In this document: positions 1 through 64,000 of the stretch, piece by piece
How positions within the stretch are numbered: position 1 is the first letter of the stretch
Layout of the letters: the number at the start of each line of letters is the position of its first letter
The notes under the pieces: generated by a model
Told to the model about the DNA's origin: nothing
The model's input: only the letters and a program-made list of their open reading frames with translations
Databases searched by the model: none
Position numbers and translations under genes: made by a program
Source of the DNA: Hygrophila difformis
Lineage: Eukaryota; Streptophyta; Magnoliopsida; Lamiales; Acanthaceae
Length of the DNA: 64,000 nt
Assembly: GCA_030278955.1 (NCBI GenBank)
Contig: JAOANR010000005.1
Span: 30,371,849 to 30,435,848 of the forward strand
Direction: 5' to 3'

Positions 1-1924
1 AATATGCACATACTAGACATGATTATCTACAACTTTCATTTAGATTGTAAAGATCAAATCGGAATAGAAAATATAGAAATAAATTCACTAAGTTCGAACA
101 TGTTCATAGGCAGATTTCCACACGTTTTGTCAAAACAGTTTGTTTTCGATGCGATTTAAAATAGCAAATGTTAATGAAAATGTCTGAAATTTTTACACAA
201 CCTAGATTTATGTGTTAGGATTAAAAGTCTAGTTTTGAGTTTTTGGGTTTGAACTCTCGAAATAGGGGTTTTGGTCCAATTTCAAATCGGTCACAGTTTC
301 ACATTCGACTCTCAAGGCAGGTTCTTTCTCGGCCGTTTTCAGATATCAAAACTCAATGAAAAATTATGAAAATTTTACACGAACTAGATCTATGTCTTAG
401 GAGCGTTTTTCATGTTTTGAGGTTTTCCGTTTGAGCAGTTTTAAGGGTTCGAAAAATTCGCACACAATCGCTGCGCCGGGGGTTTTTCGTGTTGACAGAT
501 TTTAGAGTTACTAAATCTCTATGTTTGGTTACATTTTACGTCACCCAAAACCAAGTAAGCATTAACTTACAGTGGGGATGATGTCTAGGAGGTCACGGGG
601 TCGTCCGGAATCCACGGGATGTCACGAACGAATCTCCTCAAGTCGGTTTCCTCTTCCAACGTCCATGAATCGAATCCGAAAGCAAAAGTTTAGGGTTAGA
701 TCGGATTTTCGGGCATCGAAAACTTAAACAAAAACCTATGGACGACTTACCACAATCTGGAATACTAAGGATGTTGTTCTCCACGCCTCCTACGTCGATT
801 TTCGTCGCCGGAAAGTAATCGGAGAGTCGTCGGAAAGTGAAGAACTTGTGTTTTCAGATTTCGGAAGAAGTTTGGAGAGAATGGAGAGGAGAGGGGGCTG
901 CTAGGGTTACTTTGGACGAAATTATGAGTTCCAAGACCTCAAAATCCGTCCATATGCTCCTTCCTTCGACTGGGATTGGGTTTCCAAAGTCGGGGGGTCG
1001 AAATATGGCAAGAAATCCCCGAAATCGCGCGAATGGCAGCTGCTGTCTTGGTGGCGCGGGGTTGGGGCGGTTTTTAGCCAAAAACCGCCCGGAGGGCGCG
1101 CGGCCTGGTCTGGGCCGTGCGTCCGGACTGGGCCGTGCGATCCCGTCGGGCCTTTTCTTCTCTCTTTCGGACTTCTGTCCTCCTACGTTTTCGGGCTTGA
1201 TTTTTCGGGTCATTCTCGGATCATAAATTCTTATCTTAAATTTATCTCGACTCAAATGAATTTCATGTTTGAAATCTTAAGTTCGTCGGTCTCGGGTTCG
1301 TCGGCTTCCAATTCGTCGTCTTTTGACTCCCGTGCAATAACTTGTGTGATTAAATTTCTTCCGACTTCACGGGTTCTTGGAATTAGAATTATTTTCCTTC
1401 TTGAATTTAATTCCAATTATTTTGACTCAATTCATGGAATGTCTTCGGGCTTCCTTTCCCTCTTTTATTCCATTTTGAATTTTGAACCTATCGGCGTTTC
1501 ATTTCCGAGCAATAATTTATTGTGATAAATTATTTTCTTCTTCTCGGAGATATTTCGACATCGATCGGAACAATTTTATTCCTTTGGACGTTGATAGAAA
1601 TCTGGGGTATTACAGTCTACCTCCCTTAAGAATCAACTTCGTCCTCGAAGTTGTATTTCGGCTTTTCTCGCGCTAAGAGTTAGGGTCCTTTTGTTTATTT
1701 TATTATTTTGCGATATTGTGTTATTGAATTATTGTTCAATCGTTGATTGTTTGTTGTTTGATTATTGTTTGACTGAACCCAGAATTGAAATTTCCGAGTT
1801 GCCTACGTACCCTGTGAAGGGATCAAGCCATGACGTAGTTCAAAACAATTTGAATTTGTTTATTTGGGATACAACTATTCGGGTTTCAAAAATAAATGCT
1901 TATGCATTCTTACGGGGTATTACA
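1..1924 (-). repeat. Element 1, 3' LTR (partial, cut by window edge)
   Basis: This is the 5' 1924 bp (minus-strand sense) of the LTR; the rest lies left of the window. On the minus strand it begins TGTAATACCCC at 1924, directly after the polypurine tract. It matches 5074-6997 almost base for base. The overlapping open frames near 837-1255 on both strands recur identically in both copies and show no known domain. Confidence 0.92.
1615..1630 (-). other. Internal second polypurine-tract/LTR-start-like site (element 1, left LTR)
   Basis: On the minus strand, CTTAAGGGAGGTAGAC is followed directly by TGTAATACCCC (from 1614), which looks like another PPT plus LTR start lying 310 bp inside the LTR. 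Just upstream on that strand is a perfect 8-bp-stem hairpin, CAACTTCG-AGGA-CGAAGTTG. The same block precedes the real 3' LTR of the element at 42427-49943. A second copy sits at 6688-6703. Confidence 0.75.
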
Positions 1925-1940
1925 TCCTCCCCCCCTTAAG
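1925..1940 (-). other. Element 1 polypurine tract
   Basis: On the minus strand, CTTAAGGGGGGGAGGA abuts the LTR start TGTAATACCCC. This is the expected plus-strand primer for reverse transcription of a Ty3/gypsy element. Confidence 0.88.
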
Positions 1941-1965
1941 ATTACAGTTATGTCCCCATAACTGC

Positions 1966-2556
1966 CTACATATTATTCTCCAGAAGGTTCGGATTTTGGT
2001 CTTGTTTCTGAGGGGATCGATGCCCTTGGTTTTTGCCATTTCGATCGTCTGGGTTCTGAGGTTGCTTAGGACGAGTGGTCACATCCTCTCTCTTGTTGAT
2101 GTTCTCTATCCGTGTCCGACAGTCACGCAGCCGGTGACCATGTCGACCACATCGGAAGCATGCTCCGGGCTTAGGGCATCCTCTCGCATAATGTGGGTTA
2201 CCACATTTTGGGCATGGTGGCGTATAGTCACCATGGTTGTAAACCATCCCTCTGTTTCTTCCACCGTTGCCTTGAGGTGGTCTATTCGGGCCTCCCCGAA
2301 TATGGTTCCTTCCTAAGTAGTTATCGGTTCTGTGGTCTCGTTTCCTCTTGCCTTGCCCTTGGTTGATTAGTGCATTCCCCAAGGCAACCACAGCTTCCTC
2401 TATAGTTCTTAATCGGTCACTTAAGTTCTTAGGCATGGAGGCTACTTCCCCTCCTTGATTGGGTGCACTAACATCTTGTACGGGTACATTGGGTTGTCGC
2501 TCTTCGTTGGTGTTGGGTGGGATGGGTGGATTGCTAGGTGTTCCTCTTGGTGCCAT
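1966..2556 (-). CDS. Internally deleted gag with two zinc knuckles
   Basis: The open frame from the ATG at 2556 starts MAPRG, as does the gag of the element at 53446-64000. An N-terminal tail of about 75 residues leads straight into a basic linker and two zinc knuckles, CPKCGNPHYARGCP (a C-C-H-C variant) and CFRCGRHGHRLRDC. The usual central gag domain, seen in the relative around its W-W and YYxRF motifs, is missing. The frame stops about 25 bp before the polypurine tract, in sequence that resembles the end of pol in related elements, so protease to integrase is also gone. The product could still bind nucleic acid through its knuckles; whether it assembles particles is unknown. The upstream GTG at 2571 is an unlikely start. 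Confidence 0.75.
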   Translation of the reverse strand: MAPRGTPSNPPIPPNTNEERQPNVPVQDVSAPNQGGEVASMPKNLSDRLRTIEEAVVALGNALINQGQGKRKRDHRTDNYLGRNHIRGGPNRPPQGNGGRNRGMVYNHGDYTPPCPKCGNPHYARGCPKPGACFRCGRHGHRLRDCRTRIENINKREDVTTRPKQPQNPDDRNGKNQGHRSPQKQDQNPNLLENNM

Positions 2557-2573
2557 TCTATCACAACGCACAT

Positions 2574-3391
2574 GGATTAAATGATTTAATAGTTTTGCGG
2601 AATTAAATTAAATGATGTTAGTAGGAGTTGTTTAGGGTGTATTATAATGTAGCGTTTCAAGTTATTTATAAAAATATGCGGTGTTTAGATTTAAATTTTT
2701 TTTTTTTTTCTTTTTTCTTTTTTTTTTTTATATAAAATTTGGGTTTAATGAAAACCAGGTTTTACAAATTGGTTTGGTTGTTTTGATATTTTAAAAGCAT
2801 ATAAATACTTGTATTTTAATATTTGATTCGATCGTTGGAGCCCGCAACAAGATATTTGGGGCATTAGGAATATTTCAAGTGATTAAAACTTGAATTTTTT
2901 TTTTTTTTTTTTTTTATTTCTTGACAAAAGAAAATTTTTGGCACAAGGACATGAATGCCAAAGGCCGAGATTTGATATGGGCACGCTAAGCAAGGATGAT
3001 TGAGATCTAAAACTAAGGCCAGGTTAGTATCTAGTTAGCTTCTAAGTTGATGTCATGTCAAGTTTTAAAATGGGACTGTTACTTAACACATATAAGAGTT
3101 AGCGCAATGTTCAGGCGGGTATGTATGCGAATACATGTATGCTTTATACAATGCTGCCCCATCCCCGAAAAATATTTTCGTGACTTTAAAAACTTGTTGG
3201 AAAAATCTCTATGCATACGTAAATATTTTCCATGGGTTTAAAATATATTTTGTTCCATGGAAATAAAACTTAAAATTTAAAAATAATAATGATGGTACTT
3301 AAAGATTTAAAAATAATATTAATATTTGTTTAAAATCCTTGGGCCTCTATATTGGTCAAAAATAATAATAATAATTTAAAAATACTTCCGG
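2574..3391 (-). other. Element 1 leader, no gene seen
   Basis: AT-rich sequence between primer binding site and gag, with T-rich runs near 2697-2730 and 2897-2920. The part nearest the primer binding site resembles the leader of the element at 53446-64000. I see no open frame with recognisable content. Confidence 0.6.
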
Positions 3392-3403
3392 GCTCTGATA
3401 CCA
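3392..3403 (-). other. Element 1 primer binding site (initiator tRNA-Met)
   Basis: The minus strand reads TGGTATCAGAGC, three bases inside the LTR end at 3407. This matches the primer binding site that most plant Ty3/gypsy elements use for initiator tRNA-Met. Confidence 0.92.
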
Positions 3404-4225
3404 CTTTGTAACACCCCGGATTTGATAACCCAGGCCGGGATGTCACCGCCACACCTCCCTAGCAAGACACGGTTTCTCCGAGCTTGCTAAAGAGATGCAA
3501 GGCTATGGTTTTTCAGAATTTAAAACATTCAAACAGCCCATTTCAATATAACTTAAAAGTCATAATATCAAAGTTGCAGCGGAAAGTAATATTTACATAT
3601 GTATAATGCAGCTGAATTTAAGTATGGGGCCGACATGGCCAAAACACGGGTTAAACAGGCCCGTTTATGCAAGTCGTAATTAATTGCAGGAATTTAAAAT
3701 TGAGTTTTCCCCGAATGTCCCCGTGTATGCATATAATGATGCGTAATCCTCAACTCTGAAAGAAAAAGGGAAAAACGGTTTGGGTCAGCAAAAACGTGCT
3801 GAGTAAGTTAATACCTACTATGATCAAGGGGTTTCAAAATCTTTAATTAAATTTAAGGAAAACATATGCATAAGAGACATGATTTAAAATTTAATTCATC
3901 TACTAATAGTAATTTAATTACATAATTTAGAAGACAAGGATTTCCACACGTTCATAATTTAACACACATGAAAAAGGGGTTTAATTAAATAATTAAATTT
4001 TCCTCCTAGGCATGCATACAAAGATATTCCATTTACAAATTTTAAAGTAAATAATTTAATTGTATATTTGAACATGCATTACTCCATAATAATAATTTCA
4101 TAAGATATGAAAATTTAAAGACATAATTTAAAGGCGTAATTTAAGGACGTGCATAATTAAATAAATACTTAAAAATATTAAATCTTTTAATTCCCCGTTA
4201 CGTAACCATTCCTTAGTATTTTGTA

Positions 4226-4541
4226 TAGCCGGTGATCCGGCGGCCGCAGCCGTGTCATAAGTATCTTGTATAGCCGGTGATCCGGCGGCCGCAGCCGTTT
4301 CATAAGTATCTCGTTTAGCCGGTGATCCGGCGGCCGCAGCCGTGTCATAAGTATCTTGTGTAGCCGGTGATCCGGCGGCCGCAGCCGTTTCATAAGTATC
4401 TCGTTTAGCCGGTGATCCGGCGGCCAGCAACCGTTTCGTAAGTATCTCATTTAGCCGGTGATCCGGCGGCCAGCAGCCGTTTCGTAAGTATCTCATTTAG
4501 CCGGTGATCCGGCGGCCAGCAGCCGTATCTGCCATACCCAG
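4226..4541. repeat. Seven-copy 45-46 bp stem-loop array in LTR
   Basis: Copies begin at 4226, 4271, 4316, 4361, 4406, 4452 and 4498. Each contains the hairpin GCCGG-TGAT-CCGGC followed by a GC-rich GGCCGC or GGCCAGC block and an AT-rich spacer. The first five copies are exactly 45 bp apart, a multiple of three, which explains the repetitive open frames read across it on the minus strand. The related LTR at 47376-49943 has one degenerate copy near 49226-49258. Confidence 0.9.
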
Positions 4542-6687
4542 TAACACTCCGGAGCCTCGGGAAATCCATACGGACAAACCCGAGAGAGTAGGCCATGTGT
4601 CTCCCGCCGATTGGCGTAATATCTCATCTAATTTCTCTCGTCCATTATAGGCCCGAAGAGAAAGGCTAGAGGGGCACCCTGCAGAGCACTCACCCTCCAC
4701 CCAAGTATCTCATGTATTGTTTAGTTTTAATGTATCGGGGTTTTTCAAAAGTATAAATGTATCGTATTTCAAGTCTTTGATCGTTCGTTTCGAAATTTCA
4801 AAATCTTTCGATTTAAAAGTCATTTGGCGTCACAGTTTACGCCTTTTCAATTTAAAAATTCAATTCACGTCCGAAAAATCTGAAATCTTCACAGTTTATG
4901 CAAAACACCCTAACGAACAACTTTCGTGTTTTAACTTTTTCGAAATAAGTTGAGGAAACATGTCAAAAATCGATTTTATTATGCAATCAGAAATCTGTCC
5001 GAACTCAGGTTTGACACAGTTCAAAATTTCGACGTTTTAACATATCAAATGGACTTCAAAAATTCTGAAATTTAATATGCACATACTAGACATGATTATC
5101 TACAACTTTCATTTAGATTGTAAAGATCAAATCGGAATAGAAAATATAGAAATAAATTCACTAAGTTCGAACATGTTCATAGGCAGATTTCCACACGTTT
5201 TGTCAAAACAGTTTCTTTTCGATGCGATTTAAAATAGCAAATGTTAATGAAAATGTCTGAAATTTTTAAACAACCTAGATTTATGTGTTAGGATTAAAAG
5301 TCTAGTTTTGAGTTTTTGGGTTTGAACTCTCGAAATAGGGGTTTTGGTCCAATTTCAAATCGGTCACAGTTTCACATTCGACTCTCAAGGCAGGTTCTTT
5401 CTCGGCCGTTTTCAGATATCAAACCTCAATGAAAAATTATGAAAATTTTACACGAACTAGATCTATGTCTTAGGAGCGTTTTTCATGTTTTGAGTTTTTC
5501 CGTTTGAGCAGTTTTAAGGGTTCGAAAAATTCGCACACAATCGCTGCGCCGGGGGTTTTTCGTGTTGACAGATTTTAGAGTTACTAAATCTCTATGTTTG
5601 GTTACATTTTACGTCACCCAAAACCAAGTAAGCATTAACTTACAGTGGGGATGATGTCTAGGAGGTCACGGGGTCGTCCGGAATCCACGGGATGTCACGA
5701 ACGAATCTCCTCAAGTCGGTTTCCTCTTCCAACGTCCATGAATCGAATCCGAAAGCAAAAGTTTAGGGTTAGATCGGATTTTCGGGCATCGAAAACTTAA
5801 ACAAAAACCTATGGACGACTTACCACAATCTGGAATACTAAGGATGTTGTTCTCCACGCCTCCTACGTCGATTTTCGTCGCCGGAAAGTAATCGGAGAGT
5901 CGTCGGAAAGTGAAGAACTTGTGTTTTCAGATTTCGGAAGAAGTTTGGAGAGAATGGAGAGGAGAGGGGGCTGCTAGGGTTACTTTGGACGAAATTATGA
6001 GTTCCAAGACCTCAAAATCCGTCCATATGCTCCTTCCTTCGACTGGGATTGGGTTTCCAAAGTCGGGGGGTCGAAATATGGCAAGAAATCCCCGAAATCG
6101 CGCGAATGGCAGCTGCTGTCTTGGTGGCGCGGGGTTGGGGCGGTTTTTAGCCAAAAACCGCCCGGAGGGCGCGCGGCCTGGTCTGGGCCGTGCGTCCGGA
6201 CTGGGCCGTGCGATCCCGTCGGGCCTTTTCTTCTCTCTTTCGGACTTCTGTCCTCCTACGTTTTCGGGCTTGATTTTTCGGGTCATTCTCGGATCATAAA
6301 TTCTTATCTTAAATTTATCTCGACTCAAATAAATTTCATGTTTGAAATCTTAAGTTCGTCGGTCTCGGGTTCGTCGGCTTCCAATTCGTCGTCTTTTGAC
6401 TCCCGTGCAATAACTTGTGTGATTAAATTTCTTCCGACTTCACGGGTTCTTGGAATTAGAATTATTTTCCTTCTTGAATTTAATTCCAATTATTTTGACT
6501 CAATTCATGGAATGTCTTCGGGCTTCCTTTCCCTCTTTTATTCCATTTTGAATTTTGAACCTATCGGCGTTTCATTTCCGAGCAATAATTTATTGTGATA
6601 AATTATTTTCTTCTTCTCGGAGATATTTCGACATCGATCGGAACAATTTTATTCCTTTGGACGTTGATAGAAATCTGGGGTATTACA

Positions 6688-6703
6688 GTCTACCTCCCTT
6701 AAG
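6688..6703 (-). other. Internal second polypurine-tract/LTR-start-like site (element 1, right LTR)
   Basis: Identical to 1615-1630: CTTAAGGGAGGTAGAC then TGTAATACCCC on the minus strand, 310 bp inside the LTR, with the same 8-bp hairpin beside it. Confidence 0.75.
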
Positions 6704-6997
6704 AATCAACTTCGTCCTCGAAGTTGTATTTCGGCTTTTCTCGCGCTAAGAGTTAGGGTCCTTTTGTTTATTTTATTATTTTGCGATATTGTGTTATTGA
6801 ATTATTGTTCAATCGTTGATTGTTTGTTGTTTGATTATTGTTTGACTGAACCCAGAATTGAAATTTCCGAGTTGCCTACGTACCCTGTGAAGGGATCAAG
6901 CCATGACGTAGTTCAAAACAATTTGAATTTGTTTATTTGGGATACAACTATTCGGGTTTCAAAAATAAATGCTTATGCATTCTTACGGGGTATTACA

Positions 6998-8054
6998 GTG
7001 TTGTTTTTCAATAGGTAATTGGTGATGATGACTGAGAATGCATATTGATAATATCTGCAAAATTCATGTTTTTAAGGCATGAGCTTTGTTGTTGACATTA
7101 GTACATTACAGTAGTATAGATGGATCAACTGTTCTCGTTTCTGTTAGTGTTTGCATGTATAATATTATATGAATATTTTGGTAATAAATGCTTTAGTCGG
7201 GTACATGTTGCCCATACACTGCAAACTCAACTCTGGAAGTTGATTTTTGCACATCCGGGACACATGGTACAGACGAAACCATGCCAAAATTTTTCCAACA
7301 CTTTTGGCATGGCATTTATGTGTAAAAAGACAAAATGATAGATTGTTCTTTTTAGTTTAAAGTGTTTGATCTTTGTCAACTTGGAACAAGTGGGGAATAC
7401 TTGTAAGGAATGTCTTGTTTTATTCCTTAAAAACCCACTTTCCAAAACAAAATCCAAATGGGGGACCACTCACACCCCCAATTTCATTAAATAAACAAGT
7501 CAACACCTTTTCATAAAAATCCAAAAGTTGCCTTTTGTATGTATGCATGTCTATCTCTTATCTTTATTTCTTATTTTTGGTCATGGTCCATTATACATAC
7601 TAGTAATTGTATGATTTATCGCTTGCATTCGAGTTTCATCATTAATCTCTTATCTTTCCTACCTCACATGATTTAAATCACTTTTTAAGTGATAAAAAAT
7701 CAAATTCCTTTGTAGGCTCAACAACCTACGGAATTTTCTCTTTTTGGTCCTTTGACCACCCAAAAACATCTTAGACTATTTATAATCTAAGAAAAATTTT
7801 AAGGATCCAAGATCCTTATCTCTCTCTCGCTCTCTTTATTTTTGTTATAATAAGAGTTAGACTCAACAATCCAGCTCCATGCTTGTCTCTCGATAAATTC
7901 GAGTAGAAACCAATTAACTCACATTTAGAGCTTAGCTCCAAATGTGAGGATGTTGACTTTCAACTCGAATCCACTTTCAAAAAAAAAAAAAAAAATTGTT
8001 AAAAATAGTTCCAACTCTTTTCTCTCCAGGGATCAATTTATTATAAAATCCCTG
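6998..8054. other. Sequence between element 1 and the large ORF, no gene seen
   Basis: AT-rich DNA with no coding signature. It includes a perfect 11-bp inverted repeat at 7279-7312, an A-run at 7980-7996, and a pyrimidine tract ending CTCTCCAG near 8029 that could be a splice acceptor upstream of the ATG at 8055. It may be the leader or an intron of the unit that carries the large ORF, which element 1 would then interrupt on the left. Confidence 0.4.
7279..7312. repeat. Perfect 11-bp-stem hairpin
   Basis: CCATGCCAAAA and TTTTGGCATGG are exact reverse complements separated by 12 bases. It could be a chance palindrome or a hairpin in a transcript. Confidence 0.6.
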
Positions 8055-11000
8055 ATGGAGCTTCCAACGACAACTCCAGACCTTGCTTTCTTGGAAATTG
8101 AGAGGCTGAAGAAAGAGGCAGAGGAAAATAGGGTAGCCATACGGAATGAGCATAACCTGCCTATGGACCACCAGATTGAATGGAGGTTCGAAATGAAGGA
8201 CCATTGGTGGAATACGATTCCAGAGGAAGAAAGAAATGATAGAGCAACAGGCCTCGAAAGAGACTTTTGCAAACATGTCTGTAACTTTTGGAACCAAGAG
8301 TTCGATGAGGCAAGGTATGATCAACGGTTTAATGAGCCGAGAGTTCACTATGAGCGGATGGTTTGGAGGATGAAACGACAGAAGGCTTATTGGAACAGAA
8401 TGCTTGAAATCCACTTTGGAGATAGGAGAGCTGCAGCCTTTGAGCCAGTCCTCATCCAACCACCCATTTCTAGGGAAGTGAAAATGCTCTATGCCCCCAA
8501 GACACCTCCACCATACTTAGTTGCATCAACTGGTGTACTCTCCATGCCGGAGACCTTCCCATTTACGTACAAGAAGGAACTATTCGACAATGGGACCATT
8601 TGCGGACCAGAGGAGCAGCTATGGCTGACATTGCATGCAAAAGAGCGTCATACTGAAATGACATTCAACTTCAGGGATTCTCTCCAGGCGGTACTGAACT
8701 ACGGACAAGCCCACCACACTCCAATGCTGGATTCTATCATTGAGAAAACAAAAGCAGCCAGGAAACTGTGGGGGGAATACATGACTGCATGGGGAAAATG
8801 GGAAAGAGACATCAGGGAATCTGTACTAAAACCGGGACTCGTGTTACCACCGGGAAAAGTGGAGATTCTACCCGTCTTCCTACCACAAAGGATTCCGGCA
8901 GTTGAGCCCCGAGAGGCCACAATGAAGGGGATGCCCAATTTCGAGCTAATGAGAGCTGAATGCATTGCAATGATTCAAAACAGATCATGGGACAGAATGG
9001 GACGCAAGAGGAAACAGATCTCAGTCATGGGCAAAAACAAGTGTTTAGAGTATCTCAACATTCCACCAGTCCGAGACTTAGGATATCTAAAAGAGAAAGA
9101 GGCAGACATTGTGGACACCTTGTACACGAAAATGAAAAAGAGGTTTCTCGACCTGCTACGTGAAATGGATGCAGAAGGTCTGAGGCATTGTCAAGAACAC
9201 CGGCCTCGTCTGCAGTATAATACGGGATTCCAAGGTGTCCTAGACAGATATTTCACACTAAAATGGACTGCGCAACTCACAGCCATGTCTGAACCTAAAT
9301 TCATTCAAAAATTTCTGAAGATCAAAGGACCGGAATTGGGTTTGAATGTTGAGGATGAAGAACAGATCATTGATGACTATGTTGATCCGACTTCCGAACA
9401 ATCTGAGCCTGCTGAATCTGAACCCTCCCAGACTGAATCCGAACCAGAGCCACCTAAAAAGAGGAGAAAGCTGATAAGGTTGGCAGATAAGGAAAAGTCA
9501 GAAAAGTCTGCTGAGCCTCAAATCAGAATCCAAGAACCTCCGAATCAACCAATGATCGTTCCCCCTGTGCCAAAATTCTATGATGAGCCTCCCAAGCGAA
9601 AAGACAGAGGCAAGGATCAAGCCATTGAACTATCCAAGGAAGAACAACAGCGTAAGGCCCAAGAGCAAGCCGACGCAGAATTGGCAAAGAAGGCTCAGGA
9701 AGAAGCTGACGCAGAAGCAGCAAGGATAGCTCAAGAGGAAGCTGAAATAGATAGGAGTGAGGCACAGAGGAAAGCCGAGTACGATGCCCGACAAGCCGAA
9801 AGGGCAAGAAGGGAGAAGGAGAAGACTGAGATCGAAATAGCAAAAGAAACGGAGGAATGGAAACAGCAAATGGAAGCTGCAAGGGCCGAGAAAAATCGAC
9901 TCTGGAAAGAACAAATGGCCAAGGCAGCTGAAGAGGAGGCAAAGAAAGCAGAAGAAGACGCCAAGAAGGCAGAAATGGAGGAGAATATCAGAAAAGCCCG
10001 AGAGGAAGAGGAGAATAGAAAAGCTGCTGAGAAATTGCAGGCTGAGCTGGAGAAGAAGAAGAAAGCGGACACTGAAACTCAGGTTGAGATCGGGGATGAT
10101 GATTGTCAGATAATCAGCGGAACCGATATTATTCCTGTTAAAGTGAAAGCTGAGCCAGTAGAATGGGCAAGGAAGAAGGAGGAACAGGTGAAAAGATCAA
10201 CTGTTCGTAGAAATGACGCAAACACGGGTGTTGAGAAAACAATGGAGGCAATGCGGCCCACAGAGGAGATAGAGGAAATGGTGCACGAGGGCAATGTCAG
10301 ATTTGAAGAATCAAGGAAAAAGTTCGCCGAGCTTGCGAATGATCTGCATGACATAACTGCACAAGCTATAGTGGCAGCCGCTGCCCAACCGCAACCCACA
10401 ATGCAAGAAACAGTAAGAACTGAAGGTAGCAGTGGAGGCGAGCAAGCAGAGATGGGCACCATAGAAGATATCTTCAAAGATAAGACATTTCAGCAGATCC
10501 TCCATTACGATCTCAATATTCCCATAGAGCAAGGAGATGACACGGAAGAACAATTGGGAGACTTTAACATCGGGAAGGAAGTTGAGGCATCACAACAAGA
10601 ATACCAGCATGTTGCCGATCCCTATCTTTCCGAGGATTTCCTTAATTCTGTATTCCAAGAAGATCTTCGTAATGCACACGAGCAGGGAGCAACTCAAGGA
10701 GGTGAAGAAACTGAGTTGAAACAAACTGAGGAGGAGTCACAACCGAATACACAGGCCGAGTCAGAACAGCACGAACAAACTGAACAACGGGAACAACCAA
10801 GGGAAAGTTCTGACTCTGATGGAGAACAAGCAGGAACTGAAGGGACCCAAGAATCAACCGGATCAGTGCGATCGGCTGGTTATTGGGTCAACTCAACTTC
10901 AAGGGGCAGACTGGGTGTGTCTACAAAGAAGTTCAGAAAATTTCGTATCACAGATGATGCTGACATATTGAGGAGGTTCAACGGGAACGAGCAAAATGCG

Positions 11001-12326
11001 GGACGATACATGGCACTGAGTGGAGTATTTGTCCCTGATAAAGGGTTCAGTCCAGAATTGATTGATCATCCAATGCTGCGCACATTGAAAGAAAACCACG
11101 GATGGACTGAATTCCTTAAGCATCACGCTGAACCCGGGATAGCAGAATTGGTTCGGGAATTCTACTGCAACATCAATGCCACACAAAAGACAAGTTGGGT
11201 GCGAGGAGTTAACGTAGACATCTCTGCAGACTACTTGAATAATTTCCTTGGTACACCCAACTGGAGGTCAGAAATCCCAACATCTGAACATTTCGAGAAG
11301 GGAGCAAGCAGGGCAGCTGACAGGCAATATCACGACAGCATCACTCGGTCCCTTACTGCTGAAAGCTACACTGGCGAGATCCCCTTCAAAGCAAAGCACC
11401 TGAAATTGGAATTTCAACCCTCCTATGACTTCTACATGTCGAAGATCAGGCCAAACCCGCACGCACATGAAACATCTGGTCGAATGTTGAAGGGTTTTGC
11501 CAAGATTTGGCATGGACTGAAGATCAACGTGGGGGAGCAGATTTTCCATGTCATGACAACAAAAGTCACAGGCACCAGAGCTGCTGCTTTATGCTATCCC
11601 AACCTCATCAGGAGAATCTGTGAAGCCCAAGGAGTAGATCTATCAGATTTCGCAGAGAGTGATCTTATTGATATGAGCCGGCCGATCCCAGTCCCAAAGA
11701 CAAGGATAACTGAACCAGTCACATACATTATGTCGGAAGAATCAGACGCTCAATCCAGATACACTCCGAGGACACCAACAGCCGGACGCAAGGGGCATAA
11801 GAAGAAGGACCGTCCTGAAGCGGTGCCTTCAACAGAAGAAGCCGCAGTCGCACCAACAGAACCTGCTCCCACTGCCACTCATCCTGGAACTGATGTTTCC
11901 ACTCCAAGCTTATCACGAAGACATCCAGTCCGATCCTCGCGCAGAAGTCCAACTGTCTCTCAACACCCAGCTGAATCTCAAACTCTAGAAGCAGTGAGCA
12001 GAATGGGAGAGTCAATGATGCAGAGTGTCAAGTCTTTGGCCGATGCCATTGTCTCGACCTACGAAAAACAAATGCAGAAAGAGGAAGAGTTTAGGCTGAG
12101 AATGTTTGAGAGAGAAGAGGAATTCAGAAAGGAAGCAGCTAGGCAGCATCAAGAAAGGATTGAGAATGAGGAAAAGAATGGAAGAATGTTCGAAGCAGTG
12201 TTCGCCAGTCAAGCCAGGATGTTCGACAATCAAGCCGAAATGATGAAGACCATCCTCAGCAAGTTCCCATCACCTCCAGGAGATGCCACCGGATCCTCCA
12301 CACAGCCCACGGAGAAAAAGGACTAA
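8055..12326 (+). CDS. Large protein with plant-transposon-like domain, function unknown
   Basis: The intact frame of 1423 codons from the ATG at 8055 is by far the longest unbroken frame that is not gag-pol. Open frame extends upstream to about 7944, but it crosses a long A-run that encodes lysines and looks non-coding. Seen in order: an N-terminal half rich in W, R and E; an acidic stretch followed by the NLS-like basic patch PPKKRRK (about residue 467); a long Glu/Lys/Ala coiled coil (about 515-675); a Gln/Glu-rich linker; a folded region (about 960-1215) with LVREFYCNI, WVRGVNVDIS and LNNFLGTP that resembles the 'putative plant transposon protein' family; a Ser/Pro/Thr-rich linker; and a second coiled coil near the C-terminus (about 1312-1398). 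There are no RT, integrase or transposase catalytic motifs. Such ORFs often lie in plant retroelements, so I take it as element-encoded. Confidence 0.7.
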   Translation: MELPTTTPDLAFLEIERLKKEAEENRVAIRNEHNLPMDHQIEWRFEMKDHWWNTIPEEERNDRATGLERDFCKHVCNFWNQEFDEARYDQRFNEPRVHYERMVWRMKRQKAYWNRMLEIHFGDRRAAAFEPVLIQPPISREVKMLYAPKTPPPYLVASTGVLSMPETFPFTYKKELFDNGTICGPEEQLWLTLHAKERHTEMTFNFRDSLQAVLNYGQAHHTPMLDSIIEKTKAARKLWGEYMTAWGKWERDIRESVLKPGLVLPPGKVEILPVFLPQRIPAVEPREATMKGMPNFELMRAECIAMIQNRSWDRMGRKRKQISVMGKNKCLEYLNIPPVRDLGYLKEKEADIVDTLYTKMKKRFLDLLREMDAEGLRHCQEHRPRLQYNTGFQGVLDRYFTLKWTAQLTAMSEPKFIQKFLKIKGPELGLNVEDEEQIIDDYVDPTSEQSEPAESEPSQTESEPEPPKKRRKLIRLADKEKSEKSAEPQIRIQEPPNQPMIVPPVPKFYDEPPKRKDRGKDQAIELSKEEQQRKAQEQADAELAKKAQEEADAEAARIAQEEAEIDRSEAQRKAEYDARQAERARREKEKTEIEIAKETEEWKQQMEAARAEKNRLWKEQMAKAAEEEAKKAEEDAKKAEMEENIRKAREEEENRKAAEKLQAELEKKKKADTETQVEIGDDDCQIISGTDIIPVKVKAEPVEWARKKEEQVKRSTVRRNDANTGVEKTMEAMRPTEEIEEMVHEGNVRFEESRKKFAELANDLHDITAQAIVAAAAQPQPTMQETVRTEGSSGGEQAEMGTIEDIFKDKTFQQILHYDLNIPIEQGDDTEEQLGDFNIGKEVEASQQEYQHVADPYLSEDFLNSVFQEDLRNAHEQGATQGGEETELKQTEEESQPNTQAESEQHEQTEQREQPRESSDSDGEQAGTEGTQESTGSVRSAGYWVNSTSRGRLGVSTKKFRKFRITDDADILRRFNGNEQNAGRYMALSGVFVPDKGFSPELIDHPMLRTLKENHGWTEFLKHHAEPGIAELVREFYCNINATQKTSWVRGVNVDISADYLNNFLGTPNWRSEIPTSEHFEKGASRAADRQYHDSITRSLTAESYTGEIPFKAKHLKLEFQPSYDFYMSKIRPNPHAHETSGRMLKGFAKIWHGLKINVGEQIFHVMTTKVTGTRAAALCYPNLIRRICEAQGVDLSDFAESDLIDMSRPIPVPKTRITEPVTYIMSEESDAQSRYTPRTPTAGRKGHKKKDRPEAVPSTEEAAVAPTEPAPTATHPGTDVSTPSLSRRHPVRSSRRSPTVSQHPAESQTLEAVSRMGESMMQSVKSLADAIVSTYEKQMQKEEEFRLRMFEREEEFRKEAARQHQERIENEEKNGRMFEAVFASQARMFDNQAEMMKTILSKFPSPPGDATGSSTQPTEKKD

Positions 12327-13935
12327 GCTAAGTGATCACATTCATGCGAGCCCCATTGTAAACATCATGCATTAGATTTTCCATTCATTGATTGCACTTT
12401 CAATCCTCACCATGGAAATCTATTGTAACTGATGTACATTTACTGCTTTCCACAAAAGAATTTCATCTTGAGTTCTCCATTATTTGAAAAAGATGTGTGA
12501 CAGTCCAAGATGAATAAGTGACTGTCACGCCAAAAACGAACTGTGACATGCTTGCATGCTCACAGTGTCTCTTTTTACTGCTTTCAATTAAACAAACCGG
12601 CATAAAACAAGCATAAATCTGTCACCTAAATTCACATGTTGAATTTAGGCTGATGATGAAATTTTCAGGCTATTAAATTGGGATAAAACAATTAAAAATA
12701 TGCATGACATAAATTCTTGAAGTTTTGAGCTATAAAAATCCAATGATATGATCACTTGAAAGACTAACAAACCTTCATGTTGAGAATTTGATTGAATAAG
12801 TTGTAAGAATTTTTCAAAGGTTAAATTTGAGAATAAATGTATGACATGATCAAACCGTCCCTTGTGAGATCTGAGCCGAGTCATTTTTACTCAATACTTC
12901 TTTGATTGTGTGAATCAATTCGATTAAAGGGCACTAGAACTTGCAATTGGGACCGATTCAAGATCATGCCATATTCCCGAAATCGAGCAAATGATCGAGG
13001 CACTTAGAAAAACCCAAAATTTTGGCTTTCGTTTGAATTCCAAACCCAAAAACATTTTCCCTTTAGGATCAACCAATCTGAGCCTGTAAACCTAATTTTT
13101 CTTTGAAGCCAATATATTATTCCCAACCTTACAAAAAGACCAAGAAAATCAAACCCTAGTGTACATGAGCCATCCCATCAAGGCATTATAATCTTTAATC
13201 ATCAATTATGTATCAATCGGTATGCTGTAAACCGATTCAAAAAAAAAAAAAAAAAAAGAGTTAAGACATATTCAACAAGGATAAATTGCAAATGACAAAG
13301 CAAATTAGACAAAGTCTAATGTCATGCAATGGAAAAAGAAAAACAAAAGAAAAATAGAAATGATGATGATTATAGATCCTACAAAATGCCAAGTTATGGT
13401 GGGATGGTGTCATGTCACTTTTTAGCCCAATAATTCCTTTTCCTACCAAATGTTACAACCGTATGCCCCGTTACAACCTTGAATAAGACCTCGGGATTTC
13501 GATTTGAGGAAATGAGCCGGTGGCGAGTTGGTCCAGTTGCAAGCTTATGGGAGAATTTAATTGAATTTGATCTTGAGTGTTAATGATAAAAGCCAATCTT
13601 GAGAGTGAGTGAACTTTCCGATTCTACTATACGTGAGGCTCTGCTTTGATTGATTAATGATTCATGTCATGCCTAAATTGAAGAATTAAGCCAATGTGAT
13701 TTTCTAAACACATATTCAAAAAGAATTAACAATAATGATTGACTTGTGTGTTCACTCAAGTGAGAAGTATCATTCCATTAAACACTGCAACCAAGAGAGT
13801 TTAATACTTGTAATTTTGATTGTCTTATCCCAATATAAAAAGAATGAAATTTCTGAGGCCACGCAAATGGATTGAATATGCAGAGCCCAAGCTCCTAGGA
13901 GCACTGACTCTGACTGCTCGGGGACGATCAGTATT
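12327..13935. other. Region downstream of the large ORF, no gene seen
   Basis: AT-rich DNA with an A-run at 13239-13257 and no recognisable coding content. If the element model is right, it is the untranslated part between the ORF and a 3' LTR starting near 13946. Confidence 0.4.
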
Positions 13936-13945
13936 AAATGTGAGG
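13936..13945 (+). other. Possible polypurine tract before an LTR start
   Basis: AAATGTGAGGA is followed by TGTTGATAATGG, which has the form of a plant PPT plus a TG LTR start. The 17-mer AAATGTGAGGATGTTGA also occurs just upstream of the large ORF (7940-7956) in different context. No second LTR copy is in the window, so the boundary is unproven. Confidence 0.3.
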
Positions 13946-14281
13946 ATGTTGATAATGGCCAAAATTGTCCATTATTTCCAATCCATTTCCGTGTCTGAGA
14001 CGGACATTTTGATCGTGATTCCATCTTATTTCAATAAGAAAGCAGTTGAATTTGACAGATTAATGCGAGTTTGTAAAAACATTGAGCCGGTAATAAAAAG
14101 ACACAAAATATGCAATTTTAATTGTATTTGTGTTAGAAAAATCCAAAAACATGAAAAAAGGAAAAAGAAAAGAAAAAGGAATGAAAAGATGGGCAAAAGA
14201 ATAAAAGAGCCCACAAAAATCCAAAAAGATGGGAAAAAGATTTAAAATCCCACAACTGAAAATTGGTTAAGTGTTGAAGCA

Positions 14282-14678
14282 CAATTCGAATTGTAGGCAA
14301 TTCGAATTAATTCGAATTGCACAACAATTCGAATTGCTGAAGAGAGCAAAGAAATGGTTGTGTTGGAAGGAATGCAGAAGCCTAGTTCGAATTATTCAAG
14401 TTCGAATTAATTCGAATTAGGGAATGAAGAGAGAAGAAACCCAAAGGCAAGAAGAAGATGCAATTCGAATTGTCCAAGTTCGAATTAATTCGAATTGGCA
14501 CAAACAATTCGAATTGCCAACAAGTGCAAGGAAGCCAAGCAGAAACCCTCATCCAATTCGAGAAATACCAATTCGAATTATCACAACAATTCGAATTGAC
14601 TACTGAAGGCTACAATCCCAGCTCAAGGAAGAGATCTCACAATTCGAATTAATTCGAATTGGTTGAGATAATTCGAAC
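14282..14678. repeat. AATTCGAATT palindrome cluster 1
   Basis: About 400 bp holds many copies of CAATTCGAATT, several doubled into the 20-bp palindrome AATTCGAATTAATTCGAATT, with ordinary sequence between. It lies just upstream of a TATA box at 14747. Confidence 0.85.
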
Positions 14679-14746
14679 TTCACTCAACAATTCATCCAAA
14701 GAAAGCTGTGCACAACACTGGTGGGCCTAGGGTTTTGAAGATTGTC

Positions 14747-14754
14747 TATAAAAG
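14747..14754 (+). promoter_or_regulatory. Probable LTR TATA box (element 2)
   Basis: TATAAAAG in the context GTCTATAAAAGCAGACC is a strong plant TATA box. Its place below the palindrome cluster mirrors the element at 20814-29911, where a TATA box follows a hairpin cluster inside the LTR. Confidence 0.5.
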
Positions 14755-15623
14755 CAGACCTTCCACAACAGAATCAAAAGATCAAGAATTTTTAACCAAA
14801 AAGGCAGCTTGGGACAAAAAGAACAGCAGGAGGTTCCACACCCCTTAAGGGTTAGGTAGGTAGTTTAGTTTAGTTTAGTTTAATTTTTCTTGCGAGTAGT
14901 GTAATTTTTACATGACTTGATCTTAGTTTAGTGTAGAAGCAGTTTGTGTAACCTTTAGAGTAGCCATTTTCCATATGTTTACATGCTTTCTAGTTAGAAT
15001 AAACCCTACCTTCAAGCTAATGATGGTTTTGGGTTCTTAATCATGCTTTCAAGTGTCAATACAAGGAAAATTTCCAGACATGGTTTTATCCATTTGTTTT
15101 GGCACTCTTTAATGCTTTCCTTAGAAATAAATGCTTAGTGTTTGTTTGTTTCAACTAGGTTACATTTATTATGTCCTAGTTGACATTCAAACTTAATAAA
15201 TGCATGCTTGATGGGTTTTTGGCTTGATTTAGTGCCTTAGAGCTTCAAATAAGTGTTCTTAGGTTTTAGATGTTTTTAATGTCTGTGTTAATCTTTATTT
15301 AAGTTTTATTTCTTCTTGTCTTAATCTCATTTTATGCTACCTTAGATAACTTGAGTGTTCTTAGTTTACTCATGTAGTTCTTAGATAACTAGATGTTTTA
15401 GGCTCTTTGATCTCTGATTTCTTGTTTGTAGAAATAGGGTTTGAATCTGGCCAATACCCACTAGACATGTATTCGTTTATTTCTTGAAAATCTCACTAGG
15501 GTGGCTGTGAAATGACACTGATGTGAGATGAAGGATTTAGCAAATCTAAACCCATCATTACAGTACAGTGTTCACCTAACCCATACTTGTGAGAACAAAA
15601 ATTGTTGTTGTCTGAAAATATGC
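14755..15623. other. Region between the two palindrome clusters, no gene seen
   Basis: T-rich non-coding DNA downstream of the TATA box, with simple repeats such as TTTAG near 14860-14885. No primer binding site was recognised. Confidence 0.4.
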
Positions 15624-16089
15624 GATTCGAATTGAGGCAATTCGAATTAATTCGAATTGCCAAGAGAAATTCGAATTGCATAGCCAAACAATTCTCTTCA
15701 TGTGGTTTCCAACCAATTCGAATTATCCAATTCGAATTAATTCGAATTGCCCAACAATTCGAATTGGCTTGAAAACCACATTGTATCCATTGCCACCCAT
15801 TCATGCCTTAGTTTATTTTCCATCCTTTACCAATTCGAATTGTTGCAATTCGAATTAATTCGAATTGCTAGAATAATTCGAACTCACCCTCCCTTTGAGG
15901 TAAATGCCTTAGTCAATTTGAGCAAGAAAATGACTTCACCAATTCGAATTGTCCAATTCGAATTAATTCGAATTGGCCAATAATTCGAATTAGATGATGC
16001 TCCAATTTCTAGCAAGGATTAATTGGGTAAGGCCATACTTCATTCTTCATGCATTCTCAATTCGAATTACCCCAAATAATTCGAATTGA
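15624..16089. repeat. AATTCGAATT palindrome cluster 2
   Basis: A second group of the same motif, again with doubled 20-bp palindromes, starts about 880 bp after the TATA box. Short open frames across it simply translate the repeat. Confidence 0.85.
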
Positions 16090-16557
16090 ACTATCCCTTC
16101 TATTTTGAAAATTCCAAAAATATTTTCTTTCATGATTTGTGTAAGTTGCATGGATGTATTGGGCCTAGGCCCAATTCATCTGAATTCTATCCATTACACA
16201 TTTCAACCTATTAGTGTCCATTTATTGTGTGTTTAACACCCACACAATACCAAAAATATTTTCTTACTTTTATATTTTTTTTTTCTTTTTTTTCTTTCAT
16301 TGTGTGTATGAACGGATAATGAGAAACGCACAGATTAATGTTGTGAAAGGTCCCTTCACAGGGATATCGACTAACCCGTCTTCTGTGTGTCAATCATTAT
16401 CTGTTATTTTGCATGATCTGGTTAGTGGTTGGTGGAAGCTTCGGCGAGCGTTCTCTTCACTAAGAGTTTCGATTAGTCACTCAGCCAACTCCTAATCAGA
16501 TACAGTTTTAATTTTCTTTATCTTAATTTCTCAACCTGAATTCAAGTTGCAATAGTA

Positions 16558-16585
16558 TCAACTGATGTCGACCAACATCAGTTGA
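16558..16585. repeat. Perfect 11-bp-stem, 6-base-loop hairpin
   Basis: TCAACTGATGT and ACATCAGTTGA are exact reverse complements around CGACCA. It lies in non-coding sequence of the same block. Confidence 0.65.
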
Positions 16586-18257
16586 GAAATATTACAGCAA
16601 GAAATATGTGGGTTTTTCTTCCACTCATAGACAAAAGAAAACTAAATGACGGCGGTCACCGTTGTTTGGAATTCTTTCTGTCTAAAATCAGTCATCTTGG
16701 ATAATTGGGAACCGGACAGCAGATGTTTGCAGTCCGGAAAACCTCAATTATCTCTGGCACTCTTTTTAGCCGATTTCTTCTCATCTCAGGCTAATCCATC
16801 TTGTGTATCGCATTCTGTCTAACCCCACCATTATATTTTGGGGTATTTTATTTTCCTTTTCATATACTTGTATGCATGATACTATTATGTAGATGTTCCG
16901 GTCATATCATTATTTAGGGGATCCTTCCCCTTGGACACAGAAGTCTTGATTTAAATCAGATGCTGCATAATAAACTTCCTACAAAAATTCCTGTATAAAA
17001 TCTGGATCTGAGTAAGGGATAAATTTGACAGTTATGACTAATTCATCTTCCACTGGGGGTTGATTTTGAGAGCTTAGAAGCAGAGTCAGCGATTAGGTCT
17101 CATCTAGACTGAAAGGATCTGTGTTTTAATTGAGAGTTTAGTACCTGTCTAGGGAATGATTTTCAAATATCAATTTGTTTCTCAAAATTACTGTGTGTTG
17201 GGAATCTGATATTAGATATCGCATTAATTCAATATCCACTTGGGTATAGATGAGATGTGATAAATAATACTAGAGGAACAACATATAGGCCTTGGTGAAT
17301 TTCTAAGGTAAGGTCGAGTATTCCTTCGACCACTATCTTCTTCTGCCAAAGTCTAGAATTGAGTCTTGAGTGAGTACATCCGGAATAGGTTCATTTATGG
17401 ATCTGTTTCATTTAGTTTGTATCTCATAACTACCCAGATGTTGTAAGCCCTGTGGCTTATTGATATCTCGGGGGTTCTTGATCTGCATCTGGTCACCAAG
17501 ACCAGGGGCTCTTTTATACTAACGGAAAGAGACGTTTTTTAAGGATTCCGAGTGATAGATTTAAATGCTTTCTTTACAGCTTTCTTTACTGCTTTCCTTT
17601 TAAATGCTTTCATAGAGGTCACTCGGAAGAATTAGGGGCTGTCCATCTGTTAAAAGGTTTGAGAGTTATGGAATGGTTTGGGGCTTGATTTGAAACTTTG
17701 GGTGTGACATGGGGGAATGATAGGAGTACTTGGCATGTCAACTAATGATATGTTAGGTGTTGCTTGTCCACCATAGATATGTAATGTAACTTCACAAGGC
17801 CTGTGGAGGGAGTTATAAGTCTGTGGTATCTTAGAAATTGTTGTCTTAAGAGCATGTAAACTCTTACTGTAAGTACCTGTCTGTTAAAGGGAACATGGTA
17901 TAGAGAGCATGAGAGTTAGCTAACTGGAGGATTATCCCAAGCTAAGATCTGTGTATAAAAAAAAAATGGAAGTTTAATTGTGTTTCATCTGAATCTTGTC
18001 CAATCTTTATTATTTCCTCCCTGTCCCTTCTGTCATATTTAAATATGCTTTCTAGATAGTGTAGCTTAATTTTAGATTGCTTTCATAGTATAGATTTAAT
18101 TGCTTTCTTCGATCTAGTTTACCATACTTTGTAGAATAAATTTTACTGCTTTCATGATCTGGTTTAAATTATGCCAAGTAGTTGTTAGAAACCTTTGCAA
18201 AACTTGAAACGAGTAACCGAGTGGAAAATCTTAGTAAACGACGTGGGTCCTGCTTCC
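16586..18257. other. Unassigned region up to the assembly gap
   Basis: No coding content is recognisable. The word TGCTTTC recurs through 14990-18150 and also occurs near 12440-12590, hinting that all this belongs to one repeat unit. Confidence 0.35.
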
Positions 18258-18757
18258 NNNNNNNNNNNNNNNNNNNNNNNNNNNNNNNNNNNNNNNNNNN
18301 NNNNNNNNNNNNNNNNNNNNNNNNNNNNNNNNNNNNNNNNNNNNNNNNNNNNNNNNNNNNNNNNNNNNNNNNNNNNNNNNNNNNNNNNNNNNNNNNNNNN
18401 NNNNNNNNNNNNNNNNNNNNNNNNNNNNNNNNNNNNNNNNNNNNNNNNNNNNNNNNNNNNNNNNNNNNNNNNNNNNNNNNNNNNNNNNNNNNNNNNNNNN
18501 NNNNNNNNNNNNNNNNNNNNNNNNNNNNNNNNNNNNNNNNNNNNNNNNNNNNNNNNNNNNNNNNNNNNNNNNNNNNNNNNNNNNNNNNNNNNNNNNNNNN
18601 NNNNNNNNNNNNNNNNNNNNNNNNNNNNNNNNNNNNNNNNNNNNNNNNNNNNNNNNNNNNNNNNNNNNNNNNNNNNNNNNNNNNNNNNNNNNNNNNNNNN
18701 NNNNNNNNNNNNNNNNNNNNNNNNNNNNNNNNNNNNNNNNNNNNNNNNNNNNNNNNN
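18258..18757. other. Assembly gap (500 N)
   Basis: Exactly 500 unknown bases, a usual placeholder for a gap of unknown length. Adjacency of the left and right sequence, and any open frame drawn through it, is not established. Confidence 0.98.
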
Positions 18758-20640
18758 TGCCTATTAAGGCCGTTAAGGGACAGATAATTGCAGATTTCCT
18801 GGCCGAACATCAGAACATGCTCGAACCAGAGGAGTCCAATGACGTATGTATGTTGCTATACGGCCATGGATCATGTACTTCAACGGTTCTAGTACAAGCA
18901 CCAAGTCGGGCGCCGGAGTCTATCTCCTTGGCCCAAATCTGGAAGAAATAAGATTATTTCTGGAGTTAAGCCCAATGACCAACAATGTCGCCGAGTATGA
19001 GGCTCTGATCATCGGACTTGAAACATTAGTCCTACGGAAGGCAAAAACGGTTAGGATCCGTGGTGACTCTCAATTGGTGCTCAACCAAGTAGTAGGACAT
19101 ACCAATGCAAGCATCTAGGTTTGTCGAGGTATCAAGAAAGAGTCCTGGAGTTATTTGGTCAGATTCCCGACATATCCGTTGAATAAGTACCTTGAGAAGA
19201 TAACTACTAGGCCGAGGATTTAGCCCAGCATGCTTCGGGATATAAGACCCATCAAGGGTCTTACAAGTCGATTCTGAGCATCAACCTGGTCGAGGCATCC
19301 TTACTTCTAGACATGAGAAGGACTGAAGGACAAGCCACAACCGACCAAATCTTAATGTGCCCTGTTGATAACAACATAAATAGCCTTGTCGTTCCGAACG
19401 ACTGGCGTAAGGAGATTATTGATTATTTCCTTAATCCTTCAAGAGCGGATAACTCGAGCATCAAAGTCAAACTTTTCCGGTTCTTATATGAGGACGAAAT
19501 TCTCTATAAAAGAACCTTGGTAGTGTTTTGCTTAGGTTCTTGGGCCCCGAAGAAGCCAAACATGCAATGGTTGAAGTCCATGAGGGAATATGCGGAGCGC
19601 ATCATGCCGGTTTGAACATGCGATGGACACTTCATCGATATGGCTATTATTGGCCAACCATGTTCGATGATTGCACCCGCTTCGCGAAGGGTTATTCGGC
19701 ATGTCAGAGGCAAAATGACTTGAATCATTTGCCAGTGACTAGTTTGAATTACTTGGTTAAACCTTGGCCTTTCAAGGATTGGGGTATGGACGTGATTGGT
19801 CGGATTACTCCTTTTTCAATAAATGTCACGAAGATATCTTATTGGCAACTGATTACTTCACCAAATGGGTAGAAGCTATCCCGCTCAAGACGGTCAAGCA
19901 AGACATAATAGTCGACTTCATCGACAAACACATCGTACACCGGTTTGGGATACCGCATTATATCCTAACGGATCAAGGGATAGTTTTCATGGGAAACAGA
20001 ATAGTCGAATACACGGAAGAACCCGAGATCCGATTGTTGCATTCCTCGCCATACTATCCACAAGCTAATGTACAAGCGGAAGCACAGACAAGAAATTATC
20101 CAGATCATAAAGAAATTGATAAAAGGTAACCGTAGAAAATGGCACGATCTCTTGTCCGAAGCCTTATGGGCTATTAGGAATTCTAAGAGTACTGCCACGG
20201 GTTTCACCCCTTATCAATTAACATAGGGCCAAGAGGCAGTTTTGCCTTTGTAAATATCGGTCCCAAGTTCGCGGATTATTCTCCAAGCATCCGTTCCTGA
20301 TGATCAATATCAGGAGAGATGATGCAACAATTGGAGCAAGCGGACACAGTCAGATTAACGGCGATTGATAACCTTACTCGGGAAGCCCAAAGAAGGGCTC
20401 GTTATTATAACAAATTCATGAAGGAATTAACTTTCAAAGAATGATCTTGTTTGGAAGACAATATTACCGGCAGTTAAGAATCACGAGTTTGGAAAATGGT
20501 CCCCCCAATTGGGAAGGACCATTTATTATTAACAAAGTATTTAGCAACGGTGTGTTCCAATTAATGGACAATGATGGAAATTTAGTACACTAAAGTATCA
20601 ATGCTAAATATCTAAAGAAGTATTATCCTCCTGCTTGGGA
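18758..20640 (+). pseudogene. Decayed Tat-like Ty3/gypsy pol: second RNase H and integrase
   Basis: Translation in shifting frames gives, in order, the segment VKGQIIADFLAEHQ, an archaeal-type RNase H domain (IMYFNGSSTSTKSGAGVYL near 18870, NNVAEYEALIIGLE, then RIRGDSQLVLNQV), an integrase zinc-finger region near 19570-19730 (HEGICGAHH ... CQRQ) and an integrase core (KPWPFKDWGMDVIGRI, YFTKWVEAIPLK, HRFGIPHYILTDQG). A second RNase H before integrase is typical of the Tat lineage. Stops and frameshifts break it into at least four frames (18846-19118, 19313-19615, 19528-19872, 19764-20129), with recognisable C-terminal coding to about 20640. The RT part is missing or in the gap. Flanking non-coding sequence runs to the target duplication of the next element at 20809. 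Confidence 0.8.
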
Positions 20641-20808
20641 TAATGCTTTACAATCCAAGTGAGCAATACGAGGAAAAGATCTACAAAATGGGCCGTCAAA
20701 ATTACATGTTTCGCTACATTCGGTCTGTTTTGAAAAGATCTTCATGTTGAGGATGACTCCCGAAGTCTGAATTAATAAAGCTGGAGTTTCTCGGAGTCTC
20801 CGGTGCCT

Positions 20809-20813
20809 AGATT
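20809..20813. repeat. Left target site duplication of element 4 (AGATT)
   Basis: AGATT precedes the 5' LTR and AGATC (29912-29916) follows the 3' LTR; one mismatch is consistent with the age of the insertion. Confidence 0.6.
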
Positions 20814-21283
20814 TGGCATGGGAGCCAAGTCAACGGTGTTGACCATTCCGGAGGGACCCTGCTCAAGACAGCGTGCTAAGAGATTCCTGACTGTCATTGC
20901 CAAATTGCTTACCGAGGAATCGGATGAATGGGAACCATCCAGAAGCCGAACAGACCGAGTCAAAGGGAGCACTGTAATTCAGTGGCAGCAGACCGAACCG
21001 GGGCCCAACAACATGGGTCCCACCTTGCTGAACTAAGCCCGAAGCAGAACGACCTCCAGATGCAACAACAGATGAAATGAGCATGAAGAGGTCAAAAAGA
21101 GGGGACCACGGTCAAAGTCAACGCCGGAGTCAACGCCGCCGTCGCCGGAACTTCGCCGGAATCCTGCCGGATTTGGCCGGAAAAGTCTCCGGTCAACGGC
21201 CGGTCAACGCCGGAACAGTGGAAGCCGATGGGACCCAGTCGAAAGCAAGATGTTCGGACAAGGCAAACCTGGTGTGAATTAAG

Positions 21284-21679
21284 CAATTCGGTCTACCTCA
21301 ATTCGGTCTAAACCGAATTGCTGCACGTAGACCGAATTGCCCCTCATGCCTTGAAGAATCCCAGGGAGCCTTCAATTCGGTCTAGGCAATTCGGTCTAAA
21401 CCGAATTGCCCAGACATTTCGAATTACCCCAGTGCCTCAAGAGATCCTCCATGTTGATCAATTCGGTCTATCACGTTCGGACTAGACCGAATTGACGAAT
21501 TCGAATCCACCTCCCTTCCTCACAGTTCAAGCCAGCAATTCGGTCTCCAATTCGGTCTACCCTAATTCGGTCTAGACCGAATTGCCTGTCTTATTTCGAA
21601 TTGAACATTTCGCATTGTTTTGCTGCTTTATTTTTATTGCTTTCATCAATTCGGTCTTTTCCCATGTAAACCGAATTGA
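21284..21679. repeat. AATTCGGTCTA hairpin cluster in 5' LTR
   Basis: Many copies of CAATTCGGTCTA and its reverse complement, some paired as AATTCGGTCTAAACCGAATT, which folds as an 8-bp stem with a CTAA loop. TTCGAATT words are mixed in. The cluster ends about 45 bp before the TATA box. Confidence 0.85.
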
Positions 21680-21723
21680 TCCTAGTTATTTTGTACTTGT
21701 TTAGGGTTTGGGTTTTGGTCACC

Positions 21724-21731
21724 TATAAATA
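21724..21731 (+). promoter_or_regulatory. Element 4 5' LTR TATA box
   Basis: TATAAATA in CACCTATAAATAGTGGC, conserved in the other LTR at 29587-29594. Transcription would begin some 30 bp downstream. Confidence 0.75.
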
Positions 21732-22058
21732 GTGGCTTACCCCCATTCTTGTAAACACCTTTGAATGATTATACATTTGTTATGAAGTGTTTTCTCTTTG
21801 GTGTGTTATCCAAGAGCTTTCGAAGGTCATCCTTGAATTATCCACCATTGGATTATTCCTTTCAACCAAGAGGTGTGCTTGATCGTATTGTTCACCACTC
21901 GGATTAGTGATCGGGAGAATTGTGGGTGTTGTCGAACACAACCGATTCTCGGATTGGGTTCTCCAACGCGGTAGCCTCGGTATCCATTTTCCTTCCTTTT
22001 GTGTTCGTCATTTCCATATCCAAACTTGTGCTTAATCGATCCATGGCAGTTATATTTC

Positions 22059-22070
22059 TGGTATCAGATC
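22059..22070 (+). other. Element 4 primer binding site (tRNA-Met)
   Basis: TGGTATCAGATC begins 11 bases after the LTR end and has one mismatch to the usual TGGTATCAGAGC. Confidence 0.82.
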
Positions 22071-23715
22071 TGGATTAGGCCTAGTTTTTATTTCCATTAT
22101 ATCAAAAATCCCAAAATAGTGTTTGTTCTTGAATACCCATTATCCTGTTTACTGTTCCATCAAATTTCGTGCCTTAGATCTTGATGTTTCTCAAATCTGA
22201 TTGCATATTTGTGTTTGTTGAGCTGATTACATAGAGATTCATATAATGTTCTCTTGATTTGGCCAAGTATTGAGTGAGATATGAATATTTTGGATTTCTA
22301 GAGTGTTCTTGTCAAACTCATATATTTTGTTATATCTTGCCTTGTGTGTCTTTCGATTCCGTGTTTTTGTGCTTAATTTGGATTGACATTTAAGTTTTAA
22401 GTGCTAATTGGTATTATATGCTTGATGAATCCTCATTGAGTGTAGTCCGAGAGATTTGGGTTTTTGAATGTTCTTGAATGTTCTTGAGATTCTTAGGAAT
22501 ATTCATATTGTTCTTGATAAAGGTGGTTTTTTGATTTGTTAGGGTTTTGGGGAGTGTTGTTTTTGTTTTCTTGGGAGACAAGTGAGTTTAGGGTAGTACA
22601 CGCGTGTAGTGGAGCATTAATTTTCTGCCAATTATGTTGGAACAACTCGAGTGGGTCATTGTCAAGGTGAAAGAGACACAATCAATTCGGTCTCTCACCA
22701 ATTCGGTATACATTGCAATTCGGCCTTTCATCAATTCGGTCTATTCGTCTTTGAAACCGAATTGCACTGCCAAAGAGCCAAACATTCCAAAATTCATCAA
22801 GTGTTGGTCACCAATTCGGTCTATATTCACCAATCTGGTCTATATTGCCCAATTCGGTCTATATTGCCCAATTCGTTCTAGACCACCAAATTCGGTCTAT
22901 CTGCTTTTAAACCGAATTGACACCTCTTTGGTCCAGAAAAATTCCCAAGTTCAAATCCAATTCGGTCTATTCCAATTTGGAATACACTAGACCGCCCCAC
23001 TTGTGTAGACCGAATCCCAATATCAAAATTTCAAAATGTTCCAAGTCTTTGGGTATTGCATATTTTTGCATATTAATTCCTACTGTACGACTTCACTGAA
23101 TTTAATCACGAACAATCTATCGGGTTGAAGTTCCGTCAGTGTTCGCACTTGACATTGGAATTCCTCAAGGAATAAGTGCTTGCACTGTTCCGCTGATTCA
23201 GTTCACAAGTCACAGGGTTGAAGCTCCGTCTGCAATTGCAGATAGTGGAGTTCCTCAACAGTAATTATTACCGAGATTGTTTTCCGACAGTTTGGTGATA
23301 GTTATTTTGGGGGTGTGTGAGTGAGGCAGATATTTTTCTTCCGAGCATTTTTATTTGCGAGGTTTCTACTTACACTTCTAAATTGTGAGGATTGAGGATA
23401 TTTGTTGCATAGCTAATTAGCATGGTAAACTGATTAATTGATTCAGATTGAACACTCCACACACAACTCTGAGCTTTTATTTGATAGAGTCGAACTGTGC
23501 ATTATGTTTCTTGCACTGAGCGTCCAAACTGTTTTCTCACCCCTGATAGTTGGTTGATCTATACGATTGAGCACATGGCGGCTTGTCAAGCCCCAACTGG
23601 TGGAGAAGTGGACTCAGTGAGAGATACACTTTTTGAGATCACTCTACAAATTTTCTGTCTGTTTTCACTAACCATTCTATACGTATATCTAGTTTTCTCT
23701 GTTTTCTGATCTGAT
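22071..23715 (+). other. Element 4 leader with a second hairpin cluster
   Basis: A 1.6-kb untranslated stretch between primer binding site and gag. From 22683 to about 23017 it repeats the AATTCGGTCTA motif seen in the LTR, in more degenerate form. At 23123-23260 two diverged copies of a segment starting GGGTTGAAG and ending GAATTCCTC or GAGTTCCTC lie in tandem. I see no ORF with known content. Confidence 0.7.
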
Positions 23716-25241
23716 ATGGCAGGCAATAGTGATCAAAGGTTTGACCAAATCTTGGCTGCCATCCAATCTTTGGCCGAGACCACTGCTCGAAGGACTGATC
23801 TAGAACCAATGCGCAAGGACATAGCAGACAATGCAACTCGTGTTAATGAGATCACTTAGCGCCTGGATAATCTGACTACCCAAGTAACGAGGGGAGATGC
23901 TTTATGGGTAAACGCATTGCAGTCTCAAGTCTTGCAACAAGTGGATCGAAGGATCGAAGAGGCTCTTCAGCCTACACCTTCACCACAGACCCATACGCCG
24001 GGAAGCACAAGCGGAGTTAACCGGTCAGACATGGAAGAGGCCGAAACTGCCATTGAAGAGCAAGGGATACATTTTGGAACATATGATAGGCGACAAGGTC
24101 CACGTGGTCCAAGGGCTCTAGTCCCAACGCCACGACCTCCGGTACCAACGAATGCTCAATTCCAAGCACCTCCACCTCCACAACCGGCACCAGCCGCAGC
24201 CATTCCTAGGCCACCAGTGCATCAACCGCCAAGACAGAGGCTAGACATGAATCCACCTCCAATGCTCCATCCCGAGGATGACTTTGAGGAGGACCACACG
24301 CGCCGAGCGCATGGAGAACATCACCGAATGGAAGCTGATCTACAGGGGATCAAATTCACTATACCAGCGTTCAAAGGAACAAGTGATCCGGAAGAATTTA
24401 TTGATTGGCGACAGTCTATTGAATTAATCTATGACTGTCAACAATATAATGAATTCACAAAGATCCAATTAGTTGTCTGTGAATTCAAGGACTATGTGTT
24501 ACAATGGTGGCAAAAATTACAGCGCGATACTCAGAGAATGGGAACGCCAGCTATTGCCACCTGGGCTCAATTATCGCATGCTATGGAAAAGAGGTATGTT
24601 CCAAGTAGTTATTTTGATGAGCTATATCTGAAGTTAATTTTTGTGTGCAGGGCAACAGAACTGCTGACGAGTACTACAAGGAATTGGAACGCCTCATGAT
24701 GAGAGCACAGATGAACGAAGATGAACCACTACTGATGGCGAGGTTCAAGAGAGGCTTAAGGAGAGAAGTACTCGCAGAAATCAAGTTAAGAGAATATACG
24801 GGACTAGAACACCTGGTTCAATTAGCCATCGAGATCGACAAGCAACTGAGAGATCGACCAGTCAAATCAACCATCATCTCCAATACCACCAAATATTGGA
24901 CAACTCGATCTAATGAACAGCCGTCTAAGCCTACCGATAAGTACGGAAAGCCCAATGCACCACGGGATGATAGGAGCAACAAGCCTAAGGCCTTCGACAT
25001 GGGCAAGGACTTCAAGGATCCCTACCGATACCGGAAGGACGACCGAGACAAACCCAAGAAGGACGTCAAGGATGTCACCTGTTTCACGTGTGGACAAAAG
25101 GGCCATTATTCCAGAGATTGCTTCAAGAAGGCAAGACGAATGGTAATGATAGAGCAAGGTATATGGAGAGAGGTCGACTCTGATGAAGAATATGACGAAG
25201 CTGAGCTGAACAAGAAGACGATGACAATGAACAATACCTAG
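23716..25241 (+). pseudogene. Element 4 gag, broken
   Basis: The ATG at 23716 opens a gag with a short coiled coil, a Pro-rich linker (about 24110-24270), a retrotransposon gag domain (FTIPAFKGTSDPEEFIDW, then WWQKLQRDTQRM) and a zinc knuckle, CFTCGQKGHYSRDC, near 25080. A TAG at 23857 stops the frame at codon 48, and a frameshift occurs near 24650, after which the frame continues through the zinc knuckle to 25241. The product would package element RNA; this copy cannot make it whole. Confidence 0.85.
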
Positions 25242-25252
25242 ACGAAGGCGAT

Positions 25253-26107
25253 TTGAGCCGAGTAGTCTTGGAGGAGAATGAAGAAGAGTACGTGACCAAC
25301 TTCATAGCAATGAGAGCACTCACAGACGAGAAAAGTGACGAGCCAATGGGCAACATTCCGGAACAAAGGGAGAATTTATTTCATTACCATTCCAAGCTTA
25401 AAGGCAATGTTACCTCATTAATTGTTGACAATAGGAGCTGTATTAATGCTGTCAGTCTTTATACTGTGCGCAGGTTGGGCATCCCCATGCAAGACCACGT
25501 GAAGCCATACAATTTACATTGGATGAACGAGCATGGAGCCACCAAAGTCGCCAAGCAAGCACGGGTACCAATCACTATTGGGCCCTACTCAGAAGACGTG
25601 CTGTGCGATGTAGTTCCCATGACCGCTTGCCATGTGCTACTAGGGAGACCATGGATGTATGACAAGCGCGTAATCTATCGGGGCACCGAGAATGATCTCT
25701 CGTTCCGAGATGGCCAAAATCGAATCACGATGAAGTCACTACCACCCAAGACTGTCAAGATTGATCATCGCAACTTGGTAGAAAACATCCGGAAGGAAGA
25801 AGAGGAGTACAAGAAGAAACAGAAAGGTAAAGGGATTGTAGGTAATACAGACAATTCTAATCAATCTCCATTACTTTTGACAGGAACATAGAGGTGCTTG
25901 CTACTGACGAAGCATGAGCTGGAAGTAGCCATTGAAGAAGCACCCATACCAGGTCACTGTTTCCTTGCTTTAGTTAAACCTATTGAGGAAACTCCTAAGA
26001 ACTCTACTGCTACATTTAACTTGCCTGATGACTTTCGCAGGATGCTAGAAGACAACATGGATGTCTTCCCCGGAGAGCTACCAGCAGGATTGCCCCCTTT
26101 AAGATGA
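25253..26107 (+). pseudogene. Element 4 protease region
   Basis: An aspartic protease fold is indicated by LIVDNRSCINAVS near 25423 and by VLLGRPWMYD further on. The active-site signature is D-N-R-S where relatives have D-S/T/G-G-S/A, so activity is doubtful. A TAG at 25889 and a TGA at 26105 interrupt the frame that leads into RT. It lies in a different frame from the end of gag. Confidence 0.75.
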
Positions 26108-27514
26108 GTAGAGCACAGGATAGATTTCGTGCCAGGAGTATCCATTCCAAATAGGCCTGCCTACCACATAAACACGGACGAGACTAAAGAAGTCCAGGAA
26201 CAAGTCCAAGAACTCTTGGATAAGGGATGGGTTCGGGAGAGTCTATCTCCCTGCGCAGTGCCAGTCCTCTTAGTGCCAAAGAAAAATAGAACGTGGAGGA
26301 TGTGCGTCGACTGCAGAGCTGTCAACGCAATTACAATCAAATACCGCCATCCAATACCACGGCTTGACGATATGCTGGATGAACTTGGAGGAGCGAGCAT
26401 TTTCACAAAGATAGATCAGAAGAGCGGATATCACCAGATTCGTATGCAACCGGGAGACGAGTGGAAAACTGCATTCAAGATAAAATTCGGGTTGTACGAA
26501 TGGCTTGTGATGCCCTTCGGTCTCACAAACGCTCCGTCCACATTCATGAGACTCATGAATGAAACATTAAGAGAGTTCATGGGAAAATTCGTTGTAGTAT
26601 ATTTCGATGATATTCTTATCCGTAGTCACAACGAATCTGATCATATTAAGCATGTTGTGCAGGTGATAATCAAACTAAGGAAAGCTGAGCTGTATGCCAA
26701 CTTCGAGAAGTGCACCTTCCATGTGCCGGAAGTAACTTTTCTAGGATTCGTGGTTGGAAAAGATGGATTGAAAGTAGATGAGTCCAAGATCAAGGCTATT
26801 TCTGAGCGGACTCCGCCCACCAACGTTAATGAAGTAAGAAGCTTCCTAGGCATGTGTGGCTTCTTTCGAAGATTTGTGCCACAATTCAGTATCATCGCTG
26901 CACCCATGACATCGCTACTGAAGAAGGGACTCCAGTTCAAATGGGGAAGCAAGGAGCAGAAGTCCTTCGATGAGCTTAAGGAAAAACTCACCCATGCGCC
27001 GGTGTTAGTTCTACCAAACTTTGACCTTTCATTCGAAATCGAATTTGATGCGTCCGGAACCGGCATGGGCGCGGTACTGTTGCAAGATGGAAGGCCAGTC
27101 GCGTACCATAGCAAAAAATTCGGAGCAGCTCAGCTGAACTACTCCACATACGACAAAGAGTTATATGCTGTGGTGCAAGCTCTACGGACTTGGCAACATT
27201 ACTTGCGTGGGAGGGAATTTGTTATCCATACAGATCACGAGACACTGAAGCACATCCGAGGGCAAGGCCAGTTGAAGAATGCAAGACATGCCCGATGGAG
27301 TTCATTCATAGAATCATTCCCATACGTGATCTGTTATAAGAAAGGAAAGGACAACGTGGTTGCTGATGCCTTATCAAGGAGAATGACTCTAGCAGCTTTT
27401 GCAACCACACACCTGATAGGATTCGAGCACATAAAAGGTTTATATGCTCAGGACGAAGATTTCGGGGAAGTCTACAAGAAGACCGAGAAAATAGCCTTCA
27501 AGGAATTTTCTTAA
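26108..27514 (+). pseudogene. Element 4 reverse transcriptase and RNase H
   Basis: RT motifs are clear: [48 protein letters not shown] and the catalytic YFDD in [12 protein letters not shown] near 26600. RNase H follows with [18 protein letters not shown], the E in [22 protein letters not shown] and VVADALSRR. This segment is open for 461 codons and ends at a TAA (27512-27514); coding continues in the same frame as integrase, so the stop is a mutation. Likely decayed with the rest of the element. Confidence 0.9.
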
Positions 27515-28676
27515 CTGAAAGGTTTTCTGTATCATGGAAACAAACTGTGCATACCAAGAGGGTCCGTCAGAGAGCTATTGATCACAGAGGCTCATTCAGG
27601 AGACATGATGGGACACTTAGATAGAATTTCAACGATGAGTGTACTGACAGAACGTTTCCACCGGCCAGGGATGGAGAAGCAGGTCGCAGACTTCATCAAC
27701 AAATGCATCACATGTCTGAGAGCCAAGTCAACCGCCAAACCTCACGGGTTGTATCAAGCACTGCCAGCACCTGATGGACCATGGATTGATTTATCTATGG
27801 ATTTTGTTTTAGGGTTGCCACGAACTACACGAGCTAAAGACTCTATTTTTGTTGTGGTTGACAGGTTCTCCAAGATGGCGCATTTCATACCCTGTGCCAA
27901 AACAAATGATGCACACCATGTGGCCAAGATATTCTTCAAGGAAGTTGTAAGACTCCACGGTGTGCCAAGGACAATTGTATCCTACCGCGATGCAAAATTT
28001 GTAAGTTATTTTTTGAAATCCTTGTGGTCGAAATAGGGACGAGGCTGTTATTCTCTACCGCTTATCATCCACAGACTGACGGACAAACGGAAGCAGTCAA
28101 TATAATTTTAGGTAATCTGCTTAGGATAATTACTGCTTCCAATAGTAAGAGTTGGGATGAGTGCTTACCTTATATTGAGTTTGCCTATAACCGACATGTA
28201 CACAATGCCACACACATGTCACCATTTGAAGTTGTGTACGGTTTTAACCCACTAACGTGATTGGATTTATTGCCATTGCCTCGCAATGAGCACTTGAACG
28301 TTAATGGCAGGGATAGGGCAAGAGCAATCAAGAAAATGCACAAGGATGTGAAGGACAGTCTCATTAAAGCCGCAGAGGGTTATGCCAAATATAACAATAG
28401 AGGTCGGAAGGAGCTTAAACTGAACCCAGGGGATTGGGTATGGCTGAATTGGAAGAATGAGCGGTTCACAGCAAGCAGGCGCAACAAACTGTCTCCCAGA
28501 GGAGATGGACCATTTCGTGTCCTAGAAAGGATTAATAATAACGCTTACAAATTGCAATTATCTGAGGAATATGGCCATATTAATCCTGTTTTTAATGTTG
28601 CAGATCTGTCGCTGTTCGAGCGGGAGGAGGAAGATGCTGGTCGGTTGATGGATCAACCTTCCCAAGGGGGTGGGGA
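27515..28676 (+). pseudogene. Element 4 integrase, broken
   Basis: The N-terminal zinc-finger region (EAHSGDMMGHLD ... CITCLRAK) is followed by the catalytic core with all three acidic residues present: D in LSMDFVLGLP, D in SYRDAKF and E in TDGQTEAVN. A frameshift near 28030 separates the second and third. A TGA at 28258 precedes the C-terminal part (WVWLNWKNERF, GPFRVLERINNNAYKLQL). The frame runs to the polypurine tract and no chromodomain is seen. Confidence 0.88.
28664..28676 (+). other. Element 4 polypurine tract
   Basis: AAGGGGGTGGGGA directly precedes the 3' LTR start TGGCATGG. Confidence 0.9.
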
Positions 28677-29146
28677 TGGCATGGGAGCCAATTCAACGGT
28701 GGTGACCATTTCGGAGGGACCCTGCTCAAGACAGCGTGCTAAGAGATTCCTGACTGCCATTGCCAAATTGCTTACCGAGGAATCAGATGAATGGGAACCA
28801 TCTAGAAGCCGAACAGACCGAGTCAAAGGGAGCACTGTAATTCAGTGGGAGCAGACCGAACCGGGGCCCAAAACATGGGTCCCACCTTGCTGAACTAAGC
28901 CCGAAGCAGAACAACCTCCGGATGCAACAACAGATGAAATGAGCATGAAGAGGTCAAAAAGAGGGGACCACGGTCAAAGTCAACGCCGGAGTCAACGCCG
29001 CCGTCGCCGGAACTTCACCGGAATCCTGCCAGAATTTGGCCGGAAAAGTCTCCGGTCAACGGCCGGTCAACGCCGGAACAGTGGAAGCCGATGGGACCCA
29101 GTCGGAAGCAAGATGTTCGGACAAGGCAAACCTGGTGCGAATTAAG

Positions 29147-29542
29147 CAATTCGGTCTACCTCAATTCGGTCTAAACCGAATTGCTACATGTAGACCGAAA
29201 TACCCCTCAAGCCTTGAAGAATCCCAGGGAGCCTTCAATTCGGTCTAGGCAATTCGGTCTAAACCGAATTGCCCAGACATTTCGAATTACCCCAGTGCCT
29301 CAAGAGATCCTCCATGTTGATCAATTCGGTCTATCACGTTCGGACTAGACCGAATTGACGAATTCGAATCCGCCTCCCTTCCTCACAGTTCAAGCCAGCA
29401 ATTCGATCTCCAATTCGGTCTACCCTAATTCGGTCTAGACCGAATTGCCTGTCTTATTTCGAATTGAACATTTCGCATTGTTTTGCTGCTTTATTTTTAT
29501 TGCTTTCATCAATTCGGTCTTTTCCCATGTAAACCGAATTGA
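29147..29542. repeat. AATTCGGTCTA hairpin cluster in 3' LTR
   Basis: Counterpart of 21284-21679. Several substitutions have hit the motif here (for example near 29186-29200), while the paired AATTCGGTCTAAACCGAATT units remain. Confidence 0.85.
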
Positions 29543-29586
29543 TCCTAGTTATTTTGTACTTGTTTAGGGTTTGGGTTTTGGTCACC

Positions 29587-29594
29587 TATAAATA
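29587..29594 (+). promoter_or_regulatory. Element 4 3' LTR TATA box
   Basis: TATAAATA, same context as 21724-21731. Confidence 0.7.
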
Positions 29595-29911
29595 GTGGCT
29601 TACCCCCATTCTTGTAAACACCTTTGAATGATTATACATTTGTTATGAAGTGTTTTCTCTTTGATGTGTTATCCAAGAGCTTTCGAAGGTCATCCTTGAA
29701 TTATCCACCATTGGATTATTCCTTTCAAGCAAGAGGTGTGCTTGATCGTATCGTTCACCACTGGGATTAGTGATCGGGAGAATTGTGGGTGTTGTCAAAT
29801 ACAACCGATTCTCGGATTGGGTTCTCCAACGTGGTAGCCTCGGTATCCATTTTCCTTCCTTTTGTGTTCGTCATTTCCATATCCAAACTAGTGCTTAATC
29901 GATCCATGGCA

Positions 29912-29916
29912 AGATC
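29912..29916. repeat. Right target site duplication of element 4 (AGATC)
   Basis: Pairs with AGATT at 20809-20813, one mismatch. Confidence 0.6.
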
Positions 29917-30119
29917 AGGGCATGCTCCCGAGAATCAGGCTCTAGACCCTGCACACCATCGAGCAAGGGGCTCCTTGCAGAAATGCTGAGAATCGCCACT
30001 GGTGGAGGAAAGCTTCTGTAAGTGTTGGACACTTACAACGACTCATCAACAGCAAGGGGAGAGTCTGCCGGAGCACAGTTTAGAACTGTGAAAGTTGTTT
30101 GGTTTGGGACCAAGAAGTC

Positions 30120-32440
30120 GTCCTCCGCATGAAGACCATTCAAAATAGACCAGTTGTAGCAAAACGTGTAGTTTTGATAAGTCTATTTCGTAGATCTTTT
30201 CTTATTTATGTTACTCGGAATGTAAAGTACTATCTCAAACAGAAGGATAATATTGCTTTAGCTATTTAGTATTGATGTTATGATGTACTAAATTTCCATC
30301 ACTGGCCATTAGTTGGTATACACTTTTGCTTAATATTTTGTTAATATAAGGTCCTTCCCAATTGGGCAACCATTTTCCAAATAAAATCACCTTCGTTGAT
30401 GGTTAATTTTGACGAATTTGTTATAATAACGAGCACTTCTTTGGGATTCTCGAGTAAGATTATCAATCACCTCTAATCGGAGAGAGTCCGCTTGTTCCAA
30501 TTGTTGCATCATTTCTTCTTGATGTTGACTATCTTGAATTGATGCTTGGAGCGTTATTCGCGGACTCGGGACTGATATGTCAACAGGCAGAACTGACTCT
30601 TGACCATAAGTTAACTGGTATACCATAAAACCCGTGGTAGTGCTCTTAGAAGTCCTAATAGCTTACAAGAGTTCGGACAAGAGATCATGCTATTTCTTAT
30701 GGTTTTCCTTGACCATTTTCCTTATGATTTTGATAATGTTCTTATTTGTTGCTTCCGCTTGGCCATTAGCTTGTGCATAATATGGCGATGAATGCAACAA
30801 TCGGATCCCTAGTTTATCCGTGTATTAGACAATTCGGTTTACGATTAACACTGTCCTTTGATCTGTTAGGATAGAATGTGGAATCTCGAACCGATGTACG
30901 ATGTGTTTATCGATGAAACTGATTACCACATCTTGATCCACCATTGTGAGCGGGACAACTTCTATCCATTTGGGGAAGTAATCGGTTGCAACAAATATAT
31001 ACTCTTGAGACTTGCTGGATGGAGGATAAATCCGTCCAATCACATCCATAGCCCAGTCCTTGAATGGCCAAGGCTTAACCAAGTAATTCAAACTTGTTAC
31101 TGGCAAGTGATTTAAATCACAGTTCCTTTGATATGCCGAAGAACCTTTGGCAAATACAATCATTGAACATGGTTGGCCAAAAGTAGCCATACCGTTGAAG
31201 CGTCCATCACATGTTCAATCCTGCACGATGAGCTCCGCATTTGCCTTCATGATCTTCGGCCATTGCTAAATTGGTGTCTTCGGGACTTAAGCATTTTAGC
31301 AGTACACCTTCTAAGGTCCTTTTATAGTGAATTCTATCCTCATATAAGAACCGAAGGGCTTTAGCTTTGATACTTTGGTTATCCGTGCTTGATGGATTCA
31401 GGATATATTAAATAATTTTACTGCGCCAATAACATGGGATACCAACGTTGTTCGTGTCATCGTCGATAGGGCACATAAGTACTTGGCCATTCATGGCTTG
31501 TTTCTCAATTCTTCTTACATCGAGAAGTAAGGAAGCCTTGACCATGTTGACGCTGGGGTTGAGCTATGAAACACGTCATGTGTTTTATATCCCGAGGCAT
31601 GTGGAGCCAAATTATTGGCTTTGTGGTTATCTTCCCAAGGTAAGTATTCGATGGATACATCTAGGATTTGTTCAAGTAATTCCATGACTCTTTCTTAGTA
31701 CCTTGACATACATGGATGTTTGCATTTATACGTCCTGATTACCCAATTAAGCACCAACTGAGAATCACCCCGAATCTTGACCGACTTTGCCTTTCGTAAG
31801 ACTAACTTTCGAGTCTGAGGATCAACACCTCATTTTCGGTAGCTTTGTTGGTCATAAGGTTTAATTCAAGAAATAATTTTATTTCTTCTTGATTTGGGCC
31901 GAGGAGATAGACTCCCGCCCATGACTTGTACTTGTGCTTGATCCGTCGAAATACATGAGCCATGGATGTATTGCAACATACATTTTGCCAATATCTTCTT
32001 CGGGTTCCAGCATTTTTGTATATTCGCCAAGAACTCAGCAGTTATTTGTCCCTTTACGCCCCTGATCGGCACATGTATTAAGGAAAATGTTGTGAGTTTC
32101 AAAGCCAATTCCATTAGTCGACCCTTATGAGTGGGTTTGCTTTACAAGATCGAATTTGAATACGACCTTGGATTCATTTGGTAACATTTAATGTTCTGGT
32201 TTCTTACATGCATAAACTAATGGGAATCATATCTTCTCTGCGATGGAATAGTTGAGTTCGGGCCTGGCTAGTGTCTTACTTTAGTAGTAAACGGCCAGTC
32301 CTTTGCCATCATCCCAGTCTTGGGCGAGAAGTCAACCAATGGTGTGGCTTGATGATGCCACGTATAGTTTAAGCTTGTCCCTCCGAGGGAATATCAATAC
32401 CAGTGGATTGGTTTAAAGCTCTTTTTAATAGATTTATATA
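30120..32440 (-). pseudogene. Decayed Tat-like Ty3/gypsy pol, mirror-image of 18758-20760
   Basis: On the minus strand, from 32440 leftwards, frames carry the end of an RT-linked RNase H (LPRRDKLKLYVA-like and EKI...KKLEHYM-like segments, broken), then VKGQITAEFLANIQ near 32060, a broken archaeal-type RNase H, the integrase core near 31190-30825 (KPWPFKDWAMDVIGRI, VATDYFPKWIEVVPL, HRFEIPHSILTDQ), and the C-terminal part at 30626-30387 (MVYQLTYGQESVLPVDI, YYNKFV). It matches the + strand remnant at 18758-20640 domain by domain, and the similarity extends into non-coding sequence (about 20670-20755 against about 30120-30220 reversed). Stops and frameshifts are frequent. Confidence 0.8.
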
Positions 32441-34138
32441 ATTAATGTATATCCCTAATTTTGGCATTTCTCCATCATTTTATATTTATCAAGATTATGC
32501 CCTAATTTTTATCTCCCACCATCCGCCTCCTCTTCTTTCCAAATCCCAGCCACCATTTTTTCCTTCACCTGCTCCATTCTTGCACCCATAAAATCAACAG
32601 CAATGGAGTTTCACTCAATTCCCTATAAAATAGCCAGGAACAGCAACTCACACAATCAATGAGTCAATGGCAGAGTGACACTCGAATAGAGGCGCCAGCG
32701 GTGACGATCTGCACACGGCAGTGCCGCTGCAAGGGTTGCAAAAGCGGCGGAGGCATCACAGGAGAGGCGCAATGGCAGCGGGGGAGGGAACGCCGCTAGG
32801 ATAGTGACCTCGATCGAAGTCGGCATAGGCTGCGCAATCGGTGGAGTCTGGGCGATGGAGGATGCGTAAGATTGGGTGTGCTTGGACATGTATAAATGCC
32901 GCTGGAGGTTGGAGGGGGTGAATCGGCAGTAAGGTAGAGGTGGATTTTGCGATGCTTTGGGGAAGAGGGTTCTGAAATGGTTGAATTGTTGTTTGATGAA
33001 ATGAAGAGTCAACTGAAAACAACAATAGGTATAGATAGGGAAATAATTGGGGATCTTGGTCCAGTTAGCCTACCCTATGCTTTTCCTTCTCCTGCTTCAG
33101 CCATTGGAATTGGGAAATAGATTTCAGTGAGTATGTGTGCAATTGGAATTGAAGGGATTGTGAAGGAAGCTATGCTAGTTTTCCTGTCATCATGTGCTAG
33201 GTTGTTTGGCATATTAGGATGATCCACATGATCTTTTGTGCTAGTTTACTAATTACTCTTGTTTTAGTGAACTTAGTTTATTTTGATGGAGTTGGGGTTA
33301 ACTTGGTTTATGTGCTAAGTTAATGATATTCTTGTGCTAGTTTGCACATGGGAGAATGGCCATATAGTTACATGACTAGAAAGTGCCTACAATTAGGTGA
33401 AGGAAGTGGTTGGGTAGGTACGACAGTGCTGATGTGATGGAATGAGTTATTTGTTGTGCTGGTTGTTTTGTCATCATATTCTAGTTTGATTGTCATCCTG
33501 TGACTAACTTCTTTTGGATTCATCTGAGACGAAAGGCCACCGGTGATTTTTTTTTTTTAAACTATGGTTTTCTGTAATTAATTGATGAATTATAATTTAT
33601 GGTATGTAAAATTCATTGCTACATTATAGGATTTAAAGATGTGAAGTGAATATTCATTACCATTAACATGAGTCACATAAATGTAAATTTTTTCCCAATA
33701 ATCCAACTAGCACAACTAATATATTACATTATCAGTTTCAGCTCCTGCTGAATATTTGTTGTGCAGCACGCTAACTGCAAGCCACCAACATCACTTCTAA
33801 TTATGGTGAGGGTGTTATGTGGTATTCTCCTTCATACTTCAATGGAGAGAAATCCATTTTTTGTCCCACAGGAATTTTTTCCACCTACTTTTGGTCTCAT
33901 GTTTTGAAATTTTTCACTTTTGGTCCCGTCAAATTGCTAAAGCACCCAAAGATCTATTTTTAAATACAACTACCCGTACCCATTGCCTGGCCCAATTAGA
34001 AACCCTAACCTACCCGACCTGCTAAAACAAATCTGCTAATAAATCTATAACTAAAATTTTTTAAGCAAACAAAAAAGAATCACGAATAAGAACATATTCA
34101 CAGAGAAAGAACCCAAACTCGTATCCATACCCCCAATC
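32441..34138. other. Unassigned region
   Basis: Holds a GC-rich patch (about 32690-32960) within otherwise AT-rich DNA, preceded by a TATA-like CTATAAAATAGCC near 32620. Open frames in the patch on the minus strand show no known domain. The rest, 33020-34138, is AT-rich without recognisable features. Confidence 0.35.
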
Positions 34139-35056
34139 GTGATATCATCGAGGAAGGAGAAAGCAAATCGCATTATAAGGAGAACCTCAAATTGCATCGT
34201 AAGAAGAACCAAATTGCATACTTCCAAACACGCGAACCCTAGAAGAGGCTGCCCTGTTGAATTTTCGAGGTATGTTTTTGGTTTATTCATTGAAATCCGC
34301 TGTCCTTTGTTTCTGCTCTGTTGATTATTCTGTATCCATACGTGTGTTAGCTGAGTGTAAAGTAATTCTATTCAATTTTGCAAAATTTGATTTATGAGCT
34401 GAAAAAGCTATATTTTTTCTAGAAAAAAGAATGAAAATTGCGTAAATGGCCATATATGATTATTTACTGTATATTATGGTCGTGGGGACTTATGAGCTGC
34501 GGGGTCCTTGGATAGACACAATTTATTTACTTTTTTCACTTAAACATGTTTTTGTCTTTATTCCTATGTATACTATCATAGTCCTCTGGACCTCTGCACG
34601 GTTCCAATGAAATATTCACCTCTCCAAGCATCATGCTAAGCATAGCATGAGAAACTCTTGCAAAGTATCATACATGAGTTGTTGGACTGGTGTTTGTATT
34701 ATGTGTAGTGGTTCATTCTTGTGACCGTTTGATATGTTATTAGATTCGGTTTGTTGCATAACGTGGTTGTCTTTTTTATTTGAGTTTTTTTTTTCCTTTT
34801 TTTTTATGTAGCATGAATGAAGGAATGAATGATGGTGCTGTGTAATACTTTTATGGGAGGGTGGTGAATGTTGAGACATCGTGAACAGATGCTAATCATG
34901 GCCGACGTTTCAATGGATGTCGAGAGTGTCGTAGGTGTTTTACTTGCAAAGATAGTGACATCTGCTCAAGGGGAAAGAGAACATACCAGTTTTTTATTGT
35001 GTTGGAAGAATGAGCTAGAGACCCATGTGAACAATGGAAGAAGAAAAGTTGAGTGA
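34139..35056 (+). pseudogene. Possible GRF-type zinc-finger gene remnant
   Basis: Two segments resemble the plant GRF zinc-finger domain (Gly-Arg-Phe in a TSxxxNPGRRFxGC context). One, from the ATG at 34139, reads LHTSKHANPRRGCPVEFSRY and ends at a donor-like GAGGTATGT near 34268. The other, near 34871, reads TDANHGRRFNGCRECRRC after an in-frame TGA, and shifts frame into WKNELETHVNN before ending at 35056. The GRR(F) core and the later NELE match the family, but zinc ligands are incomplete. Such domains occur both in host genes and in plant transposons. This is a weak assignment. Confidence 0.4.
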
Positions 35057-35794
35057 TGAAGAAGAGAAATTGAAGCTATAGAAGAAAAAATGTGGTATTA
35101 TAAAATGATTGTAATCATGAAGTAATATTTGAGTTCTGAGTTATGGTAGATAGGTAATGAGTATTTGGTATCGGTTGATTCTAGATTTTAATGAATATGA
35201 ATGTAGTAGCAACTTGTGAGTAGGGGTTTGGGAATGGTGTATATTTTATTCTAGTGAACAATGCAATCACTTGTATAGATGGTTGTGTATTGTTTAATGA
35301 AAGTGATGCAATTTCCAACTTTTCCTTTCAACTTAGGTTTGTGGCTTTTGTATCTATTCTGGATTTGTGGTCTGAAGTACATTGGGAATATGTACAATTG
35401 AATGGAATTTTACTAATATTTCTTGTCCATCTTCCAGGATACCTTATTGAGTTCCTCTACCCTACATCTTTTTTTTTTAATCAAAGTTTTGAGCACAGGG
35501 CTATCAAAATTAACTTAAGTTTAACTTAAGTTTAACTTAAGTTTGTGGCTTTTTTTAACATCCATGATTTTGGGATCCAACATAATCCCAGGTATCTCCA
35601 TCACTGCTTACGTTTCCACATACTACCTCATTTTTGTGGTAGTGAAACATTTCACTTTTGTTACTATTCATTGTTTAACTTTAATTCAAATTTTTATCTT
35701 AGTTATATAAGAAAAAATATAGTCAAGTGAGCTCTTGTTGAATTCGTCATATCTTGTAGTTTTAGAATATCAACTTTTTATAATTTTTACATAT
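35057..35794. other. Unassigned AT-rich region left of the LINE
   Basis: No coding content. A short tandem repeat, three copies of TTTAACTTAAG, lies at about 35511-35541. Confidence 0.4.
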
Positions 35795-35811
35795 ACACAA
35801 TTTAAGTTATT
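35795..35811. repeat. LINE target site duplication, left copy
   Basis: ACACAATTTAAGTTATT here and again at 41478-41494, a perfect 17-bp duplication that fixes both ends of the LINE. Confidence 0.93.
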
Positions 35812-35846
35812 TTTTTTTTCGGGAGAATGGGAGGGCCGAGGCCATT

Positions 35847-36446
35847 TTATTCATAACTCTGTTGAACATAAAGCATGCCACTACAATCATTCATCAGTGC
35901 AGAATGAATAAAATCTGGAGGCCTAGTGAGGTGTTCAACACCCCATAACATTGAGTTATCTCTAAGATGAGTATCAGCTACAAAATTTTCTTCCCTCGGG
36001 ATCCAGTTGAACCGTACATCCCATTGCCAAAGTGACATTGCTTGAATCTTGGATAAGAGTTGATGATGCTGACCCGAGGCATCTGCTTCCTTATTGATAA
36101 GCTCAATAACATGTAGGCAGTCCGATTCCACAATAATCTTGGAGATACCCAATTCCCAAGCTAACTGGAGGCCAAGTAGAATACCCCAAGCTTCAGCTTG
36201 GAGCACATCCTTCACGTCACCTTTAGCCCGAAAGCCACCCATCCATTGTCCATAGCAATCCCTAATGACTCCACCAGCCATGCTGTAAGACTTGGAAATC
36301 CTTCCATCACTGTTGAGTTTAGCCCAACCCGTGGGGGGTTTTGCCCATTTGATCTTCTTAGTACTCCACATTTTGACTCCATGCGACTGAAGTTCAGCAC
36401 GAGCAGCCAAAAACTCTGAACATATACGGCGAATCGAGGAAAACAA
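35847..36446 (-). pseudogene. LINE ORF2 C-terminal RNase H domain
   Basis: The segment WAKLNSDGRISKSYSMAGGVIRD begins a plant-type RNase H, with the catalytic acids suggested by D in NSDGR, E in QAEAWGILLGL and D in VESDCLHVI, and the final helix NWIPREENFVAD. It removes the RNA strand of the hybrid made during target-primed reverse transcription. The frame is separated from the upstream zf-RVT part by a frame change between 36446 and 36573. It ends 35 bp before the poly(A) tail. Confidence 0.85.
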
Positions 36447-36572
36447 GTGACCCCATTTAATCCTTTCATTGCCATATAGTTCACGGCATCCGGCCTTCCA
36501 AATCTCCCAGATACCAAAGCCAAATAAAGAGGCTATGGAGTCGCCAACAGTAGCACTTTGATTAGAATCGAT

Positions 36573-37172
36573 TCACTCAGATAGGTTATGAGACCAGAAC
36601 GACGAATTCGCTAAAAACCCGAGGGAGATCCAAACCTGAGCAGAATCAGGGCAATCCCTAAGGGCGTGGATGCCAGTTTCCAACGCTCCACACTTCCAAC
36701 AATCAGCATGCATGGCCATACCTCTCCTGGCTCTTTCTGTTGCAGTAAGAATTTTATCATGCCTGCAGAGCCATAAGAATGTACGAACACGTTGAGACGC
36801 CGGCCATCTCCATATTGTCTGCCAAGACTTATAATTAAAAGCCATAAAATTCAACAAGGATTCCCTGGCACTTTTAGTTGAGAAGGTTCCTCGGAGAGAA
36901 GGGATCCAGATGGGCTGGTCAGGATCGTCAGCCATAGGAGGTCTGCAAAGAAGAATAAGCTGGACAACATCCGGGAGAAGCAAATCAGCAAACTTGTGAA
37001 CTGCCCAAGCACCATTATCAACATAATACTCCACCATGCGGTTGAGATCCACTGAAGAAAGAGGGTGAATAGCACAATCCTGCAAAGAAATATCTATATT
37101 AAGCCATTTGTCACTCCAAAAGTAAATGCACTTACCATTGCCCAAACTCCAGCCAAGGCGCGAGGAAAACAA
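36573..37172 (-). pseudogene. LINE ORF2 zf-RVT (zinc-binding) region
   Basis: The frame carries the zf-RVT family pattern: FSTKSARE, then W..IW.WPASQRVRTFLWLCRHDKILT and the probable zinc ligands in CWKCGALETGIHALRDC. It lies between RT and RNase H in plant L1 elements. The overlap with the upstream RT frame (37132-38139) shows a frameshift near 37150. Confidence 0.82.
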
Positions 37173-38834
37173 AAGGCCAAATGGTAGCTAAGTCTTTAGC
37201 AAATTGTGAGAAGGATTGAGATTTTTGCTTAAAGTTGTGACCAAGCCAACCATAGCGATGTTTAAGAAGAGAAGTCCAAATGGTATTTCTGGACTGAAGA
37301 TGCCACCAATTCTTCCATAGGAGTGCATCATTGAGTGATTGCAGGTCATGAATTCCAAGGCCTCCATCAGAGATCTTCCTGGTAACTACATCCCATGCAA
37401 TAAGATGTGGTTTCCTGGAGGTGGTAGAAGATCCCCAGAGAAAAGATCGGCAAAGTTGCTCCATTTTTAGAATCACGTTTCGTGGGACGCGCATGACTTG
37501 CATAGCATAGATACCAATGGATTGAAGGACGGATTTAATAAGAATTGCCATGCCTGCAAGGCTCAGATATTTATTCGCCCAACCTGAAAGCTTAGAAGCC
37601 ATTTTATCAGGAAGGAAACCAAAGTAAGATCGGGTGCGACGACCCGACACAGCAGGAATACCTAAGTAGGTACCAAGATTGCAAGTACTTTTAAAACCAA
37701 GAATAGATTCAATATTTTGACGAGTAGAGTTGGGAACAATGTTACCAAATAGGATTCTAGACTTCTGGATGCTAACCGCCAAACCAGACATGTTGTGAAA
37801 CTTTTCCAAAACATTCTTGATAATACTAGCTTGATCAGGAGAGGCCTTGGCGAAAAGCAAAATGTCATCCGCGAAGAAAATGTAGGGGATCTTCAAAGCA
37901 CCTTTGTTCCAGGTCATAGGTTTCCAAAGGCCATTAGTCACTGCCTCCTTGATCATAGCTCCTAGACGTTCAAGGCACAGGATGAACAAATATAGAGAGA
38001 TAGGATCTCCTTGCCGAATTCCACGAGAGGGTTTAAAAGCGCTCGACAATCGTCCATTCCAGAGTACCTGCATGGACATGGATTGTATACAATTCATAAG
38101 AAAGCAAATGCAAGACTGGGGAAAGCCTGCCATCACCAAGGTTTCATGGATAAATTGCCAACAAAGCTTGTATAAATCGACCCTTCACAAAACTAGCTTG
38201 TATAGATCGAGTTTAATGATCATATATCCTGGTTTAGCGGAGGATTTCTCCGAATAATGAGCAATCTCTTGGCTAGTAATGATATTGTCTTGTATAAATC
38301 GACCCTTCACAAAACTAGCTTATCCTGCAGCAATGAGCTTAGGCATAATAGAGTTAGTCTATTAGTAAAAATTTTCATCATGACCTTGTACAGAACGTTG
38401 CATAAGCTAATAGGACGGAATTGAGAAACAAATATAGGATTAGGGACTTTTGGAAGCAAAACAAGGAGAGTATGATTGATGGAGGCGAGATTCTGTGGAT
38501 GCTTATAACAGTCCTTCACAAAATCGCAGATAGAAGGACCCACAGCTGCCCAGTTTTGCTGATAAAAGACCGCATGAAAACCGTCGGGGCCAGGAGCCTT
38601 TAAAGGAGCCATGCCTCGCACAGCCTTCCAAATTTCTTCGTCTGAGGGTTCAGAATCCATAAAAAGAGAGTCGGCTGATAAAAGGTGTGGGATCTGACCA
38701 ACCAGGTGATTAGAAAAAGCTGGACTAGTGGGATTGTCAAGGAAAAGATGCTCGAAATATGAAGTAACCATGTCCCTGATAGCCTCATCCTCCATAAACA
38801 CATGGCCCGCAGCATCTTCAAGGATAGAGAACAA
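37132..38834 (-). pseudogene. LINE ORF2 reverse transcriptase, disrupted
   Basis: From 38834 leftwards: the N-terminal RT motifs KAPGPDGFHAVFYQ, LVLLPKVPNP and FRPISLCNVLYKVMMKIFTNRL; then GIRQGDPISLYLFILCLERL and the catalytic pair in YIFFADDILLFAKAS. Between the two, at 38140-38320, the frame is ruined by a stop near 38319 and by a 33-bp duplicated segment inserted next to the first catalytic Asp (KLDLYK near 38210). This enzyme would copy the LINE RNA at the target nick; this copy cannot. Confidence 0.9.
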
Positions 38835-38846
38835 TTTCTTAGACTT

Positions 38847-39935
38847 TCAAAGCTTGACAAAATTGTGAAAGAATTTCGAGTTCTGATCTCCAGCAACGGA
38901 CCAGTCCCTAACACTTATCTGAATCCAGTTGAGTTCCTCAACCTCTAATATCTGACCAAATTCCAAACATAATTGAGCGTGGAGACGTTTAAGAAAAGGG
39001 TTCTCCATCCAACAAGAGACCTTCTCAATACCAGCAAGCCTAGAACGAATACGTATCTTACGACGTCCAACATTATTGAAGACTTGCTTATGCCAATCAG
39101 AAGCTGCCACTTGCAAATCTTTAAGCTTTTCAATAAGAGGGACATTTTTCTTCCAGATAGCTTGGACCATATTCTGGAAACTATGATGATTTTGCCAACA
39201 AATCTTAAAGCGAAACAACTTATCAAGGGAAAACACCCGCTCTCTACAATTATCAGTTAACCTAAGAAGTAAAGGAGCATGGTCCGAAAGAATCCTAGGA
39301 AGCACTTTCACCGTACCTAGGGGAAAAAGATCGAGCCACACTTTATTGCCAAGCAAACGATCCAAGCGTCTCCTGAGAGAGCCACGGGCGCAGGTAAATT
39401 GGCTCCCAAACGTTTTAAGTTCGATCATGTCGTTGAGCTCAGTCCATCTGGAGAGTTCCGAACACACAAATTTTGTCTTCACCCCACACCGGGACTCACA
39501 GTTTCTGGCAATACAATTCAAATCGCCCCCGACTAACCAAGGATCATGTCTGTTGCGTTTGATGCGGGACAACTCAGGCCACAACCAAGAACGATAGTAT
39601 TTGTTCGGGGCTCCATAGACCATGGTAACATAGAAGGATGTATCAGCAACTTGAACTCTGGAATCTATGAATTGAGAATGACATTCCAGAATCTCGACTT
39701 TGACATCGTCCTTCCAAAGCAACAAAATCCCACCAGAAAAACCGGCTGCTTCAATACGAAAAGAATTATGAAAATAACTCTTATAAACAAATTTATCATC
39801 TTTCCTTCCACTGATGCGTGGTTCAAACATAGCCATGAAACCAGTGCGATTATGGGATGTCATATCCCTAAACTCTCGACAAAATTCCTTCGAGCCAGCT
39901 CCATGTACATTCCAACAAGCAGTATTCAGATTCAT
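38847..39935 (-). pseudogene. LINE ORF2 N-terminal endonuclease
   Basis: The ATG at 39935 begins MNLNTACWNVHGAGSKEF, the start of an exonuclease-endonuclease-phosphatase domain. Also visible are FEPRISGR (an E of the active site), WLVGGDLNCIARNCE and LSDHAPLLLRL (the terminal S-D-H). It would nick target DNA to start insertion. Open frame extends upstream to 40145 but that part has no similarity, so I chose 39935. The frame stops at 38847, just before the RT frame at 38834, so one small frame change separates endonuclease from RT. Confidence 0.88.
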
Positions 39936-40236
39936 AACAGAAAGAAAAAACAGAAATAAACGGACTAGAGACTTAGCAACGAAAATGGGCCGGAAGGCTT
40001 GCAGCCCGGACAGGACTAGCATGTGCCCGATTATCCCCTTCATCCATGGGGTCTGATAAATCCAATTTCGATGGATCAGGTGGTCGGCCTCCCTATGGAC
40101 CAACAAGAGAGCCAGCCTTGCTATGAGCTTGGGAAGAAGGATCATTTGCAGATCACGACTGCATGGTGATCAGGGGGCAGGGAGGTTTTGACTACCATCA
40201 TCCTAGCACCTGAGGGCTGAGGCAACCAGCCAGGGG

Positions 40237-41403
40237 TCACGGCATGAAACCCGCAGCTTCAGAGGCCGGAGATGGTGAACGTCGTCTGGGGCGGTTGACA
40301 TTAATTTTGGGATTAGCCCGTGGAGGCGAGTGGTGTTTGGGGGGTGGAGAGTAAGCCTGAGGAGAACCATCATCCATGGGAACTGCATGTTCGGATTCAG
40401 GAGAGATATAATCCCTTTCTTCATCTAGGGCAGCAAAACGATTGCGAGACTGGGGAAAAGAGTGAGGCTGTGGGCCTCTGGATTGGGAAGGACGCGGGCG
40501 ACGGTTTTGCGCAATCATCCAAGGCCCGTATGTGGTAGCCGACTGATTGGAGTTCTTGACGATCTCATTAGCCTCAGGAATCTCTTGGGGACGGGGGTCA
40601 GTTTTGGGAATGTCCGGACATTTAGATTGCACATGACCATATAACCCACATTTGAAGCAAACAAGCTTGAGGTGCTCGTATTCGAGTTCGATGATACGAC
40701 CTCCAATAGTGATATGTGGGACAAGCGGCTTAGACAAAGGAAACCTGATAGCCAACCGGGCATACCTTCCCCTCTCAGATTTATCAGTGTTAGAATTGAT
40801 GCTCACGACCTCCCCGATGAGAGTACCCAAATGATGGAGCGTCCGCCGAGTATAGACAAAAGTTGGCAGTTTAGGTAATCGCACCCATGCAACCATGGAA
40901 TGAATAACATTCGTATCTGAATCAAAATCTTCACTCCAGGGTTGAACGGGCAAGTAATGGCCGGACACCATCCAAGGTCTCCCCGTCAGAGCAAAAAGAG
41001 CGTCCTCTTGCGACTGGAACTTCACCACGTAGTAACCTTGATCAAGATCAATAAGAGGGACTGATTGAAAGGCCGGCCAAATATGTTCCAATCTTGACTT
41101 CAAGATCCTATAAGAAACGTTCCGTCCTACCACCTTGATAATCACCGCATTAAGCCATGGACGGATGAGGCGTTCTTTATACGATGGGGAGAAGGTTACA
41201 ACTGGAGCACCATCTATGAAAGTAGTAACAATATCCAATGGATCGCCGGCATGATCTTCCGAGTCATCCTCCAAGGTAACATGAACAAATCCAGCCCCTT
41301 TGCGAACTACATCGCTAAAGGATGATCGAAGACGTTTGAGATGACGAGAAGCATCGGGATCGGGTGGGACACCGCCATGATCCGCCAGTTCTTCATCAGC
41401 CAT
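40237..41403 (-). CDS. LINE ORF1, DUF4283 and zinc-knuckle protein
   Basis: An intact 388-residue frame from the ATG at 41403. Residues about 70-180 match the DUF4283 pattern of plant L1 ORF1 (WLNAVIIKVVGRNVSYRIL, YYVVKFQSQEDALFALTGRPWMV, WVRLPKLP), followed by a zinc knuckle CFKCGLYGHVQSKCP near residue 250 and a disordered Pro/Arg/Ser-rich tail. It is the RNA-binding protein that forms the LINE ribonucleoprotein. It is the only long LINE frame that is still intact here. Confidence 0.9.
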   Translation of the reverse strand: MADEELADHGGVPPDPDASRHLKRLRSSFSDVVRKGAGFVHVTLEDDSEDHAGDPLDIVTTFIDGAPVVTFSPSYKERLIRPWLNAVIIKVVGRNVSYRILKSRLEHIWPAFQSVPLIDLDQGYYVVKFQSQEDALFALTGRPWMVSGHYLPVQPWSEDFDSDTNVIHSMVAWVRLPKLPTFVYTRRTLHHLGTLIGEVVSINSNTDKSERGRYARLAIRFPLSKPLVPHITIGGRIIELEYEHLKLVCFKCGLYGHVQSKCPDIPKTDPRPQEIPEANEIVKNSNQSATTYGPWMIAQNRRPRPSQSRGPQPHSFPQSRNRFAALDEERDYISPESEHAVPMDDGSPQAYSPPPKHHSPPRANPKINVNRPRRRSPSPASEAAGFMP

Positions 41404-41477
41404 AAGCGGGAAAGAAGAAGAAACAGTGGGGAGAGAATAGAAGGGTTCTTGGAGAAAATTTTTCAGATCAGCTATTC

Positions 41478-41494
41478 ACACAATTTAAGTTATT
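41478..41494. repeat. LINE target site duplication, right copy
   Basis: Exact copy of 35795-35811. Confidence 0.93.
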
Positions 41495-42421
41495 AATCAT
41501 TAAAGATGTTTATTGGATTGTGTGCTGTTGTGGAATGTTGCATTTTCAAGAGAACAGAGGTAGTATATTTTTTTGTTTCAGCAACATATGCTTCGTCACT
41601 CCTGGACATAAAAGATGGTACAAAATTCAAGAAGAATGCAACAAGTCTACTACACTCAGGTAAGCTATAAAATCCCTTATCAACCAATGCCTACTCCCAT
41701 GCCTCAAAAGGTTCCATATGTTTTAGAAAATAAAACAACCATAAACCATAATTTTACAGATAAAATCTAAATTTGTAACATTCACTAAATCATAAAACAA
41801 AAGACAATCGCAGCATAATTTACACAAAGCCACAAACCTACAGATAAAATCTAAATTTGCAACATACACTCAATCTTAAAAAGACAAGGCAACAGGAGCA
41901 TAATTTACACAAAGCCACAAACCTACCGATAAAATCTCAATTTGCAACATACACAATCTTAAATTGAAAGATAAAGCAACAAACAATATTTGCAAAGCTA
42001 TAGTGTTGGCAAACAAAGCACAAGGCACGGAGAGATATAAAGTACTTTAGCAACATAAAATTGGTGAAGCCAATAGTTAGTGCTTTACATATAATGTCCA
42101 AAATAAGCCAACATGGCAGACAAATAAAAATAAGTTATTTCATCCATCAGGATTGAAATTGAGCATCCAAAAGTGAAGCCAACAATTAGTCCTTTACCTA
42201 GGGTATCCAAAGTGAAGCAAACAGTTAGTGCTTTACATAGAGTTTCCAAAAGTGAAGCCAAACAACTCGTAACCAAATTACTTAAGCACTGATTTTCCCT
42301 TTTTGTTTCCATTGGTGCATGATGCCACATCTGCACTCAAGTTCTTCAACGTTACACTTAAGTGTTGACATAGAACTAATCATTTGGGGGCAAATGATGG
42401 TGTTGGTCTCATTTCAACTCT
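41495..42421. other. Region between LINE and element 6, with imperfect tandem repeats
   Basis: No gene seen. About 41757-41970 holds two and a half copies of an 82-85 bp unit starting ACAGATAAAATCTAAATTTG. About 42062-42265 holds three to four shorter units of GTGAAGCCAAYA...TTAGTGCTTTACA. Confidence 0.65.
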
Positions 42422-42426
42422 AGAAT
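42422..42426. repeat. Element 6 target site duplication, left (AGAAT)
   Basis: AGAAT directly precedes the 5' LTR and recurs at 49944-49948 after the 3' LTR. Confidence 0.88.
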
Positions 42427-44215
42427 TGTAATACCCGAGAATTTTGCAACATAAAACAAATAAATAAATAAAATAAAATAAAATAAATAAACAATAAATT
42501 TAACAATAACAATAAATAAATATAATAAATAAATAAACATAATACATAGATAAGGAAATGAGAAATGAAATTTAATTTAAGAAGGAATTAAATTTCCAAT
42601 AATCAAATAAATTGTATACGGGAACCCGACACCAATGGACTCGAGAATTCGAGGCCAATATTAAATCTAGTCTCGAGTAAAATTTTAGATAGGAAATTGG
42701 AGTCCGACAATAGCCCAAAAATCGGAATCCGAGAACATAGAGGGATAGAAGTCCGAAAGAGAGGAGGAAAGGCTCGACGGATCGCACGACCCGCCCGGAT
42801 CGAAGTCCAGGAGGTGACCGCGCGGTGTTTCCCCTAAACGGCGCGCCAAGCCCGCGCCGTCGGGCAGTAACAAACCATGCGAGATTTTCTCGCCCGAATC
42901 CAATTTTTTTACTTCGGTTGCTCACCTTGCGGCTCAAGGCTTACTACGGCAGACTTTGGATGTCCCCTAGGTCCTTTACATCTATAAATAAGTACCCTGT
43001 TCAATCCTGAACACTTTTCAAAACCCTACGAAAAATCTCTACACATTAAACCCTAATCCCGGAAGTCGTCGGAGGCACAAAACCAAGAGGAGGGACTGTC
43101 TTGGACGAAAATTGGAAGGCCTTGTCGTTGTGGTAAGCTCTGGTCTGAATCTTTTCCATTCTTGATTCGAAAATGAATTCTAACTTCATCCTTTTTCCCA
43201 TTCTACACCCCGATTCGGATCTAGAAAGAAGAACCCGACGAATCAAGGAGATAAACGGTGGACTGGAATCCACGCCTTCGAATCAACGAGCCGAAACATC
43301 CACAAATCTTTAAGTTAACGCTTACGTGGTTTTGGGAGAATTTAAAATACACCTAATCTAAAGATTTAATCAAGAACTTAAAAATCTGTTAACACGAAGA
43401 TCTCTACGGTGCAGCATTTTTTCACGATTTTTCCGAACCTTTAAAACTGATCGAACGAGAAAACTTAAAACACAAAAAACGTTCCTAAGACATAGATCTA
43501 TCTCCTGTAAAAACTTCATATTTTTTCATTAAGTTTTGATATCTGAAATCGACCCCAAACCGAACTGTTCTAAATTTAGATCTTGAAATCTTGACAGAAC
43601 TTTAGTCCGAACTTGTAGACGTTTTTTACAATAGATCTAACCGATTCAGAACTTTAGTCGAACATGAAACTTGTAGATATATGTCTTAAGTATCTCCCTG
43701 TAAAATTTCATCAAATTTGGAGTTAGTTTGCTATGGTAGATCTCGAAATTTTGCAACTGCTGTGTAGAAATTCGGACAGATTAATATCCTGATGAAAATC
43801 GACATTTTTGACTTATTTTCTTAACTCGGATCAAAAAGTTAAACCACAAAACTTGTTCATCTTTGTGTTTTCGAGTCACTGGTCAAATTTCAGAATTGTC
43901 GGACTTAAAACGGATTTTTAATAAATTTTGGAATAAACAGTGGTTTATCGAAGTCAAATCTTGAAATCTTGTTGAAACGGTGAAATTAGCCTTTAAGGTT
44001 TAAACGAGTAGAATTCTCTTATTGAAATAAATACATGAAATTAGAATCTTTGAAAAATCCACTTACAAACTTGATCAATTAAAATTAGGGGGTGAGTGCT
44101 CTGCAGGGTGCCTCCCTAACGATTCACTTCGTGCCTTTATGGACGATGGTGACCCCGCGCGAAATTTGAGATACATTGCCAAAAAGGCATGAGATATATG
44201 TCCTACACTCTCGAG
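42427..44215 (+). repeat. Element 6, 5' LTR (3' part deleted)
   Basis: Aligns with about the first 1.8 kb of the 3' LTR at 47376-49943, with extra TAAA/TAAAA repeats near 42460-42490. The match ends around CTCTCGAGAATA (44208-44219). Confidence 0.88.
42983..42990 (+). promoter_or_regulatory. Element 6 5' LTR TATA box
   Basis: TATAAATA in ACATCTATAAATAAG, conserved at 47940-47947, about 560 bp into the LTR. Confidence 0.7.
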
Positions 44216-47124
44216 AATACCCGGATGTGTTTCCCGAAGACATTCCGGGCATGCCACCTAAGCGAGATCTTGAATTCACCATAGATCTCATTCCGGGAAC
44301 CGAGCCTGTCTCAAAAGCTCCATACCGGATGGCACCACTGGAAATGAAGGAGTTAAAGGAACAACTTGAGGAGTTACTGCAGAAAGGATACATAAGACCG
44401 AGTACTTCCCCATGGCGAGCACCGGTTTTATTTGTTAAGAAGAAAGACGGAGGATTACGTCTTTGTACAGATTATCGGGGGTTAAACCAAGTGACCATCA
44501 AGAATAAGTACTCTCTGCTGAGAATTGAGGATCTGTTTGATCAACTGAAGGGAGCTTCACTATTCTCGAAGATCGACTTACGATCTGGGTATCACCAGTT
44601 GAGAATCGCTGAGAAAGACATTCGGAAGACGGCGTTTCAAACTCGATATGGCCACTACGAGTTCACAGTGTTATCCTTCGGGTTAACAAATGCTCCAGCA
44701 ATGTTCGTGAACCTCATGAACAATGTGTTTCGAGAGTTGTTAGATCAGTGTGTAGTGGTGTTCATTGATGACATCCTGATCTACTCGAAGAGCGAGGAAG
44801 AGCATGCCCAACACTTGCACTAAGTGTTATGGACCTTGCGAAAGAACCAACTATACGGCAAATTGTCCAAATGCGATTTTTGGTTGAAGGAGGTAGCATT
44901 TCTTGGACACATAGTATCCGCTGATGGAGTTTCAGTGGATCCGGCAAACGTTTCTGTTGTGACAGAGTGGGCAGCGCCAAAGAGCCCAACTGAGATAAGG
45001 AGTTTCCTTGGATTAGCCGGGTACTATAGACGGTTCGTGAAGGATTTTTCGAAAATTGCACGTCCATTGACCCAGCTACTGAAGAAAGGAGTAAAATACG
45101 AGTGGACAGAGGCGTGTGAGGCTGCGTTTCAAGAGCTAAAGAAACGACTCACAACCACACCCGTATTGACGCTACCATCAGAGAATGGTGACTTCGAAGT
45201 TTACAGCGATGCTTCGAAGGAAGGTTTAGGTTGTGTCTTGATGCAAGACTCGAGGGTCGTTGCATACGCATCACGCCAACTGAAACCTCACGAAGAAAAT
45301 TACCCGACACACGACCTGGAGTTGGCAGCGGTTGTTTTCGCTCTAAAGATAGGGAGACATTATCTTTACGGGCGAAAGTGTCGAATGTTCACTGACCACA
45401 AGAGCTTGAAGTATATATTCACTCAGAAGGAGTTGAATCTGAGACAGCGAAGGTGGTTGGAACTTATTAAGGATTATGATTTGGAGATATCCTACCACGA
45501 GGGGAAGGCAAATGTGGTAGCCGATGCCCTAAGCCGGAAAACCCAACACGTGACAAACTCGTTAGTAATTCCGCCGGCATTGTACATGGATTTGGCAAGA
45601 TTAGATGTGGAACTTGTGCATCCGGGCACAGTGAGTGAAACAATCAACGCGATGGTTGTAGAAACTCCAATATTGGACGAGATTAGACTCGCCCAATCGG
45701 GCGACGCAAAATTGGAGAGGATAAAGGAGTATATTGCCGAGGTTAAGGCAATAGAATTTGCTATCCATGAGGATGGAAGCATTCGCTTCAAAGGGAGGGG
45801 GTGTGTGCCTCAAAAGTGTGCCGAGTTGAAGCAAAGGTTGATGAATGAAGGGCACAACACACCATATTCAGTGCATCCCGGAGGTGACAAACTTTATAAG
45901 GATCTGAAGAAGATCTACTGGTGGCCGGGAATGAAAAAGGAAGTTGCAGACTTCGTGGCGAAATACCTCACCTGCCAAAGGGTTAAGGCAGTGAGACATA
46001 AACCCTTAGGACTGATGCAACCACTAGAGATTCCAAGTTGGAAGTGGGATAGCATCTCGATGGACTTTGTCTCGGGATTACCACGATCACCTAAAGGCAT
46101 GAATAAGATTTGGGTGATTGTGGATAGGCTAACGAAGACGGCCATATTTAGCCTGATGAAGGACATGTGGACTATGGACCAATTGGCCCGAGCCTACATT
46201 GATAATGTGGTACGACGACATGGAGTACCACATGACATCATTTCTGACAGAGATAGTAGATTTGTCTCTCATTTTTGGACGGAGTTACAAAAAGCTCTCG
46301 GTACTCAAATCAAAATGAGCACTGCATTCCACCCAATGACGGATGGACAAACCGAGAGAATGATCCAAACACTAGAAGACATGCTTAGAACATGTGTGTT
46401 GGAGTTTAAGGGAAATTGGGAAACTGATTTACCCTTAATTGAGTTTTCCTATAACAATAGCTACCATGCTAGCATTGGCATGGCACCTTTCGAGGCGTTG
46501 TATGGACGAAAGTGCCGAAGCCCGTTGAGCTGGGAAGAAAATGATAAGTTTGTGGTAGTGGGACCACAAATTGTCGAAGATATGGCTCAACAGATAAAGG
46601 TGATTCAAGGGAAAATGAAAGCCGCTCAAGACCGTCAGAAGGGTTATGCTGACGTGAGACGACGAGACCTAGAATTTCAAGTAGGAGATAGGGTCATGCT
46701 AAAGATATCACCCATGAAGGGGGTGATGCGCTTTGGCAAACGAGGGAAGTCGAGTGCTCGATACATAGGACCTTACAAAATTCTAGAACGAGTCGGAAAT
46801 TTGGCCTACCGACTGGCTTTACCGCCACAATTAGATCGAGTTCATAACGTCTTCCATGTCTCACAACTAAAGAAATATGTGCCAGACCCGACACATGTCC
46901 TTCAACCGGAAGTAATCGAACTCGATGAGGATCTGACTATGAAGAAGTCCCAGTATGGATTCTAGACGTTAAGGAGCGAGTAACAAGGAATAAAACCGTC
47001 AAAATGGTCAAGGTTCTTTGGTCGAACCATGAAAGCGAAACAGCAACATGGGAGTTAGAATCAGACATGAGAGAACGTTACCCGACACTGTTCCAAACCG
47101 ACACCGACACAGTTATGGTGACAT
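44176..47124 (+). pseudogene. Element 6 pol: RT, RNase H, integrase, chromodomain; broken
   Basis: The frame opens in LTR-derived sequence and joins pol at [15 protein letters not shown] motifs include [31 protein letters not shown] and the catalytic FIDD in [12 protein letters not shown] near 44765. A TAA at 44821 then breaks it. From 44824 the frame is open for 713 codons: RNase H ([26 protein letters not shown]), integrase zinc finger ([15 protein letters not shown]), core with D in [10 protein letters not shown] in SDRDSRF and E in [10 protein letters not shown], and the integrase C-terminus ([17 protein letters not shown]). A one-base loss near 46938 shifts the frame before the chromodomain, which continues in another frame to about 47124 (KMVKVLWSNHE, ATWELESDM). 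The chromodomain places it in the Tekay/Del chromoviruses. Confidence 0.92.
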
Positions 47125-47133
47125 AACTACAAT

Positions 47134-47149
47134 CTTAAGGAGGAGAGGA
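47134..47149 (+). other. Upstream polypurine-tract-like site, apparently not used
   Basis: CTTAAGGAGGAGAGGA followed by TGTCACACC lies right after the end of pol, at the position where the elements at 1-6997 and 53446-64000 start their LTRs. In this element the LTR does not start here but 226 bp further on. Confidence 0.75.
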
Positions 47150-47359
47150 TGTCACACCATGTATTTTCCGTACATTTTTGTAAACAAGTAAATTCAAATT
47201 GTTTTGAACTACGTTATGGCTTGATCCCTTCACAGGGTACGTAAGCAGCTTAGAAATTTTAATTCTAAGTTCAGTCACTCACAAAATAATAAAATAAACA
47301 AAAGGATTCGTTCTTAACACGAGAAAAGCCGAAACACAACTTCGAGGACGAAGTTGATT

Positions 47360-47375
47360 CTTAAGGAGGGTAGAC
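47360..47375 (+). other. Element 6 polypurine tract (used)
   Basis: CTTAAGGAGGGTAGAC directly precedes the LTR start TGTAATACCCG. A hairpin AACTTCG-AGGA-CGAAGTT lies just upstream. The matching copy in element 1 is internal to its LTR. Confidence 0.88.
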
Positions 47376-49943
47376 TGTAATACCCGAGAATTTTGCAACA
47401 TAAAATAAATAAACAATAAATAAAATAATAACAATAAATAAATATAATAAATAAATAAACATAATACATAGATAAGGAAATGAGAAATGGAATTTAATTT
47501 AAGAAGGAATTAAATTTCCAATACCCGTAAAGCCAAAGATAATGTAATCAAATAAATTGTACACGGGAACCCGACACCAATGGACTCGAGAATTCGAGGC
47601 CAATATTAAATCTAGTCCCGAGTAAAATTTTAGATAGGAAATTGGAGTCCGACAATAGCCCAGAAATCGGAATCCGAGAACATAGAGGGATAGAAGTCCG
47701 AAAGAGAGGAGGAAAGGCTCGACGGATCGCACGACCCGCCCGGACCGAAGTCCAGGCGGTGACTACGTGGTGTCAGCGCGGTGTTTCGCCTAAACCGCAC
47801 ACCAAGCCCGCACCGTCGGGCAGTAACAAACCATGTGAGATTTTCTCGCCCGAATCCGGATTTTTCGACTTCAGTTGCTCACCTTGCGGCTCAAGGCTTA
47901 CTAGGGCAGACTTTGGACGTCCCCTAGGTCCTTTACATCTATAAATAAGCACCTTGTTCAATCCTGAACACTTTTCAAAACCCTAAGAAAATCTCTACAC
48001 ATTAAACCCTAATCCCGGAAGTTGTGGAAGGCACGAAACTAAGAAGAGGGGCTGTCTTGGACGAAAATCGGAAGGCCTTGTCGTTGTGGTAAGCTCTGGT
48101 CCAAATCTTTTCCATTCTTGATTCGAAAACGAATCCTAACTTCATCCTTTTTCCCATTCTACACCCCGATTCGGATCTAGAAGGAAGAACCCGACGAATC
48201 AAGGAGATAAACGGTGGACTCGAAGCCACGCCTTCGAATCAACGAGCCAGAAAATCCACACATTTGTAGTTAACGCTTACGTGGTTTTAGGAGAATTTAA
48301 AATCACCTAATCTAAAGATTTAATCAAGAACTTAAAAATCTGTCAACACGAAGATCTCTACTGCGCAGCATTTTTGCACGATTTTTCCAAACCCTTAAAA
48401 CTGATCGAACGAGAAAATGTAAAACACGACAAATGTTTCTAAGACATAGATCTATCTCCTGTAAAAATTTTATAATTTTTCATTAAGTTTTGATATCTGA
48501 AATTGACCCCAAACCGAACTATTCTAAATTTAGATTTTGAAATCTTGACAGAACTTTAGTCCGAACTTGTAGACATTTTTGACAATAGATCTAGACCAAT
48601 TCAGAACTTGAATCGAACATAAAACTTGTAGATATATGTTTTAGGTATCTCCCTGTAAAATATCATCAAATTTGGACTTAGTTTGCTATGGTAGATCTCG
48701 AAATTTTGAAACAGCTGTGTAGAAATTCGGACAGATTAATATCCTGATGAAAATCGACGTTTCTGGCTTATTTCCTTAACTCGGATCGAAAAAGTTAAAA
48801 CACGAAACTTGTTCGCCTCTGTAGTTTCGAGTCTCTGGTCAAATTTCAGAATTTTTGGACTTAAAACGGATTTTTAATAAATTTTGGAATAAACATTGGT
48901 TTATCGAAGTTAAATCTTGAAATCTTGTTGAAACGGTGAAATTAGCCTTTAAGGTTTAAACGAGTAGAAATCTCTTATTGAAATAAATACATGAAATTAG
49001 AATCTTTGAAAAATTCCCTTACAAACTTGATCAATTAAAATTAGGGGGTGAGTGCTCTGCAGGGTGCCCCCCTAACGATTCACTTCGTGCCTTTTAAGGA
49101 GGATGGTGAACCCGCGCGAAATTTAAGATACATTGCCAAAATGGCATGAAATATATGGCCTACACTCTCGAGAATATCCATTTGGGTTTCCCGATGCTCC
49201 GGAGTGGTACTGGGTATGGCGGATACGGCTACGGCCGCCGGGCTACCGGCTAAACTTGACGAAATTGCGATGCAATCGTGAAATACTTGAAATACTAAAT
49301 CTTGGATGTAATGGGGATAATAAAAATAATTATTTATGGTCAATTTAAATTATTTAATGCTTCGTTTAAATTAATTATGGCTTTGATTAAACTATGCTAA
49401 ATGTGCTACTTGTTAGAATCCATGAATTAGCTATGCAAGTTATTTAGTTAATTCAATTAAATTATTTATGAATTATGATCATGCTTTTGTTTAAATATTA
49501 CGTTAATGGCTTTGAAACCTTACGATCATGTATGTGTTAACTTACTCAGCAAGTTGTGCTGACCCAAAACCATTTCTTTCTTTTTCCTACAGAGCATGTG
49601 GATTATACTTGAGCACGTGCATGCATGGGATTTTTGGGAACACTTTATTTTTAAATTTTGCATTAGACTATAGTATGGACGGGCTTGTTTAACCCGTGTT
49701 TTGGCCATGTTGGCCCTATTTACATTTTCTGCTGCAATACTTATACTTAGATATTATTTTTTCGCTGCATTATAATATTATTTTTCAATTTATATTGTAT
49801 GGGCTATTTTAATTGGTTTAAATATTTTAAATTCTACAATATCTAGCCTTGCATCTCTTTAGTAAGCTCGGAGAAACCGTGTCTTGCTAAGGAGGTGTGG
49901 TGGTAACATCCCGACCTGGGTGACCAAAAACTGGGGTGTTACA
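47376..49943 (+). repeat. Element 6, 3' LTR (2568 bp)
   Basis: Begins TGTAATACCCG, ends GGGGTGTTACA, followed by AGAAT. It holds a TATA box (47940-47947) and near 49226-49258 one degenerate unit of the GCCGG stem-loop repeat that is amplified seven-fold in element 1. Its last part matches the left end of the LTR at 3407-6997 reversed. Confidence 0.93.
47940..47947 (+). promoter_or_regulatory. Element 6 3' LTR TATA box
   Basis: TATAAATA, same context as 42983-42990. Confidence 0.68.
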
Positions 49944-49948
49944 AGAAT
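49944..49948. repeat. Element 6 target site duplication, right (AGAAT)
   Basis: Exact copy of 42422-42426. Confidence 0.88.
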
Positions 49949-50056
49949 CACTTGGACTTATGTTTGTTTGCTCGGCCACAAATGCCATCGGTCGTGAAAA
50001 CCCAAGTAGACAATCCACAGTCTAAAATAGTTTTATATTAATAACATTATTTAATA

Positions 50057-50246
50057 CTCCCTCCGTCCCATTCCAAATGTCCTACTTACTATTTTTGAAT
50101 GTCCCATTACAAATGTCTTCTTTCTATAAATAGAAATAATTTTCCCCTCCAACAACTATGTGGACCCCACCATATACTCACAAACCAACTCTACCTTAAT
50201 TCCCGTGCCCAACAGTAACAAGCCACTTGGGGTGGGACGGAGGGAG
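50057..50246. mobile_element. Stowaway-type MITE (Tc1/mariner-derived)
   Basis: The 190-bp segment begins CTCCCTCCGTCCC and ends GGGACGGAGGGAG, a perfect 13-bp terminal inverted repeat, and is flanked by TA on both sides (50055-50056 and 50247-50248). These are the classic Stowaway ends and target duplication. It codes for nothing and would be moved by a mariner-like transposase supplied elsewhere. Confidence 0.97.
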
Positions 50247-50514
50247 TACATCTTATCAGATAAAGTTTTTGATGAAGGCAGAGCATTTATATACCTTAAT
50301 TGTATCGCATATTACCTTAAATGATTGTCTTTTTTCATGAGTAACCTAAGATTGTTCAGTGGCTAGCCTTTGAACCTCTTCACGAACAATAACTTCTTCA
50401 CGTGTTTCAAACTATAATTCATGCAGAATATAAAACGGTTATTGCAGTACATATCACAGATTCTACTAAATATAAAAAATATAATTATACTCAAACTTAC
50501 TTCGTTCGGTTGTG

Positions 50515-51292
50515 TATAATCCATAGGGCCACTTCAGATTGTGTCACATTATTTGTTGCATTCAACTCATCAACAACATCATTAGCAGATTTTATTACTC
50601 GACAACCCCTCTTCTTGTGACCAACTCCCTTGCAAAAACTACAAGTAACTTTGTAAGTTTTTTTTCTTCAATCTCACTTGTTTGGTTGATTTTTGTTTTT
50701 TGTCCCTTTTCAGTCCTCTTCCCTTTTCTAACTGGTTTATGAGGGCTTTTTTTCTAGCACTCATTGGCTTTCCTTTTTTTCGTCCTTCTGTCAGAGTAAT
50801 AGGATGCACATATCCAATATCTCCCCACAAATGTTGCCCATTTACTGGTAGGATTGCATGCTCATATACCTTCATATAAGTCTCCACTGTATAACATGAA
50901 TGGACAAAATCAGCTGCATGTAGTTCTTGATTTGATATGGCTGCCATGGCATGTTTGCACGGTATTCCACTGAGATCCCACTGTCTATATGCACATGTTT
51001 TAGACTCCAAATCAACTTCATGTTGTGTTTTATCGCGATAACACTTCACCTCATAATAACGTCAGTGGACTTGATCGGGACACATTCTTGAGAACCTTCA
51101 TCTTGCAATTTATTTATAATCTTAAATGTTTTTACAATACTTCCCTCTCCAATGCTTGTTTTATGTTGTCGTCTCCCTGTTATCTTGCAGCCTTCTCTTG
51201 CCACAAGTACTGCCCCGTTCCAACTCTCACATAGATTATTGTGTAAAAGATCACACTTTAAGAAACAATCGAAATGGCTCAAACTCCACTGC
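50515..51292 (-). pseudogene. MULE (MuDR-family) transposase, C-terminal fragment
   Basis: Minus-strand frames read, in order, SHFDCFLKCDLLHNNLCESWNG (51270-51210), a typical region downstream of the MULE catalytic core, then the SWIM zinc finger around CAYRQWDLSGIPCKHAMAAI (50985-50930), then a basic tail, and after a frame change near 50655 a zinc knuckle CSFCKGVGHKKRGC (about 50645-50600). A frame change also separates the two main frames near 51047. The N-terminal part with the DDE core is absent because an LTR begins at 51293; it may resume beyond the right end of the window. I saw no terminal inverted repeat. Confidence 0.85.
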
Positions 51293-53445
51293 TGTAACAC
51301 CCTGAAATTCATCCTCATAAGGTTTCAGAATGTTACCGCCACACTTATCAGTCAGGCTCGCCCTTTGGCTAACTTAATTGACAAGTGCTACGGCTAAATA
51401 TAAATTTTTGTAGTATGAACTTTAAAAATAATTGCCAATTTTATAAAATATCGACATAAGAAAATTTAAAGTACTTAATACCAGAGTCATTGTTCTTTCT
51501 CACGCGGAAGCATAAACTAAAGGCAACATACAGGACATTAATATTTAAAAGTACGTGGTTCCTTAAAGCAACAATCTTTTGATGAAAGGTAATCCCATCC
51601 CCAAATGCTCATGTCATGAGATGCAGTTCACATGTCAGCTCCAATATCTGTAAAAAGATAACACAACTACTTTTTATCAGTACAATGATACTGAGTAAGT
51701 CAACCCGCTCCACTTTAAGAAGTGGATTTTAAAATAGTGGTTGACACTCATTTTAAAAAAAAATAATTTTCACTTTTTCTTTTATAAGGATCACACATAT
51801 TACCTTTAACAAAATAAATAACTTTCATTCTTACCATTGTAGCAACTATGCACAAGAGGACACCATTTTTCATATATCATATCATATCATATCGATCATA
51901 AGTCATGATCAGCATGCAGCGGACTCATATACAGACACACTCCGGAGCCTCGGGTAACCCATCATGGATACACCCAAGAGTATAGACTCATACATGCAAC
52001 AACGCCGTTTTGGCGCAATTTATCAACAATGCCGTCTTGGCATATTTATAGGGGGAGGCCCCGCAAGACACATCCCTAGTGCATTAGCCCTTAGTGCACA
52101 ATGGATTTAAAAGAGTTTTCCACAATTTTCCACATAATATCCTCTTTAAAAGAGTTTTCAACAATATCAAGGAAGTAACCTCATCACAAGGGCATTCAAT
52201 AAGGCCAAATATCATTTCAACATTTAACTCCCATATCAATATCTCATAAATATGAAAATATCATTTCATGGATCTCAAAATCCAACAATTTCTCATTTGG
52301 ACAAAAAATCAAGTCCAGCGTCGCAGTTTACGCCAAGTCAGTTTAAAAATTCATATGATTGGTGATTACTATGAAATTTAAACTGTAGATACTCAACACA
52401 TAGTTGAACAAGTTTTATGTTTTACACTTTACAAAATAAGGTATGGAGACAGTTCAAAAATCGAGTTCTTTTCAGAACATATATTCTGCTAGAAATTCAA
52501 TGGTGACTCTATAATTTTCAACAGGTTTTAAAAATAGTAATTCGCGACCAAAAATTCTGAAATTTTACCACAAGGTAGATAACATATAGATAAATATTTT
52601 TCATGAATAAACTATTTGGGTTTGAAACACTTAAGACCTTCAAAAATGAGGATTTCAGAAACACTATCATTTCTTAGATTTCAACAAAAAGAGATTTCGG
52701 CCTTTTGATAAAGCGGATCCCATAACCTTTTCATATGAGTTCTAAAAATTATAAAATTTTCCAGAAAGATACTCAACTCAATAAGGAACAAGTTTTATGA
52801 AGGAACCTTTGAGGGATAATGAACCAAAATAGTTTAAAAAGATGGATCTTTACGTGAACGAAAAACTGACAGATTTTGATATAATGGGAAAATTCTAATT
52901 TTGTACTCTTAAACATGGATTGGGATCTCCAAAACTTGAAGTAGAGAGTGTTAACTTACCGAATTGATGTATAAGAGCAAGAAGATTCAAAGATAATGGC
53001 CGTTATAACACGAGATTCGGACCACAAATTACGGGTTTCACTGAAATTCGACAAATAGAGGAAAATCAATTTATAATATAAAAATAAAAGATTTAGATCT
53101 CTAAGATACAAGTTTACAAGGAGGATATCTTACTAACCAAGTGTTGAGAAGAGTTAGAACTCTAGAATGATGATGGTTGCCAAGCCTACAAAACTCCACA
53201 ATCCTTAAGATATGCTCACTACGTGGGAGAACTTTGAGGAACAGAATGGGTAGTGAATTTGGCTAATGAGATGGATGAGATTGGTGTGTTTGAAGGCTAG
53301 AAACTCCCTCTATTTATAGGCTAAGATTTGAACAATTGAACATGAAACATTGTGAGAGTGATTACAACCTCACCAATCATCCAATTATGTCTTGAGCAAT
53401 AATGGTTAGAGTATTTGTATCCACTCATTTGGTCCTTATAGCCTA
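51293..53445 (-). repeat. Element 7: Tekay-like LTR, interrupted by element 8
   Basis: Begins TGTAACACCCTG on the + strand exactly where the MULE coding frame breaks off, and shares the CTCCGGAGCCTCGGG block with the LTR of element 1. A minus-strand TATA box at 53311-53318 supports minus orientation. Two short hairpins, GCCGTTTTGGC and TGCCGTCTTGGCA, lie near 52003-52047. It is cut at 53446 by the next element, so its far end, and whether it is a solo LTR, cannot be seen. Confidence 0.7.
53311..53318 (-). promoter_or_regulatory. Element 7 LTR TATA box
   Basis: The minus strand reads CTATAAATAGAGGG, a typical plant TATA box. Confidence 0.6.
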
Positions 53446-56191
53446 TGTAACACCCCGGATTTGATAACCCAGGCCGGGATGTCACCGCCGCATTTCCTAG
53501 CAAGACACGGCTTCCCGAGCTCGCTAAGGAAACGCAAGGCTTGTGGGTATGGAAAAGATTTAAAACATTTCAAGATTTAGTCCGGAAATTTATAATACTT
53601 AGTACGATAATAGAAATTATCACGTGCGGAAAATAAATAAAGTAAGTGCAGCGGAAAGTAAAATCACGGCCGACATGGCCAAATCCTCGGGTTTAACAGA
53701 CCCGGTAAAAACAGTACGATGCAGAAATTTAAAATGTCCATTATGATTTCCCCCAAGTGCATATGCAATGCGTCACTCGACGTACTCTGAAAAAAAGAAA
53801 TGACAACGGTTGTCAGTATAAAAATATACTGAGTAAGTTAATCCCCAACTACAAATAAAAGGGGTTACAAGTGTTTAAACTAAAGATTTCGCTTACCGTA
53901 CGGGAATTTAAAAATACATGATTTATTTGCAGCGGAAAATCATGATTACAGAACTTAATTTAAAAAGCGAAATTTAAAGCATAATTTAAGATGCGTAAAT
54001 TTCAAATGCATAATTAAAGACAGGATAAATACGATTTAAGCATAATGAAACACTCACACGAGTCTTTTACTTTTCATCCCGTAAACTAAGAAGAGGACAC
54101 CATACCGGGAGATCACTAACGAGGCAATCTCAACATAGGACCACTAACGAGGCAGTCCAAACAATGGGAGACCACTAACGAGGCAGTCTCAAAGATAGTA
54201 GGACCACTAACGAGGCGATCCAAAAAGATAGCAGGACCACTAACGAGGCGATCCACAAATACAGCGCGCGAGATCACTAACGAGGCAATCTCAGATAGTA
54301 AGGAGACCACTAACGAGGCAGTCTCAAAGATAATGATAGTATGAAGATCGGCTCAGCCTAGTGAACGGGATTTTTCGAAAGTTCGTATTTCAAAGTTATC
54401 AAATGATCGATATCGCGTTTTCATAGTTCGAGTTTTTTCATGTTCGAAAAATCCTATTCGAGGCAGTTTACGCCTTTCTTAATTTAAAATTCGTCCTTTC
54501 TCCAAAAATTCTGAAATTTTTACAATAATTCAAAAACACACATACGAACAACTTTCATGTTTTAAGTTTTTGGAAATAAGGTTCCGAAGTGAGTTGAAAT
54601 CCGAGTTTGTTGCAAAGAATAAGTTATGTCTCAAAAACCGTTTTCGTCACAGGTTCGTGCAACGCTGATTAAAAATTCATTTCAAAACCAATCGATGTGA
54701 AATTTTTACAGTAACTACGCGACACATTAAGGAACAACTTTCATGTTTTAAGTTTTTGGAAATAATGAATTCTTGGTACTCAAAAATCGAGTGCAACTCA
54801 CTGCATACTCATGGCCCTTAAAACGAATTCAAAACAGTTCTAAAAACTTGGCCGTTTGACATATCAAATGAACACCAAAATTCGTGAAATTTTGTAGGCA
54901 TAATCTAGACACAATTATCTACAACTTTTGTTTAGAAATGCAAAGTTAAATCATTCGAAAAATGGGTGAAAAACATGCATCAAGTTGAATGAAGGAATCT
55001 GTCACAGAATTAAATTGTTCGGTTCGATACAGAAAGTTCATGGCGAAAATTGGGATAGCAAAACTTAATGTCAACGGCTGAAATTTGGCCACAAGATAGA
55101 TAAAGGTGTTAGGAACAACTTTTATGTTGAAAAGTTTTCGGTTTGAATTCCCGAAGGTCGTGTTTTTGGCGAGTCTTTAAAATTGGACGAAAATAGGGTT
55201 TTTGAAAACCGATTTTTGTTACAAGCCTATATCTCGAGATTTAAACAACAAACAACCACGAAAATTTGTGAGTAAGGTTTTAACTTACTTAGGATGATGA
55301 TAGGGTCGCTGGATTGGGTTTCCGGACGTCCTAGGGTCACGACGAACGGCCAACTTCTCCGATCGCTTTTTGTTCGTTTTCCGACGGAGAATCGTAGTAA
55401 GGAAATAGTGTTAGAATTCGAGTTTCTGAGACTTATGGACGAATTGAAACTTTGTACAATAGCTTACCAAGAGTCTAGAGGGCAGGGCTTGGTTCCTTTC
55501 GCCTTGCCGTCGCCGGAATTCTTGCCGGAAAGTGAGTTCGGAGAGGTTTCGACTTGGAGAGGAGTTTTGGAGGTGTTTAGGGTTAGGTTTTCTGAGAGTG
55601 AGGGGGAGGGGCGCCCCAAATCTGATCTTATGCCCTTCCCCATTGTTGTGATCGACTTGCCATTGATGGAGGTCGGATTTTTGGCAAGAAAATCGCCATG
55701 GAAGGAAAGTTTACACCTCCTGCACCTCTGGCGCGCTGGTGGCGCGCACATAGGCCTTTGTGCGCGCGGAGCACGCGTGACCTTCCCTGGGGGCGCGACG
55801 CCCTTGGCCGCGCGGCGGCGCGCGGGCAGCGCGGGCCGGCCGGACCGGCCGGTTCGGCGGTCCGCGTGTTCCGTCGGGTCTTCCCTCGCTTTCCCCTATC
55901 GGTTTTCTACGTGTTAGCTCGATTCCCTGGGTCGTCTTCGTTGCGGAATCTTCTCCTTAATCTTGTTACGAGTCCGGCTTATCGCTCGCAACATTTCCGG
56001 GTCCTACTTAGCCTAGTCTAAATTGGTTCCACATCTCCTATCGTCCTTGTGATCTAATTCGTGATGTATTTTGTGATTTGTTTCGTGACTGAACTTAGAA
56101 ATTAGTTCTAAGCTGCCTACGTACCCTGTGAAGGGATCAAGTCATGACGTAGTTCAAAACAATTTTAATTTGTTTTTCCTCGGGTGTTACA
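53446..56191 (-). repeat. Element 8, 3' LTR (2746 bp)
   Basis: Starts TGTAACACCCCGG and ends CGGGTGTTACA on the + strand. It contains the seven-unit stem-loop array (54109-54325) and a GC-rich part near 55730-55870. I found no clear TATA box in it. The five bases before it are GCCTA, the possible target duplication. Confidence 0.94.
54109..54325. repeat. Seven-unit stem-loop array with constant loop (element 8, left LTR)
   Basis: Seven units share the core CACTAACGAGGC. Five have perfectly complementary arms that differ between units: GAGAT/ATCTC (units 1 and 6), GGAC/GTCC (2), GAGAC/GTCTC (3 and 7). Units 4 and 5 have GGAC with ATCC, giving one A-C mismatch. Spacers between units vary in sequence and length. 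Confidence 0.92.
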
Positions 56192-56210
56192 TCCTCCCCC
56201 CCCCCTTAAG
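56192..56210 (-). other. Element 8 polypurine tract
   Basis: On the minus strand CTTAAG, a long G-run, then AGGA abuts the LTR start TGTAACACCCG. Confidence 0.92.
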
Positions 56211-56217
56211 AATACAG

Positions 56218-59200
56218 TTATGTCCCCATAACTGTGGTCGGGTCGTCTTGGAAGAGGGTAGGGTAACGTTGCCTCATGTCGGCTTCCAATTCCCAGGTTG
56301 CCGTCTCCGTCTCGTGGTTGGACCACAGGACCTTGACCATCTTTACAGTTTTATTCCTTGTCACCCTTTCCTTGTAGTCGAGTATTTGCACCGGGGTTTC
56401 TTCATAGGTCAAGTCATCATCCAATTCGATTACGTCCGGTTGGAGTACATGCGACGTGTCGGGCACATACTTCTTTAGCTGGGAAACGTGAAACACGTTA
56501 TGGACGCGTGCTAGTTGAGGCGGCAGCGCCAGCCGGTACGCCAGATTCCCCACTCTCTCTAGGATCTCATATGGCCCTATGTATCGTGGGCTCAGTTTCC
56601 CTCGCTTGCCAAAGCGCATTACGCCCTTCATTGGCGAGACTTTCAGCATGACCTTGTCACCGACTTGAAATTCCAAGTCCTGCCGTCTCACGTCCGCATA
56701 ACTCTTTTGCCGGTCCTGAGCGGCTCTCATCTTCCCCTGGATAACCTTAACTTGCGAGCCATGTCCTCCACCAGTTGTGGCCCTACCGTCATTATTCGAT
56801 CATTCTCTTCCCAACTCAATGGGCTCCGGCATCTTCGTCCGTACAGCGCTTCGAAGGGCGCCATGCCGATGCTCGCATGATAACTGTTGTTATAGGAGAA
56901 CTCGATCAAGGGTAAGTGGTGCTCCCAACTTCCCTTGAATTCCAACACACAAGCCCTCAACATGTCCTCCAGCGTCTGTATAGTTCGCTTCGTCTGTCCA
57001 TCTGTCATAGGGTGGAACGCCGTACTCATCTTTATCTGCGTCCCCAGAGCTTCTTGCAGCTTGGTCCAAAACTGGGAGACGAATCTGCTATCCCTATCCG
57101 AGATGATGTCATGCGGCACCCCGTGCCGGCGTACCACATTGTCTACGTATGCTCTTGCTAGTTGGTCCATTGTCCAAGTGTCCTTCATCGGGATGAAAAT
57201 GGCGGCCTTCGTTAACCTATCCACGATCACCCAGATCTTATTCATTCCTTTTGGCGAACGTGGCAACCCTGAAACAAAATCCATGGAGATGCTATCCCAC
57301 TTCCAGCTTGGGATCTCCAATGGTTGCATTAATCCTAAGGGCTTTTGCCGTACTGCCTTGATCTTCTGGCAGGTAAGGCACATTGCCACGAATTCGGCCA
57401 CCTCTCTCTTCATGTTCGGCCACCAATAATTTTTCTTCAAGTCCTTGTATAGCTTATCCCCTCCGGGGTGGACCGAGTAGGGGGTGCTATGGCCTTCCTC
57501 CATCACCTTCTTCTTCAGATTTGCGGACTCCCGCAGTATACACCATCTTCCCCTGAAGCGGATGCTCCCGTCCTCGTGAATCTGGAAATCTACTGCCTTT
57601 CCTTCGGCAATGCTTCTCCTTATTTCCTCCATCTGTTCGTCACCCGCCTGGGCGAGTCGTATTTCTTCGAATACGGTAGGGCTTACTACCATCGCGTTGA
57701 CGACCTCGGTTACCGTACCGGGCTGCACCAGTTCCAGGCTTAGTTTCGCCAAATCTCTGTACAATTCGGCCGGTATCACCAGTGAGTTCGTGACGTGTTG
57801 CGCCTTCCGACTCAAGGCGTCGGCCACGACGTTGGCCTTGCCCTCGTGATACGCGACTTCTAGGTCGTAATCTTTGATCAGTTCCAACCACCTCCTCTGC
57901 CTCAAGTTCAGCTCTCTTTGCGTGAATATGTACTTGAGGCTCTTATGGTCGGTGAACAACCGACATTTCCGCCCATAGAGATAGTGTCTCCAGATTTTCA
58001 GGGCGAACACGACCGCGGCCAGTTCCAGGTCGTGCGTCGGGTAGTTTTGCTCGTGCGGTTTCAGCTGTCGTGATGCGTATGCTATGACTTTTTGATCCTG
58101 CATCAGTACGCATCCCAGTCCTTCTCTCGAGGCGTCGCTATACACCTCGAAGTCTCCATCCTCTGATGGTAACGCCAACACCGGCGCCGTGGTAAGTCGT
58201 TTCTTCAGCTCCTGGAATGCGGCTTCACACTCGCCAGTCCAGTCATACTTCACCCCCTTCTTCAGCAGTTGGGTCAATGGGCGGGCGATTTTGGAGAAGT
58301 CTTGGACAAATCGCCTGTAGTAGCCCGCCAGTCCGAGAAAGCTTCTTATCTCCGTTGGGCTCTTCGGGGGTACCCACTCAGTTACAGCCGAGATTTTTGC
58401 CGGGTCTACCGCCACTCCGCTGGCGGATACGATATGCCCAAGGAATGTTACCTCCCTCAGCCAGAAGTCGCATTTGGACAACTTCCCATATAGCTGATTT
58501 TCTCGGAGGATCCTCAGCACTTTATGTAAGTGCTCGGAATGTTCTTCCTCGTCCCTTGAGTAGACCAAGATGTCGTCTATGAATACCACTACGCATTGAT
58601 CTAACAGTCCTCGGAACACGTTGTTCATGAGGTTCATGAACATCGCCGGGGCGTTCGTCAGTCCGAATGACAGTACTGTGAATTCGTAGTGTCCGTAGCG
58701 AGTCCTGAACGCTGTCTTCGGGATGTCCTTCTCAGCAATTCGCAGCTGATGATATCCCGATCGCAGGTCGATCTTGGAGAACACAGTAGCTCCCTTCAGC
58801 TGGTCAAACAGATCCTCGATTCTGGGCAACGGATACTTGTTCTTGATAGTGACTTGATTAAGTCCCCTATAGTCAATACACAGTCTCAGACTCCCATCCT
58901 TCTTTTTGACGAATAAGACCGGTGCTCCCCATGGGGACGTACTCGGTCGGATATATCCCTTTTCCAGCAATTCTTCGAGTTGTTCCTTTAGCTCCTTCAT
59001 CTCCGGCGGTGCCATGCGGTAAGGAGCCTTTGATACAGGTTCCGTTCCCGGGATAAGATCTATGGTGAACTCGAGATCCCTCTCAGGGGGCATGCCAGGA
59101 ACGTCCTCTGGGAACACATCCGGGTACTCTCTCACCACCGGAATGTCTATCTTTACCCCTTCAGCCTCGAGGTTGTGAACGTAGCATGCGTATAGCGCGT

Positions 59201-60888
59201 GGCCCTTACGCATTAGGCTACCTAACTCTAGGACGTTGATTAACTTGTTAGATTTCTTAGGGGGTTGAGAGTAGAAGATGACTCTTTTCCCCCTACTTTT
59301 TGACAGCGTGATCTTTTGCTTTTGGCATTCGATCACGGCCTTATACCGGGTTAGCCAATCCATTCCTAGTATGACGTCAAAGTCCCTGACGTTGAACTCT
59401 ACCAAGTTTGCGAAAAACTCTACGTTCTTTATCACTATAGGTATTCCATTGTAGCGTTTAGAGCATGCTATTACTTCTCCAGAGGGCAGTTGGATGCCTA
59501 AGCTAATTATCTCGCACTTAGGTAGATCTAGTTCAGTTACGACTCTCGAAGATACAATCGAGCAACTGGCTCCGGAATCAAATAAGACTCTAAGTGGAGT
59601 ACTTAGGACATGGAAAGTACCTGCCATCACGTCACCCTGCGCGGGTATGTCAGCCTGGTTGATCACGTTCAACCTCCCCATCGGCCTCCCTTGATTGGCT
59701 GGCTGGTTTTGATTTTGGTTTGCATTTTGCTGCTGGTTCGGAGGGCGTTGGTTCGGATTCGGAGGAGGCCGATATCCTTGATTGTTGCCATTCCTACCTC
59801 CCTGGTTGAACGGCTCGTTAGGTCCAATGACCAAGTCTTCTCTTTTCGTGATGTTCTCGAGTCGGGTTCGACATTCCTCCCTCCGATGGCCAATTCGGCC
59901 GCACCGGAAGCACTCGCCCATCTGAGGACACCTCCTTACCAGGTGCGGCCTGCCACATCGTGGGCACGGCGGCACTCGTCCTCCTTGGTTGACATTCCGA
60001 CCATTGTTGTTCTGAGCATTCCCGTTCGGCCCTCGCCGAAAGTTGTCCCCGCCAGTAGTGTTGCTTGTCCGGTTATCCCTGTTCCTCTTGTCTGGGCCTT
60101 GCGCCCCTCGGCTAGATTCCCCAGCAGCCTTCCTCTTTAGCTGTTGCACTCGTGCTACTGCTACTGCACGATCGTAGACAGATTGCAGGTCCGGGTAGTT
60201 AACTCCAGTGATCACCTCTCGAATCGACAAGTTCAATCCCATTTCGAACTTTTGCGCCTTCTCCCCGTCAGTAGGTACCATCCTGGGCGCAAATCTCACC
60301 AATTCCTTAAACCGTGCATAGTATTCTTGAACAGATTTCTCTCCCTGCTTCAGGGATGAGAACTCCTCGTATAGTGCTGCCTTAGTACTCATCGGGTAGA
60401 AGCGCTCCCGGAGTAACTCCATGAACTCGTTCCACGAGTAAGGTTCATCATCCTCTGCCAGCTTCCCTTGGGTAGCCTGCCACCAGTCGTCGGCCTCGCC
60501 ACCCAGATAGTACGAGGCCACGTGGACCTTCTCCCCCTCCGGGCATCTCACCGCCTTTAGCAATTTGTCGAAGGTTCTCAACCATTCTTCCAGCTTAGCG
60601 GGGTCTTCCTCCCCGACGTAGTAAGGAGGTCGGTAGGGGTTCACCGCGGCCAAGTAGTTGATCCTCGCTTCCGGTGGTGGCGCCGCGGCAGCTCCCCCTG
60701 GTTAACGTAAGCATTACCAGTGCAATTAGTAATTCTTCCATATTTCTCAATCGCCCTTCCGCAGGGTTAGGCATTGGTCCCGCCGGGTTTGGCATCTCCG
60801 CGTCCGGTGCCTGCTCATTGGGTTGTCCCGGCGTGCCGTGGGTGTTGGGGGTGGCAGGGAAGGGCCTTGGTCGTCCTCGAGGCGCCAT
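56218..60888 (-). pseudogene. Element 8 gag-pol, nearly intact
   Basis: Gag opens at the ATG at 60888 (MAPRG). The frame shifts near 60705 beside a G-run, then 1308 codons are open from 60653 to 56727. Numbering from 60653: gag core (1-190, with DDWW and [11 protein letters not shown]), zinc knuckles [14 protein letters not shown] and [14 protein letters not shown] (230-261), protease DSGAS (359-363), RT with FIDD (691-694), RNase H from YSDAS (838), integrase zinc-finger region (about 1055-1095), integrase core with D1125 and D1186. The third catalytic residue, expected Glu at 1222, is Lys. A one-base loss near 56755 shifts the integrase C-terminus and chromodomain (TYEETPVQILDYKERV, ATWELEADM) into the frame 56730-56218. 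The chromodomain of this clade directs integration to particular chromatin. The frameshift by the G-run could be a sequencing error. Confidence 0.93.
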
Positions 60889-61245
60889 CCTGTTACAACC
60901 GAGGAGGGTGTAAGGTTCAGGGAGATTCGATAAAGTGGAAAAAAAAAATCTTGCTGAATTGTATGGTGCTTATCAGGAGTGGGTCAGTATTTGCATTTAT
61001 TCGTTCAGTCGTTTAGGGTTTTAGGGTCTGAGGCACTTGTCGTTTTGTTATGCAGAAATAGATGCGTTGTTTGTTTGTTTGCCGGCGCTTTGTTAAGATA
61101 TAAAGATGGTATATAAAATAAGTGTTTGTGACTTTATTGCCCAGTAGAAGTTTTTGTTTCGGTACAAGCGACAAGTAGCAAAGATCCTGAAAATAGTTTG
61201 GGAAAATAGAAAAGGAGAACAATGGGGATACTGCATCAAAAATCT

Positions 61246-61773
61246 CTAATCCTGCGAAGGGTATGTGGTCGGGTCCTCCATGGGGTCATCCTCGCCACTT
61301 GATTCCTCGATGGTGCCCGTGCCAAGGGGCCCATGGAACACTGGGCTGGCTGGCCAACTGGGCCCAGCAGCAGGAGCAAGATCAACGATTGCAACTGGGG
61401 TCGGGACGGCTGCAGGGACAGCGACAGGGTCAATAACGAGGCTAGTTACAGGAGGAGTTCCTGGGTTGAGTGGGGCAGGTGGAAGCAGATCGTCCTTCAG
61501 GTGATGCAGTTGATGTCCCAAGACCCCTGCTTGGGTCTCTACGTCGTCAATCTGGGTCCAAAGCTCAGTCTCGCGGGTCTGGAGTTCGTTGATTTGGACT
61601 TGGAGTTGGGTTATATCTTGGTGTCCTGCTTGGCCCAGATTAGTTAGGTGGCCCAAGTTAGCTTCCATTTGCTCTACCCTTAGTCTGAAGTTGTTCACGT
61701 TTTGAGGAGATTCGAGGTATGCTTCAATCAACCTCATTAGTAGGTTGATCATGTTCACGTTTGGGAAAGCCAT
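61246..61773 (-). CDS. Extra leader ORF of element 8, function unknown
   Basis: A 175-codon frame from the ATG at 61773, between the primer binding site and gag, in the same orientation. Residues about 25-95 are heptad-like and predicted to form a coiled coil (VEQMEANLGHL, ELQTRETELWTQIDDVET), followed by a Pro/Ala/Val-rich part and an acidic end (ESSGEDDPMEDP). It has no zinc knuckle or enzyme motif. It lies some 360 bp upstream of gag, so translation of gag from the same RNA would need splicing, reinitiation or a separate start. I do not recognise a family. A non-coding explanation is possible, but an ATG start, a coherent coiled coil and a frame free of stops in a young element favour a gene. 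Confidence 0.6.
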   Translation of the reverse strand: MAFPNVNMINLLMRLIEAYLESPQNVNNFRLRVEQMEANLGHLTNLGQAGHQDITQLQVQINELQTRETELWTQIDDVETQAGVLGHQLHHLKDDLLPPAPLNPGTPPVTSLVIDPVAVPAAVPTPVAIVDLAPAAGPSWPASPVFHGPLGTGTIEESSGEDDPMEDPTTYPSQD

Positions 61774-62094
61774 CTATTGTTAACAAGGTAGGTTAGAGTT
61801 AGACGTTTTTCAGGCAAAGTTAAGGTATGCATAAATTTAAATCTATATGCAACATGCAAGTGCAAGTCCCTTCCCCATAAAATTTAGTTTAAAATAAATT
61901 GCTAAAGGTTGGGCCTCTATAGTGGGCCAAAATTTAATATTTCTTGGGCTAAGATGTGGGCTATGTAAAAAGGATTATAGATTTTTGGGCTAAAAATAGT
62001 ACTAGTAGTCAAATAAATAATTTTAAAAGGAAATAACACTTGGGCTTAAAAATATTGGTTTAAAATAATAGTAGTAGCTTTAAAAATTTTCCGG

Positions 62095-62106
62095 GCTCTG
62101 ATACCA
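62095..62106 (-). other. Element 8 primer binding site (initiator tRNA-Met)
   Basis: Minus strand TGGTATCAGAGC, three bases from the LTR end at 62110, same spacing as in element 1. Confidence 0.93.
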
Positions 62107-62109
62107 ACT

Positions 62110-64000
62110 TGTAACACCCCGGATTTGATAACCCAGGCCGGGATGTCACCGCCGCATTTCCTAGCAAGACACGGCTTCCCGAGCTCGCTAAGGAAACGCA
62201 AGGCTTGTGGGTATGGAAAAGATTTAAAACATTTCAAGATTTAGTCCGGAAATTTATAATACTTAGTACGATAATAGAAATTATCACGTGCGGAAAATAA
62301 ATAAAGTAAGTGCAGCGGAAAGTAAAATCACGGCCGACATGGCCAAATCCTCGGGTTTAACAGACCCGGTAAAAACAGTACGATGCAGAAATTTAAAATG
62401 TCCATTATGATTTCCCCCAAGTGCATATGCAATGCGTCACTCGACGTACTCTGAAAAAAAGAAATGACAACGGTTGTCAGTATAAAAATATACTGAGTAA
62501 GTTAATCCCCAACTACAAATAAAAGGGGTTACAAGTGTTTAAACTAAAGATTTCGCTTACCGTACGGGAATTTAAAAATACATGATTTATTTGCAGCGGA
62601 AAATCATGATTACAGAACTTAATTTAAAAAGCGAAATTTAAAGCATAATTTAAGATGCGTAAATTTCAAATGCATAATTAAAGACAGGATAAATACGATT
62701 TAAGCATAATGAAACACTCACACGAGTCTTTTACTTTTCATCCCGTAAACTAAGAAGAGGACACCATACCGGGAGATCACTAACGAGGCAATCTCAACAT
62801 AGGACCACTAACGAGGCAGTCCAAACAATGGGAGACCACTAACGAGGCAGTCTCAAAGATAGTAGGACCACTAACGAGGCGATCCAAAAAGATAGCAGGA
62901 CCACTAACGAGGCGATCCACAAATACAGCGCGCGAGATCACTAACGAGGCAATCTCAGATAGTAAGGAGACCACTAACGAGGCAGTCTCAAAGATAATGA
63001 TAGTATGAAGATCGGCTCAGCCTAGTGAACGGGATTTTTCGAAAGTTCGTATTTCAAAGTTATCAAATGATCGATATCGCGTTTTCATAGTTCGAGTTTT
63101 TTCATGTTCGAAAAATCCTATTCGAGGCAGTTTACGCCTTTCTTAATTTAAAATTCGTCCTTTCTCCAAAAATTCTGAAATTTTTACAGTAATTCAAAAA
63201 CACACATACGAACAACTTTCATGTTTTAAGTTTTTGGAAATAAGGTTCCGAAGTGAGTTGAAATCCGAGTTTGTTGCAAAGAATAAGTTATGTCTCAAAA
63301 ACCGTTTTCGTCACAGGTTCGTGCAACGCCGATTAAAAATTCATTTCAAAACCAATCGATGTGAAATTTTTACAGTAACTACGCGACACATTAAGGAACA
63401 ACTTTCATGTTTTAAGTTTTTGGAAATAATGAATTCTTGGTACTCAAAAATCGAGTGCAACTCACTGCATACTCATGGCCCTTAAAACGAATTCAAAACA
63501 GTTCTAAAAACTTGGCCGTTTGACATATCAAATGAACACCAAAATTCGTGAAATTTTGTAGGCATAATCTAGACACAATTATCTACAACTTTTGTTTAGA
63601 AATGCAAAGTTAAATCATTCGAAAAATGGGTGAAAAACATGCATCAAGTTGAATGAAGGAATCTGTCACAGAATTAAATTGTTCGGTTCGATACAGAAAG
63701 TTCATGGCGAAAATTGGGATAGCAAAACTTAATGTCAACGGCTGAAATTTGGCCACAAGATAGATAAAGGTGTTAGGAACAACTTTTATGTTGAAAAGTT
63801 TTCGGTTTGAATTCCCGAAGGTCGTGTTTTTGGCGAGTCTTTAAAATTGGACGAAAATAGGGTTTTTGAAAACCGATTTTTGTTACAAGCCTATATCTCG
63901 AGATTTAAACAACAAACAACCACGAAAATTTGTGAGTAAGGTTTTAACTTACTTAGGATGATGATAGGGTCGCTGGATTGGGTTTCCGGACGTCCTAGGG
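62110..64000 (-). repeat. Element 8, 5' LTR (partial, cut by window edge)
   Basis: Copy of 53446-55336 at offset 8664, starting TGTAACACCCCGG. About two mismatches by eye, for example at 63189 against 54525. The rest, including the 5' end of the element, lies right of the window. Confidence 0.94.
62773..62989. repeat. Seven-unit stem-loop array (element 8, right LTR)
   Basis: Identical copy of the array at 54109-54325. Confidence 0.92.

Follow-up and report, generated by a model that had tools for sequence, protein, structure and literature searches.

Rows of short hairpins at a common place within long terminal repeats of Ty3/gypsy retrotransposons of Hygrophila difformis

The window, by which we mean the whole stretch of 64,000 nt that was analysed, comes from Hygrophila difformis (assembly GCA_030278955.1, contig JAOANR010000005.1, positions 30,371,849-30,435,848 of the forward strand). 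Its minus strand carries a Ty3/gypsy LTR retrotransposon, here termed X, which bears an array of hairpins with the loop CUCGUUA. Two related elements of the same window are termed E1 and E3. The main parts of X are as follows.

53446..56191, minus strand: 3' LTR, 2746 nt, in the sense direction TGTAACACCC...GGGTGTTACA, a 99.89% match to 62110-64000
56192..56207, minus strand: polypurine tract, a purine run identified by eye next to the 3' LTR
56727..60701, minus strand: gag-pol open frame, with gag, RT and integrase pieces identified separately
62095..62106, minus strand (read 62106-62095): primer binding site TGGTATCAGAGC, adjoining the 5' LTR
62110..64000, minus strand: 5' LTR, incomplete because the window ends inside it, with 2 differences in the 1891 nt shared with the 3' LTR

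The primer binding site, which we take to be of the tRNA-Met type, and the gag-pol frame both read on the minus strand, which is therefore the sense strand of X. The LTRs are direct repeats, 99.89% identical, with TG...CA bounds (TGTAAC...GTTACA), and the element is young, since just 2 of the 1891 shared positions differ. In sense order, the Pfam domains are Retrotrans_gag, Ty3_capsid, RVT_1, Integrase_H2C2 and SH3_Tf2-1, so that RT precedes integrase as the Ty3/gypsy order requires. X presumably resembles the Tekay chromovirus lineage; filing it there was dropped, as the C-terminal piece of its integrase contains no Pfam chromodomain at an E-value of 0.001. Upstream of gag lies an open reading frame of 175 aa (61246-61773, minus strand), the best Pfam match of which is below the cutoff. 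The stretch TTGTTAACAATAG (61774-61786, minus strand), directly before the ATG of this frame (61773-61246), has the look of an additional splice acceptor, and splicing of a donor in the LTR to it would yield a leader without upstream ATG.

Both LTRs of X contain the hairpin array.

54107..54328, minus strand: array of seven CUCGUUA hairpins in the 3' LTR, sense GAGAC-U-GC-CUCGUUA-GU-G-GUCUC and variants
62771..62992, minus strand: matching array in the 5' LTR, an identical set of seven, 8664 bases on

An earlier note on this DNA had described seven units with a constant core, and there are indeed seven exact CACTAACGAGGC cores in the 3' LTR array (54114, 54142, 54173, 54205, 54238, 54275 and 54308, the units spanning 54114-54319) and seven more in the 5' LTR (62778-62983). 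The arm pairs that it listed, GAGAT/ATCTC, GGAC/GTCC and GAGAC/GTCTC, are all present. Elsewhere in the window, CACTAACGAGGC has a single match with one mismatch, at 61431; at this tolerance of no more than one mismatch, the expectation for the window is 0.17 matches, and the largest number in a shuffle was 2. For the 3' LTR array (54107-54328), TRF reports a period of 33 and 6.8 copies.

The strand and the loop have to be read differently from the note. The RNA corresponds to the minus strand, and thus to the reverse complement of the units as quoted there, and the stem takes in part of the 12-mer that had been regarded as the loop. The sense hairpin has an 8-bp stem (7-bp in the GGA types) and the loop CUCGUUA, with four arm types in the window, GAGAC/GUCUC, GAGAU/AUCUC, GGAU/GUCC and GGAC/GUCC. 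The units with cores at 54205 and 54238 read GGAC...GATCC on the plus strand, where pairing is incomplete, whereas on the minus strand they give GGAU/GUCC, with a U.G wobble that exists in the sense strand only. All seven units of X have lower fold energies in sense (-7.3 to -9.2 kcal/mol) than in antisense (-3.3 to -6.4 kcal/mol), and compared with dinucleotide shuffles the whole array has a z of -3.0 in sense and -0.8 in antisense. A search of the window with Rfam 15 at gathering score gave no match, hammerhead included, and the reading of the array as a hammerhead or other known RNA was rejected.

Genome-wide, the CACTAACGAGGC core occurs 27,021 times (13,304 + 13,717), against 10 (4 + 6) for the reversed control, and the CUCGUUA loci hold two to eight units each. 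The hairpin was also found in 102 stretches of a prokaryote collection, with one match in each of the 80 listed, and in 9 stretches of a viral collection, with no two-unit array among them; we rejected these single scattered matches as homologues and take them as chance. From 49 stretches (the window plus 48 loci, L136 and L155 being one place), 281 CUCGUUA units were sampled, of which 62 were distinct and 54 were left after the arm filter. Their stem cells are paired in 91.0% of cases, compared with 86.0% after shuffling, and the covariation score is 0.274, compared with 0.194 after shuffling and 0.225 in the best slid register; none of 500 shuffles, which ignore the relatedness of the units, was as high by either measure. 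Double changes, counted in the sampled units, include pairs often changed on both sides, with A-U replaced by G-C in 14 units and C-G replaced by U-A in 23 and by U.G in 4. Kinship inflates two measures least, namely the pairs changed on both sides (3, compared with 1.7 in shuffles, 61/500 as high), which show no clear excess, and the further pair types (10, compared with 10.2, 470/500 as high), which show none. Independent events are therefore few. The claim of the earlier note that pairing itself is kept thus agrees with the paired fraction and the score of the 54 units; in the both-side changes and pair types, its proposed check, whether the arms covary beyond chance, gave no clear excess. 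On balance, the pairing of the CUCGUUA arms looks kept. We regard it as likely that RNA structure is kept in the arrays, a confidence slightly lowered by the relatedness-robust counts, which do not exceed the shuffles.

The place of the array in the LTR is shared with other families.

53829..53841, minus strand: branchpoint-like 13-mer TTAACTTACTCAG of X, with 20,615 copies in the genome (reversed control 26)
4209..4526, minus strand: array in the E1 LTR, a 45-nt repeat with seven GCCGG-AUCA-CCGGC hairpins, occupying the equivalent position in the predicted intron
49200..49300, plus strand: one GCCGG-GCUA-CCGGC hairpin in the E3 LTR, at the corresponding place

The TTAACTTACTCAG motif is common to X, E1 and E3, near the 3' end of the LTR. 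The E1 array folds far below its shuffles in sense only (z -5.3, antisense -0.9). In some CUCGUUA copies, a second hairpin series lies between the first and last units (CUGCC-AAAUC-GGCAG, CUGUC-AAAUU-GACAG, CUGUC-AAAU-GACAG or -GGCAG, UUGCC-GAAAU-GGCAA, and UAGCC-AAAAC-GGCAG, of which the inner part alone pairs), and it closes with GCCGG-UUCA-CCGGC, a terminal hairpin that resembles both the E1 hairpin with its seven repeats and the single E3 hairpin. In the element E3 (window 42475-47400), the 5' LTR breaks off immediately ahead of the hairpin place and runs into pol-like sequence, and gag and primer binding site are apparently missing.

To survey the place, 60 LTRs were sampled by eye from about 100 listed TTAACTTACTCAG places, a non-random set from contig C1 that was meant to hold one LTR per pair, with known CUCGUUA-type places left out, and that may still include some LTR pairs or near relatives. 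Of the 60, 38 have at least three hairpins belonging to a single class, as tallied by motif count or TRF unit. The classes are T-arm-like (10 LTRs; sense CCUG-C-GGG-UUCGAUU-CCC-CAGG), GNRA (7; UUGCC-GAAA-GGCAA), ACAUAAGAG loop (7) and GCCGG-NNNN-CCGGC (14), and two additional LTRs with the last hairpin also belong to another class. Arrays reach up to 13 units of one hairpin; T-arm-like hairpins number 8-13 per stretch in L191, L195, L203, L219, L240 and L241. By our own tally, 22 of the 60 LTRs are without such a row, which is therefore not obligatory. In the 20 long stretches, all TRF arrays with a period of at least 26 and at least 3 copies lie between -745 and -190 of TTAACTTACTCAG, and arrays of 2 to 2.9 copies also occur outside that zone (L186, L190, L199, L201). 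Arrays with a period of at least 26 lie in the zone in 37 of the 60 LTRs, two of them (L210, L231) being other repeats. Upstream of arrays there is a recurrent hairpin, GUGCUC-UGCA-GGGUGC (motif TGCAGGGTGC; E3 48990-49100, E1 4640-4700 and 18 of the 60 LTRs), whose self-complementary loop gives it the look of a dimer-initiation site, and a 73-nt repeat in five copies with GUGCUC...GAGUGC (L231:290-656) seems to be another amplified hairpin-like unit.

The arrays at this common place are non-homologous between families. When six LTRs that represent the classes are compared by local BLAST, 13 of the 15 pairs match in the 380 nt that begin with TTAACTTACTCAG (best matches of the 3' parts 72-91% over 45-392 nt), and 1 of the 15 matches in the array stretches, over 29 nt between two LTRs with GCCGG hairpins. 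Gapped global identities (0.74-0.86 in the array zones, only slightly less than in the 3' parts) were rejected in favour of local BLAST, being inflated by cheap gaps.

Arm association recurs in classes unrelated to CUCGUUA. T-arm-like units (72, reduced to 47 distinct, or 41 distinct 26-mers) are paired at 93.9%, compared with 88.4% in shuffles, and score 0.315, compared with 0.199. For ACAUAAGAG units (41, reduced to 26 or 24 distinct, units whose loop differed from GGACATAAG at two or more letters being dropped), the values are 91.1% compared with 82.9%, and 0.293 compared with 0.148. As for CUCGUUA, 0 of 500 shuffles were as high in either class, and with registers slid by one the arms show no association. 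One T-arm-like pair is C-G, U-A, U.G or A-U and another G-C, A-U or G.U; in the ACAUAAGAG class, U-A, A-U and G.U alternate at one pair, and the bulged base is variable. Neither class has an excess in pairs changed on both sides (T-arm-like 3, compared with 2.6, 269/500 as high; ACAUAAGAG 3, compared with 2.2, 153/500) or in pair types (11, compared with 10.3, 174/500; 9, compared with 8.5, 266/500). GNRA and GCCGG units are nearly invariant, so that neither yields covariation evidence. Identity within the X, T-arm-like and ACAUAAGAG arrays is 90-100% for loops, 65-79% for arms and 46-68% for spacers, the loop value being partly built in by core patterns that allow one or two changes. The spacers of the GNRA and GCCGG arrays are 78-100% alike, nearer to hairpin identity, which suggests recent amplification.

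Which strand forms the structure can be judged from wobble pairs and loops. In the sense strand, 42 of the 54 CUCGUUA units have a U.G and 45 a G.U, the former touching the core used to find the units and the latter lying inside it. Over the arm cells of the three classes, 30 G.U face 12 A.C (P 0.004, a guide only, as the units are related). GNRA loops (42 of 44 intact-stem units) and T-loop-like loops (fifth base A in 71 of 72), named after the usual motif consensus, exist in sense only, in counts favoured by the search patterns. A general sense-strand folding bias was rejected: over 37 arrays, taken to a maximum of 331 nt and compared with 40 shuffles apiece, the mean z is -3.31 in sense and -3.14 in antisense, and the sense value is the lower one in 22 of the 37 (P 0.23), though X and E1 alone show a bias; the GNRA arrays are lower in antisense in 7 of 7. 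We hold the sense-strand claim with moderate confidence, strongest for the CUCGUUA class.

These data bear on a neutral origin, in which slippage or strand switching during reverse transcription makes the repeats and templated mutation perfects inverted repeats, mimicking compensation. The unit number that varies from two to eight between loci, the folding without general strand bias and the relatedness-robust counts at shuffle level in three classes would all fit, and tandem repeats are described as common in plant LTR elements in the available parts of PMC11963269 and PMC6317226. However, strand-symmetric correction should neither fix a sense G.U nor leave an excess of G.U over A.C, and it leaves unexplained the near-constant loops amid diverged spacers, the fixed place, and the several unrelated hairpins found there. 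We think a neutral origin unlikely.

It is reasonably probable that these LTRs hold a leader intron of about 1.5-2 kb, predicted from recurring donor-, branch- and acceptor-like signals, and the array of X probably sits in it.

53787..55467, minus strand: predicted leader intron of X, 1681 nt; the array starts 1142 nt after the donor and ends 322 nt before the acceptor
55626..55632, minus strand: TATA-like CATAAGA, putatively near the CTATAAATA position of other LTRs
55466..55467, minus strand: predicted 5' splice site CTCTTG/GTAAGC, with a like site in 12 of 17 LTR copies
53787..53800, minus strand: predicted 3' splice site TTTCTTTTTTTCAG/AGTACG

In 12 of 17 CUCGUUA-type stretches, a donor-like site of this kind precedes the first exact core by about 1150-1180 nt, and a pyrimidine tract and CAG follow TTAACTTACTCAG in 18 of 20 long stretches (by eye; exceptions L199 and L201). 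A CTATAAATA sequence followed by GGTAAG 147-153 nt later is present in E3 and 9 of 20 long sampled LTRs; the CTATAAATA TATA box was not found in 11 of the 20. The earlier view that the array would lie in transcribed LTR sequence is supported by its place downstream of the promoter-like position. Transcripts starting downstream of the array, which had been set against an RNA role, would not alone refute one, because U3 is also present at the 3' end of genomic RNA. The TTAACTTACTCAG-plus-acceptor pattern occurs in 7 contigs of the viral collection, six of them near-identical, with no hairpin core in the preceding 1000 nt.

Another possibility is that the inverted repeats are DNA-binding protein sites, for instance an enhancer or, for the T-arm-like hairpins, B-box-like Pol III sites in tandem. 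The T-arm-like hairpins contain GGTTCGATTCC, which we take to be the B-box consensus, and in tandem they could attract TFIIIC or tRNA-processing enzymes. U3 tandem repeats can act in transcription, according to the available part of PMC3601003. Yet the array is downstream of the TATA-like site, and the arms, which would be the half-sites, vary, and vary in pairs, while the loops vary less. A DNA element is very improbable.

The predicted intron of X contains 23 ATG, exon 1 none, exon 2 five and the internal leader three, and E3 and 7 of 9 further LTRs likewise have a predicted exon 1 free of ATG. Splicing alone would not clear the leader of X, because of the 5 + 3 ATG that stay. An unspliced leader so rich in AUG might suggest that the array helps translation by ribosome entry or uORF bypass, which we consider the least credible reading, as intron removal would take the array out of the mRNA and exon 1 would hold nothing to bypass. 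Roles in packaging, dimerisation and translation would look alike in the sequence. Two spliced-junction probes gave no match genome-wide (the first exact, the second with up to 3 mismatches). Among sampled LTRs, both unspliced halves of the first probe are present in 12 of 17 X-type and 14 of 30 mixed-type LTRs, and those of the second in 4 of 20. The lack of spliced copies would mean either that there is no splicing or that spliced RNA is not copied back.

Given such an intron, the hairpin row could simply slow its splicing, so that enough unspliced genomic RNA is exported and binding by Gag is not needed. In a set of 13 LTRs with a tandem array at the place, 190-471 nt separate the end of the last array from the branch-like motif downstream, and it is the intron signals that recur and not the hairpin sequence, as would suit a sequence-independent effect. 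The near-constant loops of each family instead suggest a partner that reads the loop, although loop identity is partly ascertained. Splicing control fits nearly as well as packaging, and we rate it as possible, if rather doubtful.

Our preferred, still tentative reading is that the array is a multivalent platform of RNA hairpins, kept as architecture and not as sequence, and most likely marking unspliced genomic RNA. The row of seven hairpins would lie in the sense transcript of X, inside the predicted 5' leader intron. Selection would keep pairing, loop and row, while arm sequences would change freely in pairs, as the arm association in the three unrelated classes suggests. Related families have the same architecture at the same place with unrelated hairpins, and hence the platform itself would be the conserved thing. 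A protein, in the first place the Gag or nucleocapsid of X and in the second a host RNA-binding protein, may bind the row cooperatively, reading the loop many times over. Because the array lies between the predicted splice sites, the hairpins would mark only unspliced RNA, which would serve as the genome, with spliced RNA as the mRNA. The packaging role as such is predicted with a little more reserve.

More speculatively, and with considerable doubt, there may be a large superfamily of plant LTR elements with an interchangeable intron module, a row of up to about a dozen hairpins with one loop, swapped wholesale between families, in which hairpin and Gag or host protein evolve as lock and key. 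Place and pairing would then stay while the hairpin sequence is replaced between families, and each family could single out its own genome in unspliced form and keep the RNA of relatives from being packaged. A repeated hairpin with a near-constant loop between predicted splice sites, swapped between families, is a directly testable candidate, with natural variants, for the means by which plant retrotransposons tell genomic RNA from mRNA, and their own RNA from that of many relatives, and thousands of copies are available for the study of how RNA structures originate, amplify and replace one another.

Retroviral psi leaders and dimer initiation sites have several short hairpins in the 5' leader, 3' of the splice donor and hence in unspliced RNA only. 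The hairpins of X would have a comparable place if the predicted leader and donor are used (for retroviral leaders, cf. the review PMC5035971). In contrast to psi, one hairpin is here repeated in tandem, with up to 13 units whose loop hardly changes, and in relatives its place is taken by unrelated hairpins. No description of an LTR intron with hairpin arrays was seen among the matches listed for LTR tandem repeats and hairpins, LTR introns and structure, plant repeat arrays and Tekay or chromovirus elements, mostly from non-subscription literature. Retrozymes have structured RNA in plant LTRs (PMC4918200 and PMC9695139, as far as available), in the form of hammerhead ribozymes, whereas the window has no Rfam match. 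Retand and other plant LTR elements have family-specific tandem arrays at a recurrent place, located between pol and the 3' LTR in the accessible text of PMC11963269, whereas X-type arrays are inside the LTR; 'hairpin', 'intron' and 'secondary structure' do not occur in the main text of that paper. Ogre, a plant Ty3/gypsy element, has a partially spliced intron (PMC6317226, available part), which lies between gag-prot and RT, whereas that predicted for the X type is in the LTR leader. The element BARE (Ty1/copia) has separate RNA pools for translation and replication and makes use of splicing, and conserved signals for dimerisation and packaging are ascribed to it (PMC3735527). Attempts to amplify copies of its spliced RNA from genomic DNA are reported to have failed, so that BARE would show, by another route, spliced RNA that is not copied back (PMC3735527). 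The spliced segment of BARE comprises 104 nt at the gag end, whereas the predicted X-type intron measures about 1.5-2 kb, lies within the LTR and holds the hairpin array.
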